This document shows, piece after piece, positions 1 through 64,000 of a DNA stretch of 64,000 nt; within the stretch, counting starts at the first letter, position 1, and every line of letters starts with the position of its first letter. The notes beneath the pieces were generated by a model, which saw only the letters and a list, made by a program, of their open reading frames with translations, was not told where the DNA came from and made no database searches. This DNA comes from a gamma proteobacterium HIMB55 (GTDB lineage: Bacteria; Pseudomonadota; Gammaproteobacteria; Pseudomonadales; Halieaceae), in the NCBI GenBank assembly GCA_000227505.4, contig AGIF02000001.1, forward strand, positions 2,376,035 to 2,440,034, read 5' to 3'. The position numbers and the translations under genes were made by a program.

Positions 1-2
1 CA

Positions 3-1970
3 AACGATGTTGATTTGAATAACGTTCAACAAATTGAGGTTGTCAGAGGTGCATCGGCACTTCTTTACAGCAATGGTGCGAGCGGCGGCATCATCAACAT
101 TGTCGACAACACCATCGCGCGCAGTGATGTCGAGGAGGCCTCGGCCTATGTCGGTGCCGAATCACAGTCGGTAAACGATGGCAGTGGTTTCAGCGCAGGT
201 GCAAGAGGCAATGTCGGTGGCTTCAATCTCAGCTACGACTACAGCGAATTTGACGCCGATAGTTTTGATATTCCACGTGGCTCTATTATCCACGACGAGG
301 ACCACGAGGAAGAGCATGAAGAGCATGATGAAGATATGACCACGCTGGCTGATTCAGATTACGAGACCGAGGCACATCGGTTTGGTATCTCTCGAACCGG
401 CGACTGGGGTTACGTTGGTGCGTCATACCAAGAGTTAAGTTCCACATACGGCATCCCCTTCCACGGCGAGCATGGTGGACACGAAGAAGAGCATGAAGGC
501 GAGGAGCATGAAGGCGAGGACCACGAGGGTGAGGAGCACGAGGAGCACGGCGAGGAGCGTATTTTCTCGCAAACGGACTCCGAGATCTTAACGGTTGAAG
601 GTCAGCTCAATCTGAACGGAAACTTACTCAAGAACGTTAGGTTTAGCGTTCGGGATACTGATTACCTACTGAGCGAAAATCACGCTGAAGGCGAGGAGCA
701 TGAAGACGAGGAGCATGAAGACGAGGACCACGACGAGCATGGTCACTCTGAAGAGCCCACGTTTTTCAGCAACGAGTCCACTGAAGTCCAATTGGTCTTT
801 GAGCTAGGCACTGACGAGGAACCACGCAAAATCGTTGTTAATCACGTCAGCGAAGAGGTTGCCGTACTGGGTGAAGAAGCTTTCATGGAGCCTGTGGATT
901 CAACAGAGACAACCATTGGATTTTTTGCGGGCTTCAACACCGGTGGTTTCGATATTGATGTTGGCGCTCGATGGGACGACATCGAACGCGATGGCATCAT
1001 TCGTGAAATGCATCATGAAGAAGAGCATGAAGGCGAGCACGAAGAAGGTGAGGACCACGATGAAGGCGAACATCATGATGAGCACGGTGAGGAAGCGTTT
1101 GAACTAGAGCCCTTCACTTACAGTGACCAATCAGTAAGTGCAGCAGTGACTATTAGCCGTCAACTCAGCGACTCTCTCAACGCGTCGCTTAATCTTGGTG
1201 TGGTAAATCGCGCACCATCAGCGATGGAACTCTTCATGAACGGTGAACACCTCGCCGTCGCTCGCTACGAGCTCGGTGATGCCAACTTGGACAGTGAACG
1301 GTCCAACAACATTGACCTTGGTCTGAGTTATGCGACGGATGATTGGTTCGCCAACGTCTCGGTCTACCGAAACCGGGTCGATAACTACATCTATCTTCAA
1401 GATGAGATGGATGACGATCATGACCATGAAGAAGAACATGACGAGGACCACGAAGAAGATCATGAAGAGGGCCATGAGGAAGGCCACGATGAGCATGATC
1501 ATGAAGGGCTCTTAATGGCGAGCTACGTGCAGAACGACGCGACATTTAGTGGCTATGAAATCGAACTGGGTCGTCGCTTCGCGCTTGCCGGTGGTGAGCT
1601 CGAGGTCCGCTTACAACGCGACGAGGTAAATGCTGATTTCTCGGGTGGTGGTGATGTCCCACGTATTACCCCAGCCAGAAACGTACTGGCATTCGACTAC
1701 AGCCGTGGTATGACCAACGCCTTACTCGAAATCCAAGACACTGAGCGCCAGAGCGCTGTTGCCGATTTCGAGACAGCAACGGATGGCTTTACTTTGGTAA
1801 ATGCGCGCTTATCGCATAGCGTTGAACTGGGCGAGCGAGCAGTCCTCGTGATTAGCGCTTACGGAAGGAACCTCACCGATGAGGTGGCGCGTAACCATAC
1901 GTCCTTTGTTAAGAACGACGTGCCATTGGCTGGGAGAAACATCGGTATCCGAGCGCGTTTGTCGTTCTAA
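3..1970 (+). CDS. TonB-dependent outer-membrane receptor, His/Glu/Asp-rich, 5' end cut by window
   Basis: The frame is open from the first bases of the window, so the signal peptide, TonB box and first part of the plug lie outside it. The visible start is the end of a plug domain (VEVVRG-like segment, then LLYSNGASGGIINIVDN, about residues 5-32). The rest is a beta-barrel ending in a Phe-terminated strand (RARLSF). Five runs of His, Glu and Asp interrupt the barrel near bases 286-340, 466-555, 681-755, 1009-1094 and 1408-1507. Their spacing suits extracellular or periplasmic loops. ZnuD-type zinc receptors carry similar His-rich loops, so a zinc, copper or nickel (or metallophore) substrate is inferred, not shown. 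A strong terminator follows directly. The barrel fold is certain; the substrate is not. Confidence 0.9.
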   Translation, partial: NDVDLNNVQQIEVVRGASALLYSNGASGGIINIVDNTIARSDVEEASAYVGAESQSVNDGSGFSAGARGNVGGFNLSYDYSEFDADSFDIPRGSIIHDEDHEEEHEEHDEDMTTLADSDYETEAHRFGISRTGDWGYVGASYQELSSTYGIPFHGEHGGHEEEHEGEEHEGEDHEGEEHEEHGEERIFSQTDSEILTVEGQLNLNGNLLKNVRFSVRDTDYLLSENHAEGEEHEDEEHEDEDHDEHGHSEEPTFFSNESTEVQLVFELGTDEEPRKIVVNHVSEEVAVLGEEAFMEPVDSTETTIGFFAGFNTGGFDIDVGARWDDIERDGIIREMHHEEEHEGEHEEGEDHDEGEHHDEHGEEAFELEPFTYSDQSVSAAVTISRQLSDSLNASLNLGVVNRAPSAMELFMNGEHLAVARYELGDANLDSERSNNIDLGLSYATDDWFANVSVYRNRVDNYIYLQDEMDDDHDHEEEHDEDHEEDHEEGHEEGHDEHDHEGLLMASYVQNDATFSGYEIELGRRFALAGGELEVRLQRDEVNADFSGGGDVPRITPARNVLAFDYSRGMTNALLEIQDTERQSAVADFETATDGFTLVNARLSHSVELGERAVLVISAYGRNLTDEVARNHTSFVKNDVPLAGRNIGIRARLSF

Positions 1971-1991
1971 ATCAGCAACGCAAAACAGAAA

Positions 1992-2022
1992 GGGGTTACT
2001 GCTAGGCAGTAACCCCTTTTTT
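1992..2022 (+). terminator. Rho-independent terminator of the receptor gene
   Basis: A perfect 11-bp stem (1992-2002 with 2006-2016, loop TAG) is followed by six T residues at 2017-2022. It starts 22 bases after the receptor stop codon. Confidence 0.95.
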
Positions 2023-2052
2023 ATTGACTAGATGTAAGTGGGTTGTTGGCGC

Positions 2053-2436
2053 TTAAGCAGTCTTTTGACGCTCAAGCATTTCACCCATCTGTTTCCAGAC
2101 TGCATTCACTGCCTTTAGCGGACGAACCATCACTTTGAATTCAACGATCTGATCATTTTCAAAAGTGATCATGTCGACGCCATTAACAAATATGCCGTCC
2201 ACCATCACCGTGAACTCTAAAATCGCATGGTTGTCCTGAACAACCTCGCGCACGTACCGAAAGTCCTCCGAGAGCGCTTTGTTCGCTGCCCGTAAGTAGG
2301 CATACGTAATATCTCGACCCTCTTGTGGCGTGTGAACAACAGGCGATAAGAACACGCAGTCTGGATGTAAAAGATCAAACAGTGCATCCATGTCGCTTTG
2401 TTCCATCACATGATGCCAACGCTCTAAACCTTTCAT
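2053..2436 (-). CDS. NTF2-like / SnoaL-like domain protein
   Basis: This 127-residue soluble protein has the layout of the NTF2/SnoaL cone fold: N-terminal helices (LERWHHVMEQSDMDALFDLL), then a strand with HPDCVFLSPVV, and later strands ending in a long C-terminal helix. Conserved-looking features are the HPD and the ending FENDQIVEFKVMVRP, typical of SnoaL-like proteins of unknown substrate. There is no signal peptide. It stands alone, convergent to the receptor gene and sharing the terminator region. Members act as small isomerases, cyclases or ligand-binding proteins; nothing here shows which. Confidence 0.75.
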   Translation of the reverse strand: MKGLERWHHVMEQSDMDALFDLLHPDCVFLSPVVHTPQEGRDITYAYLRAANKALSEDFRYVREVVQDNHAILEFTVMVDGIFVNGVDMITFENDQIVEFKVMVRPLKAVNAVWKQMGEMLERQKTA

Positions 2437-2488
2437 TAAGTACCCCTTTTTTGTTTTCGTTGTTATTTTTAGTCCGGTTTTACGCAGA

Positions 2489-2827
2489 TTAAATCTGGGA
2501 CTGCGCGGATTCGTAGTCTCGTTCAGCTTTTTTACGCGCTTCGTACGCTGCTTGTCCTCGCAGTTTATTGGATGACTTCACTCGTAAATCTCGACGCCGC
2601 TTTTGCGCAGAAGCGAGCTGTTCAGCAAAGAACTTTGGTTGATACTCGCCATCAAGCAACGCTTCGATCAAGGCAATATCAATCCCTAGACGATACGCAA
2701 TTCGACTCGGACGTATGCGGTTTGCGTGGAACTCCGCCACCAGGCGAATCTGTTTCGCTTCCGTAAGCAAACACTCCTTGGAGTATCCCAGAGGAGGGTT
2801 GGGCGCTCGTTTGTTGTCGTTTGTCAT
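2489..2827 (-). CDS. Hypothetical basic protein with a helix-turn-helix-like segment
   Basis: I do not recognise this 112-residue protein. The first third holds a helix-turn-helix-like stretch (RIRPSRIAYRLGIDIALIEALL, about residues 38-59). The last third is highly basic and helical, rich in Lys, Arg and Ala, which suggests nucleic-acid binding. An ATG at 2827 is preferred over the GTG directly before it; an AGGA lies about 11 bases upstream. It is divergent from the phosphodiesterase gene at 2967 and 50 bases downstream of the NTF2-like gene. Its codon use is like that of its neighbours, which favours a real gene. A regulator role is a guess. Confidence 0.55.
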   Translation of the reverse strand: MTNDNKRAPNPPLGYSKECLLTEAKQIRLVAEFHANRIRPSRIAYRLGIDIALIEALLDGEYQPKFFAEQLASAQKRRRDLRVKSSNKLRGQAAYEARKKAERDYESAQSQI

Positions 2828-2966
2828 CACTGCGTAAAAGTCCTGTGAGAGAAATGACGGCTAGGGAATGGGAGTATTGCAGACTAATTGTTTTTGAAGA
2901 ACAAAATTTGTCTGGTTCTGAGAGAATCTGCACCATGAATAAAAAATAATATCTTAAGGGGGCGCA

Positions 2967-3914
2967 ATGGCACCGCTTCATGCAAAGCCGGCCATCATTG
3001 CACATAGAGGGGCGTGCGGTTACTTACCTGAACATACGCTTCAAGGCGTAGAGCTCGCTCATCAGCAAGGTGCGCATTTTATCGAACAAGACGTTGTTCT
3101 CACCAAAGACGGTGTTCCTATCGTCCTTCACGATATAACACTTGAGCTCACTACCAATGTTTCGAGCCGGTATCCCGAGCGCCGACGCAGTGATGGGAGG
3201 TTTTACTGCAGTGACTTTGTGCTCGATGAAATCAAGACGCTCACTGCGCACGGGCGGACGGATGAAAAGGGAAATCAGGTATTTCCGGAACGGCATTCCG
3301 GTCCGTTCGATGGTTTTGAGGTCCCAACGCTGGCCGAAGAATTGGCCTTGATAGATAACTTAAATGCTAATGGGGATCATGACGCGGGCGTCTATATCGA
3401 GCTGAAGCAACCCGAATACCACGAGCGTATTGGTGTTGATCTTTTCACTGCGGTCTTTGATGTGCTCAAACATTTCAATCGGCTAAACGACCCATTGAAC
3501 ACCGTCATTCAGTGTTTTGACCCTGAGACACTCAAGCGCTTCAAGGCTCACGACGGCTTTTCGAGTACCTTGATTCAACTGGTTTGTGAAGGGATGCCTT
3601 CTGACATAAGGGGCGATTTTGATTACATGCAGACCCCTGCGGGTGTCGAAGAAATAGCCTCTTATGCGGATGGAATAGGGCCACACGTTCCTTTGCTCTT
3701 TGACGGCGAGGGCGGGCCCAGCGATATGGTCACTACCGCAAAAAACTTAGGTCTTTTTTTGCACCCTTTCACGCTACGGGCAGATTCGCCCAGCCTTGAG
3801 GGTGTAAACTTTAGACAACTACATAAAAAACTATTTATCGACCTCGGGGTCGATGGCGCATTCACAGACTTCTCAGATAAAACGCGTGACCTAATACGAG
3901 AGTTGGAGATTTAA
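2967..3914 (+). CDS. Glycerophosphodiester phosphodiesterase (GlpQ type, no signal peptide)
   Basis: Hydrolyses glycerophosphodiesters to sn-glycerol 3-phosphate and an alcohol. The GDPD signature is complete: His13-Arg14 in IIAHRGACGYLPEHTL, Glu40 and Asp42 in FIEQDVVL, and His55 in VPIVLHD. At 315 residues it has the length of the periplasmic GlpQ group rather than short UgpQ. It nevertheless begins directly with the catalytic domain after a good AAGGGGG site (2956-2962), so it should be cytoplasmic. pyk starts five bases after its stop, so the two are probably co-transcribed. Confidence 0.9.
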   Translation: MAPLHAKPAIIAHRGACGYLPEHTLQGVELAHQQGAHFIEQDVVLTKDGVPIVLHDITLELTTNVSSRYPERRRSDGRFYCSDFVLDEIKTLTAHGRTDEKGNQVFPERHSGPFDGFEVPTLAEELALIDNLNANGDHDAGVYIELKQPEYHERIGVDLFTAVFDVLKHFNRLNDPLNTVIQCFDPETLKRFKAHDGFSSTLIQLVCEGMPSDIRGDFDYMQTPAGVEEIASYADGIGPHVPLLFDGEGGPSDMVTTAKNLGLFLHPFTLRADSPSLEGVNFRQLHKKLFIDLGVDGAFTDFSDKTRDLIRELEI

Positions 3915-3919
3915 ATACC

Positions 3920-5377
3920 GTGCCACAAGACGCTGCCCGCGTGCATCGCAGAACAAAAATCGTTGCCACAGTTGGACCTGGTAGTGATGGGGAGGACATT
4001 ATCGGCCGGCTGATTGCCGCTGGTGTCGATGTCTTTCGATTAAATTTTAGCCACGGCTCACCCGAGCACCATCAACGCGTTGCCAATCGCATTCGAAAAC
4101 AAGCCCGCCATCACAATCGATACGTCGGTGTACTAGCCGACCTACAGGGACCTAAGATTCGCATAGCGGGGTTCCGCGACGGTCCTGTCATGCTCACCGC
4201 GGGTGACGCATTTGACCTAAGTCTCAGCAAGGGGCCGGATGACGGCGATAGTTCCTGTGTGGGCATCGAGTACAAGGACCTCCCCAAGAGCCTTGTCGTG
4301 GACGATATTCTCCTACTAGACGACGGCAAGGTGCGCTTGCGCGTCGATAGTGTCTCCGAGACCACAGTTAGCTGCACGGTTGTCGTGGGCGGCAAATTGA
4401 GCTCCCGAAAAGGTGTGAACAAACTTGGAGGCGGGATCGCAGCGCCAGCGCTAACCGACAAAGACAAGGCCGACATCAAAAGTATGGAGGCTATCCAGCC
4501 CGACTTTGTCGCAGTCTCCTTCGTCGCCTCAGTAAGCGATATCGACGAGGCGAGAGATCTACTTAACGAGGTAAACGTTAACGCTGCGATTATCGCCAAG
4601 ATCGAGCGCGCAGAGGTCGTTGCTGAAAGCGCATTGCTCGACGACATCATCGATGCCTGTGAAGGGGTCATGGTGGCACGGGGTGACCTGGGTATTGAGG
4701 TGGGTGACGCGCAACTCATCGGTATTCAAAAGGACTTGATCTCGCGAACACGGAAGCGCGATCGCATGGTCATTACGGCCACGCAAATGATGGAGTCCAT
4801 GATTGAAAACTCGATGCCGACGCGTGCTGAGGTGTTTGATGTTGCGAATGCGGTACTCGATGGTACGGACGCCGTAATGCTTTCGGCGGAAACCGCTGTG
4901 GGCTCTTATCCCGTTGAAGTCGTCAGAGCAATGGCCAGCGCCGCAATAGGAGCGGAGCGACATCCAGTAGCCAGAACTTCGCGGTATCGACAAGACCGTG
5001 AGTTTCGAACACCGCAAGAGACGATTGCCCTGTCAGCAATGTATGGCGCCAACCATTTCCCGGGAGTCGCGGGCCTTGCGTCGCATACTGAAACGGGCAG
5101 TACACCTATGCTCATGTCGCGACTTAGCTCGGGCTTACCCATTTTCGCCTTGAGTCGAAATCCAGAGACACTTCAACGGCTAGCACTTTGTCGAGGCGTT
5201 ATCCCGCTCTATTTCGATGTAAGTGCCTTCGATAGTCGCGACGTTGAAGCCCGAACGATGGAGTTTCTGAGTGACGCAGGCTTCGTTTCGAAGGGCGACT
5301 ACATATTGATGACTAATGGGACCCGTGTCGGGCAGGCGGGCGGCACTGACTCTATCAAGTTACTTTCTATCGGCTGA
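3920..5377 (+). CDS. pyk: Pyruvate kinase
   Basis: Catalyses phosphoenolpyruvate + ADP to pyruvate + ATP, the last step of glycolysis. The N-terminal barrel shows TKIVATVGPGS, FRLNFSHGSPEHH (phosphate and substrate residues) and ADLQGPKIRI. The central part has the catalytic-lysine segment AAIIAKIERAEVV, ARGDLGIEVG and ITATQMMESM. The C-terminal domain ends in a typical MTNGTRVGQAGGTDSIKLL strand. 485 residues is normal for the bacterial PykA type. The start is GTG at 3920, five bases after the phosphodiesterase gene. The stop codon lies inside an 11-base tandem duplication (5368-5378 and 5379-5389). Confidence 0.97.
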   Translation: MPQDAARVHRRTKIVATVGPGSDGEDIIGRLIAAGVDVFRLNFSHGSPEHHQRVANRIRKQARHHNRYVGVLADLQGPKIRIAGFRDGPVMLTAGDAFDLSLSKGPDDGDSSCVGIEYKDLPKSLVVDDILLLDDGKVRLRVDSVSETTVSCTVVVGGKLSSRKGVNKLGGGIAAPALTDKDKADIKSMEAIQPDFVAVSFVASVSDIDEARDLLNEVNVNAAIIAKIERAEVVAESALLDDIIDACEGVMVARGDLGIEVGDAQLIGIQKDLISRTRKRDRMVITATQMMESMIENSMPTRAEVFDVANAVLDGTDAVMLSAETAVGSYPVEVVRAMASAAIGAERHPVARTSRYRQDREFRTPQETIALSAMYGANHFPGVAGLASHTETGSTPMLMSRLSSGLPIFALSRNPETLQRLALCRGVIPLYFDVSAFDSRDVEARTMEFLSDAGFVSKGDYILMTNGTRVGQAGGTDSIKLLSIG

Positions 5378-5512
5378 CTATCGGCTGACTCCTGGTTAGC
5401 TTTTTAGGACGCCGACGGTTGCGATTATCGAGTAAGCCGGGTTTTCTCCTTCACCACAGCACCTGAACCAAAACCACATGAGGGTGACAAAAATACGCGC
5501 TGTGCCTGATCG

Positions 5513-5554
5513 GTCCTCTGCTGGTGAACGTCACAACGTTCTGGGACAGAGGAC
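5513..5554 (+). other. Nested perfect stem-loop, possible structured RNA
   Basis: An outer 8-bp perfect stem GTCCTCTG/CAGAGGAC (5513-5520 with 5547-5554) encloses a symmetric 5x5 internal loop. An inner 6-bp perfect stem GAACGT/ACGTTC (5526-5531 with 5536-5541) has the four-base loop CACA. No T-run follows, so it is not a simple terminator. No known RNA family was recognised. Confidence 0.45.
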
Positions 5555-5606
5555 TAGTGCGTGAATGCCCCATCAAACATCTGTAAATCGGTAAATGTTG
5601 GCTGAA

Positions 5607-5636
5607 TTGTCACCGCAATGAAATGTTCATTAGACT
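5607..5636 (+). promoter_or_regulatory. Possible sigma-70 promoter of the cold-shock gene
   Basis: TTGTCA (5607-5612), an 18-base spacer and TAGACT (5631-5636). Transcription from here would give a leader of about 120 bases before csp, the long 5' leader usual for CspA-type genes. The match is moderate. Confidence 0.35.
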
Positions 5637-5762
5637 GAGGTGAGTGATAGGCCTATAGTGGTCACTCGCTTACGTTGCGTTGATGTTGCGCTTGCCGCTC
5701 AGCCCACCTCTGCGAACAAGTGCAATTGCGCAAAACATTTTTTTAGTAATAGGTAAATTAGT

Positions 5763-5969
5763 ATGTCTACAGTTACAGGTACCGTTAAGTGGTTCAATGA
5801 AACCAAAGGCTTCGGTTTTATTGAGCAAGAAGGCGGACCCGACGTGTTCGTTCACTTCAGTGCGATTCAAGGCGATGGCTTCAAAACCCTCGCTGATGGC
5901 CAAAAAGTTGAGTTCACAGTCACAGCTGGCCAAAAAGGACCTCAAGCCGAGAACGTTGTTCCGGTCTAA
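5763..5969 (+). CDS. Cold-shock protein, CspA family
   Basis: A 68-residue single cold-shock domain that binds single-stranded RNA or DNA and acts as an RNA chaperone. Both ribonucleoprotein motifs are present: KGFGFI (RNP1) and VFVHFSAI (RNP2), after the usual [12 protein letters not shown] start. It ends [10 protein letters not shown], typical of the family. It stands alone, with a long A/T-rich leader and a strong terminator 20 bases downstream. Whether it is cold-induced or constitutive cannot be told from the sequence. Confidence 0.96.
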
Positions 5970-5990
5970 GTTTTTCTTTCCCGCATAAAA

Positions 5991-6013
5991 AAAGCCGCCC
6001 TTGGGCGGCTTTT
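5991..6013. terminator. Bidirectional terminator between csp and the TonB operon
   Basis: AGCCGCCC pairs with GGGCGGCT (5993-6000 and 6003-6010), flanked by an A-run on the left and a T-run on the right. It can serve csp on the plus strand and the TPR gene ending at 6033 on the minus strand. Confidence 0.93.
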
Positions 6014-6032
6014 TCATGTCTGGAACAGTAAA

Positions 6033-7382
6033 TTAACCCAGTTCCTTAGCGATCTCAGCAAGACGCTTCTCTTCGCTGTTGATGTACTTGAGCCATTGCT
6101 GAGCAAACGCCTTCGCACGCTTATCTTTGGCAGCCTCACGGAACGCTTTGCGCGCTGAGTTAAACTCACCCAAATTGAAGTACGCCATACCAAGCGCCAA
6201 ACGAGCCTGATCTGTGCGCTTCACGCCGCCACGCTTAAGGCCTTTGTTAAGCGCAGTAACAGCCTCTTTGTTCTTATCAACATCGAGATACACGCTGCCA
6301 AGACGCGCATACAGCTCGCCTTTCTCTGACTTCGCTGCGGCCTTCTCAAGCATGGGTAAACTTTTATTAACCTCTTGCGCCTGACGCCAAGCCACGCCTG
6401 CAAGTTCGTAGTTTTTAGACTCGTCTTCAACGATCTCGTCCTTGAAACCTTTCTCGAGAGTCTTCGCCGCTGGGTAAGGCACCTCAGCGTTGAGATAGAG
6501 CTGCGACAGCAGTACAAGATCCTGACTCTTATCGAGCAGATTCTGCTCGTAAGTTGCTTCGAGCATCGCTAGCTGACGTGCCTCATCCTTCTGCTCACCG
6601 TAGAGGTGTGAGGCCTGCACCCAGTACTGCTTTTTAGGGTAGTACATAATCAGAATTTCGAGGATCTCGAGCGCTTCAGCGAAGTTATCTCGATCAAAGT
6701 GGATAAACCGCGCAAGGTTGTACCACTGCTCTTTGGGGAGCTTGCCTGCAGATTCTTCTCGATCAATAGCAATCTGAATATTTTCGAGACTGCGATCGTA
6801 GTCTTTGAGCTGGAAGTAGCCATTCGCCAGCAGCACATAAGCGTTAGTATTAGGAATCTCGGTCACCGCCATCCACTGGTTCAAGGTGTCGATACCCTTC
6901 TGCCAGTTTTCCTGAAGGAAATGCAGCTGCGCGATCGTAAACAAGGTGCCCACTTCTAAGGCCACCGGAATTTGCGGACGCTGATCGATCACCTTCTGGT
7001 AATAGTTCAAGGCGCCCTTGTAGTCTTCAACGGCATATCGCAAAAATGCATAAGTGTTGTAGACATTTGCAAGCTCGTAGGCGTTCAGCTTGCTCTTTTT
7101 GCTCGTCGCGTCGAGCATCTCATTGAGAATCTCCTCCGCGGCCGCGTAGTCCTTTGCCTCAGCAAAGGTCTGAGCCTCAGCGAGCTTCTCATAAATATTA
7201 TTTCGAAGTGCAGGTGTTTTACGCGTCTTCTCTTTCTTCTTTGCGCCGCTTTCCTGCGCCGCGACATCAGAAATCACTGATACAACGCCTGCGCGATCAA
7301 GTGCTACGGTGGCACCCAACACGAGCGTCGCCATGCACGTCGCGGAAATAAGACGGCTGATACGTGAAGCGAATCCGGTCAT
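6033..7382 (-). CDS. TPR-repeat protein of the TonB2-type operon
   Basis: A 449-residue protein with an N-terminal hydrophobic segment (about residues 12-30) that looks like a signal peptide or anchor. A short Lys-rich stretch follows, then many tetratricopeptide repeats from about residue 60 to the end (patterns such as YKGALNYYQKVI, YAAAEEILNEML, FNSARKAFREAA). It is the last gene of the operon and its ATG overlaps the TonB stop by one base (TAATG). In vibrios a TPR protein closes the TonB2 cluster and helps the system work. The same accessory, probably periplasmic role is inferred here. Confidence 0.85.
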   Translation of the reverse strand: MTGFASRISRLISATCMATLVLGATVALDRAGVVSVISDVAAQESGAKKKEKTRKTPALRNNIYEKLAEAQTFAEAKDYAAAEEILNEMLDATSKKSKLNAYELANVYNTYAFLRYAVEDYKGALNYYQKVIDQRPQIPVALEVGTLFTIAQLHFLQENWQKGIDTLNQWMAVTEIPNTNAYVLLANGYFQLKDYDRSLENIQIAIDREESAGKLPKEQWYNLARFIHFDRDNFAEALEILEILIMYYPKKQYWVQASHLYGEQKDEARQLAMLEATYEQNLLDKSQDLVLLSQLYLNAEVPYPAAKTLEKGFKDEIVEDESKNYELAGVAWRQAQEVNKSLPMLEKAAAKSEKGELYARLGSVYLDVDKNKEAVTALNKGLKRGGVKRTDQARLALGMAYFNLGEFNSARKAFREAAKDKRAKAFAQQWLKYINSEEKRLAEIAKELG

Positions 7383-8002
7383 TATCGTCGTCCTCCTTCA
7401 AGCTCGTAAGTAAATTTGTTCCTGACGCCCGCTACCTCAATGGCCTGACCGTCAACAACCCTCGGCTTGTACTTAAATTTGAGCGCTGCTTTGATCGACG
7501 CACGCTCAAAAATGCCTTTGGGCGAACAATCGGTCTCATTTTCGATATAAGGATCACGGATTGCTCCAGTGGTCGTCACTGTGTAAGTCACAATGCACGT
7601 GCCGGAGATACCGCGAGTTTGAGCGCGACGTGGATAAATTGGCGCAACCTTAACGATAGGAAGGTATTCACCATCGCCTGATGAGAGACCCGACGCATTG
7701 ATACTCACGTTCATAGCGACCGTTGGTGCCATGTTCGCCGAGTTCATATCAACATCCATATCGAAGTCGAGTGGCTCCATATCGGGTGGCGGCTCATCCG
7801 GATCTTCGACTTTCTCAGGAAGTACTTCCTTTAAGTTAGTCTCGATGACTTTGTCAGGAACAACGATGTCTGCGATTTTGCGCGTTTTGACATCCTCTTG
7901 CTCAAACTGAGTATCAATAAGGCTCTGCATTAAGTAGAACAGTCCTAAAGCGATGGGGACCGCTGCGACTGCTCCAATAATTGATCGTAATGTCGCTGGC
8001 AT
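7382..8002 (-). CDS. TonB-family energy transducer (TonB2 type)
   Basis: Carries energy from the ExbB/ExbD complex in the inner membrane to outer-membrane receptors. It has an N-terminal membrane helix (about residues 8-26, IIGAVAAVPIALGLFYLM). A short acidic linker with few prolines follows (EDPDEPPPDMEPLDFDMDVD). The C-terminal TonB domain is present (IVKVAPIYPRRAQTRGISGTCIVTYTV to the end). The Ser-x3-His motif of classical TonB is not seen in its helix, as in the shorter TonB2 group. It lies directly after two exbD genes and before the TPR gene, so it belongs to that complex. Confidence 0.9.
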   Translation of the reverse strand: MPATLRSIIGAVAAVPIALGLFYLMQSLIDTQFEQEDVKTRKIADIVVPDKVIETNLKEVLPEKVEDPDEPPPDMEPLDFDMDVDMNSANMAPTVAMNVSINASGLSSGDGEYLPIVKVAPIYPRRAQTRGISGTCIVTYTVTTTGAIRDPYIENETDCSPKGIFERASIKAALKFKYKPRVVDGQAIEVAGVRNKFTYELEGGRR

Positions 8003-8006
8003 TTTA

Positions 8007-8426
8007 CTACTCGTCTATCGTAGAGAGGCACGGAGGCGCGGTGAAAGTCGATCTCAAGGAGTCAAAGAGCTCCTCTACGACGTACCCTGGGCTATCGTAA
8101 TCGGCCTGGATCACGATGTTCGCTCGCGGAGTTTCATCCTTCGCCGCTTTCGCTAAAAAGCTAGCACGCTCAAGTTTAATTGGATTTTTGTTGTAGTGAA
8201 TTTTCCCTTGATCATCCACCGCAAAAATAATCGTTCCATTGGGGCATGCTTCAGTTGTGGTTGCCCCTGGCTTATCGATTTCAACACCGGGCTCCTTCAC
8301 GAACGAGGACGTCACAATGAAGAAGATGAGCATGATGAAAACAACATCAAGCATCGGCGTTAAATCGATTTGGCTTTCATCCTGCTGCGAAGCCGCGGAC
8401 GAGCCAGCCTGGTCTCGTAAACTCAT
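8007..8426 (-). CDS. ExbD/TolR-family protein (second copy)
   Basis: This 139-residue protein has one membrane helix near residues 27-45. It contains the family sequence IDLTPMLDVVFIMLIFFIVTSSF, whose Asp in LDVVF is the proton-path residue. The rest is a periplasmic domain. It begins three bases after the upstream exbD and ends four bases before tonB. The two ExbD proteins share the helix almost exactly but differ in the periplasmic part: this one has a TEACPNGTI segment and a longer Ala/Ser/Gln-rich N-terminus. They look like an old tandem duplication that specialised. Confidence 0.92.
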   Translation of the reverse strand: MSLRDQAGSSAASQQDESQIDLTPMLDVVFIMLIFFIVTSSFVKEPGVEIDKPGATTTEACPNGTIIFAVDDQGKIHYNKNPIKLERASFLAKAAKDETPRANIVIQADYDSPGYVVEELFDSLRSTFTAPPCLSTIDE

Positions 8427-8429
8427 ACC

Positions 8430-8837
8430 TTAACCCTTGTCAGTGGCCCAACTAACGTTGTATTGGCCTGCTTCTCTCGCCGCGTCGGCGACATCAGCCA
8501 CGATTCCTGTGGTTGCGCCTTTTGCAACCTTGATGGTCACTGGCGCTTCTGGGTCTTCCGCAAGTAAGCGTTGGATGTTCGCTCGTACAGCGCGAACGTC
8601 AACCCGGCGGTTTTCCATCCACAACTGATTATCGGAAGCGATCTCGACAACAATACTTACCGAGTCGTTAGGATCCTGCGGTTGATTGTCATCAGGACGG
8701 TTAATTTCCAATCCAGCTTCCTTTAGGAAGGATGCAACCACGATGAAGAAGATAAGCATAATGAAGACGACGTCCAGCATGGGCGTCAAATCGATCTCTG
8801 CACCTTCCTCTTCTCGTTGTTTAGCTATTTTTCTCAC
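8430..8837 (-). CDS. ExbD/TolR-family protein (first copy)
   Basis: This 135-residue subunit of the proton-driven motor has a cytoplasmic N-terminus rich in Glu and Arg. One membrane helix with the family core LTPMLDVVFIMLIFFIV follows (about residues 17-36), with the conserved Asp in LDVVF. The periplasmic domain carries a VTIKVAKGATTGIVADV segment as in other ExbD proteins. It is 22 bases after exbB and three bases before the second exbD. With ExbB it should couple the proton gradient to TonB. Confidence 0.94.
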   Translation of the reverse strand: MRKIAKQREEEGAEIDLTPMLDVVFIMLIFFIVVASFLKEAGLEINRPDDNQPQDPNDSVSIVVEIASDNQLWMENRRVDVRAVRANIQRLLAEDPEAPVTIKVAKGATTGIVADVADAAREAGQYNVSWATDKG

Positions 8838-8859
8838 TTCAAATTCCTCGGTTGATCAC

Positions 8860-9378
8860 TCAGTGGTCCGAAGTCAGCTGATCTTCCAACAACTGCTGCT
8901 CACGCGCCGCCATTCTCTGGAGCTGCGTGTTGGCAAACAGACCTGAAAGGGCTGCCACCATGCCTGCCATTGTTGGAATCGTGGAGCGCTCAACACCGCC
9001 GGCCATCGACTTCGCGTCGCCACCGCCGGTTACCGCCATGACATTGAAGACCTCGATCATGCCGGTCACGGTGCCCAACAGCCCCAAAAGGGGACATAAA
9101 GCAACGCAAGTAGCGATGAGGCTCATATTGTCGTTGATGAAGCTTCGGCTTTCTGACAAAAGCTTCATGCGGATTTGCTTCGCGTTCCAAGACTTGCGCT
9201 CGGCGCGGTCTTCCCAAGCATTGACTGTCGCCATTCGGTCGGCCTTCCAGCCGCCTCCGAGGAAGTAGATAAAGCGCTCGATGATCAAGGTCCACATAAA
9301 GAAGACAAGCGTGGCAATGATCCAAAGAACATTGCCGCCTTTATCCATGAACGCCAAGATGGTGTCGAACAATTCCAT
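8860..9378 (-). CDS. ExbB / MotA-TolQ-ExbB family proton channel
   Basis: This 172-residue inner-membrane channel subunit has a first helix near residues 14-38. A cytoplasmic loop and two C-terminal helices follow, with the family signature LLGLLGTVTGMIEVFNVMA and the conserved Thr-Gly and Pro positions (STIPTMAGMVAALSGLFANT). This compact size is typical of the ExbB2 protein of TonB2 systems. It sits between the long TtpC-like ExbB and the ExbD pair, so the operon holds both a short and a long member of this family. Confidence 0.95.
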   Translation of the reverse strand: MELFDTILAFMDKGGNVLWIIATLVFFMWTLIIERFIYFLGGGWKADRMATVNAWEDRAERKSWNAKQIRMKLLSESRSFINDNMSLIATCVALCPLLGLLGTVTGMIEVFNVMAVTGGGDAKSMAGGVERSTIPTMAGMVAALSGLFANTQLQRMAAREQQLLEDQLTSDH

Positions 9379-9407
9379 CGTCTTCTACTCCGTACTCAGC
9401 TAGCTAC

Positions 9408-10826
9408 TTAGTTACCCGCCGCCTCAGCGCGCTCGGCAACAATACCTGTCGCCTGCTCGTTGAGGATGTGGATGATCTTCTGTGCACGGCCGTTTACAAC
9501 GGTGTGGAGAAGTACAGTAGGAATAGCTACCAAGAGACCCAGTACGGTGGTAATCAACGCACTAGAGATACCGCCAGCCATTGCTTTGGGGTCACCCGCA
9601 CCGAAGATAGTGATCGCCTGGAAGGTAATGATCATACCGGTAACCGTACCCAATAGACCCATCAGCGGCGCTACCGCAGCGATGATCTTGAGCAAGGTCA
9701 AACCCGCTTCCAGTTTAGGCGTCTCACGTAGAACGGCTTCGGCCATCTTGAGCTCGAGTGTTTCGGTATCGATGTTTGGATTCTCTTGGCTAACGAGGAG
9801 TACACGACCGAGTGGGTTGTTGTCCTTCGCTTCGCCCGACTTGAGCTGGCTGTTAACCGCCGCGCCCATCATGGTCAACATGATGACTCGAACAATCGCC
9901 AACAAGAAAGCAAATACACCTACTGCAGTAATGGCGTAGCCGACGTAACCGCCTTGGTGCCAACGCTCTTCCAGCGTAGGCGTGTCAATGATCGCAGCCA
10001 GGAACGAACCACCGGTTGGACCTGTTGGGTCGATACCAAACTGGCTGAGGCCACTAGTCGCGTCTGCCAATGCTGCAGCTGCGCCAACTGCGCCACCGCT
10101 GGGCTGACGTGGGAGTTCTGCCAGCTTCTCATTACCGTAAGAAAGGTAGTTACCGTTGACGTCGATGATGTTGAACGCGCCAACGCGAACCACTTCGCGT
10201 TGAGCAATCTCACCTGAGGGTGTAGCTACGTCCGCGGTAAAACGAGAAACAACACCTTGCTGCGTGATCTCGTTGAGCATTTCGTACCAAACCGTCTCAA
10301 TCTCTTCGATTTGAGGCAGCTGGTCCGTGCCACTCATCTTAGCAATAAGGTCCTGAAGGAAACCTTCGCGGCTTGGGAATTCAGAGCTAACCAAAGATAC
10401 CTCGATGTTCGAAGCCAGGTTGCCAGACGCTGCTGTCAGGTGACCAAATAGCTCAGATAGCGAACCAAGACGCTCTTTGAGCTGCTCTTGCTTAGCCGCA
10501 ATCAGAAGCTCGTTATCTTCAAACTTCTTCTCGAGACGAGCAGAGCGACGCTCTTCAGCAGCACGCTCGCGCTCAGCGCGGTTGAGTTCTGACTGCTGAT
10601 TCGCCTTGTCCTGAGCAAATCGCTGCTCGCGCGCACGGTTCTCACCATCGGCACGCGAACGACCCTGCTTAACGAGATCAAGCAATTCGCTCATGTTCTG
10701 CGCAGCCACTTCCTGAGGCGTAGGTCCTGCAGGGACCTCAGGTGCCGCTTCATCTTGCGCCACGGCCACGCCTGCAAACATACCTGCAACGACGAAGGTT
10801 GTTGCTTTCAAAAACTTAGCATTCAT
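9408..10826 (-). CDS. TtpC-like MotA/TolQ/ExbB protein with periplasmic coiled-coil domain
   Basis: This 472-residue protein starts with a signal peptide (about residues 1-23, ending AVAQ). A charged coiled coil (about 40-115, rich in Glu, Arg, Gln) and a periplasmic region to about residue 285 come next. The C-terminal third is the ExbB core, with a helix near 295-317 and two more after LMGLLGTVTGMI. This architecture matches TtpC, the extra subunit that TonB2 systems of vibrios need for function. Its stop precedes exbB by 29 bases. The DUF3450 gene is immediately upstream, one base away. Confidence 0.93.
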   Translation of the reverse strand: MNAKFLKATTFVVAGMFAGVAVAQDEAAPEVPAGPTPQEVAAQNMSELLDLVKQGRSRADGENRAREQRFAQDKANQQSELNRAERERAAEERRSARLEKKFEDNELLIAAKQEQLKERLGSLSELFGHLTAASGNLASNIEVSLVSSEFPSREGFLQDLIAKMSGTDQLPQIEEIETVWYEMLNEITQQGVVSRFTADVATPSGEIAQREVVRVGAFNIIDVNGNYLSYGNEKLAELPRQPSGGAVGAAAALADATSGLSQFGIDPTGPTGGSFLAAIIDTPTLEERWHQGGYVGYAITAVGVFAFLLAIVRVIMLTMMGAAVNSQLKSGEAKDNNPLGRVLLVSQENPNIDTETLELKMAEAVLRETPKLEAGLTLLKIIAAVAPLMGLLGTVTGMIITFQAITIFGAGDPKAMAGGISSALITTVLGLLVAIPTVLLHTVVNGRAQKIIHILNEQATGIVAERAEAAGN

Positions 10827-10827
10827 C

Positions 10828-11610
10828 TTAGTTGGCCTCCGGTGCCGCGATAGGCATATTCAAGAGTTCGATAGTCGCCTGCTTCTTGGCGATGCGGACC
10901 GCTTTACGAACGGCCGCTGAGTAGTCGGCAGACGAGAGCGTCTCCCAGCTACGGTTTTCGTTGTTCCAAGCGCGAGTCTCTGCGCCGTCGGTTGTCTGGG
11001 CAACGAGTGCCACACGACCGATTCGTAGAACGTCAACTTCACGCGAGGCACCATCAACGTCGATTGTGTCTGAGTAAGACTCGATACCACGCCCGTATTG
11101 CAGCTCGATAGAGTAGAGCTCTAGAACCTGTCGGAATGCTTCCGCAGACGTTACGTCAGAACGGTCGAGGTTCGCGCGTACCGCTTCGATGTTGCCCTTA
11201 CGAGTGTCGAGGTCGAACGGCATATCTAAATCAATAAACTGATCGAGGCCGTCGAGCATACGTGTAACCAGCGGCGGAATCTGTCGCTGGATGACCGCAG
11301 CATCAGAGATCGACTGATCGATGTCCGCGATTCTGCGCTCTTGGTTAGCAATTTGACGATCGAGGCGCGCGTTGTAGACCTTGAGGCCTTCAACCTGCTT
11401 CATTACCGTCTTGTAATCGGAGAGCAGATCGCGAGTTTCATCCGCAAGGCGGTCGATTTTGCCTTGTGAAGTACGCGCAGCTGCAGTGCGGTCTTTGCCA
11501 ACCTGCATGATCGCTTCGAGTGAGTCAGCGTTTGCAACTGCTGCTCCACCCAAAAAACTGGCGGCGATAGTCGCAGCGCCTAAAAGAGTTTTAAGCCGAG
11601 TGATAGTCAT
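10828..11610 (-). CDS. DUF3450 family periplasmic protein
   Basis: This 260-residue exported protein has a signal peptide ending AVANADS (about residues 1-29). A long coiled coil follows (about 45-100, repeated Arg/Lys-Leu-Asp-Arg-Gln patterns), then the conserved DUF3450 segment (IPPLVTRMLDGLDQFIDLDMPFDL). The end is a mixed domain with VDVLRIGRVALVAQT. DUF3450 genes are regularly found just before TtpC-like exbB genes. A partner role at the periplasmic face of the TonB2 complex is inferred. It is the first gene of the seven-gene operon. Confidence 0.9.
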   Translation of the reverse strand: MTITRLKTLLGAATIAASFLGGAAVANADSLEAIMQVGKDRTAAARTSQGKIDRLADETRDLLSDYKTVMKQVEGLKVYNARLDRQIANQERRIADIDQSISDAAVIQRQIPPLVTRMLDGLDQFIDLDMPFDLDTRKGNIEAVRANLDRSDVTSAEAFRQVLELYSIELQYGRGIESYSDTIDVDGASREVDVLRIGRVALVAQTTDGAETRAWNNENRSWETLSSADYSAAVRKAVRIAKKQATIELLNMPIAAPEAN

Positions 11611-11735
11611 GGGATTTGTGTTTCCTCACGCAAAAGTGTTCGTGGTCCACGAGTGGGCCGATTTTCGTCGGTACGGTATTTGTCCGGTCGCAGATCTATT
11701 TTTAGCTAATATCGACCTGCCGACACGTGGACAGA

Positions 11736-11764
11736 ACTCTATAACCAACACTGAAACAGTGCAA
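11736..11764 (-). promoter_or_regulatory. Possible promoter of the TonB2-type operon
   Basis: Read on the minus strand, TTGCAC (11764-11759), a 17-base spacer and TAGAGT (11741-11736). It lies in the only long gap before DUF3450, giving a leader of about 120 bases. No convincing Fur box was seen beside it. Confidence 0.35.
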
Positions 11765-11811
11765 TGACTGGGATGTAGGAAATCGGCTAAAAAAACAAAA
11801 TATTGGAGGCA

Positions 11812-12333
11812 TTAAGTATTTTCGAGCTCGATAACACTGAAATCGTGGCTGTTTCGATCGCCCGCCTCGATAAACACTCGACTTACCTCGCGCCACGAGT
11901 CGAGGGCCTCAAGGTCAAAATAGGCGTCGCCCGAGACACTACCATGCACCCGAGTAAGAAATGCACGACTAGCAAAAGGTAGCGCCTGACGGTAAATCTC
12001 CGCACCGCCGATCACCATGACGCTATCAGCGCCATCGATAAAGGCTTGGCCCTCCGCGACGTCGATTGCCTCATCCATAGAGGTAACTGCCGTTACCCCT
12101 TCCGCTTTCCAAGAGGAATCTCGCGTCAGAATGATATTGAGCCGCCCGGGCAATGGTCTGCCAATCGACTCAAACGTCTTTCGCCCCATGACGATGGGAC
12201 GACCCAACGTCGTGCGTTTAAAGTGCTGCAAGTCATCAGGAAGATCCCAAGGAAGCGCATTACCGCGCCCGATGACACCGTTATCAGCAACGGCGACCAC
12301 AATGGCGACGGGGAAGCTGTCGTCAGCTCGCAT
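11812..12333 (-). CDS. folA: Dihydrofolate reductase
   Basis: Reduces dihydrofolate to tetrahydrofolate with NADPH, restoring the folate that ThyA oxidises. The active-site loop is intact: VIGRGNALPWDLPDDLQHFK with the Trp and the catalytic Asp. VMGRKTFESIGRPLPGRLNI (NADPH site) and VIGGAEIYRQAL follow. 173 residues is slightly longer than E. coli FolA. It begins two bases after the thyA stop, forming a thyA-folA pair whose products work in sequence. Confidence 0.97.
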   Translation of the reverse strand: MRADDSFPVAIVVAVADNGVIGRGNALPWDLPDDLQHFKRTTLGRPIVMGRKTFESIGRPLPGRLNIILTRDSSWKAEGVTAVTSMDEAIDVAEGQAFIDGADSVMVIGGAEIYRQALPFASRAFLTRVHGSVSGDAYFDLEALDSWREVSRVFIEAGDRNSHDFSVIELENT

Positions 12334-12335
12334 GA

Positions 12336-13169
12336 CTAAATCGCAACCGGCGCAGAAATATTGGGCTCTGGGTCGTAACCCTGCAGCACAAAATCTTCAA
12401 AACAATAGCCGTAGACGCTGTCGGGCTTGCGCACGATCTCAAGCGCAGGTCGCACTTTGGGCTGTCGAGCCAGCTGCATCTCAACCTGCTCAGCGTGATT
12501 ACTGTAGAGGTGACAGTCGCCCATAGTGACAACCACCTCGCCCGGCTCGAGCCCTACCTGCTGACAGAGCATGTGGACCAATAATGATACCGACGCAATA
12601 TTGAACGGTAGCCCCAGGAAGGCGTCGCTCGATCGGATGTAAAGCATGGCGGACAGCTTCCCGTTCGCCACATAAAACTGATAGAGCAAGTGGCAGGGTG
12701 GAAGGGCCATACGACCTGCCTCCACATTTTCTTGAGGCGACATGGTCTCGTCAGGAAGGTACTCAACATTCCAGGCATGGAAGAGAATGCGCCGGCTCTC
12801 AGGGCGGTGCTTTAGACAATCGATAACATAGTCAATTTGGTTGATGGTCTTACCATCTCGCGTCGGCCAGTTAACCCACTGCGCACCGTATAGCGGCCCC
12901 AAGTCACCTTCATCGGTAGCCCATTCATCCCAGATAGACACGCCGTTTTCACGCAACCACTGCGTGTTGGTATCACCGTTGAGAAACCATATAAGCTCGT
13001 TGACCACACTTTTGAAGTGCACTTTTTTGGTGGTCAGAATCGGGAAGCCCTCAGCCAAATCGAAGCGCAGCTGCCTTCCAAACACCGAACGGGTGCCCGT
13101 GCCGGTGCGGTCCCCACGGTCGACACCGTTATCCCGAATATCTCTGAGCAAATCTAAATACTGTTGCAT
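12336..13169 (-). CDS. thyA: Thymidylate synthase
   Basis: Converts dUMP to dTMP using methylene-tetrahydrofolate. It shows the N-terminal [12 protein letters not shown] (dUMP phosphate binding), the catalytic Cys in [12 protein letters not shown], and [18 protein letters not shown]. 277 residues, complete; the protein ends PNISAPVAI as usual. It is followed two bases later by folA and preceded by lgt with an 11-base gap. lgt-thyA-folA is probably one transcript; lgt next to thyA is common in gammaproteobacteria. Confidence 0.98.
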
Positions 13170-13180
13170 CTCAATGCGTC

Positions 13181-13972
13181 CTAGGCTTTGGCGTCACGTC
13201 TGTAGGCCCATATGATAATCGCCGCTCCAATAATAATCATGGGAAGCGACAACATTTGACCTCGCGTAAGCCAACCAAGTGCGTCAAACCCTATGTGCGC
13301 ATCGGGCTGTCGGAAGAACTCCGCCACTGAGCGAAAGACGCCGTAACCCAGTAAAAATAATCCGGCTGCCGACCAGCGCGGCCTTGGTGTGCGGGTAAAC
13401 CAAAACAAAATGATAAAGAGCAGCATGCCCTCCATCGCAAACTGATAGAGCTGAGAGGGGTGGCGAGCTAAGCCGGAGGGATCATTGGGGAACACCATTG
13501 CCCACGGCACGTCAGCAGGCCGACCCCATAACTCCTGATTAATAAAGTTACCGAGGCGACCCAGTGCCAACCCCACCGGGGCAAGGGGCGCAATGAAATC
13601 GACCAGTCCAGCGAATTCAATTTTGTGGTTCCGGCAGAGAAACCACATAGCGATTACAACGCCGAGGAATCCCCCATGAAAGGACATACCACCTTCCCAG
13701 ATCCGAAAGACTCGCAGTGGATCATCGAGCAGCGACCCTGAACCATAAAAAAGCGCGTAGCCGATCCGACCGCCGGCGATGATGCCAAGTGCCGCGTAAA
13801 AAATAAGGTCATCAATCTGAGACACTTTGATCGGGGAATTCGGCAATTGCGCTCGCTGCTTACCCAGCCACCAGGCAAAGACAAGACCTCCCACGTAAGT
13901 CAGGCCGTACCAGTAAATAGTGATAGGGCCTAGCGAGAGTGCTACAGGATCAATGTTAGGGTAGTGAATCAT
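13181..13972 (-). CDS. lgt: Prolipoprotein diacylglyceryl transferase
   Basis: Transfers diacylglycerol from phosphatidylglycerol to the lipobox Cys of prolipoproteins in the inner membrane, the first step of lipoprotein maturation. It has about seven membrane helices and the catalytic HGGFLGVV motif. The Lgt signature [20 protein letters not shown] is present. The ATG at 13972 (MIHYPNIDP) is chosen over a TTG nine codons upstream, because family members start with this sequence. First gene of lgt-thyA-folA, downstream of rppH. Confidence 0.95.
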
Positions 13973-14005
13973 CTTCGAGCTCAAACTTGCCAACAACAAG
14001 GTGCG

Positions 14006-14557
14006 CTAGCGCTTTCGACGGCGGCGGCGCGAATTCGATTTTTGCTTGCCGCCTGAACTGGGCAGCATTAGCGGGGACAACTCGGATAGCGCAGATCGAT
14101 AAACCTGCTGCTTAAAGTCGACAACCGAGGAGATCGGGTACCAGTAACTTACCCACTGCCAGTCTTTAAACTCCGGCTTCTCATCGCAATCGAGACGGAC
14201 CGCATCGTCAGACGCATCGAGTCGAAGCAAAAACCACTTCTGCTTCTGTCCGATACAAATGGGCGTCTCGTGCTTGCGAATATACTTTGAGGGCAAGCGG
14301 TACCGCAGCCAACCGTTGGTTACACCAAGCACAGTAACGTGCTCAGGTAGCAAGCCAATCTCTTCCTGAAGCTCGCGAAACATTGCCTCCTCGGGGGTCT
14401 CATCTGCGTTAATACCACCCTGAGGAAACTGCCAAGAATCTCGGCCCTTTACCCGCTTGCCCCAGAGTACTTGCCCACTCTGATTCGTTACGATGATGCC
14501 AACGTTTGGGCGAAAACCCGCCTCATCGATGACTCGATCTTTTTCTGATGTACTCAC
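14006..14557 (-). CDS. rppH: RNA pyrophosphohydrolase (Nudix)
   Basis: Removes pyrophosphate from the 5' end of primary transcripts, which starts RNase E-dependent mRNA decay. The Nudix box is complete ([22 protein letters not shown]), and RppH-specific stretches are present ([28 protein letters not shown]). The start is set at GTG 14557, which has AAGGG six bases upstream and fits the family's short N-terminus. A longer frame to 14617 is open but unlikely. The C-terminus is a basic tail (NSRRRRRKR), possibly for RNA contact. Confidence 0.95.
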
Positions 14558-14777
14558 AGAAACCCTTTTCGATGCGTTGTTCAAACTGCAAAACGCATAT
14601 GCAATAAACTCTGACACCTGTAGTGTCCCACATCGTACGGCGCCGCGCTTACTCGGGGTTAGTTAAAGCACGCCTTTTTTACATGGCCCATTATATGACC
14701 CATAGTTTCCTGCGGCCCTGAGTGCTTTATTACGTTACTGTGCAGCTAAGCTGACAACCGAACACCTAGGAACCTCT

Positions 14778-15434
14778 ATGAGTCTCGCGCTCTTCGATCT
14801 CGACAACACGCTAATCGCCGGTGATTCCGACCACCTGTGGGGTGACTTTTTAGTCGCACAAGGCCGAGTGGATGGCCGTGAACACAAAGCGCTTAATGCG
14901 CACTTTTACGAGTTATACAAAAAGGGTGAGCTGGATATCGATGAGTACCTCGCTTTTGCTTTGAGCCCGATGGCAGGCATGACTCCTGAAACTCTCGCCC
15001 CCCTTCAACGTCAGTTTCTTCGTGACCACATTGAACCTATTTTGCTCGATGCTGCGTTTGACCTCTTGCAAAAACACAGAGTCCAAGGCGACACGCTCGT
15101 TATCATCACGGCGACCAACACACTCGTGACTCAACCCATCGCGAGCCGGCTAGGCGTTGAACACCTCATTGGTTGTGAAGCCGAAATTATCGACGGGCGC
15201 TATACCGGCAAGCCAGCTGGCCTGCCCTCATTTGCAGAGGGCAAGGTGTCACGCATCCAGGCGTGGTGCGAAGCAAACAATCATTCTATGGACAACGCCG
15301 TGTTTTATAGCGATTCGCACAACGATTTGCCGCTTCTAAGAGTAGTAGATCGACCGGTAGCCGTGGATCCTGATGACCGACTTCGCGAGGAGGCATCAAA
15401 CCGAAGCTGGGACATTATCTCGCTGAGAGATTAG
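14778..15434 (+). CDS. HAD-IB family phosphatase (SerB/HisN-like)
   Basis: A 218-residue cytoplasmic phosphatase of the haloacid dehalogenase superfamily. Motif I is [13 protein letters not shown], motif [15 protein letters not shown], and motif [19 protein letters not shown] helical cap domain lies between motifs I and II. A phosphatase of this subgroup beside rppH is seen in Pseudomonas, where such proteins have been linked to histidinol-phosphate; substrate here is unproven. Its stop overlaps the gcvH stop from the other strand. Confidence 0.85.
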
Positions 15435-15823
15435 TCCTCCTCGTCGCAGAATTGCTCGTATTCCTCGGCAGACATAAGCGCCTCAAGCTCACCCATATCT
15501 TCGGGCTGTAGCTTAAAGAACCATCCGTCATTGAACGCATCGGAGTTAACGGTTTCAGGTGCATCCTCAAGCGTTTCATTTGTCGCGACCACCTCGCCAG
15601 TCACAGGCGCATAAATGTCTGAGGCGGCTTTTACGGACTCAACGACTCCGGCTTGGTCCCCGGCAGCGATGGAATCACCCACCTCAGGTGTCTCGACATA
15701 AACCACATCACCTAGCGCGTCTTGTGCATGCTCTGTGATGCCTACCGTAACCGTTCCGTCTTCTTCACGACGGACCCATTCATGGGTCTTTGCGTAGTAA
15801 AGTTCAGATGGATTCTGGCTCAT
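15431..15823 (-). CDS. gcvH: Glycine cleavage system H protein
   Basis: The lipoyl-carrying shuttle of glycine cleavage. The lipoylation site is the Lys in [15 protein letters not shown]. The family N-terminus [16 protein letters not shown] and the end [16 protein letters not shown] are clear. ATG 15823 is the start: a GAGGAA lies about seven bases upstream. In E. coli the order is ubiI-gcvT-gcvH-gcvP; here gcvH follows ubiI with no gcvT, and no gcvP follows, so the other subunits must lie elsewhere. Confidence 0.97.
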
Positions 15824-16012
15824 GGATGCATTCCTCAAAATTAATAAAATTCAAAACTGTGCTTAGTGTAATCCCACTGAGACGAAATTATCAGGCTGAA
15901 GATTAGAACCTCGCTGACGTTGCGATTTGTGCGAACTTTTTGGCGAATTTTCCCTCGTTTTGCTTCTTCGTATGGCCCCTACTGCCTGAGCTTTTGATTG
16001 GCGCCTACTTTA

Positions 16013-17209
16013 TTACCCAACAGCCTGCTGGATAAACCAGCGCTTGGCCATGGGCAGAGCATCCACAGCACTCAGGCCCGCGTTTCGCATCATAGTGACC
16101 GCAGGATTCCGACTGCCAAAACCCCACTTGAAGGCCTGCATAGCGGCCATCATCGCCAAGTTATCTCCTTTGCGCTGCCGCTCATAACGTTTCAGGACGG
16201 AAGGCGCCCACCAGGTTGCGCCTCGGCTATGCGCATGGCTCACCTCCGCCGCCAGTACCTGTGCATCCGACAACCCTAAGTTGATTCCCTGACCTGCAAG
16301 TGGATGAATCGCGTGCGCTGCGTCACCGACTAGTACGAACCGATCGCTCACGTAATCGACGGCATGGCACTGAACAAGAGGGAATAACTGCCGCTCACTC
16401 ACGTCGGTCACAGAGGGCCCTCGACCACCCAAAGCAGCATTCAACCCTTTCACGAACGATTGATCATCCGCCTCTATCCAGGTTTCGGCCTCACTATCGT
16501 CAAGCGACCAAACAATGGAACAGAGGTCATTGTCCGCAAGGGGCAGCAAAGCTAGCGGACCTGTCGGCAGAAACGCCTGCCAACAGGCAGATGAATGCTC
16601 GGGCGCCACGCGCACGGTCGCCACAATCGCTTTTTGCCCATACGACCACTGACGTGTACGAATCCCGGCGAGTTCACGGCTAATCGATCGCCCTCCATCT
16701 GCGCCAATAACAAGCTGCGCGTGAATCTCATCTCCCTCGCGAGGAATCACACTCACATAGGAGTCGTTGAAATCTAACTGCGCCAACCAGGTATCCCACT
16801 GAATCGAAATATTGGGTGTCTGATTAACGCGATTAACCAGCGCATCCGTGCTCACTGTCGATTCGACAATGTAGCCGAGTGCATCAAGAGATAATGATTG
16901 GGCATCGAACTCGATGAGCCCTGTCCCTTCAGAGTCCCACACCACCATGTCGGTGTAAGGCCCAATGCGGCCGCTATCAGATATCGCCTGCCAAGCATCG
17001 AGCTCTGATAGAAATTTGGTTGAGGCGGGTGTAAGCGCTGTGACGCGTCGTGCCCAATTCGATAAATCACGATCGCTCGACGGGGAGATGTGTGATGTCT
17101 GCGCATCTAGCACCAATATATGAAGCTTAGTCTCAGCGAGCGCCAAGGCCGCAGAAAGTCCGACGACGCCCGCACCAACAATGACAATATCGGCCTGCTT
17201 ATGAGACAT
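16013..17209 (-). CDS. ubiI: UbiI/VisC-like FAD-dependent ubiquinone hydroxylase
   Basis: A class-A flavin monooxygenase of the UbiH/UbiF/VisC family that hydroxylates the aromatic ring in ubiquinone synthesis, probably at C5. The Rossmann motif is IVIVGAGVVGLSAALALAE at the N-terminus. The mid-protein motif is VIGADGGRS, and the FAD-ribityl motif is GDAAHAIHPLAGQGINLGLSD (about residue 296 on). 398 residues, complete. It lies two bases after ubiH in the pepP-ubiH-ubiI order known from E. coli. UbiI rather than UbiF is inferred from that order. Confidence 0.88.
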   Translation of the reverse strand: MSHKQADIVIVGAGVVGLSAALALAETKLHILVLDAQTSHISPSSDRDLSNWARRVTALTPASTKFLSELDAWQAISDSGRIGPYTDMVVWDSEGTGLIEFDAQSLSLDALGYIVESTVSTDALVNRVNQTPNISIQWDTWLAQLDFNDSYVSVIPREGDEIHAQLVIGADGGRSISRELAGIRTRQWSYGQKAIVATVRVAPEHSSACWQAFLPTGPLALLPLADNDLCSIVWSLDDSEAETWIEADDQSFVKGLNAALGGRGPSVTDVSERQLFPLVQCHAVDYVSDRFVLVGDAAHAIHPLAGQGINLGLSDAQVLAAEVSHAHSRGATWWAPSVLKRYERQRKGDNLAMMAAMQAFKWGFGSRNPAVTMMRNAGLSAVDALPMAKRWFIQQAVG

Positions 17210-17211
17210 GG

Positions 17212-18441
17212 CTATCGCCTTCCCATGCCGAATTGCGCAACACCACGCTTAATGCCACCGGATAGATCAAGTGCCGACAAAGCAACACTGGCCACACTAT
17301 CGATTACCGTAGACGGCGAATCTAGCATTTCGGCGAGCAGTGATGTCGCGCCTATCGTTTGCTCGTGATCGTCTCGACTCATATCAGCAAACACTGAGAG
17401 ACGCTCAACCGAATCGAAGGGTGACGGATTTTCAGCTTCAGCGGAGATCAGTGTCGCAAGGCGCTCGACGTCGCGAAGCGATAAATTGAACCCTTGTCCC
17501 GCGACCGGGTGCAGCGTGTGCGCCGAATTTCCCAGTAATACGCAACGCGCTCGAACGAGCTCTCGAGCAGCCACTCGCCCCAGCGGCCAGCCTGTGCGGC
17601 GGCCAACCCGGGCTATCTTTCCCGCTCGCCAACCAAACTCTGCTTGAAGGGCTTCAATAAAGCCTTCGTCACTCAACGCCATCAGTTCCGTCTGCCGCTC
17701 TTGGTGAGCACACCAAATGACGTTGTATCGAGCACGTGTTGAGGATGTATTGGGAATGGGGAGCAGTGCCAGCGGGCCCTCGGGGGTAAAGCGCTCATAA
17801 GCAACGCCGGTGGCGCCGGCCTCTGTTTCGCAGTTAACGGCGATGGCGAATTGAGACGGAGCATGATGTACCGCGCCAATCCCTAGTGCGCTTCGCAATG
17901 AGGAGTTTGCTCCGTCAGCAATGACAACCAAATCAGCCTCAAGAACATTTCCTGTATTTAATGTGAGAAGCGGTCGATCACCTGTCGCGGAAAATGCGAC
18001 AACCTCTGCACCCTCTAAAAGAGTTACGCCCTCTGCAGCACCGTTGCTAATCAGCGCCTGCTGAAAGACACTATTTTCGATCACCCAGCCCATAGGCTCG
18101 AGGTCTTGCAAAGGGTCTCGTAACGTTGCACTTCCGAAACGCGCACTCCGCGAAACATGAATGTCTTCGATGGGTTGGGCGCCTGCCGACACTGCCTGCC
18201 AAAGCTCCCAGCTTTCTAATAGCGCTTTTGACTCGCGGCTGATCGCCGTTGCTCGGGTGTCCAAAGAGGCCTCAGGCGTCTCTGGTAAGGCCCGCTCAAT
18301 AAGGGTGACTGAAATACGGTCGCGACAAGAAGCAGCGACGACATAGCTAAGAAGCAGGCCCGCGAGCCCACCGCCCACGACGACTATCTGAGCCCTCTCG
18401 GCTGGCGAATCTTTTGCGCTGGTTCTATTTGCTTCCGTCAC
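17212..18441 (-). CDS. ubiH: UbiH-like 2-polyprenyl-6-methoxyphenol hydroxylase
   Basis: Flavin monooxygenase for a second ring hydroxylation of ubiquinone (C1 in E. coli). It has the dinucleotide motif VVVGGGLAGLLLSYVVA, VIADGANSSLRSALG, and LGNSAHTLHPVAGQGFNLSLRD. The start is GTG at 18441; the first 16 residues (TSAKDSPAERAQ) are a polar extension before the fold. It is flanked by pepP and ubiI on the same strand, in E. coli order, so this family member is most likely UbiH. Confidence 0.9.
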   Translation of the reverse strand: MTEANRTSAKDSPAERAQIVVVGGGLAGLLLSYVVAASCRDRISVTLIERALPETPEASLDTRATAISRESKALLESWELWQAVSAGAQPIEDIHVSRSARFGSATLRDPLQDLEPMGWVIENSVFQQALISNGAAEGVTLLEGAEVVAFSATGDRPLLTLNTGNVLEADLVVIADGANSSLRSALGIGAVHHAPSQFAIAVNCETEAGATGVAYERFTPEGPLALLPIPNTSSTRARYNVIWCAHQERQTELMALSDEGFIEALQAEFGWRAGKIARVGRRTGWPLGRVAARELVRARCVLLGNSAHTLHPVAGQGFNLSLRDVERLATLISAEAENPSPFDSVERLSVFADMSRDDHEQTIGATSLLAEMLDSPSTVIDSVASVALSALDLSGGIKRGVAQFGMGRR

Positions 18442-18595
18442 TTATTCAATCGCTTTCTTCCGGATTGTTCCGGCCACTCTTCCCGTATTTTCTGGTAACC
18501 AATCTGCTGCTATTCGCCGCTGGTGCCTATGCTCTCTCCCTTTGCCACTCCGTCTGCTTTCTTCTATCAGAGTCTTGTCAGCAAAAGGCCACGTA

Positions 18596-19912
18596 TTAGG
18601 CTGCCGCCATGAGCGCTTCAATCTCGGTCGCATCCTTCGGCACATTCGCAGTCAACACATGGCAGCCCTTTTCCGTGACCACCACATCATCTTCGATGCG
18701 TACACCGATGCCGCGCCACTTCGCATCGACGTTCATATTATCTGCGGCCACATAAATACCAGGTTCAATGGTTAAGACCATGCCTGGCTCGAGCGGACGC
18801 CACTTCCCATCGATTCGATATTCACCGACGTCATGCACATCTAAACCCAGCCAGTGCCCAGCTCGATGCATGTAAAAATCGGTGTACGCGCCGTCTTTGA
18901 TTAGCTCGTCGACATCACCGGACAGAAGCCCTAGATCTACAAGCCCTTGAGTAATCACCTTTACCGTCACGTCGTGGGGGTGGTTCCATTTTTTGCCAGG
19001 CTTAGTTGCCGCAATGGCCGCAAGCTGAGACTTCAAAACGACGTCGTAGATTGCGCGCTGCTCTCGCGTAAATCTACCAGCTACGGGAAAGGTTCGGGTG
19101 ATATCCGCTGCATACCCTTCGTACTCGCAACCGGCGTCGATCAACACCAAGTCGCCCTCGGCCATCTTGCAGTTATTTTCCGTGTAATGCAGGCAGCAGG
19201 CATTCTTTCCACTACCAACAATGGGGTTGTAGGCAGGGAAGCGCGCACCATGCTCTGCGAATGTGTGTTGAATCGCCGATTCTAGATGGTACTCATAGCG
19301 TCCGGGCTTCGACTCGCGCATCGCGCGGCTGTGGGCTTCAGCACTGATGTCTGCAGCGCGCTGCATCACACGAATTTCAGCCTCTGATTTAATCAACCTA
19401 TGCTCATGAAGCAGGAATGAAAGGTCTGATATATCACCAGGCGGCTTCGCACCTGTACGCACCTTTGCACGGATACTATTAACCCACCCCAGTACCTGTC
19501 GATCGAATGCATCGTCGTGACCCATCGAGAAATAGATGGTGGAGCGCCCCTCGATGAGACCCGGGACAATGTCATCGACGTCGCTGACCGGATAGGCGTC
19601 ATTCATCCCAAAATTCTTCACGACACCCTCGGGTCCCTGACGGTAGCCGTCCCACAATTCGCGCTCGGGATCCCGATCACGGCAGAACATGATTACCTGC
19701 CCCTGACGACGACCAGGTATGAGCACAAGAATACCGTCAGGCTCTTGGAAGCCTGTGAGGTAAAAGAAATCACTGTTTTGGCGGAAGGGGTATTCCGTAT
19801 CGCGGCTGCGAGTGACTTCACGCGCCGCAGGAATAATGGCGACGCTGTTTGGCGCCATTTCAGCCATCAGCCGCTTTCGCCGCGCTGCAAACTCTGACTT
19901 GCTTATTTTCAC
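18596..19912 (-). CDS. pepP: Xaa-Pro aminopeptidase P
   Basis: A manganese-dependent cytoplasmic peptidase that removes the N-terminal residue before proline. The N-terminal domain carries ARRKRLMAEMAPNSVAIIPAA. The pita-bread C-terminal domain has the metal ligands in DAGCEYEGYAADITRTFP (two Asp), HRAGHWLGLDVHDVG (His), EPGIYV (Glu) and EDDVVVTEKG (Glu). 438 residues, as usual. Its start overlaps the ygfB stop by four bases, so the two are translated together. Confidence 0.96.
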   Translation of the reverse strand: MKISKSEFAARRKRLMAEMAPNSVAIIPAAREVTRSRDTEYPFRQNSDFFYLTGFQEPDGILVLIPGRRQGQVIMFCRDRDPERELWDGYRQGPEGVVKNFGMNDAYPVSDVDDIVPGLIEGRSTIYFSMGHDDAFDRQVLGWVNSIRAKVRTGAKPPGDISDLSFLLHEHRLIKSEAEIRVMQRAADISAEAHSRAMRESKPGRYEYHLESAIQHTFAEHGARFPAYNPIVGSGKNACCLHYTENNCKMAEGDLVLIDAGCEYEGYAADITRTFPVAGRFTREQRAIYDVVLKSQLAAIAATKPGKKWNHPHDVTVKVITQGLVDLGLLSGDVDELIKDGAYTDFYMHRAGHWLGLDVHDVGEYRIDGKWRPLEPGMVLTIEPGIYVAADNMNVDAKWRGIGVRIEDDVVVTEKGCHVLTANVPKDATEIEALMAAA

Positions 19913-20493
19913 GCTTCTAACTCCCTTGAATTCATGGCGTCTTGCACAATGCTAATCGCGGCTAATCTGACGTAGTCTACCAACTCCTCGAGCTGTCGCT
20001 CCGCCTCTTCAGACTCTGCCTGATCTGTCTCGACCTGCGCCAGAGCCGCGAAATCTTTCAACACTTCCGCGACTTCCGGCTGGATGCTAGAGCCTATGGC
20101 CTTGCGCACTGTCATACCCTCAGTAAAGCCCGAGATAAATCCTGTGACCCAGTTAGAGAACGACCTCAATCGCTGCTCGATGGGATCATCGTCATCGGGT
20201 AACACCATTCGAAATGCGTAGTCGGTGTCCACAATCGCAGACAAAGTAGCGAGGTTTAATCGAGACACCATGTCAACTAATTCTCCCTGCAACTGAACGC
20301 CCGATGCTTTCTCAACCGATGACAGTGTTTGTTCTAAATGATGCTGGTCATCCGGGCTAAAGCCAGCGCCCATTAAGCCGACGAGTACGCCGTGTAACTC
20401 CGATGGGTTGAGCGTTAAGCCTGCATTAAAAAGTAGGTCCGCTACTTCGTCCCACTCTGGCATGTCCTCGAACGCACCCAATAAATCCAGCAT
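19909..20493 (-). CDS. ygfB: YgfB family (UPF0149) protein
   Basis: This 194-residue acidic helical protein is of the UPF0149/YgfB family. Recognisable stretches are the opening LNPSELHGVLVGLMGAG, WVTGFISGFTEG in the middle and EEAERQLEELVDYVRLAAI near the end. The family is linked in Pseudomonas to control of an antibiotic-resistance regulator, but its molecular role is unclear. It is the first gene of ygfB-pepP-ubiH-ubiI and is divergent from the small coiled-coil gene and zapA, the conserved arrangement. Confidence 0.92.
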   Translation of the reverse strand: MLDLLGAFEDMPEWDEVADLLFNAGLTLNPSELHGVLVGLMGAGFSPDDQHHLEQTLSSVEKASGVQLQGELVDMVSRLNLATLSAIVDTDYAFRMVLPDDDDPIEQRLRSFSNWVTGFISGFTEGMTVRKAIGSSIQPEVAEVLKDFAALAQVETDQAESEEAERQLEELVDYVRLAAISIVQDAMNSRELEA

Positions 20494-20608
20494 GATGTTT
20501 TTTTACTCTCGGAAGCCCCTAAATACAGGGGTCGTATTTTGCATGAGATTGACCCGTTTAGGTCGCTTACCTATAGTGAAGCCCAATAGCGCAAAGGGTG
20601 CAATCGAA

Positions 20609-20818
20609 GTGTCAGAGAAGCTTGTAAAATCGCTCGAAACTAAGGTCGACAACCTTATTGAGTTGAGTACAGAGCTCAAACTAGAGAATCAGGCACTGAA
20701 AAAACGACTATCTGACCTGCAACATGAAAAGCGCGACCTCATAGAGCGACATCGTCAGGCCGGTGCCCTCATCGATCAGTCCATTGACCGGCTCAAGACC
20801 CTAGAGAACAATTCTTAA
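20609..20818 (+). CDS. Small coiled-coil protein upstream of zapA (TIGR02449 type)
   Basis: A 69-residue protein that is almost entirely one coiled coil: ETKVDNLIELSTELKLENQALKKRL-type heptads with regular Leu, then ERHRQAGALIDQSIDRLKTLE. GTG 20609 is chosen because the coiled coil begins just after it and AAAGGG lies about ten bases upstream; the sequence further upstream does not look coding. Its stop overlaps the zapA start (TAATG). A protein of this kind precedes zapA in many gammaproteobacteria, so a role in cell division with ZapA is likely but unproven. Confidence 0.85.
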   Translation: MSEKLVKSLETKVDNLIELSTELKLENQALKKRLSDLQHEKRDLIERHRQAGALIDQSIDRLKTLENNS

Positions 20819-21126
20819 TGCGCCAGCACACCGTCAGCATCGATATCCTCGACAAAAGCTATCAAGTCGCCTGCGAACCCGAGCAAGAAGCAGAGCTTAA
20901 GCAAGCCGCTAGCGATCTGGACGATCAAATGCGGGCTATTCGCTCTACCGGCAAAGTCATCGGCTTAGAGCGCGTTGCCATCATGGCAGCGCTTAATTTA
21001 AGTCACCAAGTGCTTGTGATGAAGTCTGGCGGACAGCCAGAAGATCCACTGGAAGAACAGCTAAAAACCATTACTAGTCGAATTGATGAAGCACTTTTTC
21101 AACTTAGACAATTTGAAATTTCTTAA
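20818..21126 (+). CDS. zapA: Cell division protein ZapA
   Basis: This 102-residue protein promotes bundling of FtsZ filaments at midcell. The N-terminal globular part has SIDILDKSYQVACEPEQEAEL. The C-terminal part is a coiled coil starting near IGLERVAIMAALNLSHQV and ending in a Leu-rich helix. It is co-translated with the coiled-coil gene before it, and the 6S RNA gene follows 30 bases later, the conserved zapA-6S-fthC order. Confidence 0.95.
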   Translation: MRQHTVSIDILDKSYQVACEPEQEAELKQAASDLDDQMRAIRSTGKVIGLERVAIMAALNLSHQVLVMKSGGQPEDPLEEQLKTITSRIDEALFQLRQFEIS

Positions 21127-21152
21127 TCCCGTCATCTCCCATCAGCTATACT
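21123..21152 (+). promoter_or_regulatory. Promoter of the 6S RNA gene
   Basis: A good -10 box TATACT at 21147-21152, placed correctly for a start near 21159-21160. The -35 region (TTAATC, 21123-21128, 18-base spacer) is weak. Confidence 0.5.
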
Positions 21153-21157
21153 CAGTG

Positions 21158-21340
21158 CCGACCTGGTGTATTTGCTAGACCGTCAGTCCTCGAGCCGATA
21201 ATGCACCACCCGGAGATTTCCACTTCTGGCTGTTGTGCAAGCCCGGCGCGACCGGGACGCCTGATGCAGAATGGGGATCACCACCTTGAACCGCTACGGT
21301 TCAAGGGCGACACCGTCGGCGGTACTCTGGGTCACACCTA
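21158..21340 (+). ncRNA. ssrS: 6S RNA
   Basis: A regulatory RNA that mimics an open promoter and binds sigma-70 RNA polymerase. Conserved blocks match known 6S RNA: CAGTCCTCGAGCCGATA near the 5' end, and later CACCTTGAACCGCTACGG with GTTCAAGGGC forming the typical hairpin. GTCGGCGGTACTC lies near the 3' end. The ends pair: GACCTGGTGTA (21160 on) with TACTCTGGGTC (ending 21333). Its position between zapA and fthC is the standard one. The exact ends are estimated to a few bases. Confidence 0.93.
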
Positions 21341-21360
21341 ATTTAACAGCGGCTCACGCT

Positions 21361-21921
21361 ATGTCATCAGTGAAAGATGTCTTACGCCACGAGGCGTTGA
21401 ACCGACGCGCTGCTCTCACCGAAGAGGAGCGAGCGCAGAAAAGCGACGCTGCAATAAGGCATCTACTTCAAATGCCTGTTTTTCAGACAGCGGGCACCGT
21501 CGCTATCTACCTGCCGCTCAAAACCGAGCTCGCTATTGATGCTCTGCTGAAAGCTTCCACCCAGCTAACGCAACGCTTTGTGGCGCCTCGGACATTAGCT
21601 GACAATCAGATGAGCTTTCACGAAGTAACGGTAAACTCAACGCTCGAGCGAGGGTTCGGAAACATTATGGAGCCGGCTATGAACTCGCCCGTGGTTAGAT
21701 CAGAGGACATTGATTTATTTCTCGTACCCCTCGCTGCCTGTGATCAGCGGGGAAACCGTCTGGGCTTTGGTGGGGGCTTTTACGATCGGGCACTCGTGAA
21801 CCAACGTGGATTCAAGCTGGGCGTTGGTTTCACTGTACAGCTCGTCGAACATATCGAGCGCGAGGCTCACGATGTGACGCTCGATGGCTTTATCAGTGAA
21901 GATGGGGCGACCTATTTTTGA
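21361..21921 (+). CDS. fthC: 5-formyltetrahydrofolate cyclo-ligase
   Basis: An ATP-dependent enzyme that converts 5-formyl-tetrahydrofolate to 5,10-methenyl-tetrahydrofolate. 187 residues, with LRHEALNRRAALTEEER at the N-terminus, VAIYLPLKTELAI (substrate region) and the signature DLFLVPLAACDQRGNRLGFGGGFYDRAL. ATG 21361 is the start; a longer frame would run back into the 6S RNA. It follows 6S RNA by about 20 bases and is probably co-transcribed with it, as ygfA is in E. coli. Confidence 0.95.
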   Translation: MSSVKDVLRHEALNRRAALTEEERAQKSDAAIRHLLQMPVFQTAGTVAIYLPLKTELAIDALLKASTQLTQRFVAPRTLADNQMSFHEVTVNSTLERGFGNIMEPAMNSPVVRSEDIDLFLVPLAACDQRGNRLGFGGGFYDRALVNQRGFKLGVGFTVQLVEHIEREAHDVTLDGFISEDGATYF

Positions 21922-22058
21922 TGTAGGGCGGCAGTGCATCTGTCAAAACGCCCGTTCAATAGATGCTGATCAAATGCTGGTCGCGTTGCCTTAGTCGGTC
22001 TGCGCTGCTCTCTATGTCGATCCGTATCTACCTCCATGTAAGGTAGTGTCTACCTGCG

Positions 22059-22295
22059 TTATTTTTCTATCGGCGCTATTTGTGCAGGTGCAGCTACAGA
22101 TCCTGAATTATTGTTCGCTGTTAAAGCACTGGCGGCAATCAGCAGCACGAGACCTAGCGTCAACGCACTGAATAGTCCTGGTTTTTGCTTGCCCACGATT
22201 TCCCCGGTTTGTTCTTCTGTCGTTCTTGTTTCGTTCTTATTTTTGGCGATTGAAGCGAGCCTCAATCGGAGGAAAGCATAATGGTAATTTGTCAC
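22059..22295 (-). CDS. Possible small membrane protein, unrecognised
   Basis: A 78-codon frame with a single clear membrane helix (GLFSALTLGLVLLIAASAL, about residues 40-58) between a polar Lys/Thr/Glu-rich first half and a short Ala/Pro-rich tail. I recognise no family. The only possible start is a GTG without a good ribosome site, or a TTG further in. It lies just downstream of ilvA on the same strand. Without it, 21922-22307 would be empty of genes. It may be real but is weakly supported. Confidence 0.35.
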   Translation of the reverse strand: MTNYHYAFLRLRLASIAKNKNETRTTEEQTGEIVGKQKPGLFSALTLGLVLLIAASALTANNNSGSVAAPAQIAPIEK

Positions 22296-22307
22296 ATTTC
22301 AAGCGTG

Positions 22308-23825
22308 CTACTGAAGATAAGCCCTGTAAGCCGGGTTCTCGGACTCTTCCCAATAACGAAAACCTACCCGATCTAAGGTCTCCAGTAGTGCCGATGAGTG
22401 GGCTGCGTCGCCCGTGAACCCGACGAGAATTCTTCCATAAGCAGCGCCGTGATTACGGTAGTGGAACATCGAGATATTGAAGTCGTCTCCAAGGGCGTCA
22501 AGGAACTTCATCAAGGCGCCTGGGCGCTCAGGGAATTCAACGCGGAAAACCCGTTCGTTCAAGCCATTGCCAGGCTGAGGACCACCTATCATGTAGCGCA
22601 CATGGAGCTTGGCCATCTCGTTATCTGTGAGATCAAGCGCTTGATAACCCGCCGCCGATAACTTGTTGGTCAACGCCGAAACGTCATTGCTCATAGGCGC
22701 AACGGTTAGGCCGACAAACACATTGGCAGAGCTATTGTCTGTGCCACGGTAATTGAACTCGGTGATATTACGTTTACCAATAGCACCACAAAATGCGCGG
22801 AAGGCGCCGGGCGTCTCTGGGATGGTCACACTCAGAATGGCCTCACGACGCTCGCCAATATCGGTGCGTTCAGAGATGTAACGCAATCGGTCGAAATTGG
22901 TATTGGCACCGCTCAATACGGCAATGACCGACTTACCCTCCAGCCCGTGCTCGCTTATATACGATTTCATCCCTGCGATAGACAACGCACCCGCGGGCTC
23001 CGCGATGGCACGAGTGTCGTCAAAGATATCCTTTACCGCGGCACACATTTCATCGGTTGTGGCAGTAATGATCTCATCAACGTATTGACTGATAACGCGA
23101 TGGGTTTCCTCACCCACCCGCGCAACAGCACAGCCGTCAGCGAACAAGCCCACTTCATCCAGGGTTACACGGCTGCCGTTCTCTCTTGCAGCGAGGGCGC
23201 AGGCAGCATCCGCTGGTTCAACACCAATAATCTTTACTTCTGGCCAGACGTGCTTGAGATAAACCGCCATACCCGAGAGCAAGCCACCGCCGCCGCAGGG
23301 GATAAAGACGTAATCCGCAGGAGCGCTTGCCTGCCGCGCCACCTCAACGCCAACAGTGCCTTGGCCAGCGATAACACTCGGGTCATCGAAAGGGTGCAGG
23401 TAGGTAGCGCCGCGCTTTTCCACGAGCGCATTTGCATATTCCGACGCCTGATCGAAAGCGTCGCCCTGGAGCACGACGTTTGCACCTCGTCGGCGGACGG
23501 CATCGACCTTAATGGAGGGCGTGGTAACCGGCATGACAATGGTCGCATCAACACCCAGCTTCTGTGCCGCCAACGCAACACCTTGCGCATGATTGCCCGC
23601 AGAGGCAGCAACCACACCTCGCGCGCGCTGCTCAGCTGAGAGCGAGGCCATCTTGTTATACGCCCCACGACACTTAAAGCTAAAAATCGGTTGAAGATCT
23701 TCCCGCTTTAGGAATACGTCACAGCCCAACCGCTCGGACAGCGACGGCGCTTCGGTAAGCGGCGTTTCCTTGGCGACATCATAGACGTCAGCACTCAGAA
23801 TTTTGTCGATGTAGGGGTCAGTCAT
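22308..23825 (-). CDS. ilvA: Threonine deaminase, biosynthetic
   Basis: Converts threonine to 2-oxobutanoate and ammonia, the first step of isoleucine synthesis. The PLP lysine is in IFSFKCRGAYNKM (about residue 52). GNHAQGVALAAQ, CGGGGLLSG (phosphate loop) and SGANTNFDRLRYI are all present. The C-terminal third has two ACT-like regulatory domains (IPETPGAFRAFCGAIGKR and FPERPGALMKFLDALG), which mark the isoleucine-feedback enzyme rather than the catabolic one. ATG 23825 (MTDPYIDKIL) is chosen; 505 residues is normal. Confidence 0.96.
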   Translation of the reverse strand: MTDPYIDKILSADVYDVAKETPLTEAPSLSERLGCDVFLKREDLQPIFSFKCRGAYNKMASLSAEQRARGVVAASAGNHAQGVALAAQKLGVDATIVMPVTTPSIKVDAVRRRGANVVLQGDAFDQASEYANALVEKRGATYLHPFDDPSVIAGQGTVGVEVARQASAPADYVFIPCGGGGLLSGMAVYLKHVWPEVKIIGVEPADAACALAARENGSRVTLDEVGLFADGCAVARVGEETHRVISQYVDEIITATTDEMCAAVKDIFDDTRAIAEPAGALSIAGMKSYISEHGLEGKSVIAVLSGANTNFDRLRYISERTDIGERREAILSVTIPETPGAFRAFCGAIGKRNITEFNYRGTDNSSANVFVGLTVAPMSNDVSALTNKLSAAGYQALDLTDNEMAKLHVRYMIGGPQPGNGLNERVFRVEFPERPGALMKFLDALGDDFNISMFHYRNHGAAYGRILVGFTGDAAHSSALLETLDRVGFRYWEESENPAYRAYLQ

Positions 23826-23980
23826 AGCAAGGCGCAAACAAAAAACGTGAGTTTACGTGATTGCGCTGGGCTTCGCCGCTATTTGTCGACGCTATTTGGG
23901 CACACTTTCTCGAGCATCCTTTTACGCAGCCTCGCAACAGAGCATTGTTATGAGGCCTCGCACAGCGTCTCGCTTGAAAC

Positions 23981-25030
23981 TCACAGACTGCCGTTGCTGT
24001 ATCGCTCTTGCATTTCCGAGAGCGACAGCGGCGTAATCTTCGACGCATGGCCCGCGCAGCCAAAGGCTTCAAATCGCGCACTACAAATATCGCGCATCGC
24101 AATGAGGCTCTCTTTGAAGTATTTGCGCGGATCAAATTCGGCTGGGTTTTCAGCCAAGAAGCGGCGAATCGCACCCGTCGATGCGAGTCGTAAGTCGGTG
24201 TCGATGTTTACCTTTCGAACGCCGTGCTTGATGCCCTCGACAACCTGCTCAACGGGAACACCGTAAGTCTCAGGAATCTCACCACCGTGTTCATTGATAA
24301 CCGCTAACCACTCTTGCGGAACGGCCGAGGAGCCGTGCATGACAAGGTGAGTATTAGGGATGTTGGCGTGAATCGCTTTTATGCGATCGATCGCCAAAAT
24401 ATCCCCCGTGGGGGGCCGGGTGAATTTGTATGCACCGTGGCTGGTGCCACAAGCAATGGCGAGAGCATCAACATGGGTATCAGCCACAAACTGCTTCGCC
24501 TCGTCGGGATCTGTCAGCATTTGGTCGTGCGTAAGCTTACCCGCGGCACCAACGCCATCCTCCTCGCCAGCTTCACCCGTTTCAAGCGATCCCAAACAAC
24601 CCAGCTCACCCTCAACTGACACGCCGCAGGCGTGCGACATCTCGACAACCTGTCGTGTCACACTCGCGTTGTAGTCGTAATCCATAGGTGTTTTGCCGTC
24701 GGTGCCCAAAGACCCGTCCATCATCACCGAGGTAAAGCCAAGCTGAATGGACCGTTGGCAGACAGCGGGTGAGGTGCCGTGATCCTGATGAACAACGATC
24801 GGAATGTGGGGAAACTCCGTGGCGGCCGCTTCCATCAAAGCTCTCAGGAAGGGCGCTCCTGCATACTTCCGGGCACCGGCACTTGCCTGCATGATTACCG
24901 GAGAATCGCACTGATCAGCAGCCTCCATAATGGCGCGGGTCTGTTCTAGGTTATTCACATTAAAAGCTGGAATACCATACTGGTGCTCCGCCGCGTGATC
25001 GAGTAGCTGTCGCATGCTGATAAGCGCCAT
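23981..25030 (-). CDS. fba: Fructose-bisphosphate aldolase, class II
   Basis: A zinc enzyme that splits or forms fructose 1,6-bisphosphate. Zinc ligands are visible in [10 protein letters not shown] and VMHGSSAVP, with the metal/phosphate site [11 protein letters not shown]. The loops [10 protein letters not shown] and [11 protein letters not shown] identify the longer CbbA-like class II subgroup. 349 residues, complete. It is the last gene of the tkt-epd-pgk-fba cluster, 38 bases after pgk. The enzyme serves both glycolysis and gluconeogenesis. Confidence 0.97.
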
Positions 25031-25068
25031 AACCGTCTCCTCATATCCTCATCAAAATAAATACGGAA

Positions 25069-26223
25069 TTAAATGTCCGTTTGGTCTTCTAATATCGCCA
25101 CAGCAGGTAAGGTTTTGCCTTCAACAAACTCTAAAAAAGCACCACCACCGGTCGATATGTAAGACACCCTATCCGCGATCTCAAACTGGTCTATAGCGGC
25201 GAGCGTGTCGCCACCACCAGCAACCGAGAAACCCTCGCTTTCGGCAACTGCATTAGAGAGTGCGCGCGTGCCCCCAGCAAAAGCATCAAACTCGAAGACC
25301 CCCACAGGGCCGTTCCACAAAATCGTTCCTGCCGCCACTAGCACCTCAGCCATGCGAGCCTGAGATAAAGGCCCAATGTCTAAAATCATGTCATCATCAG
25401 CCACGTCAGCGGCCAACTTGACAGTCGCGTCTGCAGAATCCGAAAACTCTTTTGCCACAACAACATCAATGGGTAACGGAATTTGCGTCTTGGCCATAAG
25501 CGCCTTTGCCGTGGGAATTAGGTCCATCTCACAGAGCGACTTGCCGACAGGGTAGCCCGCCGCAGCGAGGAAAGTATTTGCGATACCACCACCGACAACG
25601 AGCTGGTCACAGATCTCCGAGAGTCGTTCGAGCACAGCCAATTTCGTGGAAACCTTTGATCCGCCGACTACAGCAACCAGAGGCGCTGCAGGTTCACTCA
25701 AGGCTCTCGTCAATGCCTCGAGCTCTCCAGAGAGAAGTGGCCCAGCACAGGCCTCGGCAGCAAATTTCGCCACACCGTGGGTGGATGCCTGTGCTCGATG
25801 CGCCGTGCCAAAAGCGTCCATGACAAACACATCGCAAAGGGCCGCATAGCGCTTTGCAAGATCATCGGCGTTGCTTTTTTCACCCTCGTTAAATCGTACA
25901 TTCTCGAGCAGCCAGATTTCACCCGACTCAGGTGCGCCAGAGGGCCAATCCGACTGCAGGCAGACGGGCATTTGCATAAGCTCTGATAGGGCATCCGCCA
26001 CTGGCGCTAGGGAGTACTGCGCGTCGAATTCGCCCTCAGTGGGGCGACCGAGGTGCGACATGACAATGACACGACCACCCGCCTCTACCGCAGCCTTAAT
26101 CGAGGGAACCGCAGCACGCAATCGTGCATCGTTAGCGACCTTTCCATCTCGAATCGGCACATTCAGATCCTCGCGTATCAAAACCCGCTTTTCGGATAGC
26201 GATAACTGATTCATCGAACGCAT
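25069..26223 (-). CDS. pgk: Phosphoglycerate kinase
   Basis: Transfers phosphate between 1,3-bisphosphoglycerate and ADP. It shows the N-terminal [15 protein letters not shown], the [11 protein letters not shown] substrate loop, [14 protein letters not shown] and the C-terminal GGGDTLAAI with [16 protein letters not shown] 26223 is chosen because GGAG lies about seven bases upstream; a longer frame back into the epd region is not supported. 384 residues is typical. Between epd (43-base gap) and fba. Confidence 0.97.
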
Positions 26224-26266
26224 AAAAACTCCACTACTGCTGTAAAGGTCAATTCGTAATAGTTTG

Positions 26267-27298
26267 CTAGACGGATGCCTTTTCGTCGCCAAAATCCGAT
26301 ATTGCGATAGCGATATCTACCATTCGATTGGCAAATGCCCACTCGTTATCAAACCAGATCATCAATTTGATGAGCCGCCCCGCGCTCACCTGCGTTTGGG
26401 TTGCATCTACAACACAGGAAGCGTCCATACCGAGGAAATCACACGAAGCGAGTGGCTCATCATTAACGGCAAGAACACCAGAGAAAGAGGGACTCGCCTT
26501 ACGAATCATTTCGTTGACGGCCTCTGGCGTCGTATCGCAACCGACTGCCAGAACAACATCGAGCGAGGATACATTTAGCGTCGGCACGCGCAGTGCGCGC
26601 GCCTGAATCTTATCGGCAAGGTGCGGCAAAAAGCGCTCCACCCCCTGAGCCAAGCCAGTCTCGACAGGAATGACCGAGTTAAAAGCTGCGCGCGTCTTTC
26701 TTAAGTCAGTGTGGTGATAGGCATCGATCACCGGCTGATCATTCATCGCGGAGTGTATCGTCGTGATGATGCCGGCGTTGATCCCGAGTATCTCATCGAC
26801 AATAGATAGAATGGGCATCAAGGCATTGCTGGTGCACGACCCCGCAGAGACAATGGCCATGTCTGAGGTAAGTGCCTGTTGATTGAGCCCCCATATAATG
26901 GTCGCGTCGACATCAGCACTCGCCGGCTGCGATAAGAGTACGCGCTCGACCGAGCCGCCTAAATGCTTAGCCGCTGAGGTCCTGTCGAGCTCTTCCCCAG
27001 TACAATCTATAACCAGCTCAACATTTTGTTTTGCCCAGACATCGTGACCAAAGGCCGCTTCATGGGTCAGCGAAATGGCCTTACCCGCAATGTGGATTGC
27101 GCCCTCGCTAACATTAACGCTAGAGCCAAAGCGCCCGTGGGTAGAGTCATACTTCAGAAGGTGAGCAACCGTTTCGGCATCGGCAAGCTCATTCGCTGCC
27201 ACCAAGGTCAAGGCGGTGCGCGCGTCTTCTCGCTCGCTTATTCGACGCGCCAAAAGACGCCCGATCCTTCCGAGCCCGTTGATACCAACGCGTGTCAT
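26267..27298 (-). CDS. epd: Erythrose-4-phosphate dehydrogenase / GAPDH family
   Basis: An NAD-dependent dehydrogenase of the glyceraldehyde-3-phosphate family. It has [15 protein letters not shown], the catalytic Cys155 in SAGSCTSN, and [12 protein letters not shown] at the end. Epd-like features are [34 protein letters not shown] and RKTRAA. Epd makes 4-phosphoerythronate for pyridoxal phosphate; the tkt-epd-pgk-fba order is that of pseudomonads. The active-site stretch GSCTSN differs from the usual ASCTTN by two residues. Its ATG overlaps the tkt stop (TAATG). It might also act as the glycolytic enzyme, since no other gap gene is in the window. Confidence 0.85.
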
Positions 27299-29319
27299 TA
27301 GCTGAGAATTACATCCTCAATCGCGTCGACAACATTCTCGACCGTGAAGCCGAATTCTTTCATCAGCTGAGGGCCGGGCGCTGATTCACCAAACGAGCTC
27401 ATTCCAACGACTCGTCCATCGAGGCCCACATACTTATACCACCAGTCTATGTGAGACGCTTCAACCGCTACGCGTGCCAAAATGTGGCTTGGCAAAACGG
27501 CCTCTCGATACACTGCATCTTGTCGCTCAAAGACATCTGCGCAGGGCATCGAAACAACACGTACACCTCGACCGGCGGCTGACAGCTTTTCAGCGGCATC
27601 GATTGCCAGCGCAACTTCAGAGCCCGTCGCAATCACAATGGCCTCCAGCTCGCCTTGTTCTTCACGCAGCACGTAGGCGCCTCGCGCAACATCAGAAACA
27701 CGCTCGGCAGCACCCACCTGGTGGGGAAGGGTTTGCCGCGAAAAGACCAATGCCGAGGGACCATCTTGTCTAACAATCGCCTGCTTCCAAGCGATGGCAG
27801 ACTCAACAGCGTCACAAGGCCGCCACGTATCTAAGTTCGGTGTTGAGCGCATAGATGCGAGCTGCTCGACGGGCTGGTGGGTAGGGCCATCTTCACCCAA
27901 GCCTACGGAGTCATGCGTGAAGACATAAATAGCGCGCTGACGCATAAGCGCCGCCATGCGCACGGCGTTTCGCGCGTATTCCATAAAGATCAAGAAGGTG
28001 CCGCCAAAGGGAATGAATCCGCCGTGCAGCGCGATGCCGTTCATCATTGCCGCCATGGCAAACTCACGAACACCGTAGTAGATGTAATTACCTTCAGCAT
28101 CGGAGGCGTCGGCACCTTTGGCCTCGGGCCATAGGGTTAAGTTAGAACCCGCCAAGTCAGCACTGCCACCGAGCAGCTCGGGCAGCGTAGGCGCTAGCGC
28201 TGCGATCGCCTGCTGTGACGCTTTGCGCGAGGCGACATCAGATTCATTGGCAACACACTGCGCAATGAAATCATCAACCCCTTTCATAAATTCGTCGGGA
28301 AGTTCACCTCGCATGCGACGCTCGAACTCATCTGCAAGCTCAGGATAAGCGCTGCGATAGCCTTCCAAAGCGCCATTCCAGGAAGCCTCAGCCTGAGCAC
28401 CCGACTCACGCGCATCCCAATGCGCATAGATATCTTCGGGCACGACGAAAGGTGCGTGGCTCCATCCGAGTGCTTCGCGCGTCAGATCAATCTCACCATC
28501 GCCAAGCGGCGAACCATGGCATGACTCGGTACCCTGCTTATTCGGGCTTCCTTTTCCGATCGTCGTCTTGCAGCAGATGATCGTTGGACGGCCGGTTTCA
28601 GCAATGGCTTCGTCGATTGCTTTGGATACCGCTTGAGAGTCATGTCCATCGACATCAGGAATCACGTGCCAACCATAGGCAGCGAATCGCGAAGGCGTGT
28701 CATCAGTGAACCAACCTTCGATCTCACCGTCGATTGAAATGCCATTGTCGTCATAGACAACGGTGAGCTTGCCCAAACCAAGCGTTCCTGCGAGCGAGCA
28801 AGCCTCGTGACTGATGCCTTCCATGAGACAGCCATCGCCAACGAAACACCATGTTCGATGGTCGACGAGCGTGTGATCGCCTTTGTTGAATCTCGCAGCC
28901 ATGAGCTTTTCGGCAACCGCCATGCCCACTGCGTTAGCGAGGCCTTGCCCCAGAGGTCCCGTAGTTGTCTCTACACCGGGCGTATAGCCATATTCGGGGT
29001 GTCCGGGCGTTCTGCTGTGGAGCTGTCGGAAGTCTTTTATGTCATCGATAGAGAGATCGTAGCCCGTTAAGTGCAGCAACGAATAAATCAGCATCGAGCC
29101 GTGACCGTTCGAAAGCACGAATCGGTCTCTGTCCGCCCAATTAGGGTTGTTCGGATTGTGCTTCAGATACTGCGTCCACAACACTTCGGCGATGTCCGCC
29201 ATACCCATGGGTGCGCCAGGGTGGCCTGAATTTGCCTTCTGGACTGCGTCCATCGACAGGGCTCGAATAGCATTGGCGGCTTGCAGTTGCGTTACGGAGG
29301 TGGCGGCGGATTGTTGCAC
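27298..29319 (-). CDS. tkt: Transketolase
   Basis: A thiamine-diphosphate enzyme that moves two-carbon units in the pentose phosphate pathway. The N-terminal domain has [16 protein letters not shown] and [14 protein letters not shown]. The ThDP motif is [13 protein letters not shown]...DDNGISIDG. The middle domain has [20 protein letters not shown]. 673 residues, complete. The start is GTG 29319, with GAGG about 11 bases upstream. First gene of tkt-epd-pgk-fba; its product erythrose-4-phosphate is the substrate of Epd. Confidence 0.97.
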
Positions 29320-29545
29320 AACGAGGTCCTCAGTAGGGGGATTCGATTCGGGCGCAATGATCGCACGTATTACGATGAAATACGCAGGTAATTACGGATT
29401 TTGTAGTACCTTTTTGGAGTAGCTTTTTGTCGAGTAGCGCGCAGGGCGTCGAGGAGTGGATAGGGGTGCTGTAGACACCCATAAAAGACGCCCACGAGAT
29501 TTGTTTGTTCAGTGGTCGCCCGCCACAACATTGCGATTCTGTTCG

Positions 29546-29660
29546 TCCTACTTACTGCTTCCTCCCTACGCTACTTTCTTGCGACGGTTCTCCCCACTTC
29601 TCGGCACTTCCTAAGACGCTTCCATCCTTACACACTTCCTCCATGCTTAGACACTTCCTT
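29546..29660 (-). other. GGA-rich repeat segment, possible CsrA/RsmA-binding RNA
   Basis: Read on the minus strand, this stretch of about 115 bases has roughly ten GGA triplets, many as AGGAAGTG or GGAGGAAG. Two near-identical 13-base units lie 19 bases apart on the plus strand: TTACACACTTCCT (29628-29640) and TTAGACACTTCCT (29647-29659). A third CACTTCCT is at 29605-29612. GGA clusters are the binding sites of CsrA/RsmA. It could be a titrating small RNA or part of a long tkt leader. No terminator was found on the minus strand, so this is a hypothesis. Confidence 0.3.
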
Positions 29661-29860
29661 CTTGCTTTTCTGGCCACCCTCGAATTGAGGAGCAGTGCAG
29701 TCAACCGGCGTTTAGGGCTGGGCGTTTTCGGAGCCCCAAAAGCGGGAAACTTGGGAGCGGCTTGTGCCGGTAAACGACCAAAGCCTCAAAAGCGACACTC
29801 AACGCCTTCTATTGGTTTCATTTTGCCTGTACTTTTGTTAAAAGCATCTTTGGAAAACCA

Positions 29861-29884
29861 GAGTGGGGAATTCCGCCCTCACTC
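29861..29884 (+). other. Stem-loop just before the receptor ribosome-binding site
   Basis: GAGTGGGG (29861-29868) pairs with CCC-T-CACTC (29876-29884): an 8-bp stem with one bulged T and loop AATTCCG. It ends about nine bases before the AAGGAG at 29894-29899. There is no T-run, so it is not a terminator; it might influence translation or mRNA stability. Confidence 0.4.
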
Positions 29885-29909
29885 TTCATAAAAAAGGAGT
29901 CGAACTGCA

Positions 29910-32900
29910 ATGTTCAGATTAAAGCCATTAGCGGCCGCGACTCTTCTGGGGACCTTATTTACAGCGAACGCTGCATTTGCCCAAGAAGAAGCGCAATTAG
30001 AGTCGTCTACCATTGAGGCTGTTGCAAATGAATCCGCGACAGCTAATACCGATTCGGTGGAAGAAGTTATTGTCACAGGTTCCCGCCTGCGCAGTTCAAC
30101 CTACTCCAGCGTTTCACCTCTACAAATCATTGATGCAGAATTTCAGCGTGAAGTCGGTTTAATCGACGCGACCGACATTTTGCAGAACTCTACGAGTGCT
30201 GGTGGTCAGCAGATTGACCTTACCTTTAACGGATTCGTATTGGACAACGGCCCCGGTTCAACCACCATCAGCCTTCGCGGCCTGGGTGCAAACCGTACGC
30301 TCGTCTTGATGAACGGTCGACGTCTCGCGCCAAGCGGCGTGGAGGGTGCGCCGTCTGCACCGAATATCTCGCTGGTGCCACAGCTGATGGTTGCTCGCTA
30401 CGAGAACCTATTGGATGCGGGCTCATCGATCTACGGATCTGATGCGATTGCCGGTGCCAGCAACATCATCACGCGTAAAGATTTCGATGGCCTAGAAATT
30501 CAAGTCTTTACCGACACCCCTGACCGAAACGGAGGTGACAGCAGCACCATCGCAGCTGCCTGGGGTTTCAACACTGACAAGAGCGTATTTGGTATCGGCG
30601 TGGAATACGCCGAGCAAGAGCGTGTATTAATGTCAGATCGTCCATGGACAAACGAGTGTACAGGTAACGTTGAAATCACCGAAAGTGGTGAGATTCGTCG
30701 CCAAGATCAGTACTACGCAAACCTCGGCTATCCTGATGTGGGCCAGTGTTCATCGCTCTCATTAGCGGCCAGAACATTTGTTCCTGGTACGCGTTATGGC
30801 TCGATCTACTACACACCGGGCTCTTCTAACGGCGGCTGGGGCAACTTCACTGAGTCAGGTGACCCCTACACAGGCTTGGCCGCAGATGGCAACGGTGACG
30901 GTGTCGGCGACATCAACTTCCTCGACTACAACCTGAATGGCGCACCGAGCGATCTAGCTTCTGATTTACTACCCAAGTCTGAATCGCTGAACATTCTGGC
31001 TTACGGTGAGACAACGCTCGAAGGTGATATGAACATCACGCCTTACTTTGAGGCGATGTATAACACCTATGAAGTTAACCAGAACAGTGGTGAGGGCCAG
31101 CTCTTCCCTAACGTTCCTGCATTGAACCCTTACAATCTTTGTAACCCCGATGCGGAAAACGGTGTGGATTGTGGCTTGGGCTATGACGCCTATCTCACCA
31201 ACCCCAACATCGTTCAAAACTTTGCCAATTACTACTTAGACGCGGCGAATTGCTTCGGCGTACCAGCACCGTTCTGCTCACCAGCGACCTTTGGCTTGTT
31301 GGGCGGTCCTTCTGGTCCTCTCGCGACAATTCCTATCGTCTCAGTACGCGGCGATCGAAACCTCGTTGATGTAGAAATGGAACAGATGCGCCTTGTTTTG
31401 GGTGCGTCCGCAGACCTTCCGTTCCTTGACGTCGGTTCGCTCAGCAACTGGCGCGGTGATTTCTCGATCGCCTACAACCGCTCCGAAGGTGATTCGGCGC
31501 GTTACGGTGTTCGTGAAGATCGCTTGGAGTTGGCGCTAGGCTATTACTCATCGACCAGTACACCGTGTGAAAACGACCTCGGGGCAACCTTGGCGTCAGA
31601 CACCGCGGGTTGTGTTCCGGTCAATATGTACGCGCCATCGCTTTACCCTGTTGGCACTGTGACCGGTGACTTCGCGACTCAGGCAGAGCGTGACTATCTC
31701 TTCGATTCACGTGACTTCAACACAGTATACGAGCAGACGCTTGTGAGCTTGGTACTCGACGGTGACATTTTTGAAATGCCCGGCGGTGAAATGGCGAAGA
31801 TGGCGATTGGTTACGAATACCGTAACGATGATATTCAGTCTAACCCCGATGCGGTAGCACGCGATGGTCTGTTCTGGGGCTTCTTCTCAGACAAGGGCGC
31901 TTTCGGTGACGTCACACTAAATGAAGTGTTTGGTGAAATCGAACTGCCACTTCGTGCTGATATGCCTCTACTCAAGGAGCTGACTGTTAACCTGTCGGGT
32001 CGTTTGACTGACCACGACTACTACGGTGAAAACGACACAGCGTCTGTGAAAGTTGGCTACCGTCCGTCAGAGCCCTTCTTGCTTCGCGCAACTTGGGGTA
32101 CTGCGTTCCGAGCGCCAAACAACCGCGAGTTGTTCTTGCTTGGTTCGACGGGCTTCACCAACGTGTTTGACCCTTGCTACGTTCCAGAATCTGCCATTGG
32201 TGGAATTGGCGACGGCGCAAACGAAGGAGCTTACATTCCTGAGCGTGATCAGCGCGATCCAGAGCTGCTAGCTAACTGTCGTGCAACTGGTGTTGATCCA
32301 ACACTGGCTAACAACGGTGGCTTTAACAGCTTCAGCACCGAAGTTCAGACCGGTGGTAGCTTGACCCTCGATCCTGAGGAATCTGAGTCTTACACCTATG
32401 GTTTTGCCTACGAGCAGGACTTCAGCAACAAGTTCGACCTTTCACTGGGCATGACTTACTACTCAGTTAAAGTTGAGAACACCGTGATTGAGCCTTCTAC
32501 CAGCTTCATCATTGCAGATTGTCTCTACGACGAAGCGGGAACCGGTGCTTCGGTCTTCTGTGAGCGCATCCAGCGTGACCTTTCAGACCCTACCGACCCT
32601 CGTATCCAACTGATGGACCTTGGCTTCATTAACCGTGACCTCGAGCGAGCACGCGGTATCGACTACAACCTGACCTTCCGGGATGTAATCGACCTGGGTG
32701 TACCCGTCAACCTCTCGGTTAACTTGACTGCTAACCGAAACCTTGAGCGTTCGTTGACCTTCACCAATGCTGACGGCACCGTTGACTTCGAGGACTACTC
32801 GGGTGAGTGGGGCTTGTCTGAGTGGCGTGCACTGGGTCAGGTTCGTTTGAACTGGGATCGCTGGACCTTTAACTGGCAGACACGCTACTTAGGTGCAGTC

Positions 32901-33218
32901 TCACAGGATGTGGATGCTATTGATGAGTTCTCTGATGCCTTCACGGCTTCAGATACTTGTTTGGGACCACCCGATGACGAGCTCTGTCGTGACTACGGCG
33001 AAACTGGCAGCTACATGGTTCACAACGTCTCGCTCTTCTACCGTGAAGACAACTGGACGTTGGGCATGGGCGTCAGAAACCTTGAGGACAAGGCACCACC
33101 GCTGGCTGACCCCAGTGAAGTTACAGGCGTTAAAGCACGTCCTATCGGTTACGGCTATGATGTCTTTGGACGTACGTTCTTCTTGAACGCGTCTTACAAC
33201 TTCGATCTCGGCTTCTAA
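29910..33218 (+). CDS. TonB-dependent outer-membrane receptor
   Basis: A complete 1102-residue receptor. The signal peptide is about residues 1-24 (ends NAAFAQEE). A TonB-box-like segment follows (SVEEVIVTGSRLR, about 49-61). The plug has ISLRGLGANRTLVLMNGRRLAPSG and the end AGSSIYGSDAIAGASNIITRKD. A large barrel runs to the last strand (FFLNASYNFDLGF). It is of the long receptor class common in marine, peptide- and polymer-using Alteromonadales and relatives. A terminator separates it from an S9 peptidase gene 93 bases downstream, so peptide uptake is a reasonable inference, not shown. Confidence 0.95.
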   Translation: MFRLKPLAAATLLGTLFTANAAFAQEEAQLESSTIEAVANESATANTDSVEEVIVTGSRLRSSTYSSVSPLQIIDAEFQREVGLIDATDILQNSTSAGGQQIDLTFNGFVLDNGPGSTTISLRGLGANRTLVLMNGRRLAPSGVEGAPSAPNISLVPQLMVARYENLLDAGSSIYGSDAIAGASNIITRKDFDGLEIQVFTDTPDRNGGDSSTIAAAWGFNTDKSVFGIGVEYAEQERVLMSDRPWTNECTGNVEITESGEIRRQDQYYANLGYPDVGQCSSLSLAARTFVPGTRYGSIYYTPGSSNGGWGNFTESGDPYTGLAADGNGDGVGDINFLDYNLNGAPSDLASDLLPKSESLNILAYGETTLEGDMNITPYFEAMYNTYEVNQNSGEGQLFPNVPALNPYNLCNPDAENGVDCGLGYDAYLTNPNIVQNFANYYLDAANCFGVPAPFCSPATFGLLGGPSGPLATIPIVSVRGDRNLVDVEMEQMRLVLGASADLPFLDVGSLSNWRGDFSIAYNRSEGDSARYGVREDRLELALGYYSSTSTPCENDLGATLASDTAGCVPVNMYAPSLYPVGTVTGDFATQAERDYLFDSRDFNTVYEQTLVSLVLDGDIFEMPGGEMAKMAIGYEYRNDDIQSNPDAVARDGLFWGFFSDKGAFGDVTLNEVFGEIELPLRADMPLLKELTVNLSGRLTDHDYYGENDTASVKVGYRPSEPFLLRATWGTAFRAPNNRELFLLGSTGFTNVFDPCYVPESAIGGIGDGANEGAYIPERDQRDPELLANCRATGVDPTLANNGGFNSFSTEVQTGGSLTLDPEESESYTYGFAYEQDFSNKFDLSLGMTYYSVKVENTVIEPSTSFIIADCLYDEAGTGASVFCERIQRDLSDPTDPRIQLMDLGFINRDLERARGIDYNLTFRDVIDLGVPVNLSVNLTANRNLERSLTFTNADGTVDFEDYSGEWGLSEWRALGQVRLNWDRWTFNWQTRYLGAVSQDVDAIDEFSDAFTASDTCLGPPDDELCRDYGETGSYMVHNVSLFYREDNWTLGMGVRNLEDKAPPLADPSEVTGVKARPIGYGYDVFGRTFFLNASYNFDLGF

Positions 33219-33236
33219 AGCCAACTTAATTGTCAC

Positions 33237-33265
33237 AAAAGCGCACTTAGGTGCGCTTTTTTTTT
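33237..33265 (+). terminator. Rho-independent terminator of the receptor gene
   Basis: AAAAGCGCAC pairs with GTGCGCTTTT around loop TTAG (33247-33250), followed by nine T residues (33257-33265). It lies 18 bases after the receptor stop. Confidence 0.95.
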
Positions 33266-33310
33266 GCCAAATCGGCTAGCATATGCAGCGTCTACCAGAG
33301 GAGATGACTT

Positions 33311-35284
33311 ATGTACCGCGCTGGAGGTATCGCCTTACTTTTTTGCCTACTTATTACAGAAGTAGCCGCAGAGCCTTACCCACTGGATTATTGGGCAAGA
33401 AGATCAGCCGTCACCGGCGTCTCGCTATCACCTGACGGGTCTAAGTTTGCGCTGACCCGAATTCTTGAGCGAGGTGGTAACCCTATCATTGAGCTCTATG
33501 ACTCGGATGATCTGTCGGCGAAACCCGTGCGCATCGATTCAAGCCCCTCGGAAATCATGCCGGGAGTAAGCTGGATTGATGGTGATGTTTTTTTATTCTC
33601 AACACGGCAGAAAGTGCGAAAAATCATTCAAGGTTTCAACCGCGGTGTTTACGAATACCAAAACGTCAAATACGACAGCTCAAAAAACGCTTTGGGGCGA
33701 ATTCGGCAAGAAGCCTTTAGAGTTGAAGAAACCCTCCCCGGGAAAAAAAATAAAATAATCATTTCGAGCAGGGAAGACGTCGCCGATCGAGCTGGAAAAA
33801 ATAAGACATTTTTCAGACCTCGTTCTTATTGGGAATACGACCTAAAAACGGATCGCCGTAAACTTCTAATGCGCGGCAGACTGTCCTTGGGTAGCGTAGC
33901 GTTCAACAGCGAAGGTGAGGCCACACACGCTTACGGTTACGACTTTAGAACGAATGACTTTGTCTATTACTGGCGCCCTAAAGGCACGAAAGAATGGGAA
34001 GAAATGTATCGTCTTTCTCAGAATAGCTTTGAGACTTTTAGCCCTATTTTTCCAGATCCTAATGCAGCAAATAATTTCTTAGTAGTGGCCCATAATGGCT
34101 ACGATAAGCAAGGCCTATGGTCTTTTGATGCAGAAAAGCAAGAATTTACCGAAGCAATTTACCGACGAAATGATGTGGACGGAGGCTATCCGATTCGTCA
34201 CAGCAATCGACACACTAACCCTGATGAAATGGTGGGCATCGGTTGGTGCAAAGACAAATGCCACCGAGAATTTTTCGATGGCCAAGAGGCAGCGCTTTAC
34301 CGCCAGCTTGAAGGTATCATCCCCAACGCCGACCAGGTGAGAATTCAAGACCGCTCACGCGATGGCAATACGTTAATTGTGAGCAATTTGGGGCCTCGAG
34401 ACCCAGGCACGTATTACCTGATCCGTAACGGTAAGATATCTAAAATCAGTGGAAGAAAGCCATACCTTGAGCACGACCAACTCGCAAAAGTTGAGTACAT
34501 TACTTACCAAGCACGGGATGGCGTGGAGATCTCTGGTTACGTCACAGTTCCCAATGGAGAAGGGCCGTTCCCGCTCGTTGTCATGCCCCACGGTGGGCCC
34601 TACGTCTCAGAAACCATTGACCGATTCGACGAGTGGTCACAATTACTTGCCAACCACGGTTATGTGGTCCTTCAACCGCAATATCGAGGATCAAAAAAAT
34701 ACGGCTTAGATTTTTACCAATCAGCCTTTATCAACGGTTCTGAGGCGGGCCGCGCAATGCAAGACGATAAGGACGATGGCGCGCTTTATTTGGTCAAGCA
34801 AGGTCTTGTCGATCCTAATCGAATGGCGATGTTCGGCTGGTCGTACGGCGGTTACGCCGCGCTCGTTGCCGCATCGCGTGAAGATCAAATATACCAATGC
34901 GCCATTGCAGGCGCGGCGGTTACCGATCCAGAAATGCAAATGGATTATTACCGGTATGGGATTGAAGGCGCACAAGAGGTTGAACAATTAACAACGTGGG
35001 ACGGTGCAATATCGCCAATCAAGGAAGTGGAAAACATTAATGTCCCGCTTCTCATCGTGCATGGTGATGTGGACCAGCGAGTACCCCCTGAGCATTTTGA
35101 TAAGTACATTGCGGAGCTTGACCGGGCGGGAATTAATTACCAAAAGCTCATTCTAGAGGGTGCTGACCACTTCTCGAGCACACTCACCTATGACCACAAG
35201 TTTGAGTTTTACGAGGCCATGCTCGACTTCTTTAAGAATGACTGCGGCGCAATGAGCACGGGAGATTCATTAGCAAATCGCTAG
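33311..35284 (+). CDS. Secreted S9 (prolyl oligopeptidase family) peptidase
   Basis: A 657-residue serine peptidase with an N-terminal signal peptide (about residues 1-20, ending VAAEP). A WD/beta-propeller-like domain follows to about residue 390. The C-terminal alpha/beta-hydrolase domain has Ser511 in GWSYGGYAAL, Asp in HGDVDQRVPPEHF (about residue 586) and His in GADHFSS (about 619). This layout fits the S9C group of acylaminoacyl or dipeptidyl peptidases, probably periplasmic. The GAGGAG upstream sets the ATG at 33311. It probably breaks down peptides taken up by the receptor next to it. Confidence 0.93.
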   Translation: MYRAGGIALLFCLLITEVAAEPYPLDYWARRSAVTGVSLSPDGSKFALTRILERGGNPIIELYDSDDLSAKPVRIDSSPSEIMPGVSWIDGDVFLFSTRQKVRKIIQGFNRGVYEYQNVKYDSSKNALGRIRQEAFRVEETLPGKKNKIIISSREDVADRAGKNKTFFRPRSYWEYDLKTDRRKLLMRGRLSLGSVAFNSEGEATHAYGYDFRTNDFVYYWRPKGTKEWEEMYRLSQNSFETFSPIFPDPNAANNFLVVAHNGYDKQGLWSFDAEKQEFTEAIYRRNDVDGGYPIRHSNRHTNPDEMVGIGWCKDKCHREFFDGQEAALYRQLEGIIPNADQVRIQDRSRDGNTLIVSNLGPRDPGTYYLIRNGKISKISGRKPYLEHDQLAKVEYITYQARDGVEISGYVTVPNGEGPFPLVVMPHGGPYVSETIDRFDEWSQLLANHGYVVLQPQYRGSKKYGLDFYQSAFINGSEAGRAMQDDKDDGALYLVKQGLVDPNRMAMFGWSYGGYAALVAASREDQIYQCAIAGAAVTDPEMQMDYYRYGIEGAQEVEQLTTWDGAISPIKEVENINVPLLIVHGDVDQRVPPEHFDKYIAELDRAGINYQKLILEGADHFSSTLTYDHKFEFYEAMLDFFKNDCGAMSTGDSLANR

Positions 35285-35347
35285 ACATTAGCGTTGCACT
35301 AAGTGGTCGATCGTTACGGCCTAGTGAGTTATGCAATGACACCCATC

Positions 35348-35371
35348 AAAGCCCTCATCCGAGGGCTTTTT
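35348..35371 (+). terminator. Rho-independent terminator after the S9 peptidase
   Basis: GCCCTC (35351-35356) pairs with GAGGGC (35361-35366) around ATCC, with an A-run before and five T residues after. It lies 64 bases after the peptidase stop. Confidence 0.85.
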
Positions 35372-35475
35372 ATTGCGCTTACATTTAGCCCACAGATCAC
35401 AAAGTACGACCAACGAACAAAACACAATATACGTTGCTTTATCACCAATACCTTGCGGTAACAAAAGGCCTTGGT

Positions 35476-36705
35476 CTAAAACAGAACACGCGTCCGCAAC
35501 GTGCCCTCAATCGCCGATAGCTGATTAATCAGAGTCTTCGAATAATCGCTCTCGATATCAATCACTACGTATCCGGTGTCGCCCATGGTTTGCAGGTACT
35601 GACCGCTAACATTGACCGAGCTGTCACTGAACACTTGGTTAATCGCGCTCATAATGCCCGGAATGTTTTGGTGGACGTGCAGCAAACGGTGCTTACCCTC
35701 GTGCTCAGGCAGGGCAACCTCAGGGAAATTCACCGCAGATGTTGTAGTGCCGTTGTCGCTGTAGCGCGTGAGCTTTTCAGCCACCTCGACACCAATATTT
35801 TCCTGCGCTTCTTGAGTCGAACCACCGATGTGCGGCGTGAGGATGCACTGATCGATACCACGAAGCGGCGATTGGAACTCATCGTTATTTGACCGGGGCT
35901 CGACAGGAAATACATCGATGGCGGCACCACCGATATGATTGCCATTTAGTGCCTCTGCCAACGCATCAAGATCTACCACGTTCCCTCTCGATGCGTTTAT
36001 CAACACAGCGCCTGAACGCATCACAGCAATCTCTTTTGCGCCAATCAATAACTCGGTGCTGGCATGTTGGGGCACATGCAAACTCACAACATGTGACTCC
36101 TCAAGTAGCGCTCTGAGTGTTGCCTTGGGCTGTGCGTTTCCAAGAGGCAACTTGGACTCGACGTCAAAATAAACCACCTTCATACCCAAGCTCTCAGCAA
36201 TGACGCCTAGCTGCATGCCAATATTGCCGTAACCAATAATGCCGAGGGTTTTGCCACGGCACTCGAAGGAGCCTGTTGCGGTCTTCTGCCATTCACCTCT
36301 GTGTGCAGCAGCACTGCGTTGCGGCACGCCTCGAAGTAACAGAATAACCTCGGCCATCACAAGTTCGGCAACACTACGAGTGTTGGAAAACGGGGCGTTA
36401 AAGACAGGAACACCCTGTCGCGCGGCGGCTTCCAGATCTACCTGGTTTGTACCAATACAAAAGCAACCAATAGCTACTAGGCGCTCTGCTGCATCGAGCA
36501 CATCCGCGGAGAGCTGGGTGCGCGAGCGAATGCCGACAAAGTGTGCATCTTTTATCTCTTGTTTCAAATCCTCTGTCGGAAGCGCCTTAGGATAGGTAAC
36601 AACATTGGTGTAACCCGCTTTCGCCAGCGCATCGACCGCACTTTGGTGAACACCCTCGAGCAGGAGGAACTTAATCTTCGATTTTTGGAGAGACTGTTGT
36701 TTCAT
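35476..36705 (-). CDS. serA: D-3-phosphoglycerate dehydrogenase
   Basis: First enzyme of serine synthesis: oxidises 3-phosphoglycerate with NAD. The substrate domain opens with KFLLLEGVHQSAVDAL. The NAD motif is LGIIGYGNIGMQLG. The catalytic set includes NASRGNVVD (Arg), the Glu in the following loop and His in LTPHIGGSTQEAQ. The C-terminal ACT domain (LLHVHQNIPGIMSAINQVF to the end) gives serine feedback. 409 residues equals the E. coli type. It is divergent from a D-2-hydroxyglutarate dehydrogenase gene, 72 bases away. Confidence 0.97.
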   Translation of the reverse strand: MKQQSLQKSKIKFLLLEGVHQSAVDALAKAGYTNVVTYPKALPTEDLKQEIKDAHFVGIRSRTQLSADVLDAAERLVAIGCFCIGTNQVDLEAAARQGVPVFNAPFSNTRSVAELVMAEVILLLRGVPQRSAAAHRGEWQKTATGSFECRGKTLGIIGYGNIGMQLGVIAESLGMKVVYFDVESKLPLGNAQPKATLRALLEESHVVSLHVPQHASTELLIGAKEIAVMRSGAVLINASRGNVVDLDALAEALNGNHIGGAAIDVFPVEPRSNNDEFQSPLRGIDQCILTPHIGGSTQEAQENIGVEVAEKLTRYSDNGTTTSAVNFPEVALPEHEGKHRLLHVHQNIPGIMSAINQVFSDSSVNVSGQYLQTMGDTGYVVIDIESDYSKTLINQLSAIEGTLRTRVLF

Positions 36706-36777
36706 GACCTACTTCTGAAGGTGAGTGCGCGGGGCGCGGATGATAACATTACGGTCTTAACCGCTTTGGAGTTCAAT

Positions 36778-38181
36778 GTGTCCCAACCGTCAATCGACGT
36801 TATTCATGCACTCAAGTCTGTGCTCTCCGAGGATCAAGTCTCAACGGAGACCCCAGTCCTCGAAAGCTACGGACAAGATTGGACACGTTTTACCCAGCCT
36901 GCGCCGCTCGCCGTCGTCTTCCCGCGAACCACCAATGAAGTAGCCGACGTCGTTAAGTTTGCGAAAGCTCAAGGTATTGCGCTGGTCCCCTCTGGTGGTC
37001 GTACTGGGCTGAGTGGCGGTGCTGTTGCCGCAAACGGTGAGGTTGTTGTCTCGCTCGATAAACTGAACGCGATTTATCCGGTTAACAAAACCGACAGAAC
37101 CATTCAGGTAGGCGCCGGAGCGATCACCCAGGCCATCCAAGCGGCGGCGAGTGAAGCTGGACTTTTCTATCCCGTCGATTTTGCGTCCAGCGGCTCGAGT
37201 CAGATTGGCGGCAACATTGCCACCAATGCGGGCGGTATCAATGTAATCCGCTACGGCATGACGCGTGAATGGGTGGCAGGCCTGACTGTGGTTGCTGGTA
37301 CCGGTGAAATACTGGAGCTCAATCGGGGTCTGATGAAGAACAATACAGGCCTTGATTTTAGGCATCTCTTTATTGGTTCTGAGGGCGTCTTGGGCTTTAT
37401 CACTGAGGCGACACTAAAACTCTGCTCACCACCGAAGGATCCTACTGTGTTGGTGCTTGGACTCAGCGATATGGATGCGATCATGCAGGTTCTGCAGCGC
37501 ATTCAAGCGACAACGCCACTGCTCGCCTACGAGTTTTTCTCAGAGCTTGCAGTGTCAAAAGTGGTTGAACACGCCGGCGTTGCCCGCCCTTTTGAGACTA
37601 AAACACCCTTCTACGCGCTGATCGAGTTTGAGCGCGATGGCGAGGAGACCGAAGCTATGGTCTTTGAGGCCGTCGAAGCCTGCATGGAAGAAGGCTGGGT
37701 TTTGGATGCCGTAATGAGTCAAAGCGTTGCCCAAGCAAGGGCGCTTTGGCGGCTACGTGAGGACATCTCAGAGACCATCACGCGTTGGACGCCTTACAAA
37801 AATGATATTTCATCGACCGTCTCCAAAGTACCTGAGCTGTTATCAGCGGTCGATGAGGTGGTGCATCAGCACTACCCGGACTGGGAAGTCTGCTGGTATG
37901 GACACATTGGTGATGGCAATTTGCACCTCAACATTTTGAAGCCCGATACACTCGACATCGCTGACTTCAAGGCGCGATGTGGCGAAGTGTCTATCGATAT
38001 TTTCAAAGCGATTAAAGCGCTTGGCGGAAGTGTCTCAGCAGAGCATGGTGTCGGAACCCTGAAAGCACCCTACCTCGAGTACACTCGATCAGAGAGCGAA
38101 ATCGCGTCGATGCGCGCAATCAAAGCGATTTTTGACCCCGATGGCATCATGAATCCTGGCAAAATATTTTCCGCGGACTAA
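36778..38181 (+). CDS. D-2-hydroxyglutarate dehydrogenase-type FAD oxidase
   Basis: A 468-residue enzyme of the FAD-linked oxidase family (GlcD/D2HGDH/Dld). FAD is held by PSGGRTGLSGGAVAANGEVV and SSQIGGNIATNAGGINVIRYG. The C-terminal metal/substrate site is GHIGDGNLHLNI with AEHGVGTLK near the end. GTG 36778 is the start: GGAG lies six bases upstream and the longer frame would run through serA. SerA can reduce 2-oxoglutarate to D-2-hydroxyglutarate; an enzyme of this family divergent from serA oxidises it back in pseudomonads. This placement gives the call; glycolate or lactate oxidation is the alternative. Confidence 0.85.
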   Translation: MSQPSIDVIHALKSVLSEDQVSTETPVLESYGQDWTRFTQPAPLAVVFPRTTNEVADVVKFAKAQGIALVPSGGRTGLSGGAVAANGEVVVSLDKLNAIYPVNKTDRTIQVGAGAITQAIQAAASEAGLFYPVDFASSGSSQIGGNIATNAGGINVIRYGMTREWVAGLTVVAGTGEILELNRGLMKNNTGLDFRHLFIGSEGVLGFITEATLKLCSPPKDPTVLVLGLSDMDAIMQVLQRIQATTPLLAYEFFSELAVSKVVEHAGVARPFETKTPFYALIEFERDGEETEAMVFEAVEACMEEGWVLDAVMSQSVAQARALWRLREDISETITRWTPYKNDISSTVSKVPELLSAVDEVVHQHYPDWEVCWYGHIGDGNLHLNILKPDTLDIADFKARCGEVSIDIFKAIKALGGSVSAEHGVGTLKAPYLEYTRSESEIASMRAIKAIFDPDGIMNPGKIFSAD

Positions 38182-38209
38182 TCAGAATTACAGTAATTAA
38201 GGATGTCCT

Positions 38210-38878
38210 ATGGACGCACACACCCTAAAGCAGATGGTGGCACGCGAGGCTATCGAGAGAGTGATGACTGCACATGGCAACGATCTTGTCGTTGGTATTG
38301 GGACGGGCAGCACAGCGGAGTGCTTCATAGCGGAGTTGCCTCGACTCCGGGATAGGATTCGAACAACCGTGTCGAGCTCAGAACGATCATCCGAGCTGTT
38401 GCGTGAACTCGGTTTTGACGTAAAGGACCTCAACGACGTTGATCGGGTCGACGTCTACATCGACGGCGCCGATGAATCGACGGAAGAGGGCTTTTTGATT
38501 AAAGGCGGCGGCGCTGCGCTGACCCGCGAGAAGATTGCTGCCGCTAAAGCCAAAGAGTTCATCTGCATCGCCGATAACAGCAAAATGGTCTCGCAGCTGG
38601 GGGCATTTCCGCTACCAGTCGAAGTTATTCCAATGGCGCGTACCCTTGTTCAAGACGCGCTCAACCAGCTTGGCGGAGATGCTGTGTGGCGTGAAGGTGT
38701 CGTTACTGACAACGGCAATATCATCCTCGACGTGCACGGCCTGCAAATTAACGACCCCAAAGCACTTGAGAGTGAAATCAACAACCTTACGGGCATCGTC
38801 TGCAATGGTATCTTTGCTCACAGGTCGGCTGATGTCCTACTAATCAGTACCCCCGGCGGTGTTGTCCGTATTTTGTAA
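38210..38878 (+). CDS. rpiA: Ribose-5-phosphate isomerase A
   Basis: Interconverts ribulose 5-phosphate and ribose 5-phosphate. The RpiA signatures are complete: [40 protein letters not shown] (catalytic Asp, Lys) and [11 protein letters not shown]. 222 residues, complete; the end [14 protein letters not shown] is typical. It lies 28 bases after the D-2-hydroxyglutarate dehydrogenase gene and may share its transcript. The metK promoter follows 20 bases after its stop. Confidence 0.97.
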
Positions 38879-38898
38879 TTACCTAAGAACAATTGACA

Positions 38899-38926
38899 TT
38901 GACACATAAGGATATCTTTATATAGT
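38899..38926 (+). promoter_or_regulatory. Sigma-70 promoter of metK
   Basis: TTGACA (38899-38904), a 16-base spacer and TATAGT (38921-38926). A second TTGACA overlaps just upstream (38893-38898). The transcript would start near 38933, leaving only about 24 bases before the GTG. That is too short for a SAM riboswitch. Confidence 0.6.
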
Positions 38927-38956
38927 GACTCCTCGAGATACGGGGGGGAATATCCT

Positions 38957-40129
38957 GTGAGTTCATACACACTTTTTACGTCAGAATCGGTATCGGAAGG
39001 CCATCCAGATAAAGTGGCCGATCAGGTGTCTGACGCCATTTTAGATCTCTATCTGTCCAAAGACGCGAACGCACGTGTTGCTGTCGAGACATTGGTTAAA
39101 ACCGGAATGGCCGTGCTTGCTGGTGAGGTAACATCGTCGGCGACAATCACGCCAGGCGAGATTGAGAGCACTGTCCGCAACGTTATCTGTGACATTGGTT
39201 ACGACAGTTCTGATGTCTGCTTTGACGGTAATACCTGTGCGGTAATTAATGCTATCGGGTTGCAATCACCTGATATCGCCATGGGAACGCACGAGGCAGA
39301 CGAGGCTAATCAAGGCGCGGGCGACCAGGGACTTATGTTTGGGTACGCCGCTAACGAAACCGAAACTTTGATGCCCGCACCTATCTTTTACTCGCACCGC
39401 TTGGTTGAGCGACAAGCCGAACTTCGCCGATCTGGCCAAGCTGACTTCTTGCGACCCGACGCCAAAAGTCAGATTTCTCTGCGTTACGATGACAATGGCA
39501 ACCCGCTCGCGGTTGATGCAGTTGTACTCTCGACCCAGCACTCACCTGATATCGATCAAGCCACGCTGAGAGACTTTGTGAAGCGCGAGATCATTGAAGC
39601 TGTTCTTCCCGCTGAGTGGCTGACACCCGACACGCAATACCACATCAACCCAACCGGACAATTCATAATTGGTGGCCCGATGGGTGATTGCGGTCTCACC
39701 GGCCGAAAGATCATCGTGGATACCTACGGTGGTATGGCGCGTCACGGCGGCGGTGCCTTCTCGGGCAAAGACCCGTCTAAGGTCGACCGCTCAGCGGCCT
39801 ACGCGGGACGCTATGTCGCCAAAAATATTGTCGCAGCGGGGCTCGCAAGCCGCTGTGAGATTCAGGTTTCCTACGCAATCGGCGTAGCAGAGCCTACCTC
39901 AATTTCGATCGATACCTTTGGAACAGCCAACGTTTCAGAGGCTCGTATCGTAGAGCTTGTAAGAGAGCACTTTGATCTCCGCCCCAAAGGCCTTATCAAT
40001 ATGCTCAATCTCAAACGACCCATTTACCAACCCACGGCAGCTTACGGTCACTTTGGCCGTGAGCGAGCAGACTTTACATGGGAACAAACCGATAAAGCCG
40101 ATGCGCTACGCGCTGCGGCGGGACTTTAA
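38957..40129 (+). CDS. metK: S-adenosylmethionine synthetase
   Basis: Makes S-adenosylmethionine from methionine and ATP. It shows [22 protein letters not shown] (ATP/Mg), [12 protein letters not shown] (signature), [29 protein letters not shown] and [20 protein letters not shown]. 390 residues, complete. The start is GTG 38957, with a run of G (38942-38948) as ribosome site. ahcY follows 24 bases later, so the two activated-methyl-cycle genes form one unit. Confidence 0.98.
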
Positions 40130-40153
40130 GTTAACTAGACACTAGGAGCTGTC

Positions 40154-41545
40154 ATGACAACCGCCATCGACTCAGCAACATTTTCAGACTACAAAGTAGC
40201 GGATATCACTCTCGCCGAGTGGGGCCGCCGCGAACTCGCTATCGCGGAAACCGAGATGCCCGCGTTAATGACATTGCGCGAACGTTATCGAGATGAGCAG
40301 CCACTGGCTGGTGCCAAAATTCTTGGCTGCATCCACATGACGATCCAAACCGGTGTTCTGATTGAGACCTTGGTTGATCTAGGTGCTGAGGTACGCTGGT
40401 CGAGCTGCAATATTTTCTCTACACAGGACCACGCGGCAGCGGCTATTGCGGCACGAGGCATTCCTGTCTTTGCTTGGAAAGGTGAGACAGAGCCTGAGTA
40501 CGAGTGGTGTATCGAGCAGACCATCTTGCAAGACGGCAAGCCCTGGGATGCCAATATGATTTTGGATGACGGCGGCGACCTCACGTCAATGCTTCACGAG
40601 AAGTACCCCGAAATGCTCGAGCGCATCCACGGTATTACCGAAGAGACGACAACAGGGGTCCATCGCCTCTACGAAATGCTTGAAGAAGGCTCGCTCAAAG
40701 TACCTGCGATCAACGTAAACGACGCAGTGACTAAGTCAAAGAACGACAACAAGTACGGTTGCCGTCATAGCCTGAACGATGCGATCAAGCGTGGACTCGA
40801 TCACTTGTTGGCAGGTAAACGCGCATTGGTCCTTGGCTACGGTGACGTCGGCAAAGGCTCTGCTCAATCGCTCCGTCAGGAAGGCATGATTGTTCGCGTC
40901 ACTGAATGCGATCCGATTTGTGCCATGCAGGCCTGTATGGACGGCTACGAAGTTGTATCCCCCTTCCTTAACGGTGTAAACGACGGTACAGACGCCTCAA
41001 TCAACACTGACTTGCTCGGTCAAACAGACCTACTTTGCTCTGCAACCGGTAACGTCGACGTGTGTAACGCGGCGATGCTCCGTGCACTCAAGCCAGGCGC
41101 AGTCGTGTGCAATATCGGCCACTTTGATAATGAGATCGATACTGCTTACATGCGCGAAAATTGGGAGTGGGAAGAGGTTAAGCCACAGGTGCACAAGGTG
41201 TACCGCGACCGAGATACCAACGATCACCTCCTGCTCCTAGCTGAGGGCCGTCTGGTCAACCTCGGAAACGCAACGGGTCACCCCTCTCGCATTATGGACG
41301 GTTCGTTCGCAAACCAAGTTCTCGCGCAGATTCACGTATACGCGAAGCGCTTTGCGGACCTACCTGCGGATGAGAAGGCAGCGGCTATTACCGTTGAAGT
41401 TTTGCCCAAGCACCTCGACGAGCAAGTTGCAGCACTTATGGTTGAAGGTTTTGGTGGCGTCATGACCAAGCTCACTCAAGAGCAAGGTGATTACATTGGC
41501 GTCGGTGTCGACGGGCCTTTCAAAAACGACAGCTACAAGTACTAG
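40154..41545 (+). CDS. ahcY: Adenosylhomocysteinase
   Basis: NAD-dependent hydrolysis of S-adenosylhomocysteine to adenosine and homocysteine, removing the inhibitor of methyltransferases. It has [41 protein letters not shown], the NAD loop [17 protein letters not shown] and [11 protein letters not shown]. The end [11 protein letters not shown] is the family C-terminus. 463 residues is usual. Co-transcribed with metK. Organisms with Pfs/LuxS use another route, so this one recycles by AhcY. Confidence 0.98.
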
Positions 41546-41573
41546 ATAGGAATCAACTGATACACTGCGCGCT

Positions 41574-42305
41574 ATGCGCAGTTATCGAGTTTATTCAAAG
41601 TCCGATCTCAATGTGGGGCAGTCGGCCGTTCTTGATGAGCGGTCGAGCCATCACCTAGCTCGCGTCCTCAGAGTTAAAGTAGACGACGCCGTCACCGTTT
41701 TTAATGGAGACGGCGACAACTATTACTCTCGCATATCTGCTGTTACCAAAACTAATGTCACGGTAGACCTTTTAAGCAAAGAAGATCCGTGTAATGAGTC
41801 ACCACTTGCTACCCATTTGGGTTTAGCGGTGTCAAAAGGCGATCGCTTCGAGTGGGCGATCAAAAAGGCTACCGAGTTAGGTGTCTCTTCGATATCCCCC
41901 ATACTGAGCCAACGCGTTGACGTGCGGCTGGCCCCCGAGCGCTGGAAAAAGAAGCAGGATCACTGGCAGCAGATTGTTATTAGTGCCTGCGAGCAGAGTG
42001 GCCGCGCCGTCGTTCCCGAAGTGCACCCGCCACAACCACTTGGAGGCTGGGTTGAAACAGTTAAAGCAGACCAGAAGTTTTGTCTACACCCCGGCTTGAG
42101 CAATGCGCTCCCCGCAACACCGCCAAACAGCGTCGCGCTTCTGATTGGACCGGAGGGGGGGTTGAGCGATAACGAGGTTACCCTGGCTTCAGACTCTGGG
42201 TTTCTTGGCCTGAACTTAGGACCTCGCATCTTGAGAACAGAAACTGCTCCACTCGTCGCCTTGTCTGTCGTTGGTACGCATTGGGGTGACTTAAGAGCGA
42301 TATAA
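41574..42305 (+). CDS. rsmE: 16S rRNA m3U1498 methyltransferase
   Basis: Methylates N3 of U1498 in 16S rRNA using S-adenosylmethionine. An N-terminal PUA-like domain (SHHLARVLRVKVDDAVTVFNGDG) precedes a C-terminal SPOUT knot. Knot motifs are VSKGDRFEWAIKKATELGV, ALLIGPEGGLSDNEV and LNLGPRILRTETAPLVALS. 243 residues, complete. It follows ahcY by 28 bases and precedes gshB by 66, matching the rsmE-gshB order of E. coli. Confidence 0.96.
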   Translation: MRSYRVYSKSDLNVGQSAVLDERSSHHLARVLRVKVDDAVTVFNGDGDNYYSRISAVTKTNVTVDLLSKEDPCNESPLATHLGLAVSKGDRFEWAIKKATELGVSSISPILSQRVDVRLAPERWKKKQDHWQQIVISACEQSGRAVVPEVHPPQPLGGWVETVKADQKFCLHPGLSNALPATPPNSVALLIGPEGGLSDNEVTLASDSGFLGLNLGPRILRTETAPLVALSVVGTHWGDLRAI

Positions 42306-42371
42306 ACGCTTGAACCCACCGTTATGGGCACTCACACTTACTCATGTTAACTAGGCGGTGAGCACGGAATT

Positions 42372-43334
42372 ATGGGACTGCGCATTGGGGTGTTAATGGA
42401 CCCCATCTCTGGCATCAACACCAAAAAAGATACGACCTTGGGCCTGCTGCGCGCAGCGACGAAGGCTGGGCATGAGCTCGTATACCTTGAGCAGAAAGAC
42501 CTTTTCATCAAAGCGGGCGAGACGTTCGCAAACCTCCAGCCACTCGAGGTTTTCGAGAGCGACGATGACTGGTACGCACTGAGTGATAGCTACACAGCAT
42601 CGCTATCATCGCTAGACGTGGTTCTGATGCGGAAAGACCCGCCCTTTGATATGGAGTTCTTCTATACCACCCAGCTGCTTGAAGATGCTGAGCGCAGAGG
42701 CACTCTTATTGTTAATCGGTGCGAGAGCTTGAGAAACTGCAATGAGAAGTTATTTGCCACTCAATTTCCTCAGTGCTGCCCACCGCTTTTGGTATCGCGT
42801 GACCAGGATGCTCTCAAGCAATTCCATAGCGAACACGGTGACGTCATCTACAAGCCACTCGACGGTATGGGTGGGCAATCCATATTCAGAGTGAGCGAGA
42901 ACGACCCCAATCTGAACGTGATACTTGAGACATTGACGCGAAACGGCGGCGAAACAATCATGGCTCAACGCTGCCTCCCAGAGATCAAGTCAGGGGATAA
43001 GCGCATTCTCATGGTCAACGGCGAGGCGGTACCCTTTTGCCTGGCGCGACTACCCATGGCAGGGGAGAATCGCGGAAATCTAGCAGCGGGTGGCTCGGGT
43101 GTTGTACAGCCGCTATCAGAGCGAGATCAATGGATCGCCGCGCAGGTAGGTCCAACATTACGCGAGAAGGGCCTTTTGTTTGTTGGTCTTGACGTCATTG
43201 GCGACTACCTCACGGAAATCAATGTGACGAGCCCAACCTGTATGCGCGAGATTGATCGTGCGGAAAACACCCAAATTGCCGAGAAAGTCATCGCCGCTAT
43301 CGAAGTTGCGTTGGTGGAGCACCGTGCAGGCTGA
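42372..43334 (+). CDS. gshB: Glutathione synthetase
   Basis: ATP-dependent joining of gamma-glutamylcysteine with glycine. An ATP-grasp fold with the N-terminal RIGVLMDPISGINTKKDTT and MRKDPPFDMEFFYTTQLL. It also has the ATP site YKPLDGMGGQSIFRV and the C-terminal metal segment GLDVIGDYLTEINVTSPT. 320 residues matches E. coli GshB. The next gene, tonB-like, starts 11 bases before its end. gshB-tonB3-yqgE-ruvX is the pseudomonad order. Confidence 0.97.
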   Translation: MGLRIGVLMDPISGINTKKDTTLGLLRAATKAGHELVYLEQKDLFIKAGETFANLQPLEVFESDDDWYALSDSYTASLSSLDVVLMRKDPPFDMEFFYTTQLLEDAERRGTLIVNRCESLRNCNEKLFATQFPQCCPPLLVSRDQDALKQFHSEHGDVIYKPLDGMGGQSIFRVSENDPNLNVILETLTRNGGETIMAQRCLPEIKSGDKRILMVNGEAVPFCLARLPMAGENRGNLAAGGSGVVQPLSERDQWIAAQVGPTLREKGLLFVGLDVIGDYLTEINVTSPTCMREIDRAENTQIAEKVIAAIEVALVEHRAG

Positions 43335-44016
43335 GTACGATGTATCGGGTAGCATGCCTGCAGCAACAGGCGTGTCCATTGCCATCCATATTGTTTTTGC
43401 GCTGCTGATATCGAGCTCTATTGCCTCCTCAGTCAATACATACCGCTCCAGTGCCGTCACTGTTGTGCTAACACCCAGCAAACAGGCGCCGAACGAAGCC
43501 TCTCACTTGGCGAGCCAACATCAAATCGCGAGTATGGGCGAGATGCAGACACCCCTTAAAGAGCAATCTGCGACAACGAAGCTGGCGATCATGCAAGCAC
43601 TCGCAGTCGAGACCACCGACCCCAACGATTTAGCTGCAGAAGTGCAGAAGCTAAAGAGCGATCTGACCCAAATGCAGGAAACAAAAGCTCAGAACACCCG
43701 CCTTGGCAGTGTCGCTGCCCGAAGGGCGCTTGATGCGGATTATCTTCAGCGCTGGGTTAGTCGAGTCGAGAAGTTTGGGAATGCAGCACTTGGTAATGTC
43801 GGCAGTGCAAGAGGGGACGTCCGATTACTTGTCGTGGTTGATAAATTGGGGATTCTCCTAGATGTCACCGTGCTCGACTCTTCCGGCTTTCCTCATTTGG
43901 ATCGCGCAGCTGTGAGAACTGTGCAAGATGCAGCGCCATACCCAGCATTTCCTCCCGCATTGAGTGCACAAGTCGATAAACTAGAGATTGTGAGGACCTG
44001 GCAGTTCAGACCATGA
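43324..44016 (+). CDS. TonB-family protein (TonB3-like)
   Basis: This 230-residue protein has one N-terminal membrane helix (about residues 17-38) holding the Ser-x3-His motif of TonB (SIAIHIVF). A periplasmic linker with a coiled-coil part follows (LAAEVQKLKSDLTQMQ). The C-terminal TonB domain starts near GDVRLLVVVDKLGILLDVTV and ends WQFRP. GTG 43324 is the start; GGAG lies just upstream, and it overlaps gshB by 11 bases. In Pseudomonas the same locus encodes TonB3, which is needed for type IV pili; pilT and pilU lie nearby here too. Its own receptor is unknown. Confidence 0.85.
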   Translation: MQAEYDVSGSMPAATGVSIAIHIVFALLISSSIASSVNTYRSSAVTVVLTPSKQAPNEASHLASQHQIASMGEMQTPLKEQSATTKLAIMQALAVETTDPNDLAAEVQKLKSDLTQMQETKAQNTRLGSVAARRALDADYLQRWVSRVEKFGNAALGNVGSARGDVRLLVVVDKLGILLDVTVLDSSGFPHLDRAAVRTVQDAAPYPAFPPALSAQVDKLEIVRTWQFRP

Positions 44017-44188
44017 AGGCGAAGCCCGATAGTAGTAGCTCGGGTAGAGTCGCGGGGCTCTTGTCGCAGGTGCCCTGTAACAGAAGATATTAAGGTGGAC
44101 TGAGACAGTTAAGCCATCACAAGGATTACAGCACCGAACGTCATATACTCCAGGCCATAAAAAAACATTATCCAATGCCACTACCGCC

Positions 44189-44758
44189 ATGAAAGTACAG
44201 CGCACAACCGACAGCTTAAGAGGCCATTTCCTCATTGCGACGCCCGCAATTGAGTCGGGCTTTTTTAAGCAAACGGTGACTTATATCTGCGAGCATGGCG
44301 AAACGGGTGCCATGGGGATCGTTATCAACAAACCTCTCGACCTTCAGCTTGCCGATATTTTCGAGCACCTAAACATTCAGCCACTACTGAGTCACGACGA
44401 GGTGCCTGTTATGGCAGGGGGGCCCGTAAAAGTCGATCGCGGGTTTGTGCTGCATTCTCCTGATAGAACGTTTGACGCTACGTTAAAGGTCAATGCTGAT
44501 GTATGGCTGACCACATCAAAAGATGTGCTTGCCGATATCGCGGCGGGATCGGGGCCCGAAAAACACTTAGTTGCCCTCGGCTATGCCGGATGGTCTGCCG
44601 GACAGCTTGAGCAGGAAATCGCCGAGAACAGTTGGTTAACTGTAAGGGCAGATGAAAAAGTACTATTTGAGACGGCGGTCAAACAAAAGTTCGAAGCCGC
44701 GGGTAATCTGCTGGGCATCGATATTCGGCTGCTCACGCAGCACGCGGGTCATAGCTAA
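44189..44758 (+). CDS. yqgE: YqgE/AlgH family (UPF0301) protein
   Basis: 189 residues. Family signatures are LRGHFLIATPAI, GAMGIVINKPLDL, VMAGGPVKVDRGFVLH and VALGYAGWSAGQLEQEIAENSWL. In Pseudomonas the protein is known as AlgH and has been tied to alginate regulation; its biochemical role is unclear. ruvX starts at the base after its stop, so both are translated from one message. The 172 bases before it contain no gene and probably hold the promoter. Confidence 0.95.
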   Translation: MKVQRTTDSLRGHFLIATPAIESGFFKQTVTYICEHGETGAMGIVINKPLDLQLADIFEHLNIQPLLSHDEVPVMAGGPVKVDRGFVLHSPDRTFDATLKVNADVWLTTSKDVLADIAAGSGPEKHLVALGYAGWSAGQLEQEIAENSWLTVRADEKVLFETAVKQKFEAAGNLLGIDIRLLTQHAGHS

Positions 44759-45184
44759 ATGTCGGATGTTTCCGCTTACCTGTGCTTTGATTACGGCCTG
44801 AAAAACATTGGTGTTGCACTCGGCAACACCCTTACGAAAGAAGCGAGACCCATAGCTATCTTAGCAGCGAACAACGGAAAGCCTCGCTGGGAGGAAATAG
44901 AAGCCTTAGTCACAGAATGGCAGCCAAAGGCATTAATCGTCGGCAACCCAATCGACGAAGACGGTGGGCCCACTGAACTCTCAGCGAAAGCTGCCAAATT
45001 TGCCCGTCAGCTAGAGGGACGGCTGGGTCTTGGGGCGACGCTTCACGATGAGCGGTTTAGCTCTAAAGAAGCTAAGTTACGGGCGAAAGAATCAGGCCAC
45101 AAAGGCGATTTTGTAAAGCAACCAATCGATGACCTGGCCGCCGCTATCATTCTTGAGAGCTGGCTGAACCGCGAAAGCTATTGA
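44759..45184 (+). CDS. ruvX: RuvX/YqgF Holliday-junction resolvase-like protein
   Basis: A 141-residue RNase H-fold nuclease that processes pre-16S rRNA ends in E. coli and was named for likeness to junction resolvases. Signature positions are CFDYGLKNIGVALGN (first Asp), ALIVGNPIDEDGG, HDERFSSKEA (Glu) and PIDDLAAAIILESWL (last Asp). Directly after yqgE with no gap. Its end overlaps the pilU stop from the other strand by seven bases. Confidence 0.95.
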   Translation: MSDVSAYLCFDYGLKNIGVALGNTLTKEARPIAILAANNGKPRWEEIEALVTEWQPKALIVGNPIDEDGGPTELSAKAAKFARQLEGRLGLGATLHDERFSSKEAKLRAKESGHKGDFVKQPIDDLAAAIILESWLNRESY

Positions 45185-46323
45185 TCCTGCCACCATTTAT
45201 CAACATGTGCGCCTGTAGGCGCCTCGACATCAAACGCCTGCCGGCCATCCTTTCGCCCGAGCGGTGAATCAAGCTTAATCGCCAGACGGACATCGTTCTC
45301 AGAATCTGCTGCCCGCAGCGCCTGTTCGACACTGATTACGCCTTGCTTGAACAAGGAAATAATCGCCTGGTCAAAGGTCTGCATCCCGTACTCAGAGGAT
45401 CGCTTGATGAGCTCGCTTATCTTTTCGACATTCCCAGCGCGGATATGCTCCTGCATCAGAAGTGACGACAGCATAAGTTCAACAGCAACAACACGACCAC
45501 TACCATCGCGTTTTTGAAGCAGTTGCTGCGCAACAATTGCACGAAGGTTGATCGATAGGTCCATCCACAAGCGACGGACGTGCTCCTCTGGGAAGAAGCT
45601 TTGAATGCGCTCTAGCGCTTGCTTTGCTCCGCCGGCGTGGAGGGTGCACAAACATAAATGTCCGGTCTCAGCATAAGACAGCGCAATTCTCATTGTCTCT
45701 GCATCGCGAACCTCACCAATCATGACCACATTGGGGGCCTGGCGAAGCGCTGTTTTGAGTGCTACCTCAAAGGAGTCTGTATCAACACCCACTTCGCGCT
45801 GACTAATGATCGACTGCTTATGGCTATGAACAAACTCGATAGGGTCCTCAACGGTAATGATGTGATCCCGCCGATTTTCATTGCGATAGTCCACCATCGA
45901 GGCCAGGGTTGATGACTTACCCGAGCCCGTTGCACCAACAATCATGACCAAGCCCTGCTTAAGCAAGCTTAATTCTTTGAGCTGAGATGGCAGGCCCAGC
46001 TGGTCAAAACTGGGGATCTCATGATGAATCCGGCGAACCACCAGCGCAGGCTGCTCACGCTGCACATAAGCGCTTGCGCGAAAACGCCCAAGACTGGGGT
46101 GTTCTATAGCGTAGTTAGCGTCGCGATTGATCGAGTAATCCTCAAACTGTTTTGCCGTCATACTCACTTGAATCAACGCCCTGACATCATCCGCTGACAA
46201 AACCAGATCACCCTCAGCCAAGAGATCGCCATTGACCTTAAAAATTGGGGCGGACCCAACGGCAGCAAAACCATCGGAAGCATTCTTCTCTACAACCAGC
46301 TCAAGAAATTCCGTTAATTCCAT
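45178..46323 (-). CDS. pilU: Type IV pilus retraction ATPase PilU
   Basis: A hexameric motor ATPase that helps PilT pull in type IV pili. It has Walker A VGATGSGKSSTLASM, an Asp box (DHIITVEDPIEFVH), Walker B (NVVMIGEVRDAETM) and a His box (AETGHLCLCTLHAG). Length and the Pro-rich C-terminal part fit PilU rather than PilT. ATG 46323 is chosen: GAGG lies just upstream and the sequence matches known PilU starts. It follows pilT by seven bases on the same strand. Confidence 0.93.
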   Translation of the reverse strand: MELTEFLELVVEKNASDGFAAVGSAPIFKVNGDLLAEGDLVLSADDVRALIQVSMTAKQFEDYSINRDANYAIEHPSLGRFRASAYVQREQPALVVRRIHHEIPSFDQLGLPSQLKELSLLKQGLVMIVGATGSGKSSTLASMVDYRNENRRDHIITVEDPIEFVHSHKQSIISQREVGVDTDSFEVALKTALRQAPNVVMIGEVRDAETMRIALSYAETGHLCLCTLHAGGAKQALERIQSFFPEEHVRRLWMDLSINLRAIVAQQLLQKRDGSGRVVAVELMLSSLLMQEHIRAGNVEKISELIKRSSEYGMQTFDQAIISLFKQGVISVEQALRAADSENDVRLAIKLDSPLGRKDGRQAFDVEAPTGAHVDKWWQDQ

Positions 46324-46330
46324 CGCAGCC

Positions 46331-47368
46331 TCAGACAATGTTATCCGGCTGACGCGCTTTACTGCGTGCTATGGCCACATCGATAAGCCGCTTATCCACT
46401 AACTGCTGCAAACTCTGATCCATTGTTTGCATGCCCACCGATTGTCCCGTTTGAATCGCGGAGTACATCTGCGCCACTTTGTCTTCTCTGATCAAGTTGC
46501 GCACGGCGGGGGTGCCCCTGAGAATTTCAAGTGCAGCAACCCGACCACCCCCGTTTCGCTTTAGCAAGGTTTGCGATACTACAGCCATTAGGGATTCAGA
46601 TAGCATTGAGCGAACCATCCCCTTTTCTTCAGCTGGGAATACATCAATGATTCGGTCGACAGTCTTTGCCGCGGACGTTGTATGCAGTGTCCCAAATACT
46701 AAATGCCCCGTCTCCGCCGCGGTTAAGGCAAGCCGAATGGTCTCAAGGTCACGCATCTCCCCGACCATGATAATGTCAGGATCCTCTCGCAAGGCGGACC
46801 GCAGTGCCGTGGCAAAACTGTTGGTGTCGCGATTGACCTCGCGCTGATTCACTAAGCATTTTTTACTTTCGTGGAGGAATTCGATCGGGTCTTCAATGGT
46901 GAGGATATGGTCGAATCGCTTTTCGTTAATAAAATCGATCATGCCAGCAAGCGTTGTCGACTTGCCCGACCCGGTTGGGCCTGTCACCAACACCAGGCCC
47001 CGCGGCATCATCGCAAACTCTTTGAGAACATCAGGCATACCGAGGTCCTCCAGCGAGAGAATCGTTGAGGGAATGGTTCGGAAAACTGCTCCTGCACCGC
47101 GATTTTGATTAAAGGCATTGACTCTAAAGCGTGCGATCCCGGGGACCTCAAACGAGAAATCAGTTTCGAGCTGGTCTTCGTAATCCCGACGCTGCTGGTC
47201 GTTCATGATGTCGTAGATCAGGCTTTGCACTTGCGCGTGATCCATGGGAGGCACATTGATTCTGCGAATATCACCGTCAACGCGAATCATCGGTGGCAGT
47301 CCGGCAGAGAGATGGAGGTCTGACGCATTCTGCTGTGCGGTAAATGCCAACAATTCGGTAATGTCCAT
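46331..47368 (-). CDS. pilT: Type IV pilus retraction ATPase PilT
   Basis: ATPase that drives pilus retraction and twitching motility. The N-terminal part begins DITELLAFTAQQNASDLHLSAG. Walker A is GPTGSGKSTTLAGM, the Asp box HILTIEDPIEFLH, Walker B IIMVGEMRDLETI, and the His box ETGHLVFGTLHT. ATG 47368 is the start, matching other PilT proteins. pilT-pilU read away from yggS, which starts 57 bases to the right on the other strand; the divergent pilT/yggS pair is the pseudomonad order. Confidence 0.97.
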   Translation of the reverse strand: MDITELLAFTAQQNASDLHLSAGLPPMIRVDGDIRRINVPPMDHAQVQSLIYDIMNDQQRRDYEDQLETDFSFEVPGIARFRVNAFNQNRGAGAVFRTIPSTILSLEDLGMPDVLKEFAMMPRGLVLVTGPTGSGKSTTLAGMIDFINEKRFDHILTIEDPIEFLHESKKCLVNQREVNRDTNSFATALRSALREDPDIIMVGEMRDLETIRLALTAAETGHLVFGTLHTTSAAKTVDRIIDVFPAEEKGMVRSMLSESLMAVVSQTLLKRNGGGRVAALEILRGTPAVRNLIREDKVAQMYSAIQTGQSVGMQTMDQSLQQLVDKRLIDVAIARSKARQPDNIV

Positions 47369-47424
47369 GAAACTCATCCTCTGCATAAGTACCGGATGGA
47401 CACTATCGCGCGTACCATACCGGC

Positions 47425-48117
47425 ATGAACGTTCCTGACTTACATCAAAACATATCTCGGATCAGAAACCGACTCTCAAAAGCGATAGATGCCGCTCAAA
47501 GAGCACCGGATAGTGTGAAGCTGATCGCAGTAAGTAAAACCAAGTCGGCAGAAGCCATAAAAGCCGTTTACGACACCGGCCAACGCGATTTTGGCGAGAA
47601 CTATGTCTCCGAGGCCATCGAGAAAATGTCAGCTCTGGAGTCGCTGGATATTTGTTGGCATTTTCTAGGTCCCCTCCAATCGAACAAAACACGACTTGTG
47701 GCCGCCAATTTCGACTGGATTCACAGCGTTGACCGAGTAAAGATTGCCAAACGATTGAACGAACAGCGGCCCGATGCGCTGCCACCGCTCAACGTTTGTC
47801 TGCAGGTGAACATACCGGCGGAACCAACAAAGTCTGGGGTTGCTTCAGAGGCCGAGTTACTCGATTTGGCGCTCGCGATCAGCGAAATGGATCGCCTTGC
47901 CCTGCGAGGAATCATGGCTATCCCTGCACCTGCAAGCGACTTTGAGCAGCAATGTGCACAGTTCAACCGCATCGCGCAGCTTCTGTCTATTCCCGATTTA
48001 CCAAAGCAAATGAACGAACTTTCGATAGGTATGTCTGGTGATATGGATGCGGCGGTTGCCGAAGGTGCAACCATGGTCAGAATAGGCACAGATATTTTCG
48101 GTGCACGGTATAATTAG
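47425..48117 (+). CDS. yggS: PLP-homeostasis protein YggS (PROSC family)
   Basis: A 230-residue alanine-racemase-fold protein that binds pyridoxal phosphate and keeps its level in balance, without known catalysis. The PLP Lys is in LIAVSKTKSAEAIKAVYD. GENYVSEAIEKM, HFLGPLQSNKTR, and LSIGMSGDMDAAVAEGATMVRIG (phosphate) are present. proC follows 35 bases later; yggS-proC-yggT is a common group. Confidence 0.97.
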   Translation: MNVPDLHQNISRIRNRLSKAIDAAQRAPDSVKLIAVSKTKSAEAIKAVYDTGQRDFGENYVSEAIEKMSALESLDICWHFLGPLQSNKTRLVAANFDWIHSVDRVKIAKRLNEQRPDALPPLNVCLQVNIPAEPTKSGVASEAELLDLALAISEMDRLALRGIMAIPAPASDFEQQCAQFNRIAQLLSIPDLPKQMNELSIGMSGDMDAAVAEGATMVRIGTDIFGARYN

Positions 48118-48151
48118 CCAACAGCAAGCAGTAGGACAGAGGAATTAGCGG

Positions 48152-48976
48152 GTGAGTCACTCAGCGATCACATTTATTGGCGGCGGTAATATGGCCGGTG
48201 CTATTTATGGCGGCTTATTAGACAACGGCTTTGGTTCCAATCAGATCAGCGTCGTTGATCCTTCAGAGACAGCGCAGGAGCAAGCGAAATCCGCTGGACT
48301 TAAACGCGTTTACGGCACCGCTCCCGATGAAATCGAGGATGATTTACTGGTGCTCGCAGTAAAACCCCAAATTGCCTCAACGGTGCTAGCGTCACTGCAA
48401 GGTAAGCTATCTGAAGCGACCACTGTGCTGTCGATCATCGCGGGGATTGATGCCCAATCGCTAGCAACCATGCTAGGGCTTGCTGACACATCGACGATTA
48501 TTCGTTGCATGCCCAACACGCCTGCGCTGGTCAATGAGGGTATGACAGCATTGCTCGCCAACAGCCAGTGCTCTGAACATGGTCAGAGTCTCGCAGAGCA
48601 AGTCATGGCCGCCGTTGGGAAAACGATTTGGGTTTCGCAAGAGTCGGATCTTGATACGGTAACCGCAATTTCGGGCAGTGGGCCTGCCTATTTCTTCCTG
48701 TTCATGGAGAGCTTAACCGAGGCTGCTATCCGGCTAGGTATGCCTCCTGAAGAAGCGCGATTACTTGCGGTGCAAACGGCCTTAGGCTCTGCAAAGTTAG
48801 CCGGAGCGAGCGATGACAAGCTGTCGCAACTCCGCAACAATGTGACAAGTCCCGGTGGAACCACAGAGCAAGCGGTACTCTCTTTTGAACAATCCGGGCT
48901 TCGCGGCGTCGTTGATGATGCGGTTTTGGCAGCGCGAAAACGATCTATTGAATTGAGTGAGGAATTTGGCGCATGA
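48152..48976 (+). CDS. proC: Pyrroline-5-carboxylate reductase
   Basis: Last step of proline synthesis. NADP motif FIGGGNMAGAIYGGL at the N-terminus; RCMPNTPALVNEGMTAL; the C-terminal SGSGPAYFFLFMESLTEAAIRLGM with the family segment NVTSPGGTTEQAVLSFE. The start is GTG 48152. 274 residues, complete. Its last four bases overlap the yggT start (ATGA). Confidence 0.97.
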   Translation: MSHSAITFIGGGNMAGAIYGGLLDNGFGSNQISVVDPSETAQEQAKSAGLKRVYGTAPDEIEDDLLVLAVKPQIASTVLASLQGKLSEATTVLSIIAGIDAQSLATMLGLADTSTIIRCMPNTPALVNEGMTALLANSQCSEHGQSLAEQVMAAVGKTIWVSQESDLDTVTAISGSGPAYFFLFMESLTEAAIRLGMPPEEARLLAVQTALGSAKLAGASDDKLSQLRNNVTSPGGTTEQAVLSFEQSGLRGVVDDAVLAARKRSIELSEEFGA

Positions 48977-49563
48977 ACAATGCCTTGTCTGACATTGCTA
49001 TCACAATCGCCTCGCCCTTATTCAGCCTAGCACTTTTTCTCATTGCAATGCGCTTTCTTGGTCAGCTTTGTGGCGTCAGTCCCTACAACCCGATTTCTAT
49101 AGGGATTCGAAAAATAACAAACCCAATCGTTGCACCCATAAACCGTCTCATTCCAGCGGGCAAGCGATTGAACATCGGTGCGATCGTTGCACTTATCCTC
49201 TGCCAAACAGCTTACATCGCTGTCATCTTGTGGATCTTGAGCCGTTTTGACAACTTCAATATCGTTCCAGCCCTTATCTGGAGTGTGTTAGGTGCCGCAG
49301 GCCTGCTCATCAACATTATTTTTTACAGCGTGCTGGCGATCATCGTAGTGAGCTTCCTCGCTCCACAGAGTAATCACCCAGCAGTGGAATTTTTGTGGCA
49401 ACTCACGGAGCCTGTCATGGCGCCACTCCGAAGTCTCATTCCACCCATGGGGGGACTCGATTTTTCACCGATCCTGCTATTCATCGGTATCAACGTTATT
49501 CGGGTGTCTCTAGCAAACATGGCCGTTACAGTTGGCATGCCGACCTTTGTGATTGGAATTTAA
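48973..49563 (+). CDS. yggT: YggT family membrane protein
   Basis: This 196-residue inner-membrane protein has two YggT repeats. Each has a hydrophobic helix followed by a conserved stretch: NPIVAPINRLIPAGKRLNIG in the first half, and TEPVMAPLRSLIPPMGGLDFSP in the second. About four helices. The family is tied to osmotic or envelope functions, without firm biochemistry. Its start overlaps proC and it ends a few bases before the metX start. Confidence 0.93.
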   Translation: MNNALSDIAITIASPLFSLALFLIAMRFLGQLCGVSPYNPISIGIRKITNPIVAPINRLIPAGKRLNIGAIVALILCQTAYIAVILWILSRFDNFNIVPALIWSVLGAAGLLINIIFYSVLAIIVVSFLAPQSNHPAVEFLWQLTEPVMAPLRSLIPPMGGLDFSPILLFIGINVIRVSLANMAVTVGMPTFVIGI

Positions 49564-49567
49564 TCAG

Positions 49568-50707
49568 GTGACTGACGCGCACTCACAAGCGAGCGTGGGT
49601 ATTGTCGAGCCCAAGTCGGCGTTCTTCGATGAGCCTTTATTTCTAAGATCGGGCGAGGTGCTCAAGGAGTACACGCTCGTCTACGAAACCTATGGCCAGC
49701 TAAACGCAGAGGGCAGCAACGCTGTTCTGATTTGCCACGCTTTGTCGGGCAACCATCACGCGGCCGGCTATCACAGCGAAGGCGATGCAAAGCCAGGTTG
49801 GTGGGACACCATGATCGGTCCGGGCAAGCCCATTGATACCAACCGCCTGTTCGTTGTGTCCTCAAATAATATCGGTGGCTGCGACGGCTCCACTGGACCA
49901 TCGAGTATCAGCCAGAGCAGCGGCAGACCCTGGGGCTCGCTCTTCCCACAGGTGACGGTTGAGGACTGGGTAGAAACACAGAAACGTCTTGCTGAGTACT
50001 TAGGCATATCGCACTGGGCAGCCGTAATTGGTGGCAGCCTAGGCGGCATGCAAGCTCTCGAGTGGTCGGTGCGCTACCCAAGTTGGCTCAGCCACTGCGT
50101 TGTACTCGCCGCTGCACCTGGACTTACCGCACAAAACATCGCTTTCAATGAGATTGCGCGGCAAGCTATTTTTTCAGACCCGCAATGGATGCAGGGGGAC
50201 TATGCCTTATCGGAAACAGCCCCCGAAAAAGGGATGGCCTTGGCGAGAATGGTAGGGCATTTGACCTATATGTCTGCCGACAAGATGTCAGACAGATTTG
50301 GGCGCGAACTTCGTCAAGGCAGCTTTGAACCCGATGACGATGAGCCCATTTTCCAGGTCGAGAGCTACCTCAGATATCAAGGCTCACAATTCGCTGGTCG
50401 TTTTGATGCGAATACCTACGTCATCATGACCCGGGCATTGGATCGTTTCGACCTTGCAGCGCGTGCCAATGGAAACCTTACCGAGGCATTAGCGAAAGCA
50501 ACGGCAGAATTCCTAGTGGTCTCGTTTAGTAGCGACTGGCGTTTTGCCCCGAGCCGCTCACAAGAAATTGCCAACGCACTGCTGGCTTCAGGTAAAAAGG
50601 TCACCTATGCAGACATTGAGTCTGACGCGGGACACGATGGCTTTTTACTCGAGGATGACGACTACATGGCCCTTGTCAGCGCTTGGATGAAGAGGGTTGC
50701 ATCGTGA
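49568..50707 (+). CDS. metX: Homoserine O-succinyltransferase, MetX family
   Basis: Acylates homoserine for methionine synthesis. Alpha/beta-hydrolase with catalytic Ser in VIGGSLGGMQALEWS, Asp in FSSDWRFAPSRSQEI and His in SDAGHDGFLLEDD. ICHALSGNHHAAG is the oxyanion region. GTG 49568 is preferred: GGAA lies about eight bases upstream; a TTG at 49553 is the other choice. MetX paired with MetW in gammaproteobacteria usually uses succinyl-CoA, so succinyl rather than acetyl transfer is inferred. Confidence 0.93.
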   Translation: MTDAHSQASVGIVEPKSAFFDEPLFLRSGEVLKEYTLVYETYGQLNAEGSNAVLICHALSGNHHAAGYHSEGDAKPGWWDTMIGPGKPIDTNRLFVVSSNNIGGCDGSTGPSSISQSSGRPWGSLFPQVTVEDWVETQKRLAEYLGISHWAAVIGGSLGGMQALEWSVRYPSWLSHCVVLAAAPGLTAQNIAFNEIARQAIFSDPQWMQGDYALSETAPEKGMALARMVGHLTYMSADKMSDRFGRELRQGSFEPDDDEPIFQVESYLRYQGSQFAGRFDANTYVIMTRALDRFDLAARANGNLTEALAKATAEFLVVSFSSDWRFAPSRSQEIANALLASGKKVTYADIESDAGHDGFLLEDDDYMALVSAWMKRVAS

Positions 50708-51294
50708 TGCTGCGCGGTGACATCGACACGATTCTGGACTGGGTTACGCAAGGCAGTCGGGTGCTCGACCTTGGCTGTGGCGATGGCGATTTGCTGGTTG
50801 CGCTGACCGAGAAGAAAGCCGTCTCAGGACTGGGCTTAGATATTGACCCTGAGAACCTCATTGCGGCAGTAGATAAAGGTTTGTGTGTCGTTCAGCAAAA
50901 TATGGAAGACGGATTATCAAACTTCAATGCTAAGAGCTTCGACGTCGTTATCATTGCCTTCTCGCTGCAAGTGCTTACGCGACCGCACAGCGTGCTTGAA
51001 CGCGTTGTCGACATTGGTAATGAAGCGATCGTGAGCTTCCCCAATTTCGGTCACTGGCGCTCTCGCCTCTCGCTGTTACTCTCAGGCCGTATGCCAAAAA
51101 CCAAAGCGCTTCCTTACAGTTGGTTTGATACTCCAAATATCCACTTCTGCACTGTGGCCGATTTTGAGCAACTTTGTGACCAACTACAGATCGATATTAT
51201 CGAGCGAAAGACATCCGGCAGCGGGCATATATTGGCTAAGCTCTGGCCAAATTTATTTGCCAAGTCCGCGAGCTACAGGATTAAACGCACGTGA
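50707..51294 (+). CDS. metW: Methionine biosynthesis protein MetW
   Basis: A methyltransferase-fold protein that partners with MetX. AdoMet-like site GSRVLDLGCGDGDLLVAL, then VIIAFSLQVLTRPHSVL and SFPNFGHWRSRLSLLLSGRMP. The ending PYSWFDTPNIHFCTVADF is typical. ATG 50707 shares one base with the metX stop (TGATG), and GAGGG lies upstream. metX-metW overlap shows translational coupling. Confidence 0.95.
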   Translation: MLRGDIDTILDWVTQGSRVLDLGCGDGDLLVALTEKKAVSGLGLDIDPENLIAAVDKGLCVVQQNMEDGLSNFNAKSFDVVIIAFSLQVLTRPHSVLERVVDIGNEAIVSFPNFGHWRSRLSLLLSGRMPKTKALPYSWFDTPNIHFCTVADFEQLCDQLQIDIIERKTSGSGHILAKLWPNLFAKSASYRIKRT

Positions 51295-51719
51295 AGTATC
51301 TACTCACCCTTCTCATTTCCCTGTGGGTATCACAGGCGCAGGCACAGCAGTCTGAGCGCTTCGATCAATTCGAGTTGCACTACAGCATTGTTTACACAAC
51401 CTTTCTCACCGCCGAGATTGCGGCTGAGTTTGGTATCCCTCGCGGTAAAGACAAAGCCATGCTTACTTTATCGGTTCGAGACGCTGACGCAGGTGATATC
51501 GAAGGGCGGCCAATGGCGATCGAGGGTAAAACCTGGGACTTGATTACAGGCGGAGATATGAAGGTTAAAGAGGTCAAAGAGGGCCGAGCAACCTACTATC
51601 TCGTGCCTTTCGAGTTCCTCGACAGAGAGTATCGTTTCTTCGAATTCACCTTTACACCTGAAGGCTCCGAAAAGGCCTATAAATATAAGTTTCAAACGCA
51701 GCTTTGGCGCCAGGAGTAA
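51291..51719 (+). CDS. DUF4426 family periplasmic protein
   Basis: A 142-residue protein with a signal peptide (about residues 1-19, ending SQAQA). A mature beta-rich domain follows (QFELHYSIVYTTFLTAEIAAEFGIPRGKDKAML). DUF4426 proteins occupy this place between metW and rdgB in Pseudomonas. No function is established. The start is GTG 51291, overlapping the metW stop (GTGA). rdgB follows six bases later. Confidence 0.88.
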   Translation: MKYLLTLLISLWVSQAQAQQSERFDQFELHYSIVYTTFLTAEIAAEFGIPRGKDKAMLTLSVRDADAGDIEGRPMAIEGKTWDLITGGDMKVKEVKEGRATYYLVPFEFLDREYRFFEFTFTPEGSEKAYKYKFQTQLWRQE

Positions 51720-51725
51720 TTCCCT

Positions 51726-52313
51726 ATGGCGTTTGTCTTGGCGAGCAACAACGCGGGTAAGCTCAGAGAGTTTGAACAGCTGTTCTCGAAGTTGGGTGTA
51801 GAGGTATTACCGCAGGCCCAGTTTGGCGTAGAGGATGCAGACGAGACCGGCTTGTCCTTCATCGAGAACGCCCTGATCAAAGCGCGTCACGCGTCAGAGA
51901 AAACGAATAAACCGGCAATGGCTGATGATTCGGGTATTGTCGTTCCTGCACTCAATGGGGCTCCCGGAATCTATTCTGCGCGGTATTCAGGTAAGGGCGA
52001 TACAGCTAACAATGAGAAACTATTGCGCGCACTCGATGGCGTCGAAGGCGCAGGTCGAAACGCCTTCTATGTCGCCGTCATCGCTCTGATCAAACACCCA
52101 AATGACCCTATGCCTATCATCGCGGAGGGACGCTGGTACGGAAGAATCGCGGAGACACCTGCCGGTAATGGAGGCTTTGGGTATGACCCATTATTCATTC
52201 CGGACGGCTTCGATATCACAGCTGCGCAAATGGCCCGCGATGAAAAGCAGTCTTTAAGCCATCGCGCGCTTGCGCTTAACGCGCTCGCTCCGCAACTAAA
52301 CGAATTTTTGTGA
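51726..52313 (+). CDS. rdgB: XTP/dITP diphosphatase (RdgB/HAM1)
   Basis: Hydrolyses the non-standard nucleotides dITP, ITP and XTP, keeping them out of DNA. ASNNAGKLREFEQLF at the N-terminus, the ETGLSFIENALIKARHA loop, MADDSGIVVPALNG (Asp metal ligand) and GGFGYDPLFIP. The end LSHRALALNAL is typical. 195 residues. hemW overlaps its last four bases. Confidence 0.97.
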   Translation: MAFVLASNNAGKLREFEQLFSKLGVEVLPQAQFGVEDADETGLSFIENALIKARHASEKTNKPAMADDSGIVVPALNGAPGIYSARYSGKGDTANNEKLLRALDGVEGAGRNAFYVAVIALIKHPNDPMPIIAEGRWYGRIAETPAGNGGFGYDPLFIPDGFDITAAQMARDEKQSLSHRALALNALAPQLNEFL

Positions 52314-53458
52314 AGCCGTCTATTCCGCTTTCCCTGTATGTCCACATTCCGTGGTGCGAGAGAAAATGCCCTTACTGCGACTTTAATTCGCACGAAAATT
52401 ACAGCCCGGGTGTTGAGCCGCTGTACGTGTCGGCCTTGCTCAATGATCTTGATCAACAGCTTGATTTAGTGGGTGGCCGACCCATATCTACGATCTTCTT
52501 TGGTGGCGGTACACCCAGCTTATTTTCAGCAACAGCTATCGACCAAATCCTAAAGGGCGTCAGGTCCCGGGTTTCAGTTGATGACAACTGCGAGATCACC
52601 CTCGAAAGCAACCCTGGTAGTGCCGAAGCAGCAAAATATAAGGCTTATAAGGACGCTGGGGTGAACCGACTAAGCATCGGTGTTCAAAGCTTCGACGATG
52701 ACAAATTGAAAGACCTTGGCCGAATCCACAGTAGCGACGAGGCCAAGGCCGCGATCGATATGGCTTTTGCCTCAGGGTTTGATCGCCTCAATGTTGACCT
52801 AATGTATGGCCTAGAGAATCAAGCGCGTAGCGAAGCGATTGCGGATATTGAAACGGCCCTAAGCTTTGGCGTGTCACACCTGTCTTGGTATCAACTCACG
52901 ATCGAGCGAAACACTGCGTTTTGGTCAAAGCCACCGACACTTCCCGGTGCAGATGTGGTTGAACCATGGCAGGAAGGGGTTCGCGAATTACTTGGCAATT
53001 TAGATATTCATCAATACGAAGTATCTGCATGGAGTAGGGAAGGCGAGGAGTCGCGCCACAACTTAAATTACTGGCGGTTTGGTGATTACTTAGCAATTGG
53101 CGCAGGCGCTCATGGCAAGGTTAGCGTCGACAATTGTGTTTACCGATTCCAACGGACGCGACATCCGGCTCATTACCTAGACGAGTTTGGACGTTCGACC
53201 ACGACCTCCAGTATCAATTCGCTCACAGCTGTTCCAGACGAGGATATTGTCGGTGAATTTATGATGAACGCGCTGCGCTTGCGCAACGGGGTACCGCTAA
53301 AGCTACTAAGCGAGCGAACGGGTAAAGCACACGCGTCGATTAGCAGCACGCTTGAATCACTTGAGGCGCGCGGGCTTATGGTGAACGACAAAGAAAGATT
53401 GGCGACAACAGCGCTTGGATACCGGTACCTAGATTCGGTCGTTGAATCTTTCTTTTAA
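52310..53458 (+). CDS. hemW: HemW, heme chaperone (radical-SAM family)
   Basis: A radical-SAM protein that inserts heme into respiratory enzymes. The cluster motif is WCERKCPYCDFNSHE (C-x3-C-x2-C). It has the short HemW form, lacking the fourth Cys of HemN. Further motifs are FGGGTPSLF, NPGS, and NRLSIGVQSFDD. The C-terminal HemN_C-like domain runs from EFMMNALRLRNGVPL. 382 residues. Start GTG 52310, overlapping rdgB. It is often annotated as oxygen-independent coproporphyrinogen oxidase, but that activity is not expected. Confidence 0.94.
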   Translation: MKPSIPLSLYVHIPWCERKCPYCDFNSHENYSPGVEPLYVSALLNDLDQQLDLVGGRPISTIFFGGGTPSLFSATAIDQILKGVRSRVSVDDNCEITLESNPGSAEAAKYKAYKDAGVNRLSIGVQSFDDDKLKDLGRIHSSDEAKAAIDMAFASGFDRLNVDLMYGLENQARSEAIADIETALSFGVSHLSWYQLTIERNTAFWSKPPTLPGADVVEPWQEGVRELLGNLDIHQYEVSAWSREGEESRHNLNYWRFGDYLAIGAGAHGKVSVDNCVYRFQRTRHPAHYLDEFGRSTTTSSINSLTAVPDEDIVGEFMMNALRLRNGVPLKLLSERTGKAHASISSTLESLEARGLMVNDKERLATTALGYRYLDSVVESFF

Positions 53459-53471
53459 AGGGCTTGCGAGC

Positions 53472-54170
53472 TTAAGTCAGGTCTGACGCCGATTTCTCGA
53501 ACATCAAGTCCCATACACCATGGCCCAGCCGGTGACCTCTACGCTCGAACTTCGTCTCGGGACGCGAATCAGGACGCGGAATATAATTGCCGGGCCCAGC
53601 CGTGTTGCTGAGTGCGGCATTGGCCGACAGCACTTCCATCATGTGTTCTGCATAGGGCTGCCAATCAGTCGCCAAATGCAATCGTCCGTGGCCGGCAAGG
53701 CGACTGACAATCAACTCGACAAAGTCAGGCTGTATTAATCGCCGCTTGTGATGGCGCTTTTTATGCCAAGGATCTGGAAAGAAGATCTGCAGCAAATCGA
53801 TAGAGTGAGGAGGAATCGCATCCTCCAGCACCTGAACCGCATCCTCGGCGAATACTTTTAGATTGGTGATCCCGCGTTTATCGACTTCCGATAAGAGCTT
53901 ACCGACGCCCGGCGTATGAACTTCTATACCCAGATATCGGTCTCCAGGGTTGTGGTCAGCCATGGCCACCAAGCTATCACCCATACCGAAACCTATTTCT
54001 AGAACGCGACGGCCAGCAACATCAAACGAGTTATCCCAGTCAAAATTCTTATCGCTCAACTCAAAACCGTGTAGAGGAAACCCCGTCGTCCAGCCTTTCT
54101 GCTGGCTCTCAGTCATCCTGCCCGCACGAATGACAAAGCTCTTGATGCGCTTTCCCAGGTAATCAGTCAT
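53472..54170 (-). CDS. trmB: tRNA (guanine-N7)-methyltransferase
   Basis: Methylates G46 of tRNA. Motifs: LEIGFGMGDSLVAMA (AdoMet), IEVHTPGVGKLL, and FPDPWHKKRHHKRRLIQPDF with the catalytic DPW. 232 residues, complete, with an N-terminal RAGRMTESQQKGWTTGFPLHGFE typical of gammaproteobacteria. It overlaps the preceding DUF423 gene by eight bases and ends 14 bases from the hemW stop on the other strand. Confidence 0.97.
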   Translation of the reverse strand: MTDYLGKRIKSFVIRAGRMTESQQKGWTTGFPLHGFELSDKNFDWDNSFDVAGRRVLEIGFGMGDSLVAMADHNPGDRYLGIEVHTPGVGKLLSEVDKRGITNLKVFAEDAVQVLEDAIPPHSIDLLQIFFPDPWHKKRHHKRRLIQPDFVELIVSRLAGHGRLHLATDWQPYAEHMMEVLSANAALSNTAGPGNYIPRPDSRPETKFERRGHRLGHGVWDLMFEKSASDLT

Positions 54171-54543
54171 TGTCAGCTAACTCGCGCGACGCGGCGAAGG
54201 CACATATCCAGCCGATTAAAAGTAAGACGCCACCGATAGGCGTGACAGCACCCAGAATACCCACGTCCGTAATCACAAGTAGGTACAAGCTACCCGAGAA
54301 AACAAAAATCCCAGCGGTAAAGGCAAGTAGGGCTCGCTGTAGCCAAACAGAGGTTTTACCTCTAAATAGCGCTGAGAAGGCCAAAATCGCCAACGTGTGA
54401 AACAGGTGATAATCAACCGCTGTTGCCCAAGTTTCCAGGCGGTTAGCCGTGGTGATTGAGACGAGCGCGTGTGCACCAAAGGCACCAAGGGCAACGCCTG
54501 CGAACCCAAGCACGCAGGCGACAGTCACATAAGACGACTTCAT
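54163..54543 (-). CDS. DUF423 (YgdD) family membrane protein
   Basis: A 126-residue inner-membrane protein with four helices. The family opening is GFAGVALGAFGAHAL, then NRLETWATAVDYHLFHTLAILAFS and TPIGGVLLLIGWICAFAAS near the end. No function is established for DUF423. It sits between rpoH and trmB on the same strand and overlaps trmB by eight bases. Confidence 0.92.
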   Translation of the reverse strand: MKSSYVTVACVLGFAGVALGAFGAHALVSITTANRLETWATAVDYHLFHTLAILAFSALFRGKTSVWLQRALLAFTAGIFVFSGSLYLLVITDVGILGAVTPIGGVLLLIGWICAFAASRELADND

Positions 54544-54553
54544 AGGCGTGTGG

Positions 54554-55429
54554 TCAGGCGAGCATTCCCGTTCGGAGCTTCTTCATGGCGTTGCTCTCGA
54601 GCTGACGGATGCGTTCGGCCGATACACCATACTCATCGGCCAACTCGTGTAGCGTTGCTTTCGGCTCTGATAACCAGCGGCGAGCAACAATATCGCGGCT
54701 CCGCGCGTCCAGGGAAGACAAGGCCTCGGACAGCTGGTTTTCCTCATGCGCAACGTAATCAGCAGACTCGACAACCATAGCGGGGTCCATCGACTGATCT
54801 TCAAGGTATTGCTGAGGCGCCTGCCATGCCGATTCCTCATCAGCATCAACTGGCATATCAAACGCCACATCACGGCCGGATAACCGACTTTCCATGCGGG
54901 TCACTTCCGCAGGGTCGACACCCAGATCCTCTGCAATCGCTAGAGTCTCGGCTTCGGTGAGCCAATGCGTACCCGTTTTCTGGCTACGCAGATTAAAGAA
55001 CAACTTGCGCTGCGCTTTTGTAGTAGCCACTTTGACGATACGCCAATTTTTCAGAATGTACTCGTGCATCTCGGCTTTTATCCAATGCACGGCAAAGGAA
55101 ACAAGGCGAACACCTTTGCTTGGATCAAAACGCTTTACCGCCTTCATCAAACCAACGTTACCTTCTTGAATAAGATCAGCTTCCTGCAAGCCATAGCCTG
55201 AGTAAGAGCGCGCTACATGCACTACAAATCGTAGGTGAGCAAGTACTAACTCACGTGCAGAGTCAACGCAGTTCTCATAAAAAAGTCGTTCAGCAAGTTC
55301 TCTTTCACGCTCAATCGAGAGAATTGGGATAGCGCTGACTGTCTGTACATACGCGCCGAGATTGGCCCCGGGCGCCATGCTAAGAACGGCACTTGGTGAC
55401 AATGCGACTGCTGTATTGGTATCTGACAT
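54554..55429 (-). CDS. rpoH: RNA polymerase heat-shock sigma factor (sigma-32)
   Basis: Directs RNA polymerase to heat-shock promoters. Region 2: [41 protein letters not shown], with region 2.4 ending [13 protein letters not shown]. The RpoH box ([19 protein letters not shown]) is clear. Region 4 is [37 protein letters not shown] 55429 is the start (AGGAG upstream). 291 residues. It follows ftsX as in E. coli. A perfect CIRCE operator sits just upstream, so HrcA control is expected on top of the usual controls. Confidence 0.97.
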
Positions 55430-55455
55430 ACGCAAAACTCCTAAACTGGCTACGA

Positions 55456-55485
55456 ATATTAGCACTCTTGCCTTGAGAGTGCTAA
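55456..55485 (-). promoter_or_regulatory. rpoH promoter overlapped by a CIRCE operator
   Basis: Read on the minus strand, TTAGCA (55485-55480), an 18-base spacer and TAATAT (55461-55456) form a plausible sigma-70 promoter. The whole stretch is covered by the CIRCE element at 55459-55485. Transcription would start near 55449, giving a leader of about 20 bases before rpoH. Confidence 0.6.
55459..55485. promoter_or_regulatory. CIRCE element (HrcA operator), perfect 9-9-9
   Basis: TTAGCACTC (55459-55467), nine bases, GAGTGCTAA (55477-55485): a perfect match to the consensus TTAGCACTC-N9-GAGTGCTAA. It lies between the ftsX stop and the rpoH start, 29 bases upstream of the rpoH ATG. CIRCE is the binding site of the repressor HrcA, which GroE keeps active. 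Confidence 0.95.
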
Positions 55486-55510
55486 TTCACCCAAAAGTTC
55501 CGCCTACAGC

Positions 55511-56470
55511 CTAACGTGGCTGAATGCGCGCCAAGTGGAGTTGAACGGAGTAGCAGGCGCTTATCCAACCCAGCACCGAGCCCACAACAACTAGCAATAC
55601 AAGATCTCCAAAACCAAATACGGAGACAGCAGCCGAGCGATCATAGAGTTCAAATAGTTGCGAGATCGGCGCGTTCAGCACTTCAAATGTAATGAAGATC
55701 AAAAGCCCTGATACCAGCCCTCCGAGTGCGCCCAATAATGCACCCGTGTATAAGAACGGACGCCGGGCGAACGCGTTGCCGCCACCTATCAATTTGATGA
55801 CAACGATTTCTTCCCTGCGCGACTCGATACCCAGCCGAAGGGTATTACCGAGGGTCAACACGACGCCCAACGCCATTGCCACGCCAGGCGCCAAGGCAAT
55901 GGAGCGTGCTAATCCGATAACCGCCTCGAGCCGCTCAAGCCACCGGCTGTCTAAGATGACTTCCGCAATGCCCGGTAAAGCCTTCAAATCCTGACTCAGT
56001 TGCGCAAGTCCCGCGGAACGGATGTTCGCCGCAGGGTAAAGCCACAACGTATGGGGAAGCGGGTTGCTCTCCATACGGCTCGACAACGCAGACAAACCAG
56101 TAGCCTCGATAAATTCGGTCAACGCTGTATCGCGGTCAATGACCTTTACCGAAGCCACTCCAGGCTGTCGCTGAATTTTTTCGGCCAACCGTTTTGCATC
56201 GTCAAGCGTCAAACTAGCATCGGTCAGGACAGAGAGTTGCGGTGGCGCGTCTAACCGATTGACCTCTTTATTAACGGCGCTCGCCAATGCAAGGCCAAAC
56301 GTTGGGAGCGCAAGCGCAAGCGCAATCACGAAAACCGTGAGCAGATTGGAAATGGGTTCGCGGAAGAGCTTTTCCACACTCATGGCCGCGGCTTCCCGAT
56401 GATGATGCGCCCAAGCGAGGATTCTAGGCCTCGGGCCAGAGCCAACGCCTGCTGGTGACTGTCCCGCCAT
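55511..56470 (-). CDS. ftsX: Cell division ABC transporter permease FtsX
   Basis: An inner-membrane protein that, with FtsE, controls peptidoglycan amidases at the septum. Four membrane helices: one near residues 45-64, then three in the C-terminal half (LAPGVAMALGVVLTLG, TGALLGALGGLVSGLLIFI, DLVLLVVVGSVLGWISA). Between them is the periplasmic domain with LAEKIQRQPGVASVKVIDR. ATG 56470 shares one base with the ftsE stop. 319 residues. Confidence 0.95.
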   Translation of the reverse strand: MAGQSPAGVGSGPRPRILAWAHHHREAAAMSVEKLFREPISNLLTVFVIALALALPTFGLALASAVNKEVNRLDAPPQLSVLTDASLTLDDAKRLAEKIQRQPGVASVKVIDRDTALTEFIEATGLSALSSRMESNPLPHTLWLYPAANIRSAGLAQLSQDLKALPGIAEVILDSRWLERLEAVIGLARSIALAPGVAMALGVVLTLGNTLRLGIESRREEIVVIKLIGGGNAFARRPFLYTGALLGALGGLVSGLLIFITFEVLNAPISQLFELYDRSAAVSVFGFGDLVLLVVVGSVLGWISACYSVQLHLARIQPR

Positions 56471-57150
56471 CAACTCTCACCTCGCACATCATTGTTTAGC
56501 GTGATAAGGCGCCCTTCTTTGAGTGTAAGAATCCTTTGTGACATGCGAGATATCAGCGCCAAATCGTGACTCGCGACGATAACCGTCACACCGACGCTAT
56601 TAAACGCGGCAAACAAACCCATAATCTCAGCCGAAAGTTGCGGATCTAAATTACCCGTCGGCTCATCCGCAATGAGAATTTTAGGTCGCGCAACAACCGC
56701 GCGCGCAATGCCAACGCGCTGCTGCTCACCGCCCGATAACATTTCTGGTGATGCCCGCTCGCGATCTAGTAAACCCACTTTGTCCAAGGCTGCGCGAACG
56801 CGGCGATCAATATCGCGCTTAGTAAAACCCGCTATTTCGAGGGGCAGCGCCACATTGTGAAAGACGGAACGATCGAACAGCAGCTTATGATCTTGGAAAA
56901 CCACACCAAAATCTCGTCGGTATGCCGCGACACCCGACTCTCGGATTTTCGAAAGTGGTCTGCCGTTCACGGAAACCTCGCCCGAGGAAGCGCGATCAAG
57001 TAGGAGTAAAAGCCTCAGTAACGTACTCTTGCCAGCACCCGAGTGCCCGGTGAGAAAGGCCATCTCCCCACTCGCCATATTAAAGCTTAGATCGATAAGC
57101 GCGTCGCGCTGATCAAACCGTTTCCCCACCCGGTCAAAGACGAGATCCAT
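56470..57150 (-). CDS. ftsE: Cell division ATP-binding protein FtsE
   Basis: The ATPase of the FtsEX complex. Walker A is LTGHSGAGKSTLLRLLLLL, the Q-loop FGVVFQDHKLLFDRSVF, the ABC signature LSGGEQQRVGIARAVVARP, Walker B ILIADEPTGNLDP, and the H-loop VIVASHDLALI. 226 residues, as in E. coli. It starts six bases after ftsY and overlaps ftsX by one base: ftsY-ftsE-ftsX-rpoH in the E. coli order. Confidence 0.98.
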   Translation of the reverse strand: MDLVFDRVGKRFDQRDALIDLSFNMASGEMAFLTGHSGAGKSTLLRLLLLLDRASSGEVSVNGRPLSKIRESGVAAYRRDFGVVFQDHKLLFDRSVFHNVALPLEIAGFTKRDIDRRVRAALDKVGLLDRERASPEMLSGGEQQRVGIARAVVARPKILIADEPTGNLDPQLSAEIMGLFAAFNSVGVTVIVASHDLALISRMSQRILTLKEGRLITLNNDVRGES

Positions 57151-57156
57151 GCTCAG

Positions 57157-58173
57157 TTATCCAACGGGGTTAAACAACGCATCGACGAACTCATCAGCAT
57201 CGAATGGACGCAGATCCTCCACGCCTTCTCCAATACCGATAAAGCGAATCGGCCGCTTGATCTGTTCACCAATGGCGAAAACCACACCACCCTTTGCTGT
57301 GCCATCAAGCTTAGTCAACGCAATGCCAGTGACACCCACGCAGGCGTCAAATTCCTTTGCCTGTGCCACCGCGTTTTGTCCCGTGCCTGCGTCTAGCACC
57401 AGTAGTGTCTCGTGAGGCGCAGATGAATCTGCCTTTTTGATGACGCGAACGATTTTCTCCAGCTCCGTCATCAGATGCGCTTTGTTATTCAATCGTCCCG
57501 CTGTATCTGCGAGGAGTACGTCAACATTGCGCGCTTTTGCCGCGCTCAGGGCATCAAATAATACTGATGCACTGTCTGCGCCCGTATGCTGCGCTACCAC
57601 GGGTACATTGTTTCTCTCGCCCCAGGTTTGCAACTGCTCGACCGCCGCGGCCCTGAAAGTATCCCCAGCCGCGAGCATTACCGACCTTCCCTGAGACTGA
57701 TAACGGTGCGCTAATTTGCCAATCGTTGTGGTTTTACCCGCCCCATTTACGCCAACTACTAAGATAACCAATGGACCCTCGTCGGGTTCTTGAAGATCAG
57801 TAGCGTCAGCCGCCAACGTCTCGACAAGGAGGCGCTTTAGGGTGGTCATGACCGCCTCGGTATCAACAGCTGTGTTACGAGGATGCGCTGCTATCAAGCG
57901 GTCCATAATGACTTGCGTTGTGGCAACACCAACGTCGGCCATCAACAACTCGGTCTCGAGCGCTTCTATAACATCGTCGTCTATCGTAGCCCGCACACCA
58001 AGCGCTGACTCTAGACCCGACATGAGTGATTGACTCGTCCTGCCAAGGCCCGCCGTCAAGCGGCCAAACCATGATGTCTGCTCAGACTCCCGGTCTTTTA
58101 CTGCCTCGTCTTTGGCAGTCAGATCAGACGATTCTTGCGTCTCTTCCTTCTGCTTCCGTCCAAACCACTTCAT
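57157..58173 (-). CDS. ftsY: Signal recognition particle receptor FtsY
   Basis: The SRP-receptor GTPase that brings membrane-protein-making ribosomes to the translocon. G1 is VGVNGAGKTTTIGKLAHRY, G2/I-box near DTFRAAAVEQLQTW, G3 DTAGRLNNKAHLMTEL, G4 TKLDGTAKGG, and a C-terminal PIRFIGIGEGVEDLRPF. ATG 58173 (MKWFGRKQKEE) is chosen, with AGGAAGC about 10 bases upstream. The acidic N-terminal domain is short, giving 338 residues, against about 500 in E. coli. Confidence 0.97.
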   Translation of the reverse strand: MKWFGRKQKEETQESSDLTAKDEAVKDRESEQTSWFGRLTAGLGRTSQSLMSGLESALGVRATIDDDVIEALETELLMADVGVATTQVIMDRLIAAHPRNTAVDTEAVMTTLKRLLVETLAADATDLQEPDEGPLVILVVGVNGAGKTTTIGKLAHRYQSQGRSVMLAAGDTFRAAAVEQLQTWGERNNVPVVAQHTGADSASVLFDALSAAKARNVDVLLADTAGRLNNKAHLMTELEKIVRVIKKADSSAPHETLLVLDAGTGQNAVAQAKEFDACVGVTGIALTKLDGTAKGGVVFAIGEQIKRPIRFIGIGEGVEDLRPFDADEFVDALFNPVG

Positions 58174-58250
58174 ATTATTTGAGCTTCCTATCATCGCCGC
58201 GCACGTGATCGGCGCTATGCTATGGGAGTTTACCATCAGGTGCCTGCATC

Positions 58251-58820
58251 ATGAGCAAAAGTCGAGCGCGGCATTCCGCGAACCAAGTGAGGATTATTGG
58301 CGGGCAGTGGCGTGGAAGGAAGTTGAGCTTTCCAGATGCCGATGGACTGCGTCCCACCGCAGATCGCGTCCGAGAAACCCTCTTTAACTGGTTAGCGGGA
58401 CACATTGCGGGCTCAAGATGTCTGGATATGTTTGCGGGCTCGGGCGCTCTGGGCTTTGAAGCCCTATCAAGAGGCGCCAGCCACTGCTGCTTTGTCGATC
58501 AAAACACCGCTGTGCTAAAGCAAATTCAAGCCAACTGTGAATTACTATACGCCACGGCTAAGAGTGAATTCTTATTCGCCGATGCGAGCAAGCCGATAGA
58601 TGTTGCGGACACGTTCGATATCGTATTCCTGGATCCACCCTTCAAAGGACCTGCACTGGAAGCATGTCTCGACTGGCTCCTGAAAAGTCCCTTACTAAAG
58701 TCTGACTCATTGATTTACATTGAGACCGCAAAGAACGCCCCCTGGCGGAACGAAGCCCTCGACATTATTAAAGATAAACAGGCAGGCGACGTCTCTTTCA
58801 AGCTGGCGCAACTACGTTAG
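58251..58820 (+). CDS. rsmD: 16S rRNA (guanine-966-N2)-methyltransferase
   Basis: Methylates G966 of 16S rRNA. IIGGQWRGRKLSFPDADGLRPTADRVRETLFNWL is the family opening (seen from about residue 14). AdoMet site: CLDMFAGSGALGFEALSRGA. Catalytic motif: IVFLDPPFKGPALEA. 189 residues. Divergent from ftsY (77 bases), as in E. coli. coaD follows. Confidence 0.96.
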   Translation: MSKSRARHSANQVRIIGGQWRGRKLSFPDADGLRPTADRVRETLFNWLAGHIAGSRCLDMFAGSGALGFEALSRGASHCCFVDQNTAVLKQIQANCELLYATAKSEFLFADASKPIDVADTFDIVFLDPPFKGPALEACLDWLLKSPLLKSDSLIYIETAKNAPWRNEALDIIKDKQAGDVSFKLAQLR

Positions 58821-58883
58821 TTCGATTTGTCCTCAAGATTTGGGTTGTGTAGTCTCGGCCCGAAGAGAGTGAGAGCAGCTGTT

Positions 58884-59381
58884 ATGCGTAACGATACGAT
58901 TGTTTACCCTGGAACGTTTGACCCTATCCACAAAGGGCACGTAGACCTTGTCGAGCGGGCAGCCAGCTTGTTCGACCGAGTCGTTATCGGCGTAGCAGAT
59001 AGCGCAAAAAAACAACCGCTTTTCTCAACCGAGGAGCGTATTGATCTCGCAGAGCGATCTTTTGCTCACCTCGATAATATCGAGGTAAAGGGTTTTTCTG
59101 GCCTGTCGATTCGTTTCGTTGAAGATCAAGGCTCAAATTGTGTGCTTAGAGGAATTCGTACGACGGCAGATTTCGAATTCGAATATCAACTTGCCAATAT
59201 GAATCGCGCCATGAACCCCAACTTTGAGAGTATCTTCCTCACACCCACAAACGACCTGTCGTATATTTCATCAACGTTGGTTCGTGAGATCGCTTCGATG
59301 AACGGCGACGTCGAAGACTTCGTAACACCCGTTGTACTCGAGGCGCTAAAAGCAAAATTTTCGGCTAACGCTGGCAGCTAG
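58884..59381 (+). CDS. coaD: Phosphopantetheine adenylyltransferase
   Basis: Adds AMP to 4'-phosphopantetheine, the fourth step in coenzyme A synthesis. [20 protein letters not shown] carries the T/HxGH motif, [20 protein letters not shown] is the conserved middle, and [23 protein letters not shown] the signature end. ATG 58884 is preferred over an upstream start at 58827. 165 residues. Its end overlaps mutM on the other strand by 17 bases. Confidence 0.97.
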
Positions 59382-60177
59382 GACAAAAGACCGTTGAACG
59401 ATTGGACTGCCGTATCTCTCTAAGCGTTTGATCTTTGCAGCGCTTACAGGACTCTCCCACACGGCCATAAACCTGCAAGCTCTGGGCGAAGTACCCTGCT
59501 TTTCCGTCACCGCCCACAAAATCCCGCAACGTTGTGCCACCCACCTCGATAGCCGTCGCCAACACCTGTTTGATGGCATCTACCAGTAACTCGTAGCGGG
59601 CTTTACTGATTTTATTTGCAGCACGATCCGGCCTTATTCCCGCCATAAAGAGCGCCTCATTTGCATAGATATTCCCTACGCCAACAACCACTTTCGCATC
59701 CATGATGAAATGCTTTATTGGCGCCGAGCGCTTTCGCGATGTTCCATACAAATAATCAGCGGAAAAATCGGTCGAGAGCGGTTCGGGGCCGAGGTGATCA
59801 AGGAGCATATGCGAGGCATCATCCAGCCAGTGCATGCTGCCGAACCGTCTTGGATCGTGGTACCGGAGCAAAAAACCACTATCGAGCCCTATGTCTACAT
59901 GGTCGTGCTTGCGCGGTTCTTCCTTTTCCGTAACAAGCCGCAGTGAACCAGACATGCCTAAGTGAACAAGAAGACTTCCATCTTGAAAATCAATGAGCAG
60001 GTATTTAGCGCGGCGCCGGGTCGCAAGCACTCTTGCGCCCTGTAGTCGCTGTTCCAAATCACTGGAAATAGGCCATCGCAACCTTCGGTCACGAACCATA
60101 ACCGACGTCACCTTGCGCCCAACAACGTGAGGCTCAATGCCTCGTCGTGTTGTTTCTACTTCTGGTAGCTCTGGCAC
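59365..60177 (-). CDS. mutM: Formamidopyrimidine-DNA glycosylase
   Basis: Removes oxidised purines such as 8-oxoguanine from [20 protein letters not shown] at the N-terminus: the Pro after Met is the catalytic amine and the Glu next to it is essential. [12 protein letters not shown] holds the conserved Lys-equivalent region. The C-terminal zinc finger has four Cys (CKRC ... CPSC). 270 residues. mutM next to coaD is common in gammaproteobacteria. Confidence 0.97.
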
Positions 60178-60296
60178 CTATTTCTCTCTCCACATCTTTT
60201 TCACATCACTTATCGTGAAATCTGCTTTGGAAAATACATGTCCTAAAACGTCCTTCAGCGAATCCGGCAGCGCTACAAAAAACATAGCTGGCAGGC

Positions 60297-60325
60297 AAAA
60301 AAAACCCCGGCAATGCCGGGGTTTT
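60297..60325 (-). terminator. Rho-independent terminator of rpmB-rpmG
   Basis: CCCCGGCA pairs with TGCCGGGG (60305-60321), with an A-run on the left that reads as eight T residues on the minus strand. It lies about 15 bases after the rpmG stop. Confidence 0.93.
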
Positions 60326-60340
60326 CGAACTGCTTTGCAC

Positions 60341-60496
60341 TTACTTGATCTTACCTTCTTTGTAGATCACATGCTTACGCGCAACAGGATCGTACTTCTT
60401 CATTTCCAACTTATCAGGCGTTGTACGCTTGTTCTTGTCAGTCGTGTAGAAGTGGCCTGTGCCCGCCGTTGAATTCATTCGAACTTTTTCACGCAT
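60341..60496 (-). CDS. rpmG: 50S ribosomal protein L33
   Basis: A 51-residue ribosomal protein that begins [19 protein letters not shown] and ends [10 protein letters not shown]. It has no Cys pairs, so it is the zinc-independent form. It is 13 bases after rpmB on the same strand, the standard rpmB-rpmG pair, followed by a strong terminator. Confidence 0.97.
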
Positions 60497-60509
60497 CGCT
60501 AACTACTCC

Positions 60510-60746
60510 TCAAACCTTTTCGCCGCGGGCACGAAGCTCAGAAAGAACTGTTTCGATTCCACGCTTATCGATGATTCTCATACCCTTGGGTGATACACGC
60601 AGAGACACAAAACGCTTCTCCGACTCGACCCAAAAACGGTGATTGTGAAGGTTAGGCAGGAAGCGTCTGCGAGTGCGATTCTTCGCATGCGAGACATTAT
60701 TGCCCGTCATTGGGCGCTTACCTGTAACTTGACATACTCGCGACAT
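60510..60746 (-). CDS. rpmB: 50S ribosomal protein L28
   Basis: A 78-residue ribosomal protein: [38 protein letters not shown], then [26 protein letters not shown] 60746 matches the family start; a longer frame upstream is not supported. One Cys (residue 5), so no zinc ribbon. Transcribed with rpmG; radC lies upstream on the same strand. Confidence 0.97.
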
Positions 60747-60812
60747 CTGTCTGTCCACCAAAAAAAGGAGCGGCAAGATACCAAAGGCCTTGAGCTTAAG
60801 CAACACGAAGAG

Positions 60813-61421
60813 TTACACAAATCCTAAGTTTCTGAGGCTTTCGCAACGCCCCGAAGCGACGATTAAGTGATCTGCCAGTGCAATATCGACGAGCTTGAGA
60901 CATCTTGCCAACTTCCGTGTCGTCTCGATGTCAGCTGCACTTGGAATAAGCGAACCGGACGGGTGGTTGTGCGCCACCACGATCGAGGCTGCCTGGTGCG
61001 ACAAAGCGCGCGTTAAAACGACCCGTGGATCTACGTACGCGCGGTCAATCGAGCCGACGAATAGGGTCTCACTGGCAATAAACTCGTTCCTAGGGCCTAC
61101 AAACACTGCCATAAATGTCTCCCAAACCCGCCCATCCAGCGCTTCAACAACATAACGCTGAAGCTCGGCCCACTGTATTCCATCCTGATCGCCTTCCAAG
61201 CACTGCTCTGCCATAAGAGTTTGTAGGTGAAGCAAAGCTTTAAGTCTTAGGCGCCCTGTTTTAGTGACTACCGGATGGCTGAGCTCACCCTCGGACAGCC
61301 TCCGAAAAAAACCGCGAAGCGAAACGGAAGATGGGCAGCTACGCAACAACGTTTCCGCAGCAGATACAGAAATGCTCAGAAGATCAGCGATGAGTAAAAT
61401 ACGCACATGGTCATTTCTCAA
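60813..61421 (-). CDS. radC: RadC/JAB-domain protein with a shortened N-terminus
   Basis: About 200 residues. The C-terminal MPN/JAB domain is intact: metal-binding HNHPSG (VVAHNHPSGSLIPSAADIE) and the Asp in ALADHLIVASG. The usual N-terminal helix-hairpin-helix with PREKLL and ALSDAELLAILL is missing or diverged; a weak remnant (ADLLSISVSAAETLLRSC) remains. An in-frame stop lies two codons before the TTG at 61421, so no longer form exists. GTG 61406 is another possible start. radC between rpmB and divergent coaBC is the usual place. The function of RadC is unclear. Confidence 0.82.
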   Translation of the reverse strand: MRNDHVRILLIADLLSISVSAAETLLRSCPSSVSLRGFFRRLSEGELSHPVVTKTGRLRLKALLHLQTLMAEQCLEGDQDGIQWAELQRYVVEALDGRVWETFMAVFVGPRNEFIASETLFVGSIDRAYVDPRVVLTRALSHQAASIVVAHNHPSGSLIPSAADIETTRKLARCLKLVDIALADHLIVASGRCESLRNLGFV

Positions 61422-61625
61422 AATTCACCCATAGGCCATCTATCGATTCATTGGCCCACGACAAAGGGCAGTGGCGCAGTTCGTAGTCACAAACAATTTT
61501 CCGTTGAAATTGCATCAAGCCCTCTAAAACGTTGGCCTGTGGGAAGTACTACCAGTCCAGACCAGTAGGATTCATCGCGAGTGGATGCTACCTTTGGCAT
61601 CAAGTTTCTCCCTTGCATTGGGCAA

Positions 61626-62831
61626 ATGACACGACTTTTAAATCGTAATTTCATCATTGGTATAACCGGTAGTATTGCCGCGTACAAGGCTGCTGAAATC
61701 ACTCGTGACTTGATTCGTGAGGGAGCTAATGTGCGAGTGGTCATGACAGAGGGTGCCTGCGAGTTTATTACGCCACTGACAATGCAGGCGCTCTCGGGCA
61801 ATCCTGTTCATACCGGACTACTCGATACCGAAGCAGAAGCAGCGATGGGCCATATCGAACTCGCACGCTGGGCAGATTCGATTGTCGTTGCGCCGGCTAG
61901 TGCAGACTCTATCGCTCGGCTTGTGCAAGGCAGAGCCGATGATCTTTTGGGCGCATGCGTCCTAGCGACCCCAGCACCTATATTTGTCGCACCCGCAATG
62001 AATCAAGAGATGTGGGCGAAAGCGGCAACCCAAGAGAATATTGGCGTTCTTCGAGAGCGTGGAATAGGGATTCTAGGCCCAGATTCAGGCAGCCAAGCCT
62101 GTGGTGATATTGGCGCTGGTCGCTTACTTGAACCAAGCGAGATTGTTGAATCACTCATCAGCAGCTTCTCAAACGGTCAGCTTGCAGGGCGTCACGTCGT
62201 CATTACGGCAGGCCCCACGCGAGAGCCGCTATGTCCTGTCCGATACCTGAGCAACCGAAGCTCCGGCAAAATGGGGTATGCATTAGCTGAAGCCGCTTTA
62301 AATGCAGGTGCTCGCACGACGCTCATTTCGGGACCGGTCCATTGTGAGGCCGCGCCAGGTGTTGAAGTCGTTCAGGTGGAAACCACAGAAGAAATGCTCG
62401 AGGCGAGCATAGCCGCGGGAGATGGAGCAGATATCTTTATCGGTGCCGCCGCCGTTGTCGACTTCAAGCCTGAAACAGTAGCAACGCAAAAAATAAAGCG
62501 CGCTGGATCCGAGAGCATGGAACTGAAATTGGTTTCTAATCCAGACATCATCGCCACGATAGCGACCTCAGATGCGAGACCTAAGCTTGTGGTCGGCTTT
62601 GCCGCAGAAACGAACGATGTGACGGCCTATGCACGTGACAAGCTACAGCGAAAAAACCTGGATTTCATTTTTGCGAACGACGTAAGTGATGAAGCGATCG
62701 GTTTTAATAGCGATAGTAATGCGGGGACGCTTATTAGTGCAGACAGTGAGATGGCGATGGCTATGTCGTCCAAACGTGTTCTTGCAGAAACGATTATCTC
62801 CGAGCTCGCAATTCATCTGGCAGAAAAATGA
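61626..62831 (+). CDS. coaBC: Bifunctional phosphopantothenoylcysteine decarboxylase / synthase
   Basis: Two steps of coenzyme A synthesis in one protein. The N-terminal CoaC flavin decarboxylase has GITGSIAAYKAAEITRDLI, VAPASADSIARL, and AMNQEMW with the acid loop ACGDIGAGRL. The C-terminal CoaB part begins HVVITAGPTREPL and has VRYLSNRSSGKMGYALA. It ends with FANDVSDEAIGFNSDSN. ATG 61626 is chosen. 401 residues. Divergent from radC. The next gene overlaps its stop by four bases; the dut gene usual at this place is absent. Confidence 0.96.
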   Translation: MTRLLNRNFIIGITGSIAAYKAAEITRDLIREGANVRVVMTEGACEFITPLTMQALSGNPVHTGLLDTEAEAAMGHIELARWADSIVVAPASADSIARLVQGRADDLLGACVLATPAPIFVAPAMNQEMWAKAATQENIGVLRERGIGILGPDSGSQACGDIGAGRLLEPSEIVESLISSFSNGQLAGRHVVITAGPTREPLCPVRYLSNRSSGKMGYALAEAALNAGARTTLISGPVHCEAAPGVEVVQVETTEEMLEASIAAGDGADIFIGAAAVVDFKPETVATQKIKRAGSESMELKLVSNPDIIATIATSDARPKLVVGFAAETNDVTAYARDKLQRKNLDFIFANDVSDEAIGFNSDSNAGTLISADSEMAMAMSSKRVLAETIISELAIHLAEK

Positions 62832-64000
62832 GCACCTCATCAGCCCCGCCAGAAGGTCATATTTCAGCCGCTGGTAAAGGTTTGGGGTTTACTTCTCTCG
62901 TAGGCATCGCGCTTGCTTTTTTACCCCCAATCTTCGCACTGATTTATTTGAGTACTGGTCTGTCATCTTCGGAGGAGGACTCACTTTTCCAAGCCCAGGC
63001 GAATAATGCACTTGAGCAACGTACGACACTTATCGAATCCGAGGTTGCGGCCATAACCAATGGACTGGAGAAAGCGCTGGCCAAAGATTTGAACGCGAGA
63101 ACACCGGAATCAATCGTTCATCTCATCCCCGGCGGCACTGAATTACAGCTCATTCCGCTGAGCGATATGGGTGTTGCGAGCCTCGACCCAACAGACTACG
63201 GGCTTACCTCTCTAGTTTTGCTCGACCGCGTGCGCAAAACCTTTGAAAGCGGCAACACCGGGCTTGAGGTAGTCACGCAGGGAGAGACGCATAAGCTCGT
63301 AGCCGTTGCTCGTTTTACCCGTCCGAATAATCAAGGTGTTGCGATCGTCTCGCTGGATGAATCTATTTTAGAGCGGTGGGTCAGTAAGGCCCCTGTCGGC
63401 AAGTTCGCGTTGTGGCAGACCTTTGCCGACTCACCGAGCATCCAAATCAACCCGTCAGACAGCGACAACATTTCCAATTTAAGTGCCACAACCAGTCGGG
63501 ACGTCAAAGGAACACCCTATGTCTTGGGTCTTAGTGTCGACGCATCAAAAATGCCTAAGGCACCCGCACTCTCGTTTTTGTTTTGGCCCCTAATACTTGC
63601 TGGCCTTGGCGCCAGCTACTGGGTTTTGTTTGTGCAGAGACGCACCGACCTGGAGGGTGATGTGAAAAGCATCCTCGAAACCGCGGATTCTCGCGAGACC
63701 GTCATCCTAAAGCACGCCGAACTATCGCCGCTTGCTTTCACGTTAAGGCAGCTCGCGTCCAACAATAGAAGTCGAATGCGACGCTCAGAGGCAACCACCG
63801 TTGAAAGTCGGGCTAGCCAAACCCCAGTCGGATCGGAAGACGAAACAGAGCTCGCAGACCTAACAGCAACTGCACCCGTTGCGAGCGAGTGGTCGATTTG
63901 GAATGGGTCATGGATTGGGATTACAGATGCTGAGGGAGAGGCAGGAGAGCTCGATGCTCTCAAGAAAATGGCTTTGGGTATCGCGGGCCTCACAGCACGC
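62828..64000 (+). CDS. Membrane-anchored protein, probable N-terminal part of AlgC phosphomannomutase (cut by window end)
   Basis: The frame is open from ATG 62828 (ATGA overlap with coaBC) to the end of the window, 391 codons. Helices lie near residues 20-40 (LVGIALAFLPPIFALIYL) and 242-262 (FLFWPLILAGLGASYWVLF). An extracytoplasmic domain of about 200 residues lies between them. The rest is a cytoplasmic linker. In Pseudomonas coaBC-dut-algC is the order, and some relatives carry AlgC with such a membrane N-terminal extension, which supports this call. The catalytic domain lies beyond the window, so another membrane protein is possible. Confidence 0.55.
   Translation, partial: MSTSSAPPEGHISAAGKGLGFTSLVGIALAFLPPIFALIYLSTGLSSSEEDSLFQAQANNALEQRTTLIESEVAAITNGLEKALAKDLNARTPESIVHLIPGGTELQLIPLSDMGVASLDPTDYGLTSLVLLDRVRKTFESGNTGLEVVTQGETHKLVAVARFTRPNNQGVAIVSLDESILERWVSKAPVGKFALWQTFADSPSIQINPSDSDNISNLSATTSRDVKGTPYVLGLSVDASKMPKAPALSFLFWPLILAGLGASYWVLFVQRRTDLEGDVKSILETADSRETVILKHAELSPLAFTLRQLASNNRSRMRRSEATTVESRASQTPVGSEDETELADLTATAPVASEWSIWNGSWIGITDAEGEAGELDALKKMALGIAGLTAR

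Follow-up and report, generated by a model that had tools for sequence, protein, structure and literature searches.

The rpoH locus and its operator

The window analysed here is a stretch of 64,000 nucleotides from the gammaproteobacterium HIMB55, whose genome forms one contig of 2.74 Mb. Its minus strand carries rpoH, the gene for sigma-32, and a CIRCE operator, the site of HrcA, lies directly upstream (Table 1). Read along the minus strand, a gene matching ABC_tran, which from its position and from recall we take to be ftsE, is followed by ftsX, the operator and rpoH. The identity of rpoH is supported by a TIGR02392 match of 386.7 bits, over the cut-off, and by matches to Pfam Sigma70_r2 and r4. 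A GTG start at 55465 in the list of open reading frames would fall inside CIRCE; the rpoH genes of the nearest relatives align from the ATG. Among the matches listed, most of the nearest named rpoH loci carry the titles Halieaceae or Luminiphilus.

A sequence-only reading of this locus had claimed a perfect CIRCE upstream of rpoH, and a pattern search bears this out: TTAGCACTC-N9-GAGTGCTAA occurs with 0 mismatches, separated by 25 bp from the stop codon of ftsX and by 29 bp from the ATG of rpoH. It is the sole CIRCE match of the window at up to 3 mismatches, and 100 dinucleotide shuffles of the window yield a mean of 0.03 matches (3 shuffles with a match). The start first proposed for the element, 55456, lies 3 bases outside the palindrome and takes in a -10-like TAATAT (55456-55461, minus strand).

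Table 1. Features at the rpoH locus of HIMB55, in window coordinates
Feature	Position	Strand	Remark
rpoH (sigma-32)	54554..55429	-	291 aa from ATG
Shine-Dalgarno-like GGAG of rpoH	55438..55441	-	
Extended -10 of putative sigma-70 promoter, TGC-TAATAT	55456..55464	-	on the minus strand, the element opens with the last six bases of the CIRCE right arm
CIRCE operator (HrcA site)	55459..55485	.	perfect 9-9-9 inverted repeat, 0 mismatches
Sigma-E-type -10, TCTCA	55474..55478	-	inside CIRCE; one mismatch to TCTRA
Possible weak -35, TTAGCA	55480..55485	-	18 bp from the -10; operator's first six bases
Sigma-E-type -35, GGAACTT	55495..55501	-	
ftsX	55511..56473	-	upstream of CIRCE, co-directional with rpoH

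Conservation among named rpoH loci

The named rpoH loci compared with the window are the best 80 of at least 569 relatives; 79 are assessable, L041 being left out for an upstream sequence that is too short. CIRCE is found with at most one mismatch at 73 of these 79 loci (66 perfect, 7 with one mismatch), and the best match at the remaining six has 7-9 mismatches, with nothing intermediate. The six loci without CIRCE are titled Marinobacterium (three), Amphritea, Motiliproteus and Nitrincola. Among the genomes tested from this best 80 of at least 569, hrcA is present in 12/12 with a CIRCE at rpoH and in 0/6 without one. Compared loci and genomes are mutually related, and there is overlap between the samples, with one and the same place and score for hrcA in the L053 genome and in G095 of the order sample described below.

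Aligning the 73 sites with that of the window gives 74 sites (from the best 80 of at least 569 relatives), 67 of them perfect, that comprise 55 distinct 27-mers. The mean majority base is 99.5% in the arms, a figure partly built in because the aligned sites were picked at up to one mismatch, 58% in the spacer, and 38% over the 42 columns from -60 to -19.

Predicted promoters fused to the operator

The operator at rpoH appears to share its letters with a sigma-70 promoter. For comparison, 28 rpoH and 29 groES CIRCE loci were taken from the order and class samples; three loci at neither gene (L102, L150, L165) stand outside this set, and two of the 28 rpoH loci (L093, L095) belong to the same family as the window. 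At offset +29, three bases past the operator, T stands at 28/28 rpoH sites versus 4/29 groES sites (p 3e-12, post hoc), and likewise at all 74 aligned rpoH sites (best 80 of at least 569 relatives). The hexamer that this T closes is TAAAAT in 48 of the 74 sites from the best 80 of at least 569, TAATAT in 10, TAAACT in 7, TAGAAT in 5, TAACAT in 2, and TAAGAT and TAGACT in 1 each. Together with the TGC of the right arm, T+29 forms a predicted extended sigma-70 -10, TGC-TAAnnT, at rpoH. A longer symmetric operator was considered as the cause of T+29 and rejected: the mirror base at -3 is G in 25, C in 25, A in 13 and T in 11 sites (n = 74, best 80 of at least 569), and since the left side is not conserved, T+29 reads as a promoter letter, not an operator letter. 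One counter-example lies outside the class, at L197, where G319 carries a divergent rpoH-like gene that lacks the T at +29.

The -35 is less clear. The sequence-only reading had paired TTAGCA with TAATAT at a spacing of 18, and its -10 is upheld by the closing T, which never varies among the rpoH sites sampled from the order and the class. TTAGCA remains a weak -35, with 4/6 bases of TTGACA; the pair scores 8/12, and a promoter scan at 9 of 12 did not recover it. The invariance of TTAGCA is uninformative because these bases are part of CIRCE. That reading also missed a second conserved promoter, of sigma-E type, over the same operator.

As a separate observation, the groES CIRCE sites have another promoter, with CTTGAC at -28 to -23 and TATNAT at -5 to 0, abutting the left edge of the operator. 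TATNAT at this edge is found, under a strict match, at 19/29 groES sites versus 1/28 rpoH sites.

The sigma-E consensus is GGAACTT-N15-17-TCTRA. The window reads GGAACTT-N16-TCTCA, one mismatch from that pattern, with the -10 lying within CIRCE and reading TCTAA in many relatives. A GGAACTT with no more than one mismatch, starting 14-18 bases ahead of the operator, is found at 57/74 sites from the best 80 of at least 569 relatives (null 142 of 28394). In the order and class samples, it occurs in register, within one mismatch, at 18/28 rpoH sites versus 0/29 groES sites. The end of the left arm reads TCTAA or TCTCA in 52 of the 57 GGAACTT loci (best 80 of at least 569), and the other five read TCTCT followed by TCTAA or TCTGA two bases on. 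GGAACTT with TCTAA or TCTCA is the sigma-E pattern, and its predicted -10 runs from the last bases of the left arm into the first ones of the spacer.

This second promoter is unevenly distributed. Among the best 80 of at least 569 relatives, GGAACTT with at most one mismatch occurs in 5 of 20 Luminiphilus-like loci (L016-L033, L038 and L039, a group delimited by the author from titles and sequence) versus 52/54 others. With GGAACTT in 5/20 Luminiphilus-like loci and 18/28 wider rpoH sites, the motif is not essential to the design. Several of the 15 Luminiphilus-like loci without it show, by eye, a CTGAAAA...TTTTTCAG dyad just upstream of CIRCE. Of 31 rpoH upstream regions without CIRCE (266 bp; shuffled null 0.2%), a sigma-E-type promoter occurs within one mismatch in 11, 3 of them exact; 10 are at 2 mismatches and 10 at 3 or more. 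The sigma-E promoter thus does not require CIRCE, and the operator may have been laid over it or lost from it. HIMB55 carries an rpoE orthologue (274.2 bits against a cut-off of 236.15), upstream of which TGAACTT-N16-TCATA is seen by eye. Genome-wide, GGAACTT-N15-17-TCTNA has 4 matches and its reversed control 1; the three matches elsewhere (L176-L178) were compared with lists of open reading frames and are not claimed as promoters.

The fixed register of these promoter letters bears on where HrcA would act. Its main effect might be to block read-through from ftsX or from an upstream rpoH promoter and not to silence the local promoters, as could suit an operator that lies 25 bp past ftsX in the same direction. 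We regard this as improbable, for the rpoH-linked letters keep a fixed distance to the operator, both T+29 and GGAACTT setting rpoH sites apart from groES sites in the counts given above.

The positions of the predicted promoters also speak to a role for the repeat in RNA, as a hairpin in the 5'-UTR that serves rpoH mRNA stability or translation, or ftsX termination, with HrcA secondary. The repeat can make a 9-bp stem, CIRCE within transcribed leaders affects mRNA stability in Bacillus, and all 7 one-mismatch sites among the best 80 of at least 569 relatives carry A-to-G changes, which would keep a G-U pair. Against this, transcription from either predicted promoter would begin within the repeat or beyond it, leaving the repeat intact in read-through RNA only, and no terminator-like site was found at 55380-55700. 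In the best 80 of at least 569 relatives, moreover, the loop varies while the stem letters are kept, and CIRCE is absent from the 6 tested relatives without hrcA. A primarily RNA-borne function is therefore highly unlikely, and an operator read by HrcA on DNA remains the preferred reading.

HrcA, GroE and sigma-32 partners in the same genome

The other parts of such a circuit can be found in HIMB55. The hrcA gene lies at contig positions 317196-317858 (215.5 bits against a cut-off of 22.2), upstream of grpE. Its product matches the C-terminal domain at 214 bits and the N-terminal winged helix (HrcA_DNA-bdg) at 20.5 bits, half a bit below the Pfam cut-off of 21, and aligns to T. maritima HrcA (1STZ) across residues 5-320. 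A genome-wide CIRCE scan at up to 3 mismatches finds 2 places, both perfect, at rpoH and at groES. Reversing the pattern as a control likewise produces 2 forward and 2 reverse rows in this genome at up to 3 mismatches, so weight is given to perfect matches only, and loose ones may be chance; with up to 1 mismatch allowed, this control gives 0 in all listed genome rows of the order and class samples. A CIRCE at hrcA itself is ruled out by the same scan at up to 3 mismatches.

These results answer the checks proposed by the sequence-only reading, which had named an absent hrcA gene, or an element lost from close relatives amid conserved surroundings, as speaking against it. The gene is there, a second and perfect CIRCE stands at groES, and the element is kept in relatives while its surroundings drift (73/79, best 80 of at least 569), so neither of the two adverse findings was made.

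Sigma-32 has predicted outputs in the same genome. The exact sigma-32-type pattern CTTGAAA-N12-14-CCCCAT occurs 3 times, with 0 in the reversed control, and precedes groES, grpE and an Hsp90 gene taken as htpG. At groES (L002 1501-1559), an exact CTTGAAA-N13-CCCCAT begins 6 bases after CIRCE. Another exact match (L001 2408-2433) lies between hrcA and grpE, so grpE could be expressed separately from hrcA.

Breadth across order, class and phylum

Counts in the order, class and phylum samples ignore kinship. The order sample comprises 116 genomes drawn evenly, from 43 families: 33 have hrcA, 32 have CIRCE at up to one mismatch, 30 have both and 81 neither (Fisher p 5e-22, calculated without regard to kinship). 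In 29 of the 32 CIRCE genomes, from 16/43 families, the rpoH match starts 72-224 bp downstream of a CIRCE, and hrcA is detected in 27 of these 29. The join of CIRCE to rpoH was made by eye in the order sample, with distances checked by computation, and was scripted in the class sample. Exceptions run in several directions: CIRCE stands elsewhere than at rpoH in 3/32 genomes (G094, G019, G025), hrcA goes undetected in two CIRCE genomes (G014, 96% complete, and G077, 95%), and CIRCE at up to 1 mismatch is missing from three genomes that have hrcA (G007, G047, G076). The last three share one genus, a fourth member of which, G101, has a one-mismatch CIRCE at rpoH.

In the class sample, CIRCE is present in 101/140 genomes. 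It lies 74-233 bp before rpoH in 30 of the 35 CIRCE genomes listed out of those 101; misses number four or five of the 35, since G131 has a second site beyond those listed. A stricter pattern, CIRCE with T at +29, matched 15/150 genomes of the phylum sample. Inside the class, it falls at rpoH in 7/7 matched genomes; outside, the 8 matched genomes carry it at groES (6) or beside an rpoH-like gene (2, G313 and G319), and the rpoH-like genes of those two (L196, L197, L199) are divergent, at 35-38% identity.

Judged from sequence, the rpoH link is the rule among sampled order and class genomes that have CIRCE. The earlier statement that HrcA and sigma-32 usually form separate circuits fits E. coli but not this pattern. 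The predicted site at HIMB55 rpoH is known here from sequence, in a genome where the control finds chance matches at up to 3 mismatches, yet a non-functional relic or chance palindrome is hardly credible for an element that is perfect in 67/74 aligned sites with 55 distinct 27-mers (best 80 of at least 569 relatives) and that co-occurs with hrcA.

Proposed mechanism and meaning

We consider it very probable that HrcA represses rpoH in HIMB55, vetoing both promoters and setting GroE status above sigma-32 through an operator fused to the rpoH promoter. Because a CIRCE at the rpoH promoter recurs in many related bacteria, the two heat-shock circuits appear to be wired in series. In unstressed cells with ample GroE, GroE-activated HrcA would bind CIRCE and keep both rpoH and groESL low. 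Bound HrcA would block two overlapping promoters, an extended -10 sigma-70 promoter whose TGC-TAA closes the right arm of the operator, and a sigma-E promoter with its -10 in the left arm and spacer. Unfolded protein occupying GroE, or heat inactivating HrcA, would derepress rpoH and groESL together, after which newly made sigma-32 would act on the consensus sigma-32 promoters of groESL, grpE and htpG. With rpoH and groESL both among its targets, HrcA would form a coherent feed-forward loop, closed by GroE as it reactivates HrcA. With both -10 elements covered by the operator, bound HrcA should keep sigma-E from fully raising rpoH; envelope stress, acting through sigma-E, would have its full effect on rpoH only with HrcA off, which is the least supported step.

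Textbook sigma-32 control, based on E. coli, acts mainly on translation, activity and stability. In the sampled gammaproteobacteria with hrcA, GroE status would, through HrcA, also set rpoH transcription, and the operator may in addition exert a veto over the envelope-stress sigma factor. This makes a testable claim on how these marine bacteria rank cytosolic and envelope stress responses, and it bears on what may have been lost en route to E. coli. To our knowledge, the heat-shock wiring of Pseudomonas is without HrcA. A wider proposal, which we offer tentatively as a real possibility, is that an HrcA-over-sigma-32 cascade is widespread, perhaps ancestral, in gammaproteobacteria. The right arm of the repressor site, fused with the rpoH promoter, would supply the extended -10, and the sigma-E overlap would turn the site into a three-input rpoH gate for housekeeping, envelope stress and GroE status. 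The E. coli and Pseudomonas wiring would be what remained after hrcA loss.

Comparison with known systems

The sigma-E component has a familiar counterpart in E. coli rpoH P3, a sigma-E promoter of GAACTT type close upstream of rpoH. Unlike at HIMB55 rpoH, we know of no CIRCE at E. coli rpoH P3, and E. coli is not among the hrcA-positive control genomes of the hrcA profile search. The groES CIRCE promoters of the order and class samples share the operator but differ in having a TTGAC/TATNAT sigma-70 promoter that ends at its left edge.

The GroE-HrcA step of the proposed mechanism is carried over by inference from Caulobacter, where, in the portion of the source available, GroESL activity keeps HrcA folded and CIRCE-binding (PMC8119881). 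In the same portion, Caulobacter groESL is under HrcA and thought to respond to sigma-32 (PMC8119881), a likeness to HIMB55, where groES has both a CIRCE and a predicted sigma-32 promoter. Caulobacter rpoH is not placed under HrcA there, unlike in our reading of HIMB55 (PMC8119881). In the available part of a study of 33 regulons in Proteobacteria, HrcA has 0 occurrences (PMC5343134).

A CIRCE upstream of rpoH was predicted in 2004 in Geobacter sulfurreducens (PMC545781), a Deltaproteobacterium and the sole species with CIRCE at rpoH in Table 8 of that paper, which was available in part. In the literature searched, no further report of CIRCE at rpoH was found. According to the accessible sections, Geobacter resembles HIMB55 in having a perfect CIRCE near the rpoH start (at -51 in Geobacter), groESL under CIRCE and an hrcA gene (PMC545781). 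The two differ in that the Geobacter hrcA operon also has CIRCE, while the HIMB55 sites are those at rpoH and groES only, and in the sigma-E promoter, present at HIMB55 rpoH and not seen for Geobacter in those sections (PMC545781). The HrcA-rpoH link itself is of an already known kind. As far as seen, what appears new is how widely the link occurs in gammaproteobacteria, the way it follows hrcA, the fusion of operator and promoter by which rpoH sites can be told, and the sigma-E promoter that overlaps the operator.
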